Below are positions 1-38,539 of a stretch of DNA of 38,539 nucleotides, one piece after another. How positions within the stretch are numbered: position 1 is the first letter of the stretch; each line of letters opens with the position of its first letter. Position numbers and translations under genes: made by a program. Where the stretch lies: the NCBI GenBank assembly GCA_030649305.1, contig JAUSFV010000028.1, positions 1 through 38,539 on the forward strand. Reading direction: 5' to 3'. The stretch comes from a bacterium (GTDB lineage: Bacteria; Patescibacteriota; Minisyncoccia; Sungbacterales; GWA2-42-14). Below the pieces are notes generated by a model, which was not told the origin of the DNA, did not search any database, and saw only the letters and a program-made list of their open reading frames with translations.

Positions 1-912
1 ATTTGCGGCATCCAGTATCCGTTTTGTGGAGCGGTAGTTTTCATCCAGTATGATGATTTTTGCTTCGGGCCAGTCCTTTTCAAAATTTAAAATATTTCTG
101 AAGTCAGCGTTGCGAAAGCTGTAAATGGATTGCGCGTCGTCTCCCACCACGGCGAGGTTGCGATATTTTTTTGCAAGCAGTCGGACCAGCCGGTACTGCG
201 CGGTATTTGTATCTTGATATTCGTCCACATGAATATATCGGAAGCGGTCCTGATATGTTTCAAGAATATCGGGATGCGTTTCAAAAAGTTCCACAGCCTT
301 CATGACGAGGTCGTCAAAGTCAAGCGCGTTTGCATCCATAAGGTGCTTTTGATATTGGGCGTATATTTTATAAACCGTTTGCGGGAAGGGTTCACTTGAA
401 TGTTTTCCTTCAAATGCTTCGGGCGCGATGCATTCGCTCTTGAGGCGCGAGATCATGTGGCCGATCATCCCGGGGGAAAATTGTTTTATATTGATATCAA
501 GCTCTTTCATCGTTTCTTTCAGAAGCCCGAGCGAATCATCTTCGTCATAAATCGTAAAATATTTCGTGAACCCAAGTTTTGTTGCTTCATTGCGGAGTAT
601 GCGAACGCAAAAAGCATGGAAGGTGCCAACATACGGCAGGGCGTCAGTCGCAAAGCGCGCGTCGTTTGGCGATTCGCGCTTAGCGCTTAGCAGGGAGCGC
701 ACACGACTTCTCATCTCGTCCGCCGCTTTGTTTGTGAAGGTAATGGCAAGAATGTTCTCAGGTCCGATGCCTTGCGAGATAAGATGGGCGATCCGATGGG
801 TAAGGGCCTTGGTTTTACCCGAACCTGCGCCCGCGATAATTAAAAGCGGACCCTCGGTTGCGAGGACCGCCTCTTTTTGCTGCTGGTTAAGGTCTTTGAG
901 GACGGCGTCCAT
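1..912 (-). CDS. uvrD: UvrD/PcrA-family superfamily I DNA helicase, N-terminal part (truncated by window edge)
   Basis: Reverse-strand reading from ATG at 912 is open to the edge: MDAVLKDLNQQQKEAVLATEGPLLIIAGAGSGKTKALTHRIAHLI...ITFTNKAADEMR...DFDDLV...VDEYQDTN...VVGDDAQSIYSFRNAD. Walker A, DEYQDTN and GDDxQSIY motifs present. Missing from the ORF track because it runs off the window. Confidence 0.95.
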   Translation of the reverse strand, partial: MDAVLKDLNQQQKEAVLATEGPLLIIAGAGSGKTKALTHRIAHLISQGIGPENILAITFTNKAADEMRSRVRSLLSAKRESPNDARFATDALPYVGTFHAFCVRILRNEATKLGFTKYFTIYDEDDSLGLLKETMKELDINIKQFSPGMIGHMISRLKSECIAPEAFEGKHSSEPFPQTVYKIYAQYQKHLMDANALDFDDLVMKAVELFETHPDILETYQDRFRYIHVDEYQDTNTAQYRLVRLLAKKYRNLAVVGDDAQSIYSFRNADFRNILNFEKDWPEAKIIILDENYRSTKRILDAAN

Positions 913-1203
913 GCTGAAAGCATATCTTAGAATTTAGAATCTAGAAAGTAGAATGTAGAATGACGAAAATGCTTTGTTTTTCTTTCGTTTTTCTTCTACT
1001 TTTTATTTTCTACTCTCTACATTCTTTAAAGTTTTCCTGTGGACAAGCGGGTTGTCTTCCCGGCTCCAGCGAGGTAGGATAAAGGCAAGACTTTATCGGT
1101 CGTTTTTTATTGTCTGAGTGGTTAAAACGCAAGTAAAACCTTCATTTTCTAGAGAAAAAACATTATCAGAAACTTCTCTTTCCCGCTACGGAGCGTTGGT
1201 TCG

Positions 1204-2328
1204 TTGGTTGGCACACCGCGGCGGGGTATCAAAATTGAAAAAAAGCCTATCTTTACGCTTCTTTTCCAAAAGGAGCTTTTGTCATTTTTGGGGATATTTT
1301 TTGGTTTTTCTCTTATAATTTCTTTTCCCGTGAGCGCACATGCGGGGTTTTTTAGTGATATTGTTGACTTTTTCAGCGGTTCGGAAACCGGAGAAGAGGC
1401 ATCCCTTCTTTCTTCTCCCTTTATCCAAGAATTGGAAGCGGCAGAGCCGCCGGAGTCGTCGTTCGCTCAAAAAAATGAATTGCCTGCCGGAGGAAAACCG
1501 GATGTGCCCGCGCTGGTACTTCTGCAGGAGAGCGCCCTGGTTGCTCCCTCCAACCCGCTCGGGAGAATTGAGGACGGTATCGGGGGATCCGACCTAATCT
1601 ATCTCTATACGGTAAGCGAGGGTGATACGCTTTCTTCTATCGCGCGGCGGTTTCAGGTTTCCGTGAATACGATTCTTTGGGCGAATGAAATTAAAAATTC
1701 GCGGAGCATCAAGGCGGGCGATAAACTTGTCATTCTCCCCGTAACGGGGATTCAATACGAAGTGAAAAAAGGCGATACCATTTCTACCATTGCAAAAAAA
1801 TATAAAGGGAACGAAGAGGACATTCTGGCGTTTAATGGCCTCCTGCCGGGCGATTCGCTTGAAGCGGGAAGCGAAATTATTATTCCCGACGGTGAAATTC
1901 AAATTCAAATCGTAGCGCCCTCATCCGCGCCGTCTTATATCGGCCGCCTTCCCGAAATTTTTGGATACTATATGCGTCCGATTGCGGGTGGCAGAAACCC
2001 CCGTGTTACAAAAAAGAACCCGCAAGGGATTCATGGAAATAATGGTGTTGATATTGCGATTGCCTGCGGAACGTCGATTGTAGCATCGGCCCAGGGTACG
2101 GTGATTGTTGCGCGTTCATCCGGCTGGAACGGAGGGTACGGACGCTATGTGGTTATCGCACATCCGAACGGAACGCAAACACTCTACGGCCACGACAGCA
2201 GAGTTCTCGTATCGGTTGGTCAGAGCGTTGCACAGGGACAGCAAATCGCAACCGTGGGTTCTACGGGCAACTCAACCGGATGCCATGTTCATTTTGAAGT
2301 GAGAGGAGCGAAGAATCCGGTATGGTAG
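1204..2328 (+). CDS. Secreted LysM (two copies) plus M23-family peptidase
   Basis: Two LysM motifs (YTVSEGDTLSSIARRFQVSVNTILWAN; YEVKKGDTISTIAKKYKGNEEDILAFN) followed by an M23 domain (GVDIAIACGTSIVASAQGTV...HPNGTQTLYGHDS...GSTGNSTGCHVHFEVR). N-terminal hydrophobic segment. Start codon uncertain. Confidence 0.9.
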   Translation: MVGTPRRGIKIEKKPIFTLLFQKELLSFLGIFFGFSLIISFPVSAHAGFFSDIVDFFSGSETGEEASLLSSPFIQELEAAEPPESSFAQKNELPAGGKPDVPALVLLQESALVAPSNPLGRIEDGIGGSDLIYLYTVSEGDTLSSIARRFQVSVNTILWANEIKNSRSIKAGDKLVILPVTGIQYEVKKGDTISTIAKKYKGNEEDILAFNGLLPGDSLEAGSEIIIPDGEIQIQIVAPSSAPSYIGRLPEIFGYYMRPIAGGRNPRVTKKNPQGIHGNNGVDIAIACGTSIVASAQGTVIVARSSGWNGGYGRYVVIAHPNGTQTLYGHDSRVLVSVGQSVAQGQQIATVGSTGNSTGCHVHFEVRGAKNPVW

Positions 2329-2360
2329 AAGCTTGTAGGAATTAGCTTGTAGCTAGTTTT

Positions 2361-3887
2361 CTAATCTTGTCTTGGTCGGTACTGTAATGCTTCTGCAACG
2401 TCTGATACTAAAATCTCCTCGTGTCCTTCCAGGTCCGCAATGGTGCGGGCCGTTTTTATTGTGCGAAAGTATGCTCTTGGCGACATGTTGTGCTGGTGAT
2501 ACGCGCGCTCAAGCGTTTTTTGTACGTCGGGCGCAATTGTGCAGAATTTTTTAATGTCCTTCAGCCCCATTTCGCTGTTGGTAAGTATGGTGGTGCCGGC
2601 AAATCGCTCTTTCTGCCGCGCGCGCGCCGATTCGGTGCTTACGCGTACCTCTTTACTCGTTTTGCCGTCGGGTGCTCCCTCCAATTTTTCATATTCAATG
2701 TGCGGTACCTCAAGGCACATATCAATGCGGTCCAAAATCGGTCCCGAAATTTTCTTGCGATATTTTCCGATGGCGCCCGGGGAGCACGCGCAATCCTTTT
2801 TGGGGTTGCGGTAATTGCCGCAGGGGCAGGGGTTCATGGTGGCGATAAAGATGAATGACGCGGGAAACGAAATCGCGCCTTGTGCCCGTGCCACGGTGAT
2901 TGTTTTATCTTCCAGGGGTTGCCGCAACGCTTCCATCACGGGGCGTTGGAATTCGGGAAACTCATCAAGAAATAATACGCCGCGGTGCGCCAAGGTCATC
3001 TCGCCCGGGCGCAGGGATGCTCCGCCGCCCGTGATGGCAACCGATGACGCGGTATGGTGCGGGTTGCGGAACGGACGCTCGCGAATACACGAATCCATAT
3101 CTTTTAAAAGTCCCGCGACGCTATAAATGGAAGTAACTTCAATAATTTCGTCGCGCGTCATTGCGGGTAAAATTGAGGGAAGCGCTTTTGCAAGAATTGT
3201 TTTCCCCGTGCCGGGCGGCCCCTCAAACAAGAGATTGTGTCCGCCGGCTGCCGCAATTTCAAGAGCGCGTTTTGCCGCCTCCTGTCCGCGGATATGTACG
3301 AGGTCGTAATCCCATTCTTTCTCTTCCGTATTCCATGCGGGCGCCGAGTATGGCTCTTTTGTCGCGGTGCCCTCAAGCACGCCGAGAAGTTCTTTTAAAT
3401 GTTCCACTTCAAAAATGGTAACGCCCTCAATTAGGCTTGCTTCAGCACCGTTTCCTTTTGGAAGAAAAATTGTATTAAAGCCAAGTTTCTTTGCTGATAC
3501 GGCAATGGGGAGGGCGCCTTTTACGGGTTTAATCGCGCCATCAAGCCCAAGCTCTCCGATAAACATTTTTTTCTCCGGAGCAAATTGCGTCTGCCCTGAC
3601 GCGAGTAAAAATCCGAGGGCAATGGGCACGTCAAAGGCGGGACCTTCTTTTTTGAGGTCTGCGGGCGCTAAATTAATAATCACGCGCTGGGATTCTTTGT
3701 GTGGGGGCCGTGCGCCTACGTGTTTTACGGCAGAGCCGATGCGCTCGCGCGATTCCTGAATTTCTTTGTCAGCCAAGCCCACAATAGAAAAAATATGCAG
3801 ACCGGGCGATAGGTCCACTTCAATCGTAATCGGTTTTGCATGAAGCCCTACGACTTGCGCGGAGGAGAGTTTAATCATATTCCCCAT
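2361..3887 (-). CDS. comM: YifB/ComM-family Mg-chelatase-like AAA+ ATPase
   Basis: GPPGTGKTILAKALPSILP Walker A, GVLFLDEFPEF Walker B, NPCPCGNY; typical YifB N-terminus (VEVDLSPGLHIFSIVGLADKEIQESRERI). Confidence 0.93.
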   Translation of the reverse strand: MGNMIKLSSAQVVGLHAKPITIEVDLSPGLHIFSIVGLADKEIQESRERIGSAVKHVGARPPHKESQRVIINLAPADLKKEGPAFDVPIALGFLLASGQTQFAPEKKMFIGELGLDGAIKPVKGALPIAVSAKKLGFNTIFLPKGNGAEASLIEGVTIFEVEHLKELLGVLEGTATKEPYSAPAWNTEEKEWDYDLVHIRGQEAAKRALEIAAAGGHNLLFEGPPGTGKTILAKALPSILPAMTRDEIIEVTSIYSVAGLLKDMDSCIRERPFRNPHHTASSVAITGGGASLRPGEMTLAHRGVLFLDEFPEFQRPVMEALRQPLEDKTITVARAQGAISFPASFIFIATMNPCPCGNYRNPKKDCACSPGAIGKYRKKISGPILDRIDMCLEVPHIEYEKLEGAPDGKTSKEVRVSTESARARQKERFAGTTILTNSEMGLKDIKKFCTIAPDVQKTLERAYHQHNMSPRAYFRTIKTARTIADLEGHEEILVSDVAEALQYRPRQD

Positions 3888-3943
3888 TGGTAGCAGAGTG
3901 GCGGGAGGGTGTCAAAACCTAAGATTTATTCGTAATAAAAAAA

Positions 3944-3960
3944 CCGAGAAATGTTCTCGG
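3944..3960 (-). terminator. Rho-independent terminator after the 3970-4365 gene
   Basis: ccgagaa-atg-ttctcgg hairpin; on the minus strand followed by ttttttta. Confidence 0.75.
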
Positions 3961-3969
3961 ATATAATTT

Positions 3970-4365
3970 TTAATGTCTTGACCAATTAATTTTTATTTTC
4001 GGCGCATGTTTTTCAAGAAATGGCCAAATGATGATATACCAAAACGTGCCAAGCCCCCAGAGCGCTCCCCAGCTTACGAGGAAGTTGAGAATTGAAAAAA
4101 TATTCCACCCTCCGATATTCCACAAAATATCAAAAAGATATCTGAAGATAAGCGGGCGGTACAGAAATGTGAGCACCATTGAGCTCCAGCCGATAAGGCA
4201 AAAGGCGCATTTGGATGCGTATCCGGTCCACGGGTGAATCCGGTCGCAATATTTTCTTACGGGTTCGGTCATTACCGACTTTGCAATATAGATTGCGCAT
4301 ATCGCTATCGCGGGAGCAAGAAACATGACGCGCAGGAGATTTTCCAGAAGATTGCAGGATGGCAT
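3970..4365 (-). CDS. Small multi-TM membrane protein, possibly DUF1360-like (KCAFCLIGW motif)
   Basis: 131 aa, several hydrophobic helices; SD gaggag upstream; TTGACC-N17-TACAAA promoter-like sequence on the minus strand. Confidence 0.6.
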   Translation of the reverse strand: MPSCNLLENLLRVMFLAPAIAICAIYIAKSVMTEPVRKYCDRIHPWTGYASKCAFCLIGWSSMVLTFLYRPLIFRYLFDILWNIGGWNIFSILNFLVSWGALWGLGTFWYIIIWPFLEKHAPKIKINWSRH

Positions 4366-4440
4366 TGTTATGCTCCTCTGTTTTGATGTTTAAGGATCGT
4401 TGAGGTCATTTGTAGCAAAAATACGGCGCGGGGTCAAGAA

Positions 4441-4460
4441 AAAAGCCCGCGCGGGCTTTT
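4441..4460 (-). terminator. Rho-independent terminator (potentially bidirectional)
   Basis: aaaagcccgcgcgggctttttt hairpin just after the 4481-5350 minus gene. Confidence 0.7.
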
Positions 4461-4480
4461 TTGATTCATGTCTTTCTTGG

Positions 4481-5350
4481 TCAGTTTGTCTCAAATAGTC
4501 GGTTAATAATAACCTCCATTGCTTTTTCGGAAGTGGTGATTACCAAATATTTTTTTACGTTAAACAGGAAATAGCCGACACCTAAGTCCTCCGAGCGCGA
4601 GAGCGAAAGAAAACGATAGTTGATATTGCGATAACTCTTATCCACAAAAACGCCAATAGCTGACTCGGGAAGCTGTCCCAAGAAAAAGGGTTCCAGGTCG
4701 CGTTGAATGGTCGGTTCCCACGCGAGCATTTGTTGTAAAGAGCGCGCGCCGTCTTTTGAAAGAAAGAGTGCGCCGAATCGCGTTGCCCCGTTGTCGGAAT
4801 ATAAAAACGGGTGAAGGGCTGAAGTGTGGTTTGTGTAAAATTCGGGCGGGGGTTTGGCGCCAATTGCTTTGAAGAACGTTTCGGGGATAAAGAGAATCGC
4901 ACCCTCCGCTTCCAGTATCCGCATATCAAGTTTTGTTACGATGCCGTCGCGCTCATTATCTTCGCCGAGTGCCTGAAGGTTTCGTATGAGATCTGTATTG
5001 CTCCGTGCCAAAACCGTTTTTGTTTTTTCTGCAGCAAAAATGGATTTTGGCGGCGTGATGATGCTGCCCCCGCCGTTTGTTTCTCCTTCGCTAAAATATC
5101 GGAATGTCCAATATCCTCCCCCGCCGAGAATAAGTAATATCGCAAGCGCTGCTACAAGCGGCAGCCATCGCGGTTTTGATTTTAATTTATAGCCCGGTTC
5201 CTGCGCTAATCCATCTGGCCTCATTTCCTGCGTCAAGATGGAAAGCAGAGAGGGCTTTGTTTCTTTGAGGTAATCCGCGACATCGGTCTTCATGGTTCTA
5301 ATTCCAGCTTCCCCTTTTGCGGCCTCTTCTTTTTTGAGTTCTTCAGGCAT
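4481..5350 (-). CDS. Hypothetical single-TM membrane protein
   Basis: 289 aa; acidic N-terminus, one TM helix (WLPLVAALAILLILGGGGYWTF), globular C-terminal region. Confidence 0.75.
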   Translation of the reverse strand: MPEELKKEEAAKGEAGIRTMKTDVADYLKETKPSLLSILTQEMRPDGLAQEPGYKLKSKPRWLPLVAALAILLILGGGGYWTFRYFSEGETNGGGSIITPPKSIFAAEKTKTVLARSNTDLIRNLQALGEDNERDGIVTKLDMRILEAEGAILFIPETFFKAIGAKPPPEFYTNHTSALHPFLYSDNGATRFGALFLSKDGARSLQQMLAWEPTIQRDLEPFFLGQLPESAIGVFVDKSYRNINYRFLSLSRSEDLGVGYFLFNVKKYLVITTSEKAMEVIINRLFETN

Positions 5351-5384
5351 AGCACAAAAATTCTAAATCCTAAATCCGAAATCC

Positions 5385-5509
5385 CGATTTTGTCTCCGCA
5401 ACACGGAGCGACAAAATCGAGGATCCTCGATTCGTCCATCGTGTTCTGCACGAGACGAATCGGGACAAATTTTAAATTCTCCGCCGAAGGCGGATCCGCC
5501 TTCGGCGGA
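5385..5509. repeat. Cluster of three strong palindromes between the pnp stop and the 4481-5350 start
   Basis: cgattttgtc/gacaaaatcg; cgattcgtc/gacgaatcg; perfect 30-bp palindrome tccgccgaaggcggatccgccttcggcgga (5480-5509). Confidence 0.85.
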
Positions 5510-5557
5510 AAAAATTCAAACGCGCCAAGCCCGCATTTTTTCGTGTTAGTTTAGAGT

Positions 5558-7687
5558 TTAGAATTTCGGATTTTTCTCAGGAGGATATCTCCCCGGAACT
5601 CGCTTCAATGACAAATTAATTCTTCCCTGATCATCAATCTCTTTTACGAGCACAGGAATGACATCTCCTATCTTTACTATATCAGTTACCCTCTCTACCC
5701 GCCACGGGGCGAGTTCCGAAATATGCACCATGCCCTCTTGTCTGGGCGCCACTTCCACCATCACCCCGAATTCAAAGACGCGCGTCACTTTTCCTTCAAG
5801 CAATTCACCCGCTTTGATTTCTTTTGTTACGTTTTTTACCAGGGCAAGCGCTTTGTCCATTCCCTCTTTATTGTCGGAAGTAATAAAGACCGTGCCGTCG
5901 TCTTCAATATCAATTTGCACACCGGTCTCGGCAATAATGCCATTGATGATTTTTCCGCCGGGGCCGATGAGCGCCCCGATTTTTTCAGGATTAATTTTAA
6001 GGACAATAATGCGCGGGGCGTTCGGGGAAAGGTCGGGGCGGTGCTCTGCGATGGCTTCCGACATTACGGCAAGAATTTCTTCGCGGGCTTTTCGTGTCTG
6101 CGCGAATGTTTCTTTAATCATACGCATGGTGACACCCTCAATTTTTACGTCCATCTGGAGTGCGGTAATACCGTCTTTGGTGCCCGCCGCTTTAAAATCC
6201 ATATCGCCATGATGGTCTTCGGGACCCTGAATGTCGGTCAAGATTTTATAGTTTTTTCCCGTCTCATCCATCACCAAGCCCATCGCAACCCCGCCAACAT
6301 GTTTTTTAATCGGAACCCCGCCGTCCATCAGTGCAAGTGAAGAGCCGCAGACAGATGCCATGGATGAGGAGCCGTTGGATGAAAGAATTTCGGAAACCAA
6401 ACGAATGGTATATGGAAATTCTTCCCGTGGCGGAAGGAGGGGTGTTACCGCTTTTTGCGCGAGCGCTCCGTGTCCAATTTCTCTGCGTCCCGGCCCGCGC
6501 ATCGGTTTAATTTCGCCGACGGAGAAAGGCGGGAAGTTGTAGTGGTGCAGAAAGCGGCGCTTGGTGCGAACCTCCATGCCCTCAATGATTTGTTCATCCC
6601 CCGGGGCGCCGAGCGTGAGTATGGTGAGCGCCTGTGTCTGTCCGCGAACAAAAAGAGCGGAGCCATGTACGCGCGGGAGTAACGCAATTTCCGCGGAAAG
6701 GTCGCGAAGCTCATCCGGCTTTCGTCCATCCGGGCGTTCGCCTTTTTCAATGATGCGGCGGTGAATAATCGCATTTATTTCTTCTTCAAAAATGTGTTCT
6801 GCCGCAACACGCGAAAATACCTCTGTGTGGTTTTCAGCGCCATCTTTGAGCCATTCTTGTTTAAGGAGAGCAACTTTGTCCTGGCGCAGAACTTTATCGT
6901 GTTCATAAATCGCGTCCTCAAGGCGTTTGGCAAAATGCTTTTTCATTACGTCAATCAGCTCTTTTGGCAATTCAGGGAACGCAATCTTCATTTTTTTGGG
7001 CGCGTGTTTTTCAATGATGGATTTCTGGAACGCGATGAGTTTTCGAAATTCAGCTTCCGCGTGTGCCATTGCCGCGATTACATCATCTTCCGGCGCCTCA
7101 AGCGCCCCGCCCTCAATCATGTTGATTTTGGTTTCTGTTCCTGCAACCACGATATCAAGGTCGGATGCGGCGCGCTCTTCAAATGTTGGGTTTGTAATGA
7201 GCGTGCCATTCGCGCGCCCCACGCGTACTCCCGCAATAGGCCCGCTCCACGGAATCGGGGATAACGCAATTGCAAGAGAAGCCCCAAGCATCGCCGCGAT
7301 GTCGGGGTCGTTTTTTTCATCCATAGAAAGCACGGTAATAACAACTTGCACGTCATTTCGGAGGCGCAAATCAAAGCGCGGGCGGATGGTGCGGTCAATG
7401 AGGCGTGCTACAAGCATTGCTTCTTCCGACGGACGCGTTTCGCGTTTGACAAAACGCGACCCCAAAATTTTTCCTGCCGCATAAAATTTCTCTTCGTATT
7501 CCACCATCAGCGGAAAATAATCACCCCCCTCTTTGGGTTCTTTTCTCATGACGGCGGTGGCAAGCAGGGTGGTGTCGCCGTTTTTAATTAAAACACGGCC
7601 GTGCGCTTGTTCGGCCAGTTTCGTGAGTATGACTTCAAACCGGGAATTGCCCAGTTCGATAGAATATGATGCTTCTTTCTCTTTCAT
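5558..7687 (-). CDS. pnp: Polyribonucleotide nucleotidyltransferase (PNPase)
   Basis: Two RNase PH domains, KH (INPEKIGALIGPGGKIINGIIAETG) and S1 (GELLEGKVTRVFEFGVMVEVAPRQEGMVHISEL). Start chosen at MKEKEASYSIELGNSRFEV (7687); the ORF extends to 7777. Confidence 0.95.
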   Translation of the reverse strand: MKEKEASYSIELGNSRFEVILTKLAEQAHGRVLIKNGDTTLLATAVMRKEPKEGGDYFPLMVEYEEKFYAAGKILGSRFVKRETRPSEEAMLVARLIDRTIRPRFDLRLRNDVQVVITVLSMDEKNDPDIAAMLGASLAIALSPIPWSGPIAGVRVGRANGTLITNPTFEERAASDLDIVVAGTETKINMIEGGALEAPEDDVIAAMAHAEAEFRKLIAFQKSIIEKHAPKKMKIAFPELPKELIDVMKKHFAKRLEDAIYEHDKVLRQDKVALLKQEWLKDGAENHTEVFSRVAAEHIFEEEINAIIHRRIIEKGERPDGRKPDELRDLSAEIALLPRVHGSALFVRGQTQALTILTLGAPGDEQIIEGMEVRTKRRFLHHYNFPPFSVGEIKPMRGPGRREIGHGALAQKAVTPLLPPREEFPYTIRLVSEILSSNGSSSMASVCGSSLALMDGGVPIKKHVGGVAMGLVMDETGKNYKILTDIQGPEDHHGDMDFKAAGTKDGITALQMDVKIEGVTMRMIKETFAQTRKAREEILAVMSEAIAEHRPDLSPNAPRIIVLKINPEKIGALIGPGGKIINGIIAETGVQIDIEDDGTVFITSDNKEGMDKALALVKNVTKEIKAGELLEGKVTRVFEFGVMVEVAPRQEGMVHISELAPWRVERVTDIVKIGDVIPVLVKEIDDQGRINLSLKRVPGRYPPEKNPKF

Positions 7688-7862
7688 ATACTCTTTGCCA
7701 AAACGCAAAGAGAGAGTACGTTCGGGGGTAGGAGGCCTCCGAATTTTTCGTCTTTGGGCGCGATGCTTCGTGCGCAAGGATGAAAAATTCGATTATGGTA
7801 GTGCCTCTTTGTTCCGAGAGTACGTCTTGGTTTGCGTATTTGGTGTTATTTATACATATTAA

Positions 7863-8111
7863 TTAAGTTGTTGGCGGTTTAGCTTGTCGTGTAAAACTAA
7901 TAAGTATTTTGGCTACGAAAACAATAAATATTATAAGCCCAACAACACCCCATATTCTCTCGAGAAACACAGTTCGTTGCTGTGCTTCAAGTTGCATTTT
8001 AAATATATCAATACTTCCTCGGCACATTTCGCTCCCTTCTCCGTATTGGGCGCATATGTCAACGACAGCATTTATCCGTTCTTGATTTTTTGCTATTTCA
8101 CTTCCGTTCAT
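7863..8111 (-). CDS. Small single-TM hypothetical protein
   Basis: 82 aa ORF in line with pnp; C-terminal TM helix. Confidence 0.5.
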   Translation of the reverse strand: MNGSEIAKNQERINAVVDICAQYGEGSEMCRGSIDIFKMQLEAQQRTVFLERIWGVVGLIIFIVFVAKILISFTRQAKPPTT

Positions 8112-8131
8112 TATCGCATTTTTTTATTTGC

Positions 8132-8644
8132 TTATTTCTTACTTCTAATCAAAAATGTTTCCGGTGTTTCTCCAAGGTCGGTAAAATCATCCGCCGCCTC
8201 TTTTAATTTTGCGGATGCGGAGCGTCCGAACGCGATTACTTCAACCTGCTTTCCCTGATTGCGCAGATACTCAATAAGCGGAACATAATCGCCGTCACCC
8301 GACACAATCACCACAACATCCACGGACGGAGAAAGGCGCACCGCGTCAATCGCAAGCCCCACGTCCCAATCTGCCTTTTTCAAACCGCCGGGGAAAATCT
8401 GTAAATCTTTGGTTTTTGTTTCAATGCCGATTTTGGTGAGCGCTTCAAAAAAAGTTTTTTCTTCGCCCGTTTCCGTACTGATGACGTATCCGACTGCGCG
8501 AATCAACTGGCGCCCCGCCGTTGCCTGTTTCAGAACTTCTTTAAAATTCACCCGCGCGTGATACAGGTTCTTTGCCGAGTGGTACATATTCTGCACGTCA
8601 AGCAGTACCGCGACGCGCTGATTTTTGTGTTTGATGACGCTCAT
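8132..8644 (-). CDS. NYN (LabA/DUF88-type, PIN-like) domain protein
   Basis: VAVLLDVQNMYHSA...KADWDVGLAIDAVRL...DVVVIVSGDGDYVPLIEYLRNQGKQVEVIAFG, classic NYN/LabA motifs. Confidence 0.88.
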   Translation of the reverse strand: MSVIKHKNQRVAVLLDVQNMYHSAKNLYHARVNFKEVLKQATAGRQLIRAVGYVISTETGEEKTFFEALTKIGIETKTKDLQIFPGGLKKADWDVGLAIDAVRLSPSVDVVVIVSGDGDYVPLIEYLRNQGKQVEVIAFGRSASAKLKEAADDFTDLGETPETFLIRSKK

Positions 8645-8648
8645 ACGC

Positions 8649-8725
8649 GAACAGCCGCAAACAGATAGCGAACAGACGCTAACAGCTGCTGTTCGTGGCT
8701 GTTCGTCCGCTGTTCGTGTCTGTTT
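8649..8725. repeat. (R)AACAG/CTGTTY mirror array, copy 1
   Basis: gaacag-4-aaacag-5-gaacag-4-taacag-3-ctgttc-4-ctgttc-5-ctgttc-4-ctgttt. Ends 4 nt before the NYN gene ATG (minus strand). Confidence 0.9.
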
Positions 8726-8729
8726 GTGA

Positions 8730-8996
8730 TTATTTCTTTAACCCAAGCTTCTTCACCAATCCCGCGTGTTTCTTCGGATTCGTTTTTGCAAGATAATCAA
8801 GGTGTTTTTTCCGGCGCCCGACCATGCCCAAAAGCCCCCGTCGCGAATGGTTGTCTTTGGGGTGTTTTTTTAAGTGCGCAGCAAGCTTGGTTATTTCTTC
8901 GCTAAGCAGGGCGGCCTGCACTTCGCTTGAGCCAGTATCGGTTTTGTGCGCCTTGAATTTCTCAATAATTTTTGATTTTTGTTTGGTCTGTAACAT
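8730..8996 (-). CDS. rpsO: 30S ribosomal protein S15
   Basis: 88 aa: HKTDTGSSEVQAALLSEEITKLAAHLKKHPKDNHSRRGLLGMVGRRKKHLDYL. Confidence 0.96.
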   Translation of the reverse strand: MLQTKQKSKIIEKFKAHKTDTGSSEVQAALLSEEITKLAAHLKKHPKDNHSRRGLLGMVGRRKKHLDYLAKTNPKKHAGLVKKLGLKK

Positions 8997-9057
8997 ACCG
9001 ATTCATAGTAGCATATACACGATTTTTTTGCAAGAAGTGTGTAATTTGTAGAAAAAA

Positions 9058-9087
9058 GCCCCGACTCTCGTAAAGACGAGTCGGGGC
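9058..9087 (-). terminator. Rho-independent terminator of the 9109-10140 gene
   Basis: gccccgactc...gagtcggggc hairpin followed on the minus strand by ttttttc. Confidence 0.88.
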
Positions 9088-9108
9088 ATGAAAGGATGTT
9101 GTATCCGG

Positions 9109-10140
9109 TCAGGTAATGCTGTGGTGGGGGTGTATTTTCCGGAAAGCTTGTTCTTCTTTTGGCCTCCACGCGAAATCGACGACGCTCCAACCCCACGTGT
9201 CCATGATAAGGGGCCAGACGATGTAGGCGCGGTCAGGAATTATTTCGCGGGTGATTGTCACATAGGTCGTTTCGGATTTTCCCTCCCACCCGAAGCGGTC
9301 CGACAGGATGTACTTTGCGCCGTTCTGCCGGAAGAACCACTCCTCTTTCCCGCGGAAGATTTGCCGCTGGAATACGCCCTTTTGATAGCGTGAGGGATTT
9401 TCTTTGATACGCCGCTCCATTTCGGCAAGACCTTTTTCTTTCGCGAGTTTTTGATTTTTCTCCCGTTCTTCTTCCCGCCTCAGCCGCTTTTCTTCCTCTC
9501 GCTGTCGTTCCCGCTCTTTCGCCGCTTCTGCCCACGCTCGGATCTTCTCCTGGATTTCCGGCAGGGCCTTGAGTGTACACGTCTTGGGAAGGCGCGGCGG
9601 GCGGGAATAGCTTTCCAGAAGGTATTGTTCTTCATCTGTCAGAAGTTGTGCGAGCGAGAAGCGCCTGTGGGCCTTGTAGTATTCCACAAGCTCCTCTGCC
9701 GTCTTTAGGCTCGGAGGGTATTTCAGCTTTTTGATGACCGCAAGGGTTTCCTTGATTGTTTCGGGAATCGTCTTTTGGCCCTTGAACCAGGCAAGAAATG
9801 CGACGGTTAAATTTTTCTTCGCGTATTTCTTAATTGCGGCGATGTATTGCCGTCGTTCCACCAGAGTGACTGCTTCGATTTTTTCTGTCGCAAGGTAGTG
9901 TAACAGCTTATCATAGCAGTCAGCTCCTATTAAGAGATACATACCGTTTTTCTTGTTGCGGATTGCGACGAATTGCATAATCCGCGCGTGGCAGATTTGA
10001 CAGGAGCCGTATTTCTTTCCCGTCGTGATTTCTACAACTCCGATATGGGAGAATTCCCACTCGGGCGCGGCTTCGGCAAGCGTCTTTTTTGCCGAAGCAT
10101 TAACCAGCGTCTTCTCAAACCACTCATGCTTGTAATGCAC
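9109..10140 (-). CDS. Orphan protein with N-terminal Zn-binding-like motif (CQICH...C) and charged coiled coil
   Basis: 343 aa, GTG start at 10140, SD aaaggagg; long K/E/R-rich coiled coil. Confidence 0.75.
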   Translation of the reverse strand: MHYKHEWFEKTLVNASAKKTLAEAAPEWEFSHIGVVEITTGKKYGSCQICHARIMQFVAIRNKKNGMYLLIGADCYDKLLHYLATEKIEAVTLVERRQYIAAIKKYAKKNLTVAFLAWFKGQKTIPETIKETLAVIKKLKYPPSLKTAEELVEYYKAHRRFSLAQLLTDEEQYLLESYSRPPRLPKTCTLKALPEIQEKIRAWAEAAKERERQREEEKRLRREEEREKNQKLAKEKGLAEMERRIKENPSRYQKGVFQRQIFRGKEEWFFRQNGAKYILSDRFGWEGKSETTYVTITREIIPDRAYIVWPLIMDTWGWSVVDFAWRPKEEQAFRKIHPHHSIT

Positions 10141-10247
10141 GGCTTACCTCCTTTGCGAAAAGGTTTTTTCGTCCGCATCCTCATCAGAACGTTCGTATAT
10201 ATTCAGAAGTTAAAGAGCCGTCATGGGGGGCAGAATTTGATATACTA

Positions 10248-10276
10248 ATTATAGCATAGATTTTATAAAAAGTCAA
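10248..10276 (-). promoter_or_regulatory. Sigma-70 promoter of the 9109-10140 gene
   Basis: Minus strand TTGACT-N17-TATAAT. Confidence 0.8.
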
Positions 10277-10316
10277 ATAAAATATTGTGCGACAAACTGA
10301 TACAATTGAAATACAC

Positions 10317-10393
10317 GAACAGTCACGAACAGAAAGCGAACAGGCGCTAACAGTCGCTGTTCGTGGTTGTTCGTCCGCTGTTCGCGGCTGTTA
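10317..10393. repeat. (R)AACAG/CTGTTY mirror array, copy 2
   Basis: Spacing 4-5-4-(3)-4-5-4, identical to copy 1; ends 5 nt before the Xer ATG. Confidence 0.9.
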
Positions 10394-10398
10394 GCGAT

Positions 10399-11307
10399 AT
10401 GAGCCTCAACGAATATCACAAACAATTTCTGGAGCATCTGGAAATTGAAAAAAATCGGTCGTTGAAAACGATTGAAAATTACGACCGTTATATTCGGCGG
10501 TTTTTTGCGTTCGCGCGCATCTCCTCCCCCACCGCGATTACGGATGAGGTGATTCGTGAATATCGTTTGCATTTGAATCGTGTCAAAGACGCGCATGGCA
10601 ACACGTTAAAAAAACAAACGCAGATGTATCACCTGATTGCGCTTCGGAGTTTTTTGAAATATCTTGTGAAGCGTGATGTTAAAACGCTTCCTGCCGAGCG
10701 AATTGAACTTGGTAAAATGCCGTCGCGCGAAGTTTCGTTTTTGGAGGGGGCGGAACTTGAGCGGCTCCTAAAAGCGCCGAGCGGAAACGCGATTGCAACG
10801 CTTCGCGACCGCGCGATTTTGGAGCTTTTATTTTCCACCGGTCTTCGCGTGTCGGAATTGTGCTCCCTGAACCGTGATTCAATCAATTTGGCGCATGATG
10901 ATTTTTCCGTGCGGGGCAAGGGCGATAAAATTCGCGCGGTGTTTTTGTCGGCAACGGCAAAAGACGCGCTGAAACAGTATCTCGCAAAACGCGAAGACGT
11001 TGATGCGGCATTATTTATTCAGCATAAATATAAACCAGCGACCACGGTGGATTTGCGCCTCACTCCCCGCTCCATTCAGCGCATGATAAAAAAATACGCC
11101 GCGAAAGCGGGTATTACCAAAGAAGTTACCCCACATAAATTGCGCCACTCATTTGCAACCGACCTTTTATATGCGGGCGCTGATCTGCGTTCGGTGCAGG
11201 CACTCCTTGGCCACTCAAATATCACGACTACGCAAATCTACACCCACGTTACCGACAAGGGCCTCCGCGAGGTGCATAAAAAATTTCATGGGAAGATGAG
11301 AAAATAA
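10399..11307 (+). CDS. XerC/XerD-like tyrosine recombinase
   Basis: SAM-like N-terminal domain; LLFSTGLRVSELCSL, TPHKLRHSFATDLLYAGADLRSVQALLGHSNITTTQIYTHV (R, HxxR, H/Y active site). Confidence 0.93.
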   Translation: MSLNEYHKQFLEHLEIEKNRSLKTIENYDRYIRRFFAFARISSPTAITDEVIREYRLHLNRVKDAHGNTLKKQTQMYHLIALRSFLKYLVKRDVKTLPAERIELGKMPSREVSFLEGAELERLLKAPSGNAIATLRDRAILELLFSTGLRVSELCSLNRDSINLAHDDFSVRGKGDKIRAVFLSATAKDALKQYLAKREDVDAALFIQHKYKPATTVDLRLTPRSIQRMIKKYAAKAGITKEVTPHKLRHSFATDLLYAGADLRSVQALLGHSNITTTQIYTHVTDKGLREVHKKFHGKMRK

Positions 11308-11310
11308 ACA

Positions 11311-11345
11311 TGGAGCTCCGACCAGCAAGCTGGTCGGTATCTCCA
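11311..11345. repeat. Hairpin after the Xer gene
   Basis: tggag-ct-ccgaccagcaagctggtcgg-tat-ctcca nested stem. Confidence 0.7.
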
Positions 11346-11349
11346 TTTC

Positions 11350-11447
11350 ACCCGCCTAAATTTTGCTATACAAAACTTTGGCGGGTTTATTGTTTGTATA
11401 CCATTTATCCGCCCGGCAAGCTGGGCGGTATTCTGGACAAACAATAA
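11350..11447. repeat. Two-hairpin intergenic element A
   Basis: acccgcc...ggcgggt stem, then ttattgtttgt...acaaacaataa enclosing ccgcccggcaagctgggcgg. Confidence 0.75.
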
Positions 11448-11475
11448 AAGCTGGGGCATTGGCCTCAGCTTTTTT
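11446..11475 (-). terminator. Terminator hairpin between Xer and the 11486 gene (possibly bidirectional)
   Basis: aaaagctggggcattggcctcagctttttt. Confidence 0.7.
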
Positions 11476-11485
11476 GAAATGTTTT

Positions 11486-11959
11486 TTATTTCCCCTTTTG
11501 GTATAGGGTATCGAAAAATTCAGTTGTTTCTTTATCAATCTGCGGGCATTCTTGCGCCATTGTCTCGTTGAAGATTTTCAACGCTTTTCCTATTGTTTCC
11601 GCGTCTTTCTTATTTTGAAAATCGAATTTCATGATTCCTCCGTACTTGGGCAGCCACATATAAAGGAATATTGTTTCTCCGCCAATACTCCTGTCATGGA
11701 AGGTAAGATTGATATCCACGACTTTGAAATTGGTTATGGATTCAACCAGTTTTGTTTCGGGGTCTGTTTTGCCAAACAAAGCGATACCGAACCCATCGCC
11801 TTCTTCATCATCGATCTGACAGAAATTTTTGTAGGTATGGGGCCGCTGCTCATATTCTGTGGGAAGATCCACGGTAGCAACGGTGGTCTCCGCACGGCTT
11901 ACGCCCGCGAGCATTCCTACAAATACGATGGCAAGTAATGCGGTAGTGAATCTTTTCAC
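11486..11959 (-). CDS. Secreted orphan protein
   Basis: 157 aa, GTG start, SD aaggagg, signal peptide MKRFTTALLAIVFVGMLAGVSRAE. Confidence 0.75.
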   Translation of the reverse strand: MKRFTTALLAIVFVGMLAGVSRAETTVATVDLPTEYEQRPHTYKNFCQIDDEEGDGFGIALFGKTDPETKLVESITNFKVVDINLTFHDRSIGGETIFLYMWLPKYGGIMKFDFQNKKDAETIGKALKIFNETMAQECPQIDKETTEFFDTLYQKGK

Positions 11960-12064
11960 GCTTTCCTCCTTATGGTTAAAGAACCAGTGGGTGCTCCCGG
12001 TATTTTTTGCGAGCGCACCTTTCGGAAGTATAGATTATGAGAAAATATTTTGCAAGATTATTAA

Positions 12065-12237
12065 AATGCGCCCAGGAGGATTCGGTCACAACTCTCGCGC
12101 TTCGCGCTCGGTCGCGACCCCACCTCGCGTTCCGACCGCGGTCGGAACATGCTCCGGTTTTCGAATCCTCACGCAAGCAAAGCAGTTTGCTTGCTCTGGT
12201 CGCATTTCGCTTCGCTCAATGCGCCCAGGAGGATTCG
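12065..12237. repeat. Direct repeat of the tRNA-Lys 3' end flanking a palindrome-rich segment
   Basis: aatgcgcccaggaggattcg occurs at 12065-12084 and 12218-12237 (20/20); inverted copy ttcgaatcctc at 12154-12164. Confidence 0.9.
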
Positions 12238-12292
12238 AACCTCCGACCATCTCCTTAAGAGGGAGCTGCTCTACCGGCTGAGCTATGGGCGC
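12220..12292 (-). tRNA. tRNA-Lys (anticodon CTT)
   Basis: GCGCCCA-TA-GCTC-AGCCGGTA-GAGC-A-GCTCC-CTCTTAA-GGAGA-TGGTC-GGAGG-TTCGAAT-CCTCC-TGGGCGC-A; CCA not encoded; outermost anticodon-stem pair is G-A. Confidence 0.92.
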
Positions 12293-12354
12293 GATACGCA
12301 TGATTTATTGTACAAAATTTTTCTAAAAAATCAACCCCTTGGAACATTCGGTTT

Positions 12355-12457
12355 ACCCGCCACAAATTTTTTCGAACAAAAATTTAGACGGGTTATTTTC
12401 GTTTGCCGAAATTTATTTATGTGTTCTGTCGCACAAATAAATTGCGGACGAAAATAA
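12355..12457. repeat. Two-hairpin intergenic element B (same architecture as element A)
   Basis: acccgccacaaatttttt...aaaatttagacgggt, then ttattttcgt...acgaaaataa enclosing aatttattt...aaataaatt. Confidence 0.75.
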
Positions 12458-12463
12458 AAAAAG

Positions 12464-12500
12464 CCGGCGAGCAAATGGAGTCGAACCATTCGCTCGCCGG
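12464..12500 (-). terminator. Rho-independent terminator of the 12525-13949 gene
   Basis: ccggcgagcaaatgg...ccattcgctcgccgg; minus strand followed by ctttttttatttt. Confidence 0.85.
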
Positions 12501-12524
12501 TAGTTCTGTCAGCCTTGCGGCTGG

Positions 12525-13949
12525 TTATTCTTCCGCACCCTCGTCTTCGCGGATGCGCTTGGCACCACCTCTGTCTCTCGGCTTTGGCTTGCCAGAGCTA
12601 GCGTCTCTGGACTCTGATGGTAGCCGTTCCACCCTTCCGCCTGGCTTGCCGCTGCGGTCTCCGAGTGGAGCTCCGGGACCTTCGGACCCGGGCAAACCTG
12701 ACCCATCGATGCCCTCACTCGTTGGCTTCAGCCCCTGTTCGCGGAGCTTCAATTCCATGTCGGTCGGACCCGCGGATTTCGCGGTGGATCCGGAATAGGC
12801 AACACGCTGGCCACCGAATGGCTGATCGTGCTTGCGTTCCTCCACGCCGAGCGCACCCATCAGAATCTTGCGGGCGAGCCCAGCCGACTTGCCGGACTTC
12901 TCCTGCATGCTCGCGAAGGCGAACCACGGCGTCTCCTTCTTGCGAAGGGGCTTGAACTGGAAGACGGCCATGTCAGCCAGATCGCGCACGGCGAAGTACA
13001 TCGGTGATTCGCACTCATCCAGCGATTCGCCGCCCTCGAGGGGTAGGAAAATCATCTGGGGGACACCCTGCTCGTCGGGCTCGATGCCCTGGACAAGGAA
13101 CTTGCCGAAGATAAATCGTGGACCGATCTTCAGGCGCTTCTCAAAAGGAAGATACGCCGTTGTGACGACCCGCTCGCCCATCGCGATGTGGAGCAACGCG
13201 TCTTTGAAGTCGCACTTGTCGAAGTCGGGGACGTTGAGCGTTTTGAGGTGTTTCTCCCACGTCTCCTGGCTCCGCTTCAATGCACGGTGGTGGTCGTTCA
13301 GGGCGTCACTCAACCACTTCTCCATTTCCAGGTAGTAGTGGGTGGTGTCGTCTTTCTTATGGTAGGACTGCCGGACGAAAGTCTGCCGGCAGTCGGAGCA
13401 GTTCTTCGGGTGCTCCGCCTTACCCGCCATTGTGTTCTTGTGTTCGCGTGCGGCCCTGTTCTGTGCCTGGATTGTGTCGTTCTCCTCCTTTGGGATCTCG
13501 ACGATCGCGCCGAACGCTACGAGCTCCTGGGCCAAGCCATATGGCAGGCGGTCGGTCAGGAGATCGGCGATCCACTCCTTGAAGTAGATGATCCCCAGCC
13601 GCTTCTCCTGTTTCTTGTACAGGCCGAGGTAACGCTTTTCAACCCCTTCTCTCAGACCCGGTACTGCCGCGAAGGCCTCTTCGATGATCGCCTTGGACTG
13701 GGGCAGCAAGTCGAGCGCCTTTTCAAGCGACTCCGGCAACTCTCCAGAAAGTGATCCGGTGATTTCCGGGATGATCTTGTCGGCGAGTATCTCGAGCCCA
13801 AGTTCTTTGGGTCGGTGTTCTTCTTGGACCCTGGGGGCTTCTATGGACGCCGGAACTTCGGGCTTCGTCGCATTCAGCCGGGCTTCTTTATCTGCCTTTG
13901 CTGCTTGCGCCAATCTGTCTGCCAGGGATACAAAAATCGTCGTGGTCAT
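12525..13949 (-). CDS. Large orphan protein with CxxC motif and low-complexity C-terminus
   Basis: SD aaggagg before ATG 13949 (MTTTIFVSLADRLAQAAK); CSDCRQTF; G/P/S/R-rich tail; visibly GC-richer than neighbours. Confidence 0.75.
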   Translation of the reverse strand: MTTTIFVSLADRLAQAAKADKEARLNATKPEVPASIEAPRVQEEHRPKELGLEILADKIIPEITGSLSGELPESLEKALDLLPQSKAIIEEAFAAVPGLREGVEKRYLGLYKKQEKRLGIIYFKEWIADLLTDRLPYGLAQELVAFGAIVEIPKEENDTIQAQNRAAREHKNTMAGKAEHPKNCSDCRQTFVRQSYHKKDDTTHYYLEMEKWLSDALNDHHRALKRSQETWEKHLKTLNVPDFDKCDFKDALLHIAMGERVVTTAYLPFEKRLKIGPRFIFGKFLVQGIEPDEQGVPQMIFLPLEGGESLDECESPMYFAVRDLADMAVFQFKPLRKKETPWFAFASMQEKSGKSAGLARKILMGALGVEERKHDQPFGGQRVAYSGSTAKSAGPTDMELKLREQGLKPTSEGIDGSGLPGSEGPGAPLGDRSGKPGGRVERLPSESRDASSGKPKPRDRGGAKRIREDEGAEE

Positions 13950-14086
13950 GTCTTCCTCCTTGTTGTGGGACATATAGTGCCCCGGGTTTTACTGCGGTTG
14001 GTGGGCTGTGTGTTAGTGGGTTACGTTACGGTTACTGCTCGGCTTTTTGTGTATTGAAAAAATGTCGTTTCTCCCGGATGATTGTT

Positions 14087-14833
14087 TTATCCCGCTTTGT
14101 CCTCCTTTTTCCCAAATCCCAACAGTTTACAGAGTCGTTGCGCGGCGGAGGTATCTTTTTCTACCGCTTCGCGTTTTCGCTCTTTGGCGAGCTCATTTTC
14201 CTCAAGGCGTTTTTGTTCTGCCACGAGTTTTTCTGCTTCAGCGTGTTGTTCTGTCAGACGTTCTTCTTTGAGCTGTTCCTCTTCGGCGCGCTGTTTTTCC
14301 GCGGCGCGATACTCCATGGCCGCCATAGTGTCCATGACGTATGCCCGATGCTGTGCGCCGAAGTGCTGAGTAATCGTATCAAGATCGCCGAAGCATGAAG
14401 AAATCCAGATTGGCTCCCAGAGATCCAGGAACGTTATCTGAAATTTCTCCCCATACTGTTCCGCGATGACTACTACGCCCTCCTGTCCCTCGTGGAGCGT
14501 GAGCGTATATCGATCGTCGGATACCTCATCAATGTTTGGTTGATATGTATCTCCCAAAGGATCGGCGGGTACAAACATCGGAAAAAACTTCGGTTCTCCT
14601 TCGGTAAAAAACCGTACGGCAAGAGACATTTTTCCGTATCTGCCTCGTCGCACGTCCTGCTGTACGGGTGGAGTCAGGAATATTTCCGAATTTTTGCTCC
14701 GTGTAATTTCTATGATCTGCGTAGTGCCGTTTTTTTCGAAACCGCGAAATTTCAACTCGATTCGTAGTGGTTTGAGCATTGCTTCGTGTTCCGCGCCACA
14801 TTCTTGCGGCGCACGTTCTTCTGGCGTGTCCAT
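14087..14833 (-). CDS. Orphan protein with C-terminal charged coiled coil
   Basis: Start MDTPEERAPQECG at 14833 preceded by ggagg; promoter at 14971-15000. Confidence 0.75.
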   Translation of the reverse strand: MDTPEERAPQECGAEHEAMLKPLRIELKFRGFEKNGTTQIIEITRSKNSEIFLTPPVQQDVRRGRYGKMSLAVRFFTEGEPKFFPMFVPADPLGDTYQPNIDEVSDDRYTLTLHEGQEGVVVIAEQYGEKFQITFLDLWEPIWISSCFGDLDTITQHFGAQHRAYVMDTMAAMEYRAAEKQRAEEEQLKEERLTEQHAEAEKLVAEQKRLEENELAKERKREAVEKDTSAAQRLCKLLGFGKKEDKAG

Positions 14834-14970
14834 TGAAACCTCCGAAGATGTGTTTTTGTGTCTGTAAAAGACCAGTTCCCGAAAATCGGGCAAAATTAAA
14901 GAAAACTCGCGCGCGTTTCTTTAATTTTGTCCGAATTCCACGTAAATTCTACGGGCAACTCTCTAAAAAC

Positions 14971-15000
14971 ATTATAGCATAAATACTATATATATGTCAA
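14971..15000 (-). promoter_or_regulatory. Sigma-70 promoter of the 14087-14833 gene
   Basis: Minus strand TTGACA-N18-TATAAT. Confidence 0.82.
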
Positions 15001-15033
15001 TAGTTGGGATGGCTCACGATAAATAATAGTAGT

Positions 15034-15064
15034 AAGGGCCGGCACATGAAGCGTGCCGGCCCTT
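15034..15064 (-). terminator. Hairpin terminator of the 15083-15718 gene
   Basis: aagggccggcac-atgaagc-gtgccggccctt; weak T-tract. Confidence 0.6.
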
Positions 15065-15082
15065 GATAGTCGTGTTGTGAGG

Positions 15083-15718
15083 CTACAACAGACTAAAATA
15101 ATGCTCCACCTGAAGCGGCTCTGATCCGATGCGCATTCCTTCGGCATCTTTTAGTGGTGTTATAACCGGCGTGCCATCGGGATTGAAGCGGGGCTTTCGC
15201 ACCTCGAGATTGATGCTGATAGCGCTTTGGCCTTTCAGCAGTTCTCCGTTCAGATATGCCTGGTTGAGGAATGCTCGTAGCCGCCACAGCGTAGACCAGC
15301 ACATCTCATCAAAGTCGGCGAGGATTGCATCCCGCTTTTGCAAAAATTCCGGGCGGGGATAGGCATGCTCACTCCGCGCATAGCGGAATCGTGTCATGTA
15401 CCAAATCTTGCTCGTGATTTCCTCGACCGTGTCTCCGGGGCCGCGTTCTTGCTCGGAGTTCTTTTGTTCTTCAAAGTTGCTTCTTTTCTTCCAGCCCGCA
15501 GTAACGAGCTGGTAGTCCTCTTTCTGAAGCTCCGCGGGAATCATCGCAAGAGAACAATTGTGGGTCGGCTCTATAAGTATCACGCCCCCCGAGCGGCTTT
15601 TCCGCTCAAGGTACTCATCGGGTGTTTCTTCGCCCATCTCCGGCACTGAACGCGGAATTTCATTTCGGTTAGAGAAGCTGAACTGGAACGTTACTAAACG
15701 AATTGATGTATCGAGCAT
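15083..15718 (-). CDS. Orphan protein
   Basis: 211 aa; SD aggagg before ATG; own promoter (15787-15815). Confidence 0.75.
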   Translation of the reverse strand: MLDTSIRLVTFQFSFSNRNEIPRSVPEMGEETPDEYLERKSRSGGVILIEPTHNCSLAMIPAELQKEDYQLVTAGWKKRSNFEEQKNSEQERGPGDTVEEITSKIWYMTRFRYARSEHAYPRPEFLQKRDAILADFDEMCWSTLWRLRAFLNQAYLNGELLKGQSAISINLEVRKPRFNPDGTPVITPLKDAEGMRIGSEPLQVEHYFSLL

Positions 15719-15786
15719 TTTCGGTTCCTCCTCCTGGCGGATTATGCCGTGGAAACCGCATTAACTTGTGTATGGTACTTAATATA

Positions 15787-15849
15787 ATTATAATCTATTT
15801 TAAATAAAAAGTCAAATGATTGACAGAGTATAGTAAATTATGTTATCAT
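15787..15849. promoter_or_regulatory. Divergent promoter pair
   Basis: Minus TTGACT-N17-TATAAT (15787-15815); plus TTGACA-N18-TATCAT (15820-15849). Confidence 0.8.
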
Positions 15850-15934
15850 AAATCAAGCGGAAATCAGGCATTTCGCCTGCAGATTCGCCTTCTTTAACAA
15901 CCTTTTCTTTACAGAAAAGAAGGAGGGTCGGAAC

Positions 15935-17263
15935 ATGTTGAGGCCGTCAGTAACGGTACACGCATATGTGCCTAGCCCCATTCGCTCGTGCCGGGTCCTT
16001 GTTATTTATAATCGGGCCGACGATAATTCCGCGGCTATGATTTTTCAGGGAAACGACAAGGGAAAGCCGGCGGGCTTCGGATTTCCCGGCGGGGGCGTTG
16101 AGGGGCTTGTGAAGATTCCGGGCATCAAACAAACAGAGATGCGTTTTCAAAAGATTGAGGAATTGGGCTATCGAATTCTTCGGGTGGAAGGCAACGATGT
16201 TTATGGAAACTATCAGGAGCGCGAAACGCGATTCCAGAAGATAATGCGCCTCTACCCACTTGGGTCCATACTTGCCTTTGAGATTCAGAAGAACGGGGTC
16301 ACAGAGATAAGAAAGGGAACGCTCGTTCGCGAAGAACGATATGCGGAGGTCGCGACCCGGGAAACATACGCGGAAACGGAGTACGAGATTGCTCCCGTTC
16401 TTACATCAGATGGCAGTCCGATCCTGACGCATCGATGGGAAAGTCCGGAGCATTGTAAGTATACCTTTTTGGGGCAAATCGTAAGTCCGTTTGATCATGA
16501 GATACAGGAAAGAGATGAATCTGCCGGCATCGGATGGCTGAACCCCCTTGATTCGTTGCCCCGACAGCTTGCGCGTCTCATGGAGATTCGCCCGGAATAT
16601 ACCGCATTGATGTATAAGAGCCACCTCGATAAATTCATGAACTATTTAAGAAACGGAGAGAAGCGAATCGAAATTTCGGCGCGGGTGAAGGAGGAGATGT
16701 CGCAAGACCACCCGAAGCGGGATATGCCGTACGGAAAATCGTTTTTACTGGTAGGTAGAACACCCGAAGAGTCCCTGGTGCATCCTTCGTGGTATCATGC
16801 TTTTCGTCTCAAGAAAAACAGATACCAGGATGATTATACCCCGGCAATGCGCTACGTGAGAGACAAGGGGTGGTCGGGGCTTACCAGAGAAGAGTTTGAT
16901 GAGGGCCTGCGCGCATTAGGAAGGATTGTGAAGAAGAATGAGTTAGAGACTATGGAGGCGCAGGCGTCGAAGACGATCGTCGCGGTTCCGGAGACCGTTG
17001 TCGGGGAAGTTGTTTCACAAAGCGAAACATCCGCGGGAGCTCCTGTCGAAATCGGTTCGGAAGAGCAGGCTGCCAAGGAGGCTATAACAATGGCAGAAAC
17101 GAAAATCGAGGAAGCGGAAGAAGTAGCGGTTGAGGCCGCCTTAGATAATCCAGTAGAAGTTGGTTCGGCGCCTGCCTCGAATTCCTCCGAAGAGGATGCA
17201 GAGTATTGGGCGAAATTCGCCCGTCCAGAGGTTTTGCAGGAGTGGGAATTAGGCAAGAAATAA
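15935..17263 (+). CDS. Orphan protein with possible degenerate Nudix-like N-terminal domain
   Basis: 442 aa; SD aaggaggg; GFGFPGGGVEG...TEMRFQKIEELGYRI resembles a Nudix box with altered residues; Ala/Glu-rich C-terminal part. Confidence 0.6.
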   Translation: MLRPSVTVHAYVPSPIRSCRVLVIYNRADDNSAAMIFQGNDKGKPAGFGFPGGGVEGLVKIPGIKQTEMRFQKIEELGYRILRVEGNDVYGNYQERETRFQKIMRLYPLGSILAFEIQKNGVTEIRKGTLVREERYAEVATRETYAETEYEIAPVLTSDGSPILTHRWESPEHCKYTFLGQIVSPFDHEIQERDESAGIGWLNPLDSLPRQLARLMEIRPEYTALMYKSHLDKFMNYLRNGEKRIEISARVKEEMSQDHPKRDMPYGKSFLLVGRTPEESLVHPSWYHAFRLKKNRYQDDYTPAMRYVRDKGWSGLTREEFDEGLRALGRIVKKNELETMEAQASKTIVAVPETVVGEVVSQSETSAGAPVEIGSEEQAAKEAITMAETKIEEAEEVAVEAALDNPVEVGSAPASNSSEEDAEYWAKFARPEVLQEWELGKK

Positions 17264-17287
17264 TATTAAGATACAGCGCGAAACCAA

Positions 17288-17317
17288 AAGGGCGCCCGAC
17301 AGCGGACGCCCTTTTTT
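17288..17317 (+). terminator. Rho-independent terminator
   Basis: aagggcg-cccgacagcgga-cgccctttttt after the 15935-17263 gene. Confidence 0.82.
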
Positions 17318-17335
17318 CATTTTATTTCATCTTTA

Positions 17336-18466
17336 CTATAGAGGCCGAACCTCTATAGTAGGATTGGCCGTAACTTCTTCTTTTTGTTCTGACGGTTCCG
17401 CGTTTTTTTCTTCCTTTATAAGCCCGAGTGCCAAGCGATGATCTTTCGGTTCAACCGAGAGAATTTTGAAATCGTATTGTTTGTTGAGTTCAAGCGTTTC
17501 GCGCATTTTTGATTCGCTTCCGAATTCCGAGACATGCAAAAGTCCCTGAATTTCGGTATCCAATTTTACGAACGCTCCAAAGGGGTTGAATTTTACGACG
17601 GTTCCCCGTGTGGTATCCCCCTTTTTGTATTTCTCCGCCGCGGTGTCCCATGGGTTTGGTTTGAGCGCTTTTAATGATAGAGAAATTTTATCACCCTGCA
17701 TATCAATAATTTTTGCGCGCACCTTGTCGCCTGGTTTTAGCACATTATGCGGATGATCAATCAGCTGCCAGTCAATTTCGGAAATGTGTACGAGTCCCTC
17801 CAAATTTTCTCCAAAGCGGATAAACGCGCCAAAATCCACTACGCCACTAATCGTCCCGTCAATTTCGTCGCCGATGGTGTATCCCGAAAGGGCTTTGATG
17901 ATATTTTCGGTATCGGCGTAGCGCTCCGAGAAAATTAATTTTTCCTGCGGCTGGTTTACGTCAATCACGCGCACTTTCAATTCCTGCCCCACGAATTTTT
18001 TAAGTTCCTCAAAAATTTTTTCTTTATCTCCCCCCTCCACGCGCGGGTAGTGGCTTTGTGAGAGCTGAGAGACCGGCATAAACCCCTTAATGTTGTAGAG
18101 TTCCAGGATAAGACCGCCGCGGTTTGCTTCAAGGACTTTTAGGGAAAATTCTTTTTTTTCTTCAATAGCGCTTCTGAGGTCTTGCCATTTTTTTTCATGG
18201 CCCGCTTCTTTCAGCGAGAGTTCAATATATCCCTCTTCATTATCTACTTCCACCACTTTTCCGCTTACCGTACCTCCGGGCTTCAGACCCTTAATAATAT
18301 CCTGTGCTTCATAATACTCGCGGCCGAATACAATTCCCATACCCCGAATCCCTAAGTCCACAAAAAGCTTACTCCCCTTTTTTTCAAGCACAACACCCTC
18401 AACAAGCCCGCCAAGGCGCGGGAGTTGCACAAGATTCGGATTGTCTTTTAGTAGGGCATCCATCAC
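17336..18466 (-). CDS. rpsA: 30S ribosomal protein S1-like (four S1 domains)
   Basis: Repeated S1 motifs: GGLVEGVVLEKKGSKLFVDLG; GDEIDGTISGVVDFGAFIRFGENLEGLVHISEIDW; GDTTRGTVVKFNPFGAFVKLDTEIQGLLHVSEF. Confidence 0.92.
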   Translation of the reverse strand: MMDALLKDNPNLVQLPRLGGLVEGVVLEKKGSKLFVDLGIRGMGIVFGREYYEAQDIIKGLKPGGTVSGKVVEVDNEEGYIELSLKEAGHEKKWQDLRSAIEEKKEFSLKVLEANRGGLILELYNIKGFMPVSQLSQSHYPRVEGGDKEKIFEELKKFVGQELKVRVIDVNQPQEKLIFSERYADTENIIKALSGYTIGDEIDGTISGVVDFGAFIRFGENLEGLVHISEIDWQLIDHPHNVLKPGDKVRAKIIDMQGDKISLSLKALKPNPWDTAAEKYKKGDTTRGTVVKFNPFGAFVKLDTEIQGLLHVSEFGSESKMRETLELNKQYDFKILSVEPKDHRLALGLIKEEKNAEPSEQKEEVTANPTIEVRPL

Positions 18467-18545
18467 GTTTGTTATCTTTGTTACTAATGTATAGTAATTG
18501 ATTGATTGATTTTTGGCAATGGGGTAGAATGAGTTCGCCGGACAA

Positions 18546-18574
18546 TTGACTTTTTTATAAAAAAATGATATAAT
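18546..18574 (+). promoter_or_regulatory. Sigma-70 promoter of the 18610-19660 mini-operon
   Basis: TTGACT-N17-TATAAT. Confidence 0.8.
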
Positions 18575-18609
18575 GTAATCAAGAATTGAACCCTAAAAGA
18601 GGGGCAGAA

Positions 18610-18891
18610 ATGACCTGCGCAGAATATCGTGAGTTCTTTAACTTACCCATGAGGGAGTTTGATCGCCGGCTTAATGAGTATATGCAACACAGGAAAGAAT
18701 GCGAACCGTGTCAGGGGCGGGATCGTGAAGAGGAGCGCCGCGCCATGGATTCGGTCATTGCGATGGTTACGAGCGTGCCTTTGGACGATTGGCCTTCAGA
18801 AGTCCGCGAAGAACCGAAATTCCGTAGCGCATATCGGTATATGGATGTGGAAGAGTTGTTTCAGTTGGGAAAGGAGGAAGCTCATGACTAG
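18610..18891 (+). CDS. Small protein with HxxxCxxC motif (zf-HC2-like appearance)
   Basis: MTCAEYREFFNLPMREFDRRLNEYMQHRKECEPCQGRD; upstream aagaggggcag. Confidence 0.65.
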   Translation: MTCAEYREFFNLPMREFDRRLNEYMQHRKECEPCQGRDREEERRAMDSVIAMVTSVPLDDWPSEVREEPKFRSAYRYMDVEELFQLGKEEAHD

Positions 18892-19036
18892 CCCGTTGGC
18901 AGTACAGAAAGAGTTGGCGCGCTTCAGAGAGGTTTCGTTTGCGGCGCTCGTTGGGGCGCTGGATGGGGCCGAAAGTTTCTACGGCGAGGACAATCTTTTT
19001 CCGCCTCAGGCGGAGGAGGAGCGCGATGCAGCTTGA
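18884..19036 (+). CDS. Small ORF translationally coupled to 18610-18891
   Basis: ATG overlaps the previous ORF end by 8 nt; SD aaggagg; MTSPLAVQKELARFREVSFAALVGALDGAESFYGEDN. Confidence 0.55.
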   Translation: MTSPLAVQKELARFREVSFAALVGALDGAESFYGEDNLFPPQAEEERDAA

Positions 19037-19109
19037 GCTTGAATTTGGGTTTGAGGAATTAGAGGACGAGGACGGGGCGACTAAGATGACATCTCCAGTA
19101 GGATCCTGA
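19026..19109 (+). CDS. 27-aa acidic micro-ORF, coupled
   Basis: ATG overlaps the previous stop region; SD ggaggag; MQLELEFGFEELEDEDGATKMTSPVGS. Confidence 0.4.
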   Translation: MQLELEFGFEELEDEDGATKMTSPVGS

Positions 19110-19378
19110 TTGGAGTTGCTATAGCGATCTTGTTGTTTTCGGGAATCACATACGGATCGTACCGATGGGTAATAGCACCTCCGGTCTCTGCAGAAAAACG
19201 AATTATGGATAATAGGGCAATGCCACATTTTCCACTTTCGCAGTATCTCCAGGAATTGGACGCGAAACGTAAGACCGAACGGGATGCCGCGATGAAAAAA
19301 CTTCGGCGTCATGGCGGCATTGACCGCGCCACCTGTGCCGGGTTTGTCGGCAATCGGACTTGCCAGATTTATCTCTAA
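19106..19378 (+). CDS. Small single-TM protein (non-AUG start or frameshift from the previous ORF)
   Basis: Open frame LIGVAIAILLLFSGITYGSYRWVIAPPVSAEKR..., no ATG before the TM helix. Confidence 0.4.
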   Translation: MIGVAIAILLFSGITYGSYRWVIAPPVSAEKRIMDNRAMPHFPLSQYLQELDAKRKTERDAAMKKLRRHGGIDRATCAGFVGNRTCQIYL

Positions 19379-19396
19379 AAAAGAGAAGGAGAGAAA

Positions 19397-19660
19397 ATGA
19401 AGCACATGATTGCGGTTCTCATGTTCGTGGTTGCGGCGCTCTTTGTGCCCATGGTTGCAAGTGCCTCCATATCGGGGGAGGAGGCCTTCCTCTTGTTTCG
19501 GCAAGAGGGGAACGCTGAGGATTACACGCCGGAACCCGTCACACCCAAGACGGCCAAGGAGAAGCCTGGGAAAATGAAAGAGGAAGGAGGGCAAGAAATG
19601 ACAATCGGAACGAAGGGTAGGGGGCCTATAGCTCCCCGGGGGCCAGAATCGCCTCGATGA
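19397..19660 (+). CDS. Small secreted protein
   Basis: SD gaaggagag; signal peptide MKHMIAVLMFVVAALFVPMVASA. Confidence 0.6.
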   Translation: MKHMIAVLMFVVAALFVPMVASASISGEEAFLLFRQEGNAEDYTPEPVTPKTAKEKPGKMKEEGGQEMTIGTKGRGPIAPRGPESPR

Positions 19661-19678
19661 AATCATCAAGAGTTACGG

Positions 19679-19710
19679 CCGGCTTTCGCGCTACTGCGAG
19701 AGCCGGTTTT
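19679..19710 (+). terminator. Rho-independent terminator of the mini-operon
   Basis: ccggctttcgcgctactgcgagagccggtttt. Confidence 0.75.
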
Positions 19711-19734
19711 CATTTGAATTTCTGGGTTTAAAAT

Positions 19735-19970
19735 GCTATAAAGGAATTGGCCTGTATTTTCAAGTAGATAGCAATATGCGCAGAAAATACAGTTGCCAAA
19801 CCTTTACCCCCTCACTCGAAATGAGAAAGATAGTTTTTCGTACAAAACTATTTTACTCATCATGGACATCGTTTTATTATTTTGATGGTTGTCATTTCGA
19901 GTGAGGGGGTGCTCAATTTTCTAACATCTCGGCGGCGTCCACCAGAGGCGGACTTGCCTCGCTGAGAAAA
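19735..19970. repeat. Multi-hairpin palindromic element
   Basis: ctgtattttc/gaaaatacag; accccctcactcgaaatga/tcatttcgagtgagggggt (enclosing atagtttt/aaaactat); attttct/agaaaat. Confidence 0.85.
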
Positions 19971-19975
19971 TTGGC

Positions 19976-20617
19976 ATGGTAATCACCTGGTACGGCCAGT
20001 CGTGCTTCAAGCTCCAATCGGGAGAACTTGTCGGCGTGATTGACCCTTTTGGAAAAGAAATCGGTTTGACTCCGCCCCGCTTCAGGGCTGATTTTTTGTT
20101 GATAACGCATCCGCATTTTGACCATGCGAACAAAGACACTATTCCCGAAAGCCCGTTTTGCATTGAGGGGCCGGGCGAATACGAAGTGAAGGGCGTTACG
20201 GTGCGCGGGATTCAGACGTATCACGACGCGTCAGAAGGCAAAGAGCGCGGACTCAATACTATATATATGATAGAAATGGAGGGCATTAAAATTTGCCATT
20301 TGGGCGATTTCGGCGAGAAAGAGATTCGGGATGAAACGCTTGAGAAAATCGGGGATGTTGATATCCTGCTTGTTCCCGTCGGGGGGCATTATACGACAGA
20401 CGGCGAGGAGGCGGCAAAAGTTGTCAATAAAATTGAACCGCGCATTGTAATTCCGATGCATTATAAAATTTCGGGGCTTAAAGTAAATCTTGATTCGGCG
20501 GAAAAATTTTTGAAAGAGATGGGGGCGAAGGGCGTGGATGCGGAAGAAAAATTGGTTATCAAAGAAAAAGATTTGCCGCAGGAGGAAACGAGGGTCATAG
20601 TACTGCGAACTCCATAA
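19976..20617 (+). CDS. MBL-fold metal-dependent hydrolase
   Basis: MVITWYGQSCFKLQSGELVGVIDPFG...LLITHPHFDHANKD...CHLGDFG...VIPMHYKI. Confidence 0.9.
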   Translation: MVITWYGQSCFKLQSGELVGVIDPFGKEIGLTPPRFRADFLLITHPHFDHANKDTIPESPFCIEGPGEYEVKGVTVRGIQTYHDASEGKERGLNTIYMIEMEGIKICHLGDFGEKEIRDETLEKIGDVDILLVPVGGHYTTDGEEAAKVVNKIEPRIVIPMHYKISGLKVNLDSAEKFLKEMGAKGVDAEEKLVIKEKDLPQEETRVIVLRTP

Positions 20618-20667
20618 GAAAGTAGTTTTGGGGATACACGAAGTTCAATATAATAATCAGCCGTTTC

Positions 20668-20775
20668 AAATGACTAATTCCTAATTCCTAATTTCTAATT
20701 AATACCCAATATCTAATTTCTAAAATTAGGATTTGGGATTTGATTAGGTCAATTAGAATAATTAGAAATTTTTAT
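20668..20775 (-). repeat. AATTTCTAATT/CTAATTGACC palindromic repeat, copy a
   Basis: Near-identical to the reverse complement of 23708-23820; ends 6 nt before the ATG at 20782. Confidence 0.9.
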
Positions 20776-20781
20776 TAAACT

Positions 20782-21189
20782 ATGGCTCTTTCCGATTCTT
20801 TACAAAAAGTACAGCAGCTTCCCGAAGGAAAACGCAGATTCTTCATGCTTGTATCCATGATTGTTTTTTCATTTTTGGTACTCGCCATCGCGTGGAAATC
20901 ATTTGAACGGAATTTGGGCATTCGCCTGGGTTCGGCACCCGAGGAAAACGGGGAGGTAACGCCGGGTCCGCTCCAATCATTGATAGAGGATATAAAAAGA
21001 ATCGCGGGAGGCGAGGAACCCATACGCGAACAGACGCAAACAGCAGAACAAACAGACGCGAACAGCACTACTTTGGAGAAGATTTTTTCGGTGGCCCGGG
21101 AAACACGGCGGGTGGTGAAATATAATGTAGGGGAAATAAGCGTGTGGGCACGCGAGACCGCCGCGTGGTTTCAGGGAAAACTTCAATAA
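20782..21189 (+). CDS. Hypothetical single-TM protein
   Basis: 135 aa; TM helix RRFFMLVSMIVFSFLVLAIAWKSF; contains an in-frame (R)AACAG repeat. Confidence 0.7.
   Translation: MALSDSLQKVQQLPEGKRRFFMLVSMIVFSFLVLAIAWKSFERNLGIRLGSAPEENGEVTPGPLQSLIEDIKRIAGGEEPIREQTQTAEQTDANSTTLEKIFSVARETRRVVKYNVGEISVWARETAAWFQGKLQ
21028..21065 (+). repeat. (R)AACAG array, copy 3 (inside a CDS, single arm)
   Basis: gaacagacgcaaacagcagaacaaacagacgcgaacag, translated ...REQTQTAEQTDANS. Confidence 0.85.
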
Positions 21190-21236
21190 TTTTTATTTGT
21201 GAGTATATTTTGAGATTTAGGATTTAGAATTTTTCT

Positions 21237-23705
21237 ATGTCCGACATAGGTCAACTTAAAAAAAGGGAGATCGTGGACGAAATGCGTGAGTCCTATTTGG
21301 ACTACGCCATGTCCGTGATTGTTGCGCGCGCCCTTCCCGATGTGCGTGATGGATTAAAACCGGTACACCGCCGTGTTTTGTTTGCCATGAACGAAATGGG
21401 TCTGCGCCATACGGCAAAATATGTGAAGTCGGCCCGCATCGTCGGAGAGGTGCTTGGAAAGTACCACCCCCATGGCGATATTGCCGTGTATGATACTATG
21501 GTCCGCATGGCGCAGGATTTTTCTTTGCGTTACCCCTTAATTCAGGGTCAAGGAAATTTTGGCTCAATCGACGGTGACAGAGCGGCCGCGCATAGATACA
21601 CAGAAGCGCGGATGACTTCGTTTGCTGAGGAATTGCTTCGCGATATTGAAAAAGAAACCGTTCCGTTTGCGGATAATTATGACGCCACGCGAAAAGAACC
21701 CATGGTGCTTCCTGCGGCAATCCCGAATCTTTTATTGAACGGTACGGTTGGTATTGCGGTTGGCATGGCAACGAATATCCCGCCGCATAATCTTACGGAA
21801 GTGTGTGATGCGCTGATACATCTTATTGATAATAGTGGGGCTTCAAACGATGACCTACTTGAATTTGTGAAAGGTCCGGATTTTCCAACTGGGGGGCAGA
21901 TGTTTAATGAAAAAGAAATCCGCCAGGCATACGCCTCGGGCAAGGGCGCTATTTTGACGCGCGCGACAGCCGAGATCGTGGAAAACAAAAAGGGGCATCA
22001 GCAAATTTTAATTACCGAAATCCCGTATCAAGTAAATAAATCCGAGCTGATTGAGAAAATGGCGGAATTGGTACACGAGAAACGGGTTGAGGGCATCAAA
22101 GACATTCGCGATGAATCGGATAAAGACGGCCTTACGATTGCGATTGACCTGAAGGATTCAGCATATCCGCAGAAAGTTTTGAATAACCTTTATAAATACA
22201 CCGATCTTGAAAAGACCTTTCACATGCATATGTTAGCACTCGTGGATGGGATTCAGCCGGAAACGTTGTCGTTGAAGCGCGTATTGGAAGAATATTTGAA
22301 GCATCGCGTGGTGGTGGTAACGAAGCGTGCGCAATTTGACCTCGCGCGCGCGAAAGAACGCGCCCATATTTTGGAGGGCCTGAAAAAAGCGCTTGACCAT
22401 ATTGACGCGGTTATCCAGACGATTAAAAAATCGCGCGATCGCGATGAGGCGCATAAAAATTTAATTGCCAAATTTAAATTTTCGGATCTGCAAGCAACGG
22501 CAATTCTTGAAATGCGCCTGCAAACACTTGCCGGACTTGAGCGTCAGAAAATTGATGATGAATTGAAAGAGAAGCTGGCGCTCATCAAAGAATTGGAAGC
22601 GCTCCTGAAGGACTCAAAAAAAATCCGCGGGGCAATCAAAAAAGAAATTGCCGAGCTGAAAGAAAAATACGGCGATGAGCGGAAAACAAAACTGATGAAA
22701 TATGCCGCGCGCGAAATCGCGGAAGAAGATCTGATTCCGGAGGAAGAAACTATTATCGTGCTGACGCAAGGCGGGTACATTAAGCGCATCAAGCCCGACC
22801 AGTATCGCACCCAGCGCCGTGGGGGCAAGGGCATTATCGGCATGGAAACAAAAGAGGAGGATTTGGTAGCGCATTTCATCACCGCGAGCACCCATTCACA
22901 GCTTTTATTTTTCTCGAGTATCGGCAAGGTATATCAGACCCGCGCCTACGACGTGCCGGAGGGTTCCCGTATATCTAAAGGAAAAGCAATTCAGAATTTT
23001 TTGCCGCTTGGGCCGAATGAGATGATTACCTCAGTACTTTCTGCTCCGAAACCCGCCAAGAAAAAGGGCGATGCGGATGCGGGAACAAAGTATCTCGTGA
23101 TGGTGACGGAACATGGTATAATAAAAAAGGTAGACGGGCTTGCGTTTGAGTCGGTCCGCGCGTCAGGGCTTATCGCGATTAAGCTGAAAAAAGGCGATTG
23201 TTTACGCTGGGTAAAAATTACTTCGGGTAAAGACGATATTGTGCTTGTGACGCGCGCGGGACAGGCAATTCGTTTTTCTGAAAAAGATGTGCGCCCCATG
23301 GGAAGGGGTGCTGCGGGAGTGAAGGCAATGCGTTTGAAAAAAGATGATTTGGCGGTTGGTATGGATATTGTTATCACAGCTTCCGGCTCCCAGCTTCCAG
23401 CTTCCAGCCAGTTGTTAGTGGTAATGGAGCAAGGATACGGCAAGCGAACGCCGCTCAAAGAATACAAACGCCAGCGCCGGGGGGGTTCGGGAATTAAGAC
23501 CGCAAAAGTAACTTCTAAAAACGGTTTCGTGGTGAGCGCGCGCGTTCTGCATGAGGGCGAGGCGGAGTTGATCGCGATTTCACGTAAGGGCCAGGTTATC
23601 CGTACGGATTTGGCATCTGTCGCCGTTTCTGGACGGGCAACACAGGGAGTGCGGATTATAAAACTTGATGGAGGAGATAAGTTAGCATCTATAACAACCC
23701 TTTAG
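21237..23705 (+). CDS. gyrA: DNA gyrase subunit A
   Basis: [36 protein letters not shown]...[40 protein letters not shown]; GyrA-type beta-pinwheel repeats. Confidence 0.97.
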
Positions 23706-23707
23706 AA

Positions 23708-23820
23708 AAATTTCTAATTTCTAATTTCTAATTGACCTAATCAAATCCCAAATTCTAATTTTAGAAATTAGATATTGGGCATTGATTAGAAATTAGGTCA
23801 ATTAGGTTAATTAGTCATTT
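23708..23820 (+). repeat. AATTTCTAATT/CTAATTGACC palindromic repeat, copy b
   Basis: ctaattgacctaatcaaatcccaa...ttgggcattgattagaaattaggtcaattag. Confidence 0.9.
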
Positions 23821-23821
23821 T

Positions 23822-24361
23822 GTGGAGAGTACCTTTTTACATCCCGAGCGCATCGTTGCGCGTTTCGACTTAAAGCCCGGCGAGAAAGCCGCGGATTTCG
23901 GTGCGGGAGGGGGATTTTTTACGATACCAATGGCGCGTTGTGTGGGACCCGAAGGGGGGGTATATGCGATTGATATTCAGAAGCACAATCTTGATGTTAT
24001 TAAAGCGAAAGCGCGGCTTGAGCATTTGCTTAATATTGAATACGTCTGGGGTAATCTTGAGATACTCGGCGGGTCAAAAATTAAGAATGAAAGCGTGGAT
24101 TTTGTTATAATTTCAAATATTTTATTTCAGGCAGAAAAACGGCAGGAGGTTTTACGCGAGGCGTTGCGTGTTTTAAAAAAAGGCGGGCGGTGCGCCCTGC
24201 TTGAGTGGGATGAATCAAAATTTTCTTTCGGTCCGCCGATGGAATCGCGCGTGCCGAAGCGAACCGCACAAGGGTCAGCGCAAAGTGTCGGGTTTGAACT
24301 GGAAAAAGAATTTGAAGCGGGGTCCCATCACTACGGCCTTATGTTGAGGAAGCCCGCGTAG
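23822..24361 (+). CDS. Class I SAM-dependent methyltransferase
   Basis: GEKAADFGAGGGFFTIPMARCVGPEGGVYAIDI...LREALRVLKKGGRCALLEW; GTG start. Confidence 0.88.
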   Translation: MESTFLHPERIVARFDLKPGEKAADFGAGGGFFTIPMARCVGPEGGVYAIDIQKHNLDVIKAKARLEHLLNIEYVWGNLEILGGSKIKNESVDFVIISNILFQAEKRQEVLREALRVLKKGGRCALLEWDESKFSFGPPMESRVPKRTAQGSAQSVGFELEKEFEAGSHHYGLMLRKPA

Positions 24362-24403
24362 ATATCCTCGCAACATTGGCCTTCTTTAGAAGAGGGCATC
24401 TCA

Positions 24404-24482
24404 AATTTCTAATTGACCTAATTTCTAAAATTTAGTCATTGGTTATTTGGGATTTTATTAGAAATTAGGAATTAGTAATTTG
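24404..24482 (+). repeat. AATTTCTAATT/CTAATTGACC repeat, copy c (degenerate)
   Basis: tttctaattgacctaatttctaaaatttag...attagaaattaggaattag. Confidence 0.75.
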
Positions 24483-24551
24483 CAGTGTCTATTCTGTGCG
24501 TTAAAAATTTATATCATGTAACATAACATATAAACGCTTTTTCTTTCTGCT

Positions 24552-25868
24552 ATGAAAAACGCTCCCTTAATCATCTTCTCCGTTATCGCGGGCCTCGTGG
24601 TTCTCGGTTTTCTTTTGTTTTCCGGGGTTGTGCCCGGTGTCCGCGAGGGGCCGATTCAAAAAACTACGATTGAATTCTGGACGCCGGAGGATGATGCGGA
24701 CGCGTGGGACGCGGTTTTGGAAGCGTATGAAGGAAGTGGGTCAAACATTTCAGTGAATGTCGTTCAAAAAAATCCCGCGACGTACCATGCGGAATTACTC
24801 GATGCGCTTGCCGCAGGAAGGGGCCCCGATGTTTTTTTTCTGTATGATCAAGACACCCTTCGTTTCTCCGATAAAATAACGCCCCTTCCGCAAAGCACCT
24901 TCGGGTTTGGACCGCTTGAGCTTCGCAACAATTTTACGGATTTTGCGGCCGAAGTTTTGGTGCAAGGCGTTGATCAGAAAATCGTTGGGCTTCCGTTGTG
25001 GCTTGATACGCTTGCTCTTTTTTACAACCGCGATATTTTTAATTCAGCAAATATACCGGCTCCTCCCGCGACGTGGGATGAGTTTTCGGACGTTGCTCCG
25101 CGTCTCACGCAAATTTCCACAACGCGATCCATCATCCGCGGGGGTGCTGCCATTGGTGGTTCGTTGAATGTGGAGCGCGCAGTCGACATTCTTTCGGCAC
25201 TCATGCTTCAGTCGGGTGCAAAAATTGTTGACGCGGAAACCCTCGAGACGGATTTGGGAGAGAGCATTTCTCTTGATGGCGCGCGCATGAATCCTTCGGA
25301 ACAAGCACTCAATTTTTATACGTCATTCGCAATGCCCGCAAAACGCACGTATTCGTGGGCGCAAACTATGCCGAATGCCTTTGATGCGTTTGCCTCTTCC
25401 CGGGTGGCAATGGCGTTCGGGTACAGCAATGATATTCCGAGAATTCGCGTTCGGAATCCAAATATCAACATGAGTGTCGCTCCCCTGCCGCAAACGAGCG
25501 TTGAAGCAGTTAGGGCGAATTACGGCACGCTTGGGTTTCTTAGCGTATCGCGTATTTCAAAAGACGCGTCCGCCGCATGGCATTTTATCCTTTTCGCGAC
25601 ATCGCGCGAGGGCGCGTCATTGCATTTGCAATTTTCGGGCAAGCCGCCCGCGCGTCGTGATTTGGTGACGGTACGTGCGCCCACCACAGATTTGCAAGTA
25701 TTTTATAATCAATCACTTTCGGCCCGCGGATGGCTGAAGCCCGATGCCGCCCGCGTCACTTCTATTTTCAATGAAATGATTGAGAATGTGTTGGTCGGCA
25801 AGTTTCAGCCATCAGCTTCAGCCGAACAAGCGGGGGGAAGGTTGCAGCAGCTTTTACCAAAACGATGA
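24552..25868 (+). CDS. Extracellular solute-binding protein (ABC sugar-binding type)
   Basis: N-terminal TM/signal, TIEFWTPEDDADAWDAVLEAYEGS...AAGRGPDVFFLYDQD...LPLWLDTLALFYNRDIF...PPATWDEF. Confidence 0.85.
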   Translation: MKNAPLIIFSVIAGLVVLGFLLFSGVVPGVREGPIQKTTIEFWTPEDDADAWDAVLEAYEGSGSNISVNVVQKNPATYHAELLDALAAGRGPDVFFLYDQDTLRFSDKITPLPQSTFGFGPLELRNNFTDFAAEVLVQGVDQKIVGLPLWLDTLALFYNRDIFNSANIPAPPATWDEFSDVAPRLTQISTTRSIIRGGAAIGGSLNVERAVDILSALMLQSGAKIVDAETLETDLGESISLDGARMNPSEQALNFYTSFAMPAKRTYSWAQTMPNAFDAFASSRVAMAFGYSNDIPRIRVRNPNINMSVAPLPQTSVEAVRANYGTLGFLSVSRISKDASAAWHFILFATSREGASLHLQFSGKPPARRDLVTVRAPTTDLQVFYNQSLSARGWLKPDAARVTSIFNEMIENVLVGKFQPSASAEQAGGRLQQLLPKR

Positions 25869-25939
25869 TTTAAGATTGATGATGTATGATTTATGAATGC
25901 TTCCGCCGGCAATCTTAAATCTTAAATCATAAATCAGCC

Positions 25940-27130
25940 ATGACTTTAAAATCAGAACAGTTCACTCTTTTTTTATCTACACTTCTTCTTGTGGGTATAT
26001 TTTTTATAATTGCTTTGCCTGTGCTCGCGCAAGACGAAGATACTAGCATAGTTCAGTGCGGCGGACCCACCGAAGACCCGTGTACCATCTGTGATATTCC
26101 GGTTACGATTGACCGCCTTATTGATTACGTTATTAAAAACTTCGTTACGCCTGCCGCAATTTTGATGGTGATGGTTGGGGGGTTTATGATTTTGACGGCG
26201 GGGCCGTCTCCGCAAAGGGTGGAAACGGGAAAAAAAATACTTACAAGTACTCTTATCGGTATTTTGATTATTTTCTTTTCATGGATGATTGTAAATACAA
26301 TTTTGGTCGTTCTCGGAACCTCGCGGGGCGGGGTCGGCGGATTTTTGGGGATTGATGGAAAGTTTTTGCCGTGGAACGAACTTCAGTCAACGGGTGACGA
26401 GTGTATTCTTGGGGGTGGGTCGGTAACGACTTCGTCCGATACAACTGGCGGAGGCGGTACAGCGGGGGGTGGAACGACCGGGGGCGGCACGGTTAAGCCA
26501 CCGTCCGAGCCAACAAAATTTGTTTTATCAAGTAATGCGCAAGTCGGCGAGGGGGGGAGTTTCACGACGCCCGTTGCGGTTTATTCTTCAAAACAGGAGT
26601 GTGAAGCCGCGCGGGCCGCATTGCCATTATTACAAAGAGCGTCGATGACGTGCGATGAAACAAGAATTTCCCAGCTTCCGAAAGATATTCCAGAATATGC
26701 TCCATCGGGCGCGCTTACCGCGAAAGTTGCGCGCGATACTTTGGAAAAAAACAAAATTACGGTAAATCATCCAAATGAGTGCCCAGCGGGAACTCGTTAT
26801 CAAGACGTCGTCGGCAGCTGCACATCTCTTGAGGGTATATTGGGCTCAACCGTAAATGGTGTAATTGATTTTAAAAATGCGTGTAAATGTTCTGTCGAGG
26901 TTACGGGAGGAACCGAGCTTGGTCATACCGACGGACCCACCGGACATGCAAGCGGCCAGAAAATTGATCTCGATCGGAATGCGGCAATAGATAAATATAT
27001 TACTTCAAATTATACAAAAGACCCAAAAAAAAGAAGTGACGGAGCAACGCTCTATCGTAGTCCGACCGGAGTAGTTTTTGCCCAAGAGAGCAACCATTGG
27101 GATGTGAAGGGGTGGGATGTGCAGTTTTAA
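25940..27130 (+). CDS. T4SS-pilin-like TM region fused to a C-terminal M15-like peptidase domain
   Basis: Signal + two TM (FVTPAAILMVMVGGFMILTAGPSPQRVETGKKILTSTLIGILIIFFSWMIVNTIL), Gly/Thr linker, then GHTDGPTGHASGQKIDLDRN...NHWDVKGWDV with M15-like H...D...H spacing. Confidence 0.75.
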   Translation: MTLKSEQFTLFLSTLLLVGIFFIIALPVLAQDEDTSIVQCGGPTEDPCTICDIPVTIDRLIDYVIKNFVTPAAILMVMVGGFMILTAGPSPQRVETGKKILTSTLIGILIIFFSWMIVNTILVVLGTSRGGVGGFLGIDGKFLPWNELQSTGDECILGGGSVTTSSDTTGGGGTAGGGTTGGGTVKPPSEPTKFVLSSNAQVGEGGSFTTPVAVYSSKQECEAARAALPLLQRASMTCDETRISQLPKDIPEYAPSGALTAKVARDTLEKNKITVNHPNECPAGTRYQDVVGSCTSLEGILGSTVNGVIDFKNACKCSVEVTGGTELGHTDGPTGHASGQKIDLDRNAAIDKYITSNYTKDPKKRSDGATLYRSPTGVVFAQESNHWDVKGWDVQF

Positions 27131-27151
27131 CTTTTCTGCTATACTAAAAAA

Positions 27152-27523
27152 GTGGCAGGTTTTCTGGAAAAAATAGCGAAAATCCACAGCGCCTTGCTCA
27201 AGGCCGCGCTTTTTGTTATAATAGGATATAATGGCTTGATTGCGAGGGTTTCCGCGCAAGAAGTGACAAATCCGCTTGGGGATGACGTAACATCTTTCGC
27301 GGATGTACTTGAAAATATTGCCGATGAAGTAACCACGATTGCGCCCTATATTGCCGTGGTTTTCGTCATTGTGGCGGGCTTACAGTTTCTCTTTGCCGGA
27401 GAAAGCGAGGAAAAAATCAGAAAAGCCAAACAAACGCTCTGGTGGACGCTTATCGGTACGGCAATTTTGGTCGGGGCATCACTCCTCACGGATGCCGTGA
27501 TTAATACGGTTCGGGATCTATGA
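27152..27523 (+). CDS. T4SS pilin-like (VirB2/TrbC-type) two-TM protein
   Basis: IAPYIAVVFVIVAGLQFLFAGESEEKIRKAKQTLWWTLIGTAILVGASLL; GTG start. Confidence 0.75.
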   Translation: MAGFLEKIAKIHSALLKAALFVIIGYNGLIARVSAQEVTNPLGDDVTSFADVLENIADEVTTIAPYIAVVFVIVAGLQFLFAGESEEKIRKAKQTLWWTLIGTAILVGASLLTDAVINTVRDL

Positions 27524-27610
27524 GGTTGAAGCATGAAATATATTAAATTTGTCGTTAACAGAGATTTTAAATCATAAAAGGTCGAAGTAGAAAAAATATC
27601 TTACATTAGA

Positions 27611-27988
27611 ATGAAACAAAAAAGTTTACAAATCATATATTCTTCTTTGATGGTCGGCGTGCTTCTTTTGCCGATGGTAGCCGTTGCTCAAACAGGAAGC
27701 GATCTTCAAACGACGCTTGATAAATTTACGACATATGCTCTTCGTCTTATTAATTTTCTTTTGGTTCTCGCAACGCTCGTATTCTTGTGGGGTATTATAA
27801 AATACATTACCGCGGGAGGAGATGCCGCTAAGGTTAAAGAGGCGCGGACATACATTATTTGGGGGCTGGTAGCCCTTCTGGTTATGGGTGCGGTATGGGC
27901 GCTTGCAAGCTTTTTGCGGGAAAGCATCGGGCTTGAAGAAGACACTACAATACCGCAGGATATTTATAAACAGGGGTCAGTACAATAA
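27611..27988 (+). CDS. T4SS pilin-like two-TM protein, paralogue 2
   Basis: LINFLLVLATLVFLWGIIKYITAGGDAAKVKEARTYIIWGLVALLVMGAVWAL. Confidence 0.8.
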   Translation: MKQKSLQIIYSSLMVGVLLLPMVAVAQTGSDLQTTLDKFTTYALRLINFLLVLATLVFLWGIIKYITAGGDAAKVKEARTYIIWGLVALLVMGAVWALASFLRESIGLEEDTTIPQDIYKQGSVQ

Positions 27989-28019
27989 ATCGGGATTAAA
28001 AATTAAAAAATTAATCAAT

Positions 28020-28391
28020 ATGAATGTCAGAAAAATAAATACAATATCCCAGAAAATCTTTTTCTCCTCTTTTCTTTTATTGCTTCCTCTGCTTGTTGTC
28101 GCGCAATCGGGAGATTCGTTTGATACTACTATCACTAAATTTATCAATTATGCCCTGAGCGCTATTAATTTTCTCCTGGTGCTTGCTACGCTTGTTTTTC
28201 TTTGGGGCATCATCCGGTATGTAAGCGCGGGGGGGGATGCGGCAAAGGTTAAGGAGGCGCGGAGTTATATTTTGTGGGGTATCATCGGACTTGCTATCAT
28301 GGGGAGCGTGTGGGCGTTGATCCATTTTTTGGAAGATAATCTTGGAATTGGAACTGATGAGGAACAAACTATTCCTAAGTACGGTATTTAA
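28020..28391 (+). CDS. T4SS pilin-like two-TM protein, paralogue 3
   Basis: INFLLVLATLVFLWGIIRYVSAGGDAAKVKEARSYILWGIIGLAIMGSVWALI; start chosen at MNVRKIN. Confidence 0.8.
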   Translation: MNVRKINTISQKIFFSSFLLLLPLLVVAQSGDSFDTTITKFINYALSAINFLLVLATLVFLWGIIRYVSAGGDAAKVKEARSYILWGIIGLAIMGSVWALIHFLEDNLGIGTDEEQTIPKYGI

Positions 28392-28469
28392 TAACTAAAA
28401 TAGATATCCGGGCCTTTTTTTGCTGATATAGTCAATCGGCAAGAAAATGTGTTTCGGTAAGAAGAAAAA

Positions 28470-28844
28470 ATGTTTTCTACACTCAAAACTGACTTGCTCT
28501 CTTTCCGAATGAGCAAAAAGGCGATTACGACGCTTGGTGCGCTTTCGCAGCTTGCGTTTCCGCTAGTAGTGCTCGCGGATTTAAACGACACCATCGCGCA
28601 ATTTCAAGGGTATGCCCTGCAGGCGATTAATTTTTTGCTTGTGTTGGCGACACTCGTATTTTTGTGGGGAATTTTAAAATACATCACCGCCGGAGGAGAC
28701 GCTGCCAAGGTTGCGGAAGCCCGTTCCTATATTATCTGGGGGATTGTCGGGTTGGCGGTTATGGCATCCGTTTGGGCGATTATTAATTATCTGAAAGAAA
28801 CGCTTAATATTCAGGGGGGGGATAATACGATTCCGACCTACTAA
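28470..28844 (+). CDS. T4SS pilin-like two-TM protein, paralogue 4
   Basis: INFLLVLATLVFLWGILKYITAGGDAAKVAEARSYIIWGIVGLAVMASVWAII. Confidence 0.8.
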   Translation: MFSTLKTDLLSFRMSKKAITTLGALSQLAFPLVVLADLNDTIAQFQGYALQAINFLLVLATLVFLWGILKYITAGGDAAKVAEARSYIIWGIVGLAVMASVWAIINYLKETLNIQGGDNTIPTY

Positions 28845-28858
28845 ATACTGAAAATGAT

Positions 28859-28897
28859 AAAACAAAACGCTCCGATTTCGTCGGGGCGTTTTGTTTT
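28859..28897 (+). terminator. Rho-independent terminator
   Basis: aaacaaaacgctccgatttcgtcggggcgttttgtttt. Confidence 0.8.
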
Positions 28898-29023
28898 CCC
28901 CGAAAGTGGGCGTTAAGGTCTCGTCTCTCGCGGGCTAGCCCGTGCGTTTCGCACGAACGCCCTAGGGAGGCGAGACCTTGCGTGTGAATTGCAAGAAAAT
29001 AAGAAAAGTTTTATGATAGAAGT

Positions 29024-29338
29024 ATGAAAAAATTCCTTATCCATTCATATTTTTACATCCTCCCCGCGATTGTGTTGGCGCAGGAAAGCGACGAAACCGT
29101 TCAGACGCTTCTTGAGAAGATCTCCGTAGCAATAATCAATCCCATCATAAATCTTCTGCTTGTGGTGGCAACACTCGTATTTTTATGGGGCGTTATTCAG
29201 TATTCGCTTGCGGCAGACAGCCCCGATAAAGCAAAAAAGGCGCGGAGCCAAATCGTCTGGGGCATTGTAGGTCTTGCCGTTATGGCATCTGCCTGGTCGA
29301 TTGTGAATCTGATTGAGGATAGCCTTTTTGGCCTTTGA
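29024..29338 (+). CDS. T4SS pilin-like two-TM protein, paralogue 5
   Basis: INLLLVVATLVFLWGVIQYSLAADSPDKAKKARSQIVWGIVGLAVMASAWSIV. Confidence 0.78.
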   Translation: MKKFLIHSYFYILPAIVLAQESDETVQTLLEKISVAIINPIINLLLVVATLVFLWGVIQYSLAADSPDKAKKARSQIVWGIVGLAVMASAWSIVNLIEDSLFGL

Positions 29339-29359
29339 TGCGGCGCACATCTTGTTTTT

Positions 29360-29379
29360 GCCCCGATGAAAGTCGGGGC
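29360..29379 (+). terminator. Rho-independent terminator
   Basis: gccccgatgaaagtcggggc followed by gtttgattttt. Confidence 0.7.
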
Positions 29380-29462
29380 GTTTGATTTTTCTTGTTATTC
29401 TGTTATGCTTATGGTAATGTATTCTACATTCTACTTACTATTTTTTTAATTTTTTTTATCAT

Positions 29463-31283
29463 ATGAAATCACTCTCAAAAAATCTTCTCTACGTTCTTGT
29501 TATTTTTATGCTGATATCAGCCGCGTATTCGCTCGTCGCGAATCCTTTTAAAGAGGAGCAATCTATTTCGCTCTCGGAATTGGTTTTAAAAATCAACGCG
29601 GGCGAGGTGGAAAAAATTGATATCTCGGGCAATCGTCTGGAAATAACGCTGAAAAATAAAGACGTGCTGAAGGCGCAAAAAGAATTTGAAGCGGGGCTTT
29701 CCGAAACGCTTGCGAATTACGGAGTGAATCAGGAGGCGCTTCGCGCTGTCGCGGTTGAGGTCAAAGAAGACGGCGGATTTGCATTCTGGCTCGGGGCGCT
29801 CTTCCCTATTTTGGCGCCCATCCTTCTTATTGGGTTTTTCATTTGGTGGACGGCGCGCCAAGTCCAACGCGGCTCCATGCAGGCATTTACCTTCGGCCAA
29901 TCGCGGGCGCGGCTCGTTACTCCCGAAAATACCAAAGACCGCGTGATGTTTAAGGACGTTGCGGGAGCAAAAGAAGCAAAAGAAGAACTTTTGGAAATCG
30001 TTGATTTCTTAAAGAGTCCGAAAAAATTCTTTGATATCGGCGCTCGCATCCCGCGCGGGGTGCTTTTGATGGGAGCGCCGGGTACGGGAAAAACCATGCT
30101 TGCGAAAGCGGTTGCCGGTGAGGCAAGCGTTCCCTTTTATCAGATTTCTGGCTCCGAATTTGTTGAAATGTTTGTGGGGGTCGGGGCGTCGCGCGTGCGG
30201 GATTTATTCAAGCTTGCCAAAAAATCAGCTCCCGCGATCATTTTTATTGATGAAATTGACGCGGTTGGCAGGCATCGTGGCGCGGGACTTGGCGGGGGGC
30301 ATGATGAGCGTGAACAAACGCTCAATCAAATTTTGGTTGAGATGGACGGGTTTGAGACTGACGCTTCTCTTATTATTATGGCGGCAACCAATCGTCCCGA
30401 CGTGCTGGATCCCGCATTGCTTCGTCCGGGCCGATTTGACCGCCGCGTTATCCTTGATTTGCCCGACATCAATGACCGCGAGGCGATTCTGAAAATTCAT
30501 GCAAAAAATAAGCAGATGGAGCGTGATGTCGCTTTGCGTACGATTGCCGAGCGCACACCGGGATTTTCGGGTGCTGATTTGGCGAACATGGTCAATGAGG
30601 CCGCAATTCTTGCGGCGCGCGAGAATAAAAAAATTATTAGCCAATTGCATTTGATAAATTCTATAGAAAAAGTGATGCTTGGTCCCGAGCGCAAAAGTCA
30701 TCTGCTTTCGCCAAAAGAGAAAGAAATTTCTTCGTATCACGAAGCGGGGCATGCCTTGGTTGCGGCAAGCATTCCCGGCATGGATCCGGTGCATAAAATT
30801 TCAATTGTCTCGCGCGGGAAGGCGGCGGGGTATACCCTCAAGATTCCTTCGGAGGACCGGCATCTGCATTCGCGAACATACTTTTTGGGCGAGATCGCCG
30901 TGGCACTCGGCGGGTATGTCGCGGAAAAATTGGTGTTTGGCGACCTGACCACCGGAGCGTCGGATGATTTGCACAAGGCATCAGACATTGCGCGGAGCTT
31001 GGTGACACGCTACGGGATGTCGGAAAAATTAGGTCCCGCGGTGTTTGGCGGGGATGATCAGCTTGTGTTTCTTGGAAAAGAAATTTCCGCGGCAAAAAAC
31101 TATTCCGAAGAAATTGCGCGCACGATTGACGAGGAGGTGCGTTCCATCATTGATGGGGCGCACAAAAAAGCGCGCGAGATTCTCACAAAAAAGCGTCGCA
31201 AACTCGATGAGATTGCGAAGCGCCTGATTGAGCGTGAAACGATTGAACAGCACGATTTTCAGGTCATAATGGGGAAGGCTTGA
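29463..31283 (+). CDS. ftsH: ATP-dependent zinc metalloprotease FtsH
   Basis: [49 protein letters not shown] region, HEAGH zinc site. Confidence 0.97.
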
Positions 31284-31423
31284 ACATTATTTTTGAAAGC
31301 ATCAAAAATCCCCTGCCGGATTTTTGATTCGCGAAATTGTCTTGGCTTGTCAACCCGCTCGCGATACTCGGGGTTGACAAGACCATACCCAAGACAATTT
31401 CAAGCGTTTCAAAAATGATGTTC
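31282..31423. repeat. Three-way-junction palindrome at the ftsH 3' end
   Basis: Outer gaacattatttttgaaagc/gcgtttcaaaaatgatgttc; arm 1 tcaaaaatcc/ggatttttga; arm 2 gaaattgtcttgg/ccaagacaatttc plus cttgtcaaccc/gggttgacaag. Confidence 0.85.
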
Positions 31424-31507
31424 TGCGCTTTGGGGTTTTCTGTTGGAATGGGTGCGTAGCTCAGCGGTTAGAGCCCCGAGCTTATACCTCGGTGGTTTTC
31501 TGGCCCG

Positions 31508-31613
31508 CCCCCACACTCAAATTTTCGGTCCGTAGCTCAATGGCAGAGCGCCAAGCTTATACCTTGGTGGTTCCTGGTTCGAGTCCAGGCGGACCGACGT
31601 TTGAGTGTGGGGG
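31508..31613. repeat. Perfect 14-bp inverted repeat bracketing the inner tRNA
   Basis: ccccccacactcaaa-type arm CCCCCACACTCAAA (31508-31521) and TTTGAGTGTGGGGG (31600-31613). Confidence 0.95.
31526..31597 (+). tRNA. Intact inner tRNA, anticodon TAT (Ile-type)
   Basis: CGGTCCG-TA-GCTC-AATGGCA-GAGC-G-CCAAG-CTTATAC-CTTGG-TGGTT-CCTGG-TTCGAGT-CCAGG-CGGACCG-A; all stems paired. Confidence 0.88.
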
Positions 31614-31640
31614 TGAAAATCCAGGCGCACCCAATTTTTT

Positions 31641-31844
31641 ATGGAAGGACTTCCGAAAATAAAATTGACCGAAGTGGAACAAAAAGCCCATGATGCGGCG
31701 GAAAAACGCCTCCGTATTTTGAATGAAGGCGCGGGAGAAAAAGCGGTTGCGGGCCTTAATCAATTTTTAGCAAATGAGGGTATAACCGAAGAAGAATGGA
31801 AGAAACAATCAGAGATGCGCGGACGGAAGAAAGAAAGAGGATAA
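31641..31844 (+). CDS. Small hypothetical protein
   Basis: 67 aa charged ORF directly after the nested tRNA locus. Confidence 0.45.
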   Translation: MEGLPKIKLTEVEQKAHDAAEKRLRILNEGAGEKAVAGLNQFLANEGITEEEWKKQSEMRGRKKERG

Positions 31845-31924
31845 GCGGAGTTGGTAGCTTCGACGCCCCGATGTTCTTGGGGGGTCGGAGTCCCGACCCC
31901 GAAGGGCGTCGGGATTGCGTAGCC

Positions 31925-31995
31925 GGGCCCATAGTGAAGCGGCATCACGCGTCCATGGCATGGATGAAGTCGGGGTTCGACTCCCCGTGGGTCCA
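31925..31995 (+). tRNA. tRNA-Ala (anticodon GGC)
   Basis: GGGCCCA-TA-GTGA-AGCGGCA-TCAC-G-CGTCC-ATGGCAT-GGATG-AAGTC-GGGG TTCGACT CCCC-type T-arm-TGGGTCC-A; carries the G3:U70 alanine identity pair. Confidence 0.93.
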
Positions 31996-32052
31996 AAAAT
32001 AAAAGGACTTCCTTGTGAGAAGTCCGTGCCGAAATCTTGTTAGGATTTTTGT

Positions 32053-32460
32053 CTATTTCCAGCTGATATGGAGATAGGTGCTATATCTTGTTTCATAGAA
32101 CATTGGGTCGCTTCCATGTGGTTCCATTGTTTCGTTTTCTATTTTGACAGCGAGCCCTTCTTTTTCTAGAAGTTCCCGCGTGTAATGCGCGAGATATTGG
32201 CACCAGCTTGGATATGATTTTTTCTCATGTACCATTATTGCAATTCGTATTTCCGATTTTCCATCAGCCGTTGCTTTGTGAGCTTCTTGCACACATTCGG
32301 TAAATAATGTTTTTGCGCGTTGTCTCATCTGTCGCCGCAGTTTTTTGTCTTCCATCTCCTTTTTTGTTTGAGCAACAACCTGTTTTTTTATAGTGCACTT
32401 CCGGCCATTCTCCGTTTTTTCTCGAAGGATATCAATCAACACTCGCTGCTTTTGGGGCAT
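32053..32460 (-). CDS. Orphan protein
   Basis: Start MPQKQRVLIDILREK at 32460 preceded by gggagg; TTGATT-N17-TATATA on the minus strand (32499-32527). Confidence 0.65.
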   Translation of the reverse strand: MPQKQRVLIDILREKTENGRKCTIKKQVVAQTKKEMEDKKLRRQMRQRAKTLFTECVQEAHKATADGKSEIRIAIMVHEKKSYPSWCQYLAHYTRELLEKEGLAVKIENETMEPHGSDPMFYETRYSTYLHISWK

Positions 32461-32536
32461 CTTTTTCCTCCCTTTTAGACCCATAATGAACTATCTGTTA
32501 TATAGCATATTAGCAAAAACAAATCAATTTTCTTTT

Positions 32537-32941
32537 ATGCGCGAAATTCACATCAAAACTATTTCTCATAACGAACAGCGCTACCCGACGACGGGTGATT
32601 ATTGGCGCGATACGAACGGGGTTGAGCAGGTTCGCGTTTCGGATGTCGGAAATCCCGACTACGAATTTTTAGTTGCTTTACACGAGCTTGTTGAGTGGTA
32701 TTTGACCGAGAAGCGCGGCATCAAAGAGGAAGATGTGAGTGCCTTTGATATTCAATTTGAAAAAGAAATTGAAGAAGGAAAACATCCGGAACATGCCGAG
32801 CCCGGCTTTGACCCGCGCGCGCCCTATATCAAAGAACATACCTTCGCGATAAAAATAGAAAAAGAAATTGCAGAAGAGCTCGGTATTGATTGGGAGAAAT
32901 ATTCAGAACGTCTGCAAGAATTGTATGGTGAAAAAGGATAA
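32537..32941 (+). CDS. Hypothetical protein with HExxE motif
   Basis: MREIHIKTISHNEQRYPTTGDYWRDTNGVEQVRVSD...VALHELVEWYLTEKRGI. Confidence 0.7.
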   Translation: MREIHIKTISHNEQRYPTTGDYWRDTNGVEQVRVSDVGNPDYEFLVALHELVEWYLTEKRGIKEEDVSAFDIQFEKEIEEGKHPEHAEPGFDPRAPYIKEHTFAIKIEKEIAEELGIDWEKYSERLQELYGEKG

Positions 32942-32943
32942 GG

Positions 32944-32975
32944 AAAAACGCTCCAACCGAGGTCGGAGCGTTTTT
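32944..32975 (+). terminator. Rho-independent terminator
   Basis: aaaaacgctccaaccgaggtcggagcgttttt. Confidence 0.82.
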
Positions 32976-33002
32976 ATGATTGATATATTGAAGATGACGG
33001 AT

Positions 33003-33629
33003 TTATAGAGGATTTTGAAATGAAGATGGATGTGGTGTTTCCGGCTGAGGTTCTTGGGGTTCGGCGGAGAAGAGTTTCTTTACGAGTGGCGTTGCGATTG
33101 TCCCCGAAACCATGAGGACGGTTGTGGTAATGAGGAATCGAAAATATCCTTCGCTATAGTCAAATCGAGCGTTCAGGACAAGGTTGGCGAGAAGGGCTGC
33201 TGTGATGGTGATGAAAAAGATCGTTCCTATCACGACACCTTGTACCGCCGGATGATTCGCGAGTGTTTTTAGTAACAATGAACTGTGTGCGAGAGCAAAT
33301 GAGAAAATCAGGAGGACGAGGGTCGTTTTTGCTTGTCCGTGGTTCCATTCCCAGTTTTGAGACCAGATGAGATTGAGGGTCATAAGGGTACCGAGTGCGG
33401 CGATGATAAATCCCGAGTTTGTGACCACCTCAAAATGGCTCCATCCCTTTTCTTTGAAGCCGGTGGTTGCAAAAGAGAAAAAGCTGTAGGTGCCGATGGT
33501 GAGGGTGGTGAGCAGTACTCGCAGTGTGAATTCATCGAACATTCCGAAAAGAAAAAGGCCTACTACATAGAGCGTGGAAATTGAAAGTGCTCCGATACCG
33601 GCCCAGAGAAGACCCTTGCGGAAATCCAT
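33003..33629 (-). CDS. Multi-TM membrane protein
   Basis: 208 aa with about six hydrophobic segments; SD cggagg before ATG. Confidence 0.7.
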   Translation of the reverse strand: MDFRKGLLWAGIGALSISTLYVVGLFLFGMFDEFTLRVLLTTLTIGTYSFFSFATTGFKEKGWSHFEVVTNSGFIIAALGTLMTLNLIWSQNWEWNHGQAKTTLVLLIFSFALAHSSLLLKTLANHPAVQGVVIGTIFFITITAALLANLVLNARFDYSEGYFRFLITTTVLMVSGTIATPLVKKLFSAEPQEPQPETPHPSSFQNPL

Positions 33630-33775
33630 TGTTTTTCCTCCGATCCTTACGATTGAGTAATTGTAAAAGTTCGCTTTTCTATGTTAGGAGATGGCCCTCG
33701 GGTTGTCAAATTGCGCTGTGCACATCTTCTTTGTTTTTTGCGGGGTGTTATACTTTAAGTAACACAAACAATCGC

Positions 33776-33849
33776 GAACAGCGACGAACAGTCGCGAACA
33801 GCGCGGGCTGTTGGCGTCTGTTCGTGTGAAGTGCTGTTCGCGTCTGTTA
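33776..33849. repeat. (R)AACAG/CTGTTY mirror array, copy 4
   Basis: gaacag-4-gaacag-4-gaacag...ctgttg-4-ctgttc...ctgttc-4-ctgtta, ending 7 nt before the CorA ATG. Confidence 0.88.
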
Positions 33850-33856
33850 GTGAACA

Positions 33857-34762
33857 ATGGCTACTCAACTCATCAAAGAAAACGGCATTGTGTGGTTGCA
33901 CGCGACGAAACCATCGCCAAGAGATTTTGAGGCAATTCAGCGCGTATTTCGCTTTCACCCGCTTATTATGGAAGAGATTGCGTCCCCCACGCGCCAGCCT
34001 ACTATTGAGGATTATCGAGACCACTTTTTACTGATACTGCACTTTCCTATCATTTATCCTTCTAGCGAGATGAATACGATTGCTGAGGTTGATTTTCTCG
34101 TTTCAAAAAAATCGCTTGTGACGGTTGTGTATCAGGATATGCCGCGGCTTGAGGATTTTTTCAAGCAATACCGGACTTCGTTTCCGGAAGATGCGCGCGA
34201 CCCCGGGCTTCTTCTTTATCGCGTTATTGAGTATCTCCTGCGCGGGGTTATTCCTGATCTTGAGCAGGTGGCGGATGAAATTGACCGTATTGAGGGGGCG
34301 ATTTTTGACCGGCAGGACTGGGAGTTGGTTGAGGAGATTTCAAATCTGCGCCGCGACATCGTGGATTTGCGCCGCACCATGCTGCCTCAGCAGACAGCAC
34401 TCGACCTGCTTCCGCATGTTGCTTCCCGTCTTTTCGGGAAAGACGTAGAGCCCTATTTCGTGGATATTCTGAAGATCACGAGAAAAATTTTTGGGGTATT
34501 GGACAGCTACAAAGAAACAACAGATGTATTGCACGAAACAATTCAGTCGCTTCTCTCCAACAGGATTTCGAGCATTGTGTCGGTCCTTACGATTTTTTCT
34601 GCGATTATTTTGCCGATAAATTTTCTCGCGTCCATCTGGGGCATGAACCATCAGTTTTTGCCGCTTCGCGACGGGCCGTATGATTTTTGGGTTGTGATGG
34701 GCATCATGGCCGCGATTGTCGGGGGGCTTTTGTGGATTTTCCGTCGCAAGCGATGGCTGTAG
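33857..34762 (+). CDS. corA: CorA-family divalent cation transporter
   Basis: C-terminal two-TM with SIWGMNHQFLPL (GMN motif); ILPINFLASIWGMN. Confidence 0.92.
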   Translation: MATQLIKENGIVWLHATKPSPRDFEAIQRVFRFHPLIMEEIASPTRQPTIEDYRDHFLLILHFPIIYPSSEMNTIAEVDFLVSKKSLVTVVYQDMPRLEDFFKQYRTSFPEDARDPGLLLYRVIEYLLRGVIPDLEQVADEIDRIEGAIFDRQDWELVEEISNLRRDIVDLRRTMLPQQTALDLLPHVASRLFGKDVEPYFVDILKITRKIFGVLDSYKETTDVLHETIQSLLSNRISSIVSVLTIFSAIILPINFLASIWGMNHQFLPLRDGPYDFWVVMGIMAAIVGGLLWIFRRKRWL

Positions 34763-34905
34763 AATTTTAAAAGAAGGGTTGTCAAAATTGAAAGAACGTG
34801 TTAATTTTATTTGGTTATTAGCAGAAGTAACAGGATAGTTTTGGGGGGTGTCTTTTTGTATAGAAGCACTAAAAAACCGGCATCTGTTACCTAAATACCT
34901 AGTTC

Positions 34906-35514
34906 ATGGCTTATTTAGACGAACAACTTGATATGAAGGAGGGCTCGGAGGATACTGCTCCGGGACATATTGACGGAAGAACGGACGAGGAGCTGCTTAA
35001 AGCATCCATTGATGATCCGTCGCTCTTTGGTCTTTTGATTGATCGCTACCAGCACACCTTTTTTCGGGTTGCCTATCGCGTTGTCCGGCAGAAACAGGAG
35101 GCGGAAGACGTAGCGCAGGAAGCATTTACGAAGATGTATTTGTACGCGAACCGTTTCTTTCTTCGGCCTGATGGAGTTTTCAAGGCGTGGGGATATACCA
35201 TTGTGACGCGAACAGCCCTGAACCATCTTCGTAGTCGCGCACGGCATAATAATCTTGAGTATCTGGATGACGTACAGCATGAGGCGATTCCCGCGTTTGA
35301 CTCGGCAATCAATAATTTCGGCACGCGCACGATTGTAACGGCAGCTCTCAAGGAAATCCCCGACCAGTTTCGCGAAGTTATTGAAAAATATTATTTGGAA
35401 GATAAGTCATATAAGATGATTTCTGCGGAGATGAAAATTTCTGAGCCGACGCTGAAAATCAGATTGTATCGCGCGCGGAAGGCGCTCAAAGATGTAATAG
35501 GAAAATATCTTTAG
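34906..35514 (+). CDS. ECF-type RNA polymerase sigma factor
   Basis: Region 2 LIDRYQHTFFRVAYRVVRQKQEAEDVAQEAFTKMY; region 4 KEIPDQFREVIEKYYLEDKSYKMISAEMKISEPTLKIRLYRARKALK. Confidence 0.9.
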   Translation: MAYLDEQLDMKEGSEDTAPGHIDGRTDEELLKASIDDPSLFGLLIDRYQHTFFRVAYRVVRQKQEAEDVAQEAFTKMYLYANRFFLRPDGVFKAWGYTIVTRTALNHLRSRARHNNLEYLDDVQHEAIPAFDSAINNFGTRTIVTAALKEIPDQFREVIEKYYLEDKSYKMISAEMKISEPTLKIRLYRARKALKDVIGKYL

Positions 35515-35540
35515 CAGCTAACAACCAATAACTAATCACT

Positions 35541-35909
35541 ATGGAAACACAAAACGAACAATTAAATATTAAAAGTCGCGTGATGAAGAATGTGTACACG
35601 ATCTGGTTTGTGCGCAAAATCGCGCCCATACTCATTCTTGAAGTTTTGCTTTTTGGGATGTTGGCACTTGGCATTGCAAGCGCGGTTTCGGTGAGTAAGA
35701 TTGCATCCAACGCGTTTTACGGCATTGGAGATATGAAATCGCTTGTCGGATTTTTCTCATCCGCATTTACGAATACGACGCTTATGGTGCAGGTGCTTGC
35801 GTTCTCCATTCTTGCGGCATCATTCTTACTTCTGCGCGATATGATCCGTACGTCGTTCTATTTTATCGGCCGTCGCAAAGACGCTGTTCGAGCGTCACAT
35901 CTTTCATGA
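35541..35909 (+). CDS. Two-TM membrane protein next to the sigma factor
   Basis: 122 aa; IAPILILEVLLFGMLALGIASAV and LMVQVLAFSILAASFLLL. Confidence 0.65.
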   Translation: METQNEQLNIKSRVMKNVYTIWFVRKIAPILILEVLLFGMLALGIASAVSVSKIASNAFYGIGDMKSLVGFFSSAFTNTTLMVQVLAFSILAASFLLLRDMIRTSFYFIGRRKDAVRASHLS

Positions 35910-35959
35910 GCCACTAATCTAATAGTGGGAGAGAGGTTTTATAAAAATTATTTTGTCGC

Positions 35960-35985
35960 AAAAAGCGCTTCTCGAGGCGCTTTTT
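35960..35985 (+). terminator. Rho-independent terminator (bidirectional)
   Basis: aaaaagcgcttctcgaggcgcttttt. Confidence 0.8.
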
Positions 35986-36004
35986 GTGTATAAAAAAACC
36001 ACCC

Positions 36005-36697
36005 TCATGGGGTGGCTGGGAACGGATAGGGCTGGTCAAATGAACAGGGTTTTGGATTCTTGCATTTGAAGCGCTTCGTGTCTTTACCGACGCGCTTTTT
36101 AAATCCGCATTCGGGGCACGGAACGAGTTTTGTGTCAGTTCCTGTGTGGAGTTGTTGCGGAGCGGCAAAGGGGGCGCGATTCGCCTTGCGTTCAATGTTG
36201 AGTATTTGTTTGCGCCATGCGCGATACTCACTGAGCGCTTCTTGTGTAAACATCGCTTTTTCTTTTCCGCCGAGGCGGAGATCATTATCCAGGTGTTCCA
36301 AGGCAATTGTACAAATCTTCTCAGCATCCGGTCTGGGGAAGATTTCGTAAAGGCGCGTAAGAAAGAGCGCCTGCCATTTTTTGGCGTCTTCCGTTATGCG
36401 GCGGAACATTGTGAGCCGGAGCGCTGTTGCGATTCTTTTTTCACGCGCGATCGTCTCAGGATCTTGTTGTGGCAGACTGCGGAGGATTTTTGCGATTTCA
36501 TCGTGCAGGAGTTTTTCGGGTGCGGGATGATATTGCTCCGTCGCCATTTTCTTAAAGATATCCGTTCCGTACTCAAGGAAAAGAGATAAATAACAAATCG
36601 CTTCTTCGGCTTCGTAGTTCCTGGTTTGGAAAAGATCTTTGAGCCCCCAAAATATTCCGGCATCTATGGCGTTTTGCGGACCGTCTTTTGAGAACAT
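36005..36697 (-). CDS. Orphan protein with C-terminal zinc-ribbon-like motif
   Basis: Start MFSKDGPQNAIDAG at 36697 with SD aaaggagg; CPECGFKKRVGKDTKRFKCKNPKPC. Confidence 0.7.
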   Translation of the reverse strand: MFSKDGPQNAIDAGIFWGLKDLFQTRNYEAEEAICYLSLFLEYGTDIFKKMATEQYHPAPEKLLHDEIAKILRSLPQQDPETIAREKRIATALRLTMFRRITEDAKKWQALFLTRLYEIFPRPDAEKICTIALEHLDNDLRLGGKEKAMFTQEALSEYRAWRKQILNIERKANRAPFAAPQQLHTGTDTKLVPCPECGFKKRVGKDTKRFKCKNPKPCSFDQPYPFPATP

Positions 36698-36730
36698 TGG
36701 CGTATCCTCCTTTGTAAATTCGTTTATTTT

Positions 36731-36759
36731 ATTATACTCTATAAATAACATTATGTCAA
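36731..36759 (-). promoter_or_regulatory. Sigma-70 promoter of the 36005-36697 gene
   Basis: Minus strand TTGACA-N17-TATAAT; shares tatgtcaatagttgg with the promoter at 14971-15000. Confidence 0.8.
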
Positions 36760-36820
36760 TAGTTGGAGGCCGATTACTTGAAAAAAACAAGCGAATACGG
36801 TAGAGTTAAAAAATCGGTTT

Positions 36821-36907
36821 GGAGGCGTGGCTGAGTGGTTTAAGGCGCCGGTCTCGAAAACCGGTTGGGGAGCAATCCCCTCAGAGGTTCGACTCCTCTC
36901 GCCTCCG
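36821..36907 (+). tRNA. tRNA-Ser (anticodon CGA)
   Basis: GGAGGCG...CCGGT-CTCGAAA-ACCGG, long variable arm ttggggagcaatcccctc, T-arm AGAGGTTCGACTCCTCT, CGCCTCC-G. Confidence 0.95.
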
Positions 36908-36910
36908 TTT

Positions 36911-37390
36911 ATGCAACAATTTTTTGCGATACAAATAAATCAACTTTGGGCCGCGGTGGCGGTTCTTGGTTTGTTGTGCGTGGTATTTGGTTTTTTTCTG
37001 TTTGATCTGCGCGCAAAATGGCAAAAACTTTTTGGTAGCGAGTCGAAAGACCAGGGGAAACTTTTGAAGGAAATACTTGAGCGCATCGTGCGGCTGGAAA
37101 CCGGGCACGAAACGCTTGAGCCGCGCGTGGGGATACTGGAAAAAATTTCGCAGATTTCCGTTCAAAAAACTGCGTTCCGGCGTTTTAATCCGTTTGGGAA
37201 TACGGGCGGCGACCAGAGCTTTACACTTGTTTTGCTTGACCGAGAAAATAACGGGGTTATCGTTTCCAGTTTATACACGCGTGAGGGTGTGCGGATGTAT
37301 GGGAAAGAAGTGGGCGGAGGAAAAGCGAAACAGCCGTTGTCGGAAGAGGAGAAAGAGGTACTTGAAGAAGCGCTTCATAAAAATTTCTAA
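36911..37390 (+). CDS. Single-TM hypothetical protein
   Basis: Start MQQFFAIQINQLWAAVAVLGLLCVVFGFFLF at 36911; the upstream part of the listed ORF overlaps tRNA-Ser. Confidence 0.75.
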   Translation: MQQFFAIQINQLWAAVAVLGLLCVVFGFFLFDLRAKWQKLFGSESKDQGKLLKEILERIVRLETGHETLEPRVGILEKISQISVQKTAFRRFNPFGNTGGDQSFTLVLLDRENNGVIVSSLYTREGVRMYGKEVGGGKAKQPLSEEEKEVLEEALHKNF

Positions 37391-37505
37391 TTATTCTAAT
37401 TTCTAATTGACCTAATGAAACCCCAAATTCCAAACGTCTGTTTTGGGCATTAGGCATTGGACATTGATTAGAAATTAGGTTAATTAGGAATTAGAAATTG
37501 TTTAA
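37385..37505 (+). repeat. AATTTCTAATT/CTAATTGACC palindromic repeat, copy d
   Basis: tttctaattgacctaatgaaaccccaaattcc...ttgggcattaggcattggacattgattagaaattaggttaattagg; ends 6 nt before the infB ATG. Confidence 0.88.
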
Positions 37506-37511
37506 AGTACT

Positions 37512-38539
37512 ATGGCAAAGCCAAAATCAAAAATAAAAGAACCAGAGAAAAATATAAGGCCTCCCATTGTCGTGGTTATGGGTCATGTTGATCATGGCAA
37601 AACAAAGATTCTTGATTATATCCGAAAAGCAAAAGTTGCCGAAGGCGAATCGGGCGGCATCACCCAGCACATTGGCGCGTATGAGGCAGCACACAAAGGT
37701 AGCCGTATTACGTTTATTGATACGCCGGGGCACGAAGCGTTTTCCGCCATGCGCTCGCGCGGAGCTCACATTGCCGATATTGCGATATTGGTAGTTGCGG
37801 CGGAAGAGGGTGTGAAGCCGCAAACTAAGGAGGCCATCAAAATTATTAAAGACGCAAAAATTCCGTATGTGGTAGCGCTCAATAAAATTGATAAAGAGGG
37901 GGCAAATCCCGATAAAGTAAAACAGGAGCTTGCCGAGAATGATTTGCAGGTTGAATCATGGGGAGGAAAAATTCCTTCAGTGAATGTGTCCGCGAAAACG
38001 GGCGATGGTATGGATGAATTGTTGGATACGATTTTGTTGCTCGCGGAGCTTGAGGGATTAGTATGGGATCCGTCTTCTTTGGCGACAGGCGTTGTTATTG
38101 AATCTCATCGCGATAATCAAGTGGGCAATACGGCAACGCTTTTGCTTCGCGACGGCACGCTTACAAAAAAACATTTTTTAGTTTTTAGCCGCGGGACAGA
38201 ACACATTAAAATGATGAAGGATTTTGCGGGGCGGCAAATTGATGAGGCGCGTGCTTCCATGCCGGTTGTGTTATCCGGTTTTCATGAGCTTCCCGCGGTT
38301 GGCGAGTCATTCCGCGCGTTTGAAACGGGTGATGCGGCAGAGCACTATCGCGCGGAAGAAATAGCAAAAAAAATAACCGCGGAAGAAGCAACTGTTTCCT
38401 CCGCCGAGGTGACAGAGGAGAAAAAAGATGCGGCGGAGGAAGGGGCCGCGAAGGAGACGAAACAGGCCATGTCGTTTTCCCTTATTTTGAAATCAGATGT
38501 AGCGGGTTCCAAAGAAGCGCTTGATGCGATGCTTGGCGC
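37512..38539 (+). CDS. infB: Translation initiation factor IF-2 (truncated by window edge)
   Basis: PPIVVVMGHVDHGKTKILDYIRKAKVAEGESGGITQHIGAYE...FIDTPGHEAFSAMRSRGAHIADIAILVVAAEEGVKPQT...ALNKID. Starts almost directly at the G domain. Confidence 0.96.
   Translation, partial: MAKPKSKIKEPEKNIRPPIVVVMGHVDHGKTKILDYIRKAKVAEGESGGITQHIGAYEAAHKGSRITFIDTPGHEAFSAMRSRGAHIADIAILVVAAEEGVKPQTKEAIKIIKDAKIPYVVALNKIDKEGANPDKVKQELAENDLQVESWGGKIPSVNVSAKTGDGMDELLDTILLLAELEGLVWDPSSLATGVVIESHRDNQVGNTATLLLRDGTLTKKHFLVFSRGTEHIKMMKDFAGRQIDEARASMPVVLSGFHELPAVGESFRAFETGDAAEHYRAEEIAKKITAEEATVSSAEVTEEKKDAAEEGAAKETKQAMSFSLILKSDVAGSKEALDAMLG

Follow-up and report, generated by a model that had tools for sequence, protein, structure and literature searches.

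The AACAG element described here is probably a non-autonomous, dispersed palindromic repeat (~80–100 bp) of the REP/RPE-like kind, which a putative enzyme would have spread. It occurs in several places of the window (the whole stretch of 38,539 nt analysed here, i.e., contig C35 of the genome G000, which comprises 1.02 Mb in 54 contigs). A mobile palindrome fits the data better than a dedicated regulatory site, because the element has no fixed orientation, is missing at leaderless-looking promoters and is found as half-arrays within proteins. Mobile palindromic repeats are poorly described in Patescibacteria, and our literature search found no account of them in this group, nor of any Sungbacteria repeats.

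Architecture and distribution of the AACAG element

The full element is laid out as four (C)RAACAG boxes, a loop and four CTGTTY(G) boxes, with CRC...GYG termini and a strictly invariant AACAG core. Four box clusters were identified in the window (8649–8725, 10317–10393, 21028–21065 and 33776–33849), and the corresponding features and their neighboring genes are as follows.

8132..8644, minus strand: NYN-domain gene (Pfam PF01936), whose start codon adjoins copy 1
8646..8728, no strand: copy 1, full AACAG palindrome (four plus boxes, 3-nt gap, four minus boxes)
8730..8996, minus strand: rpsO (ribosomal protein S15, Pfam PF00312), upstream neighbor of copy 1
10313..10396, no strand: copy 2, full AACAG palindrome with a degenerate box 6
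10399..11307, plus strand: Xer-type tyrosine recombinase gene (Pfam PF00589), leaderless-looking in relatives, with copy 2 as its leader here
20782..21189, plus strand: ORF of 135 aa carrying the in-frame half-array (no Pfam match)
21025..21068, plus strand: half-array of four RAACAG boxes only, in frame within the ORF 5' of gyrA, encoding IREQTQTAEQTDANST
33763..33852, no strand: copy 4, AACAG palindrome with variant spacing
33857..34762, plus strand: CorA-type transporter gene (Pfam PF01544), downstream of copy 4

Copy 1 occupies the entire gap between the rpsO stop codon (8730–8732) and the NYN start (8644), both genes lying on the minus strand, and its start-to-start box steps (10, 11, 10, 9, 10, 11, 10) are identical to those of copy 2, in which box 6 reads TTGTTC. 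Copy 2 sits between a −10-like hexamer (TACAAT, 10301–10306) and the Xer ATG (10399), and copy 4 likewise between TATACT (33749–33754) and the CorA ATG (33857), with box steps of 10, 10, 12, 10, 16 and 10 and an extra degenerate box (AAACAA, 33766–33771). Checking these steps confirmed the shared architecture that a preliminary description of this DNA had given for copies 1 and 2, the variant status of copy 4 and the distances of 4, 5 and 7 nt from the last box to the NYN, Xer and CorA start codons, respectively. Its statement that spacer lengths are strictly kept, however, applies to just copies 1 and 2; in other copies, the spacing of one arm and of the loop is variable. In 300 random sequences built from the base-to-base transition frequencies of the window, the longest box run was 1–2 (once 4) versus 8 in the window, and 299 of them contained no run of at least three boxes versus four such runs in the window. 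Screening the window with Rfam returned tRNAs only, with no known structured RNA above the gathering score at the element.

The window also holds a second dispersed family of intergenic palindromes, made of AATTTCTAATTGACCTAATT words (20687–20758, 23726–23806, 24398–24480 and 37394–37498; 72-nt inverted copies are 96% complementary), and a third repeat of the word type, present as a pair of inverse copies of AATTTAGAATCTAGAAAGTAGAATGTAGAAT (931–961 and 29421–29451). In addition, small related genes form a tandem array directly before ftsH (27611–29338), with matches to the T4SS_pilin family (PF18895) in the three that were tested.

Using pattern searches, which miss degenerate copies and hence undercount, we found 12 loci in the whole G000 genome, namely seven full palindromes (four plus boxes, a loop and four minus boxes, some of them degenerate) and five half-arrays in ORFs with plus boxes only. 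The further copies anticipated by the preliminary description thus exist, and they extend to G022 (Parcubacteria GWA2_45_30, 17 full palindromes) and G015 (Ca. Sungbacteria NC_groundwater_251, 3 full palindromes), which belong to one genus in another family of the same order, and to G016, which has a few elements. A pattern for the palindrome center matched in these four of the 384 genomes of the class, in none of five other genomes of the same family, in none of 361 genomes outside the order Ca. Sungbacteria and never in a reversed-pattern control; note that the genomes compared are drafts of uncultured organisms (G022 being 72% complete). Among the matches listed, the contig pattern scan mostly returned 9-bp coding repeats outside the group. 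A virus-borne origin was rejected, as none of the 70 IMG/VR stretches that match the pattern carries four boxes on each strand in a two-strand check.

Across lineages, the word unit has the general form CRC(N)DAACAG and measures 10 bp in G000 versus 9 bp (CRCDAACAG) in the genus g16. The in-pair step differs accordingly (10 versus 9 bp), so helical phase is not conserved, and the relatives show inter-pair spacings of 10–29 bp. In the g16 copies, one arm is fixed at a 9-10-9 spacing, and the other has a variable gap of up to 29 bp between boxes and sometimes contains a small hairpin of its own. The helical phasing and phased protein-binding array proposed in the preliminary description are contradicted by these spacings. 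It is therefore very improbable that the element is a helically phased array of sites on double-stranded DNA to which an oligomeric regulator or a nucleoid protein would bind: the regular 10–11 bp spacing of copies 1 and 2 and the invariant core would suit such an array, but step and spacing change between lineages, half-arrays lie within ORFs, orthologous sites lack the element, and the genes downstream of the copies are unrelated (rpsO/NYN, Xer, CorA, rpmJ, a jag-like R3H gene and a secE-like gene).

Hairpin structure and in-frame half-arrays

One strand of the element can fold into AACAG/CTGTT stems separated by conserved mismatches, and the predicted RNA folds are very stable (about −31 to −49 kcal/mol, z of −4 to −7). 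At the innermost box pair, the first position was mismatched in all 27 copies (T.C in 11, G.A in 11, G.G in 3 and C.C in 2), the T.C and G.A forms being the two strands of one mismatch, and the box 3/6 pair was G-C in 17/17 copies. Overall, the pairing at variable positions (93) fell below that of a shuffled-arm null (110.5, sd 3.4), a deficit that is exaggerated since the null ignores orientation flips of the element; as the copies are related, the conserved mismatches may also partly reflect common descent. Covariation was consequently rejected as support for an RNA. The apical mismatch suggests that the element is recognized as a hairpin, a mode of recognition which both the conserved mismatch and the unequal arms fit.

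Half-arrays consist of a single arm placed in frame within an ORF; the sense strand reads RAACAG in 8/8 cases, and two different reading frames are used. Their hosts include polA (in a linker), topA, gatA (in G016), a lamin-tail-like protein and other ORFs; the topA half-array is present in G015 and G016, with the same insert, decayed, in G022, and at G000:C31 the upstream ORF has a C-terminal tail made up of the left arm. Peptides encoded by the sense arm are hydrophilic (REQTRTANREQ-like), whereas translation of the antisense arm would give hydrophobic peptides, and this difference probably accounts for the strand bias.

Placement at start codons and turnover of gene junctions

All full palindromes are intergenic, save for small overlaps with gene ends, and nearly all of them end 0–8 nt from a start codon (start codons being ORF-based, some of them read by eye). 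This placement does not simply follow from tight gaps: the copies lie flush with the start even where 64–173 nt are free, and among those with at least 60 nt free on the other side, the start side was taken in 8/9 cases (one orthologous pair included), the exception being G022:C16. In G015, palindromes of other kinds that lie in same-strand gaps with a slack of 40 nt or more took the start side in 8/40 cases (Fisher p = 2e-4, for different genomes and slightly different criteria). The start-codon preference therefore exceeds what simple survival in gaps predicts, and, together with the genome-wide copies, it bears out the earlier view of a dispersed element favoring translation starts. A hand tally of the g16 copies showed no orientation preference, the strict arm being the one closer to the start in 9 copies and the more distant one in 10; because orientation is thus random, a signal in the mRNA does not fit, and a strand-specific 5'-UTR signal is unlikely. 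Of the 5'-UTR hairpin put forward in the preliminary description, the fold itself stands as physically plausible, but the lack of fixed orientation, the absence at orthologous leaderless promoters and the half-arrays inside proteins speak against such a function.

Comparison of orthologous slots in relatives showed that they are either empty (Xer, infA–rpmJ) or filled by unrelated palindromes. At Xer, G001 and G003 carry the promoter block ATTGTGCGAC-N8-TANNNT-N6-ATG without the element, G002, G008 and G011 have similar short leaders that also lack it, the slot of G005 contains another palindrome, and the element of G000 falls precisely between the Xer ATG and the −10-like hexamer. The sigma-70 scan makes no call at the Xer promoter, and we therefore infer from conservation that this gene may be leaderless in relatives. 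The infA–rpmJ gap, which harbors an AACAG element in G000, measures 0–6 nt in G006, G009 and G013; across the order it ranges from 0 nt up to 170-nt palindromes, with unrelated palindrome sequences in most other genomes and, in G007, a 111-nt stem that ends exactly at the rpmJ ATG. The orthologs of the CorA gene were too distant for such a comparison (about 34% identity).

Ten G022 sites have a comparable counterpart in G015, the sister species: the AACAG element is preserved in one, two (C1 and C16) retain just the element ends with another repeat between them, and the remaining seven G015 slots are occupied by different sequence, in most cases palindromes of TTCTAAG, CTAATT or TGCCAATC words. 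Words over-represented in the sampled G015 gaps are AGAACTTAG and TCTAACGGGG. The C1 and C16 slots, with outer AACAG ends flanking another repeat, are what would be expected if new palindromes preferred existing ones, so that insertion hot spots are refilled without function. As a full explanation this is highly doubtful, given that hot spots alone do not explain insertion at element-free leaderless promoters such as that of Xer, and it complements rather than replaces the mobile-palindrome reading.

The same junctions bear on the hypothesis that the element functions as an RNA hairpin module, transcribed within a 5' leader or between two cistrons and located a few nucleotides ahead of the start codon, where it would shield mRNA ends, insulate neighboring genes or tune translation; as its sequence would be exchangeable, unrelated repeat families could supply the hairpin. 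Start-flush placement despite free space and the stable predicted folds agree with this hypothesis, and so do the rpsO–NYN gap, where a palindrome or hairpin unlike the G000 sequence is present in 7/7 relatives read (z below −3 in six, G001 being the weak case, and one shared by G015 and G022), and the ten G015 slots (z below −4 in eight, versus 31% of control gaps). We nevertheless regard it as unlikely: orientation relative to the gene is random, mismatches are kept instead of pairs, several relatives have no hairpin at all at the Xer and infA–rpmJ slots, and occupancy is common anyway, since ~42% of sampled G015 intergenic gaps of 60–200 nt have z below −3. A related scenario, possible but also rather improbable, is that certain gene junctions require a hairpin of any sequence, the slot being kept while unrelated palindromic families replace one another and some leaderless genes become hairpin-leadered; such a need is conceivable because palindromes fill so many junctions in the order. 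As the junctions of sister species are repeatedly refilled by unrelated palindromes, selfish spread and structural need can be tested against each other.

Mobilization and comparison with known repeats

For the mobile palindrome that we favor, the mobilizing enzyme would recognize the extruded hairpin via its mismatches and unequal arms, and copies would persist where no ORF or promoter is broken. The sites tolerated would be the gaps separating adjacent genes and, in leaderless genes, the stretch from the −10 box to the start codon; a half-arm coding for hydrophilic residues may be tolerated in protein loops and linkers. The flanks and orthologous junctions showed no consistent target-site duplication, with a possible 2-bp AT at Xer only, and no autonomous partner was found among the candidates examined, i.e., Y1 transposases. 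These were rejected as they share no palindrome with the element: out of seven Y1 genes inspected in G000, G022 and G016, six are clearly flanked by other palindromes and none by AACAG boxes, and G015 has no Y1 match even though AACAG elements are present. The RAYT-like Y1 genes (G000:C4, G000:C37, two in G022 and two in G016; 225–243 aa) each have their own short palindrome on both sides, about 11–22 bp long, with a different word per gene and located near the start and stop codons.

A helically phased operator array has conserved helical spacing, unlike the AACAG element with its 10- or 9-bp step and variable arm. Bacterial MITEs (e.g., ERIC) share with it a short, non-coding, multi-copy form, terminal inverted repeats, intergenic location and patchy occurrence, but its arm consists of short words in an array, and neither a target-site duplication nor a parent transposon (for which Y1 genes only were examined) was recognized. 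REP/BIME sequences with their RAYTs are similar in being intergenic palindromes with stem mismatches, and G000, G022 and G016 possess Y1 genes of the RAYT-like type; however, REPs are 20–40 bp long (PMC3733652), while the AACAG element reaches ~80–100 bp and ends in CRC...GYG in place of a short palindrome with a GTAG/CGTC-type tag, and a RAYT gene is flanked by the same repeat, whereas the palindromes on either side of the Y1 genes in these genomes are unrelated to the element and G015 yields no Y1 match. Rickettsia palindromic elements (RPEs) are small dispersed palindromes located between genes and in frame within unrelated protein genes (PMC10969869), and the AACAG element resembles them in form and placement. 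It differs from RPEs in being built of 9–10-bp boxes, in placing a single arm only in ORFs and the full palindrome only between genes, and in its narrow distribution in Patescibacteria. Altogether, the AACAG element resembles known palindromic repeats, but its build and placement are unusual, as the family unites start-flush insertion, a conserved hairpin mismatch and half-copies that lie in frame within core proteins (polA, topA and gatA).

Follow-up and report, generated by a model that had tools for sequence, protein, structure and literature searches.

A tRNA-Ile(UAU) gene nested in the T-loop of another tRNA-Ile(UAU) gene in a Patescibacteria genome, and its likely origin from a hairpin-ended element associated with GIY-YIG nucleases

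The window analyzed here (the whole 38,539-nt stretch, contig C35 of the Patescibacteria assembly G000, which totals 1.02 Mb in 54 contigs and is 94.7% complete) carries on its forward strand a complete tRNA-Ile(UAU) gene (31526–31597 by Rfam, 31526–31598 by ARAGORN) nested in the T-loop of a second tRNA-Ile(UAU) gene (31450–31633). The 5′ part of the outer gene (31450–31503) includes the acceptor strand GGGTGCG (31450–31456), the D-arm, the anticodon arm and the T-stem strand TCTGG (31499–31503), and is followed by the tetranucleotide CCCG (31504–31507, of the form YNYR) and the left terminal inverted repeat CCCCCACACTCAAA (31508–31521). On the other side of the inner tRNA come the right repeat TTTGAGTGTGGGGG (31600–31613), the tetranucleotide TGAA (31614–31617), and the 3′ part of the outer gene (31618–31633), i.e., the natural T-loop remainder AAT, the T-stem strand CCAGG (31621–31625), the acceptor strand CGCACCC (31626–31632) and the discriminator A. 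Thus, T-loop bases TTCG (positions 54–57) are lost, and in their place stands an insert of ~106 bp between the repeat ends, flanked by CCCG and TGAA, whose sole content is a tRNA. The nest lies ~170 bp downstream of ftsH (29463–31283, forward strand), a syntenic marker whose C-terminus adjoins tRNA-Ile(UAU) loci in 17 relative genomes. Nested hairpins (arms of 17, 13, 18, and 11 bp) occupy positions 31282–31423 between ftsH and the nest, and small paralogous membrane proteins are encoded in a tandem array at 27611–29338, the two tested being matches to Pfam T4SS_pilin.

All stems of the interrupted outer tRNA are still formed: the acceptor pairs at 7/7 positions, the D-arm is intact, the anticodon arm (CCGAG-CTTATAC-CTCGG) pairs at 5/5 positions, and the T-stem has five pairs, one of them G-U. 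Both the inner tRNA and the 5′ part of the outer one score above the Rfam tRNA gathering threshold (69.8 and 36.1 bits, respectively), and the composite folds 6.9 standard deviations better than shuffled sequences. An earlier note, made from the sequence of the window, had described a tRNA within the T-arm of another one, bracketed by a perfect 14-bp inverted repeat and leaving an outer T-loop devoid of TTC; every part of this description is present at the right coordinates, the two repeats being 100% complementary. The note had also pointed out the CTTATAC loop common to both tRNAs, an identity of anticodon which follows a rule among elements of this kind (see below) and is no coincidence.

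The same locus in related genomes provides both the empty site and an orthologous nest. In four members of the same family (G002–G005), the gene orthologous to the outer tRNA has no insert (GGGAGTG...GGTTCGAGTCC...CACTCCC), with TTCGAGT as its T-loop. Another genome, G001, harbors the same T-loop nest with orthologous outer halves (78% identity to the window over 195 nt), which speaks against a chance arrangement and makes a misassembly of the window very unlikely; although all results derive from assembled, mostly metagenomic, sequences, finding the arrangement in independent assemblies rules out misassembly as a general explanation. In G001, a third tRNA, itself decayed, surrounds this nest, which sits in its anticodon loop, for a total of three layers. 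Between G000 and G001, the outer tRNAs are 91% alike, whereas the inner tRNAs are not orthologous: the inner tRNA of the window is closest to a tRNA from another family (G054, 90% identity, vs. 78% with its own outer tRNA), and that of G001 is closest to one from G008 (81%). The two cargos thus arrived separately. The earlier note had asked for compensatory changes in the outer halves, and these exist, since the acceptors differ by compensated pairs (GGGTGCG/CGCACCC in G000 vs. GGGAGCG/CGCTCCC in G001). We do not take this covariation to prove that the outer tRNA is functional, and it is not attributable to selection on the interrupted composite, because with non-orthologous inner tRNAs the changes may predate the insertion.

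Other insertions were seen as well. Six of them (L016, L018, L020, L022, L024, and L003) are of a different type: they lie in the anticodon loop of an outermost tRNA-Ile next to ftsH, have a conserved internal loop (GGCAGGGARSAAG / GAGTGAGCGAAYC) and no Rfam match, and enclose a tRNA-Ile in some cases only. In G002, a family-level relative, broken and nested tRNA-Lys copies are clustered on contig C18 (L052), where the anticodon arm contains additional palindromic inserts and a tRNA-Ala is nearby; this locus (L044/L052) is identical over the compared stretch to L097 from Candidatus Sungbacteria RIFCSPLOWO2_01_FULL_47_32.

AUA codons are read either by a lysidine-modified tRNA-Ile(CAU), which requires the enzyme TilS, or by tRNA-Ile(UAU). 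No TilS (PF01171) was detected over the cut-off in G000 and 12 relatives, with 14/14 controls positive, and the 56 tRNAs identified from G000 include no regular tRNA-Ile(UAU) other than the inner one. This tRNA is therefore probably the only AUA reader in this genome, and its loss would be lethal.

The ends of the insert are found well beyond this locus. They are of the type CCCCCACACY...RGTGTGGGGG, extended outwards by the YNYR tetranucleotide (YNYR-CCCCCACACY), and 27 CCCCCACACY half-sites were detected in G000 (vs. 3 for the reversed control), with eight paired copies. Paired copies enclose a bare hairpin on contigs C6, C21, and C25, non-gene DNA on C17 and C42, and a tRNA-Arg cassette on C29. 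Across the class, the GGCCCGCCYCSACACTYA module (one mismatch allowed) was found in 9 of 392 genomes (none for the reversed control), and a second family of ends, CCCCGTTAGA...TCTAACGGGG, in 27 of the 392 (control 0), isotype-matched nests being found with this second family as well. Additional bare hairpin copies occur in G322 and in G016 (C12:43042), the latter reading in frame within smpB and adjoining the tmRNA gene. Separately, a ~130-bp repeat that has long inverted repeats (CCCCCACACTCAAAATGGTATARC) and a conserved outer flank (TGCTCAATGYTGCAGC) was noticed in four copies in G000, on C19, C29 (838), C31, and C44 (1651) (L152, L159, L163, and L170).

One paired copy of G000 (C16:19568–19850, L172/L148) contains only a complete ORF of 80-odd residues with a GIY-YIG nuclease domain (Pfam PF01541), has the same ends as the window insert and is flanked by a TTTA duplication on both sides, which makes it a candidate autonomous element. 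The same kind of GIY-YIG cassette lies in a coding gene of G301, between CACG duplications. Homologs of this nuclease, whose nearest solved structures are the UPF0213 proteins 1zg2 and 1ywl, are encoded by 99 of the 117 genomes of the class survey. Of the 30 best homologs, at least 18 have inverted repeats close by on both sides (score 12–25 vs. shuffle maxima of 8–12), a count which is a lower bound since a few loci reach contig ends. The type of end follows the nuclease tree, with five changes, the minimum possible, when none of 200 shuffles was as low. This co-evolution and the association of nuclease and ends suggest that the nuclease may mobilize the cassettes.

Junctions were compared between sites. 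At tRNA sites, the tetranucleotides adjoining the repeats are mostly YNYR when read inwards from both sides (TTCA/CAAG, CTTG/TGAA, CNCG/TGAA), independently of the family of ends, and are usually not target duplications; CCCG and TGAA in the window neither duplicate each other nor match the lost TTCG. Perfect 4-bp duplications (TTTA, TGAA, CACG, and CTTG, plus CAAG at one tRNA) occur mostly at non-tRNA sites, including four with the same ends (on C16 and C25 of G000, and in G301 and G609).

A scan of contigs from 85,000 genomes returned 39 matches, 34 of them in Patescibacteria, most of which sit inside a recognizable tRNA; 33 of these 34 enclose a tRNA predicted by ARAGORN, a proportion which is not the share of elements with a tRNA cargo, as the scan pattern required a tRNA-like GGTTC between the ends. 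The five matches outside Patescibacteria have no tRNA between the repeats, and no nest was found in the viral contigs scanned. Insertions are located in D-, anticodon and T-loops, and the cargo is always co-directional with its target. The nested arrangement is thus recurrent across Patescibacteria, and sometimes three layers deep. The statement of the earlier note that there was no bacterial precedent was fair with regard to the literature, in which we found no paper on nested tRNAs or tRNA introns of these groups (preprints and most subscription papers being outside the search), but does not hold for the genomes themselves.

Inner and outer isotypes are identical in 33 of the 39 nests tested, vs. 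a mean of 4.5 and a maximum of 15 in 20,000 permutations, the misses being mostly short or decayed outer tRNAs, or Met. Isotypes were called with ARAGORN and a panel of 188 tRNAs by junction-anchored scoring, the panel confusing Met with Thr, Arg, and Ile, and L097 (labeled Stop by ARAGORN) was set to Lys by hand. This scoring replaced an earlier classifier based on loose local alignment (24/34), which had been misled by neighboring tRNAs.

Individual nests show further features. In Giovannonibacteria (L129), a Met element lies inside a copy of itself, giving three layers, and in G627 (L140) two successive T-loop insertions with different end variants form a triple Gln nest. Two identical Gly cassettes reside in two tRNA-Gly remnants of a single genome (L098 and L114). 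Leu cassettes from four candidate phyla (Uhr-, Staskawicz-, Lipton-, and Falkowbacteria) share 78–86% insert identity among most pairs but have unrelated flanks, and the same Leu cassette was found in different loops. Outer copies are visibly decayed in the outermost Ile copy of G001, on C29 of G000, and in L119, L122, and L230. In the acceptor-pairing test, 7/7 pairs are retained in several T-loop nests, individual shuffle p-values being weak in GC-rich flanks, and no acceptor was found for C29 and C42.

Taken together, we consider it likely (probability of about 0.78) that a hairpin-ended, GIY-YIG-associated mobile element broke a tRNA gene and supplied a copy of the same isotype. The insert of the window would be a non-autonomous copy of a Patescibacteria mobile element whose autonomous-looking relatives carry one small GIY-YIG nuclease gene. 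This nuclease, or host repair after its cut, would insert the element preferentially into the loops of tRNA genes, and the insertion in the window would have replaced the TTCG of the T-loop. Since tRNA-Ile(UAU) is probably the sole AUA reader without TilS, such an insertion should kill the cell; the cell would survive it thanks to the complete tRNA-Ile(UAU) brought as cargo. The inner tRNA would be co-transcribed with the disrupted gene and released by RNase P and tRNA 3′ processing, perhaps with help from RNase III on the stem. The outer halves would then decay into a relic, and the newly arrived tRNA could itself become a target, yielding “Russian dolls.” Survivorship may then account both for the restriction of persisting insertions to those with the right cargo and for the co-direction of cargo and target, a bias which selection, but also homologous recombination, could produce. 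The outer tRNA of the window is most likely a well-preserved relic, even though the absence of visible decay in its stems counts against this. This fits the suggestion of the earlier note that the outer copy could be a pseudogene, favored here by the decay of outer tRNAs in many nests, and its first proposal, a tRNA-carrying insertion with terminal inverted repeats, is strongly supported by the empty site in relatives and by the recurrence of its ends on many other cassettes and around a GIY-YIG gene of the same genome.

Three other explanations have to be weighed against this one. A very improbable one is a duplication accident, in which slippage or gene conversion placed a tandem tRNA copy inside a tRNA, the inverted repeat being a terminator or a chance palindrome: the isotype shared by inner and outer tRNAs in most cases would be expected, but the recurrence of the element ends already contradicts it, as identical ends are also found around bare hairpins, around other tRNAs and around a nuclease gene, the reversed control gave almost none, and the inner tRNA of the window is nearer to one from another family than to its own outer tRNA. 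The cassettes could alternatively have spread passively, through transformation and homologous recombination between tRNA genes, with hairpin arms serving as processing stems and an incidental link to GIY-YIG genes. Such spread would account for the constant co-direction of cargo and target, for junction tetranucleotides that are not target duplications at tRNA sites, and for similar Leu cassettes with unrelated flanks in four lineages. We nonetheless regard it as unlikely, given that these ends are also present at non-tRNA sites, flanked there by perfect 4-bp duplications, and on GIY-YIG genes, where they follow the nuclease tree, and that homologous recombination would not place one Leu cassette in different loops.

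The second proposal of the earlier note, a composite RNA giving one or two tRNAs, deserves a similar evaluation. Under this hypothesis, the outer tRNA either functions with a lengthened T-arm or is spliced once the inner one has been excised, a single transcript giving two tRNAs. The intact outer stems of the window, the compensated acceptor pairs between G000 and G001, the 7/7 acceptor pairs kept in several other T-loop nests and the covariation of the arm sequences (CCCCGACACT/AGTGTCGGGG in G002) are all in its favor. Against it stand the loss of the T-loop TTC, the visible decay of outer copies in other nests and, as discussed above, the possibility that the compensated changes predate the insertion. 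Among covariance models for group I and II introns and other Rfam RNAs, only tRNA matched at the gathering score. Splicing by EndA with RtcB ligation was rejected, as neither family was found over the cut-off: EndA (PF01974) is absent from 13 genomes (G000 and 12 relatives) and was recovered in four archaeal controls, and no RtcB passed the cut-off in the same genomes, with positive controls. We therefore deem a functional composite quite improbable.

Returning to the GIY-YIG-associated element, it is tempting to speculate on a new class of elements that would recognize folded loops (of tRNAs, perhaps of rRNA hairpins, as extruded DNA or RNA), be driven by a structure-specific GIY-YIG nuclease, and persist in essential single-copy tRNA genes by bringing a replacement of the same isotype, making the host dependent and building recursive tRNA dolls across Patescibacteria. 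We put this broader view forward tentatively, and hold it to be somewhat short of an even chance. Mobile elements usually limit the harm they cause in that they splice out, stay away from genes, or restore one end of their target, whereas the host could not lose the element proposed here, because it breaks an essential gene yet brings a whole working copy. Such an element would explain the interrupted and duplicated tRNA genes of Patescibacteria, offer a possible route for tRNA-gene swaps between lineages, and assign a role to the many small GIY-YIG genes in these genomes. It would also be a warning for tRNA annotation in Patescibacteria, where wrecked outer copies are hidden.

Among known systems, tyrosine-integrase islands likewise target tRNA genes and preserve the host tRNA function, but they encode an integrase and rebuild a portion of the gene by means of an att direct repeat, whereas the ~106-bp insert has no integrase and consists of a complete second tRNA between inverted repeats. 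Archaeal tRNA introns (bulge-helix-bulge, EndA) also interrupt tRNA genes, sometimes at unusual positions; the present inserts differ from these by the lack of any detected EndA family member, the other tRNA inside the insert and the decayed outer copies. The present elements resemble MITEs and palindromic elements in their short size, terminal inverted repeats, multiple copies with the same ends, ends shared with a GIY-YIG element of the same genome and an empty site in relatives. Rickettsia palindromic elements sit in frame in genes, a likeness, by general description, to the smpB copy of G016. Unlike MITEs, however, the present elements carry a whole functional gene matching the one they interrupt, and are linked to a GIY-YIG nuclease rather than to a DDE transposase. 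Finally, non-intron insertions encoding GIY-YIG proteins were described in rRNA genes of CPR bacteria (J Bacteriol 2024, PMC11270868), a study of rRNA only, in the text of which the words “tRNA” and “inverted repeat” are absent. These share with the present inserts a CPR host, a small GIY-YIG gene or a short ORF-less insert, the distinction from group I and II introns and, by description, a location at the tops or bases of stem-loops, whereas the inserts reported here lie in the loops of tRNAs and carry a replacement tRNA.
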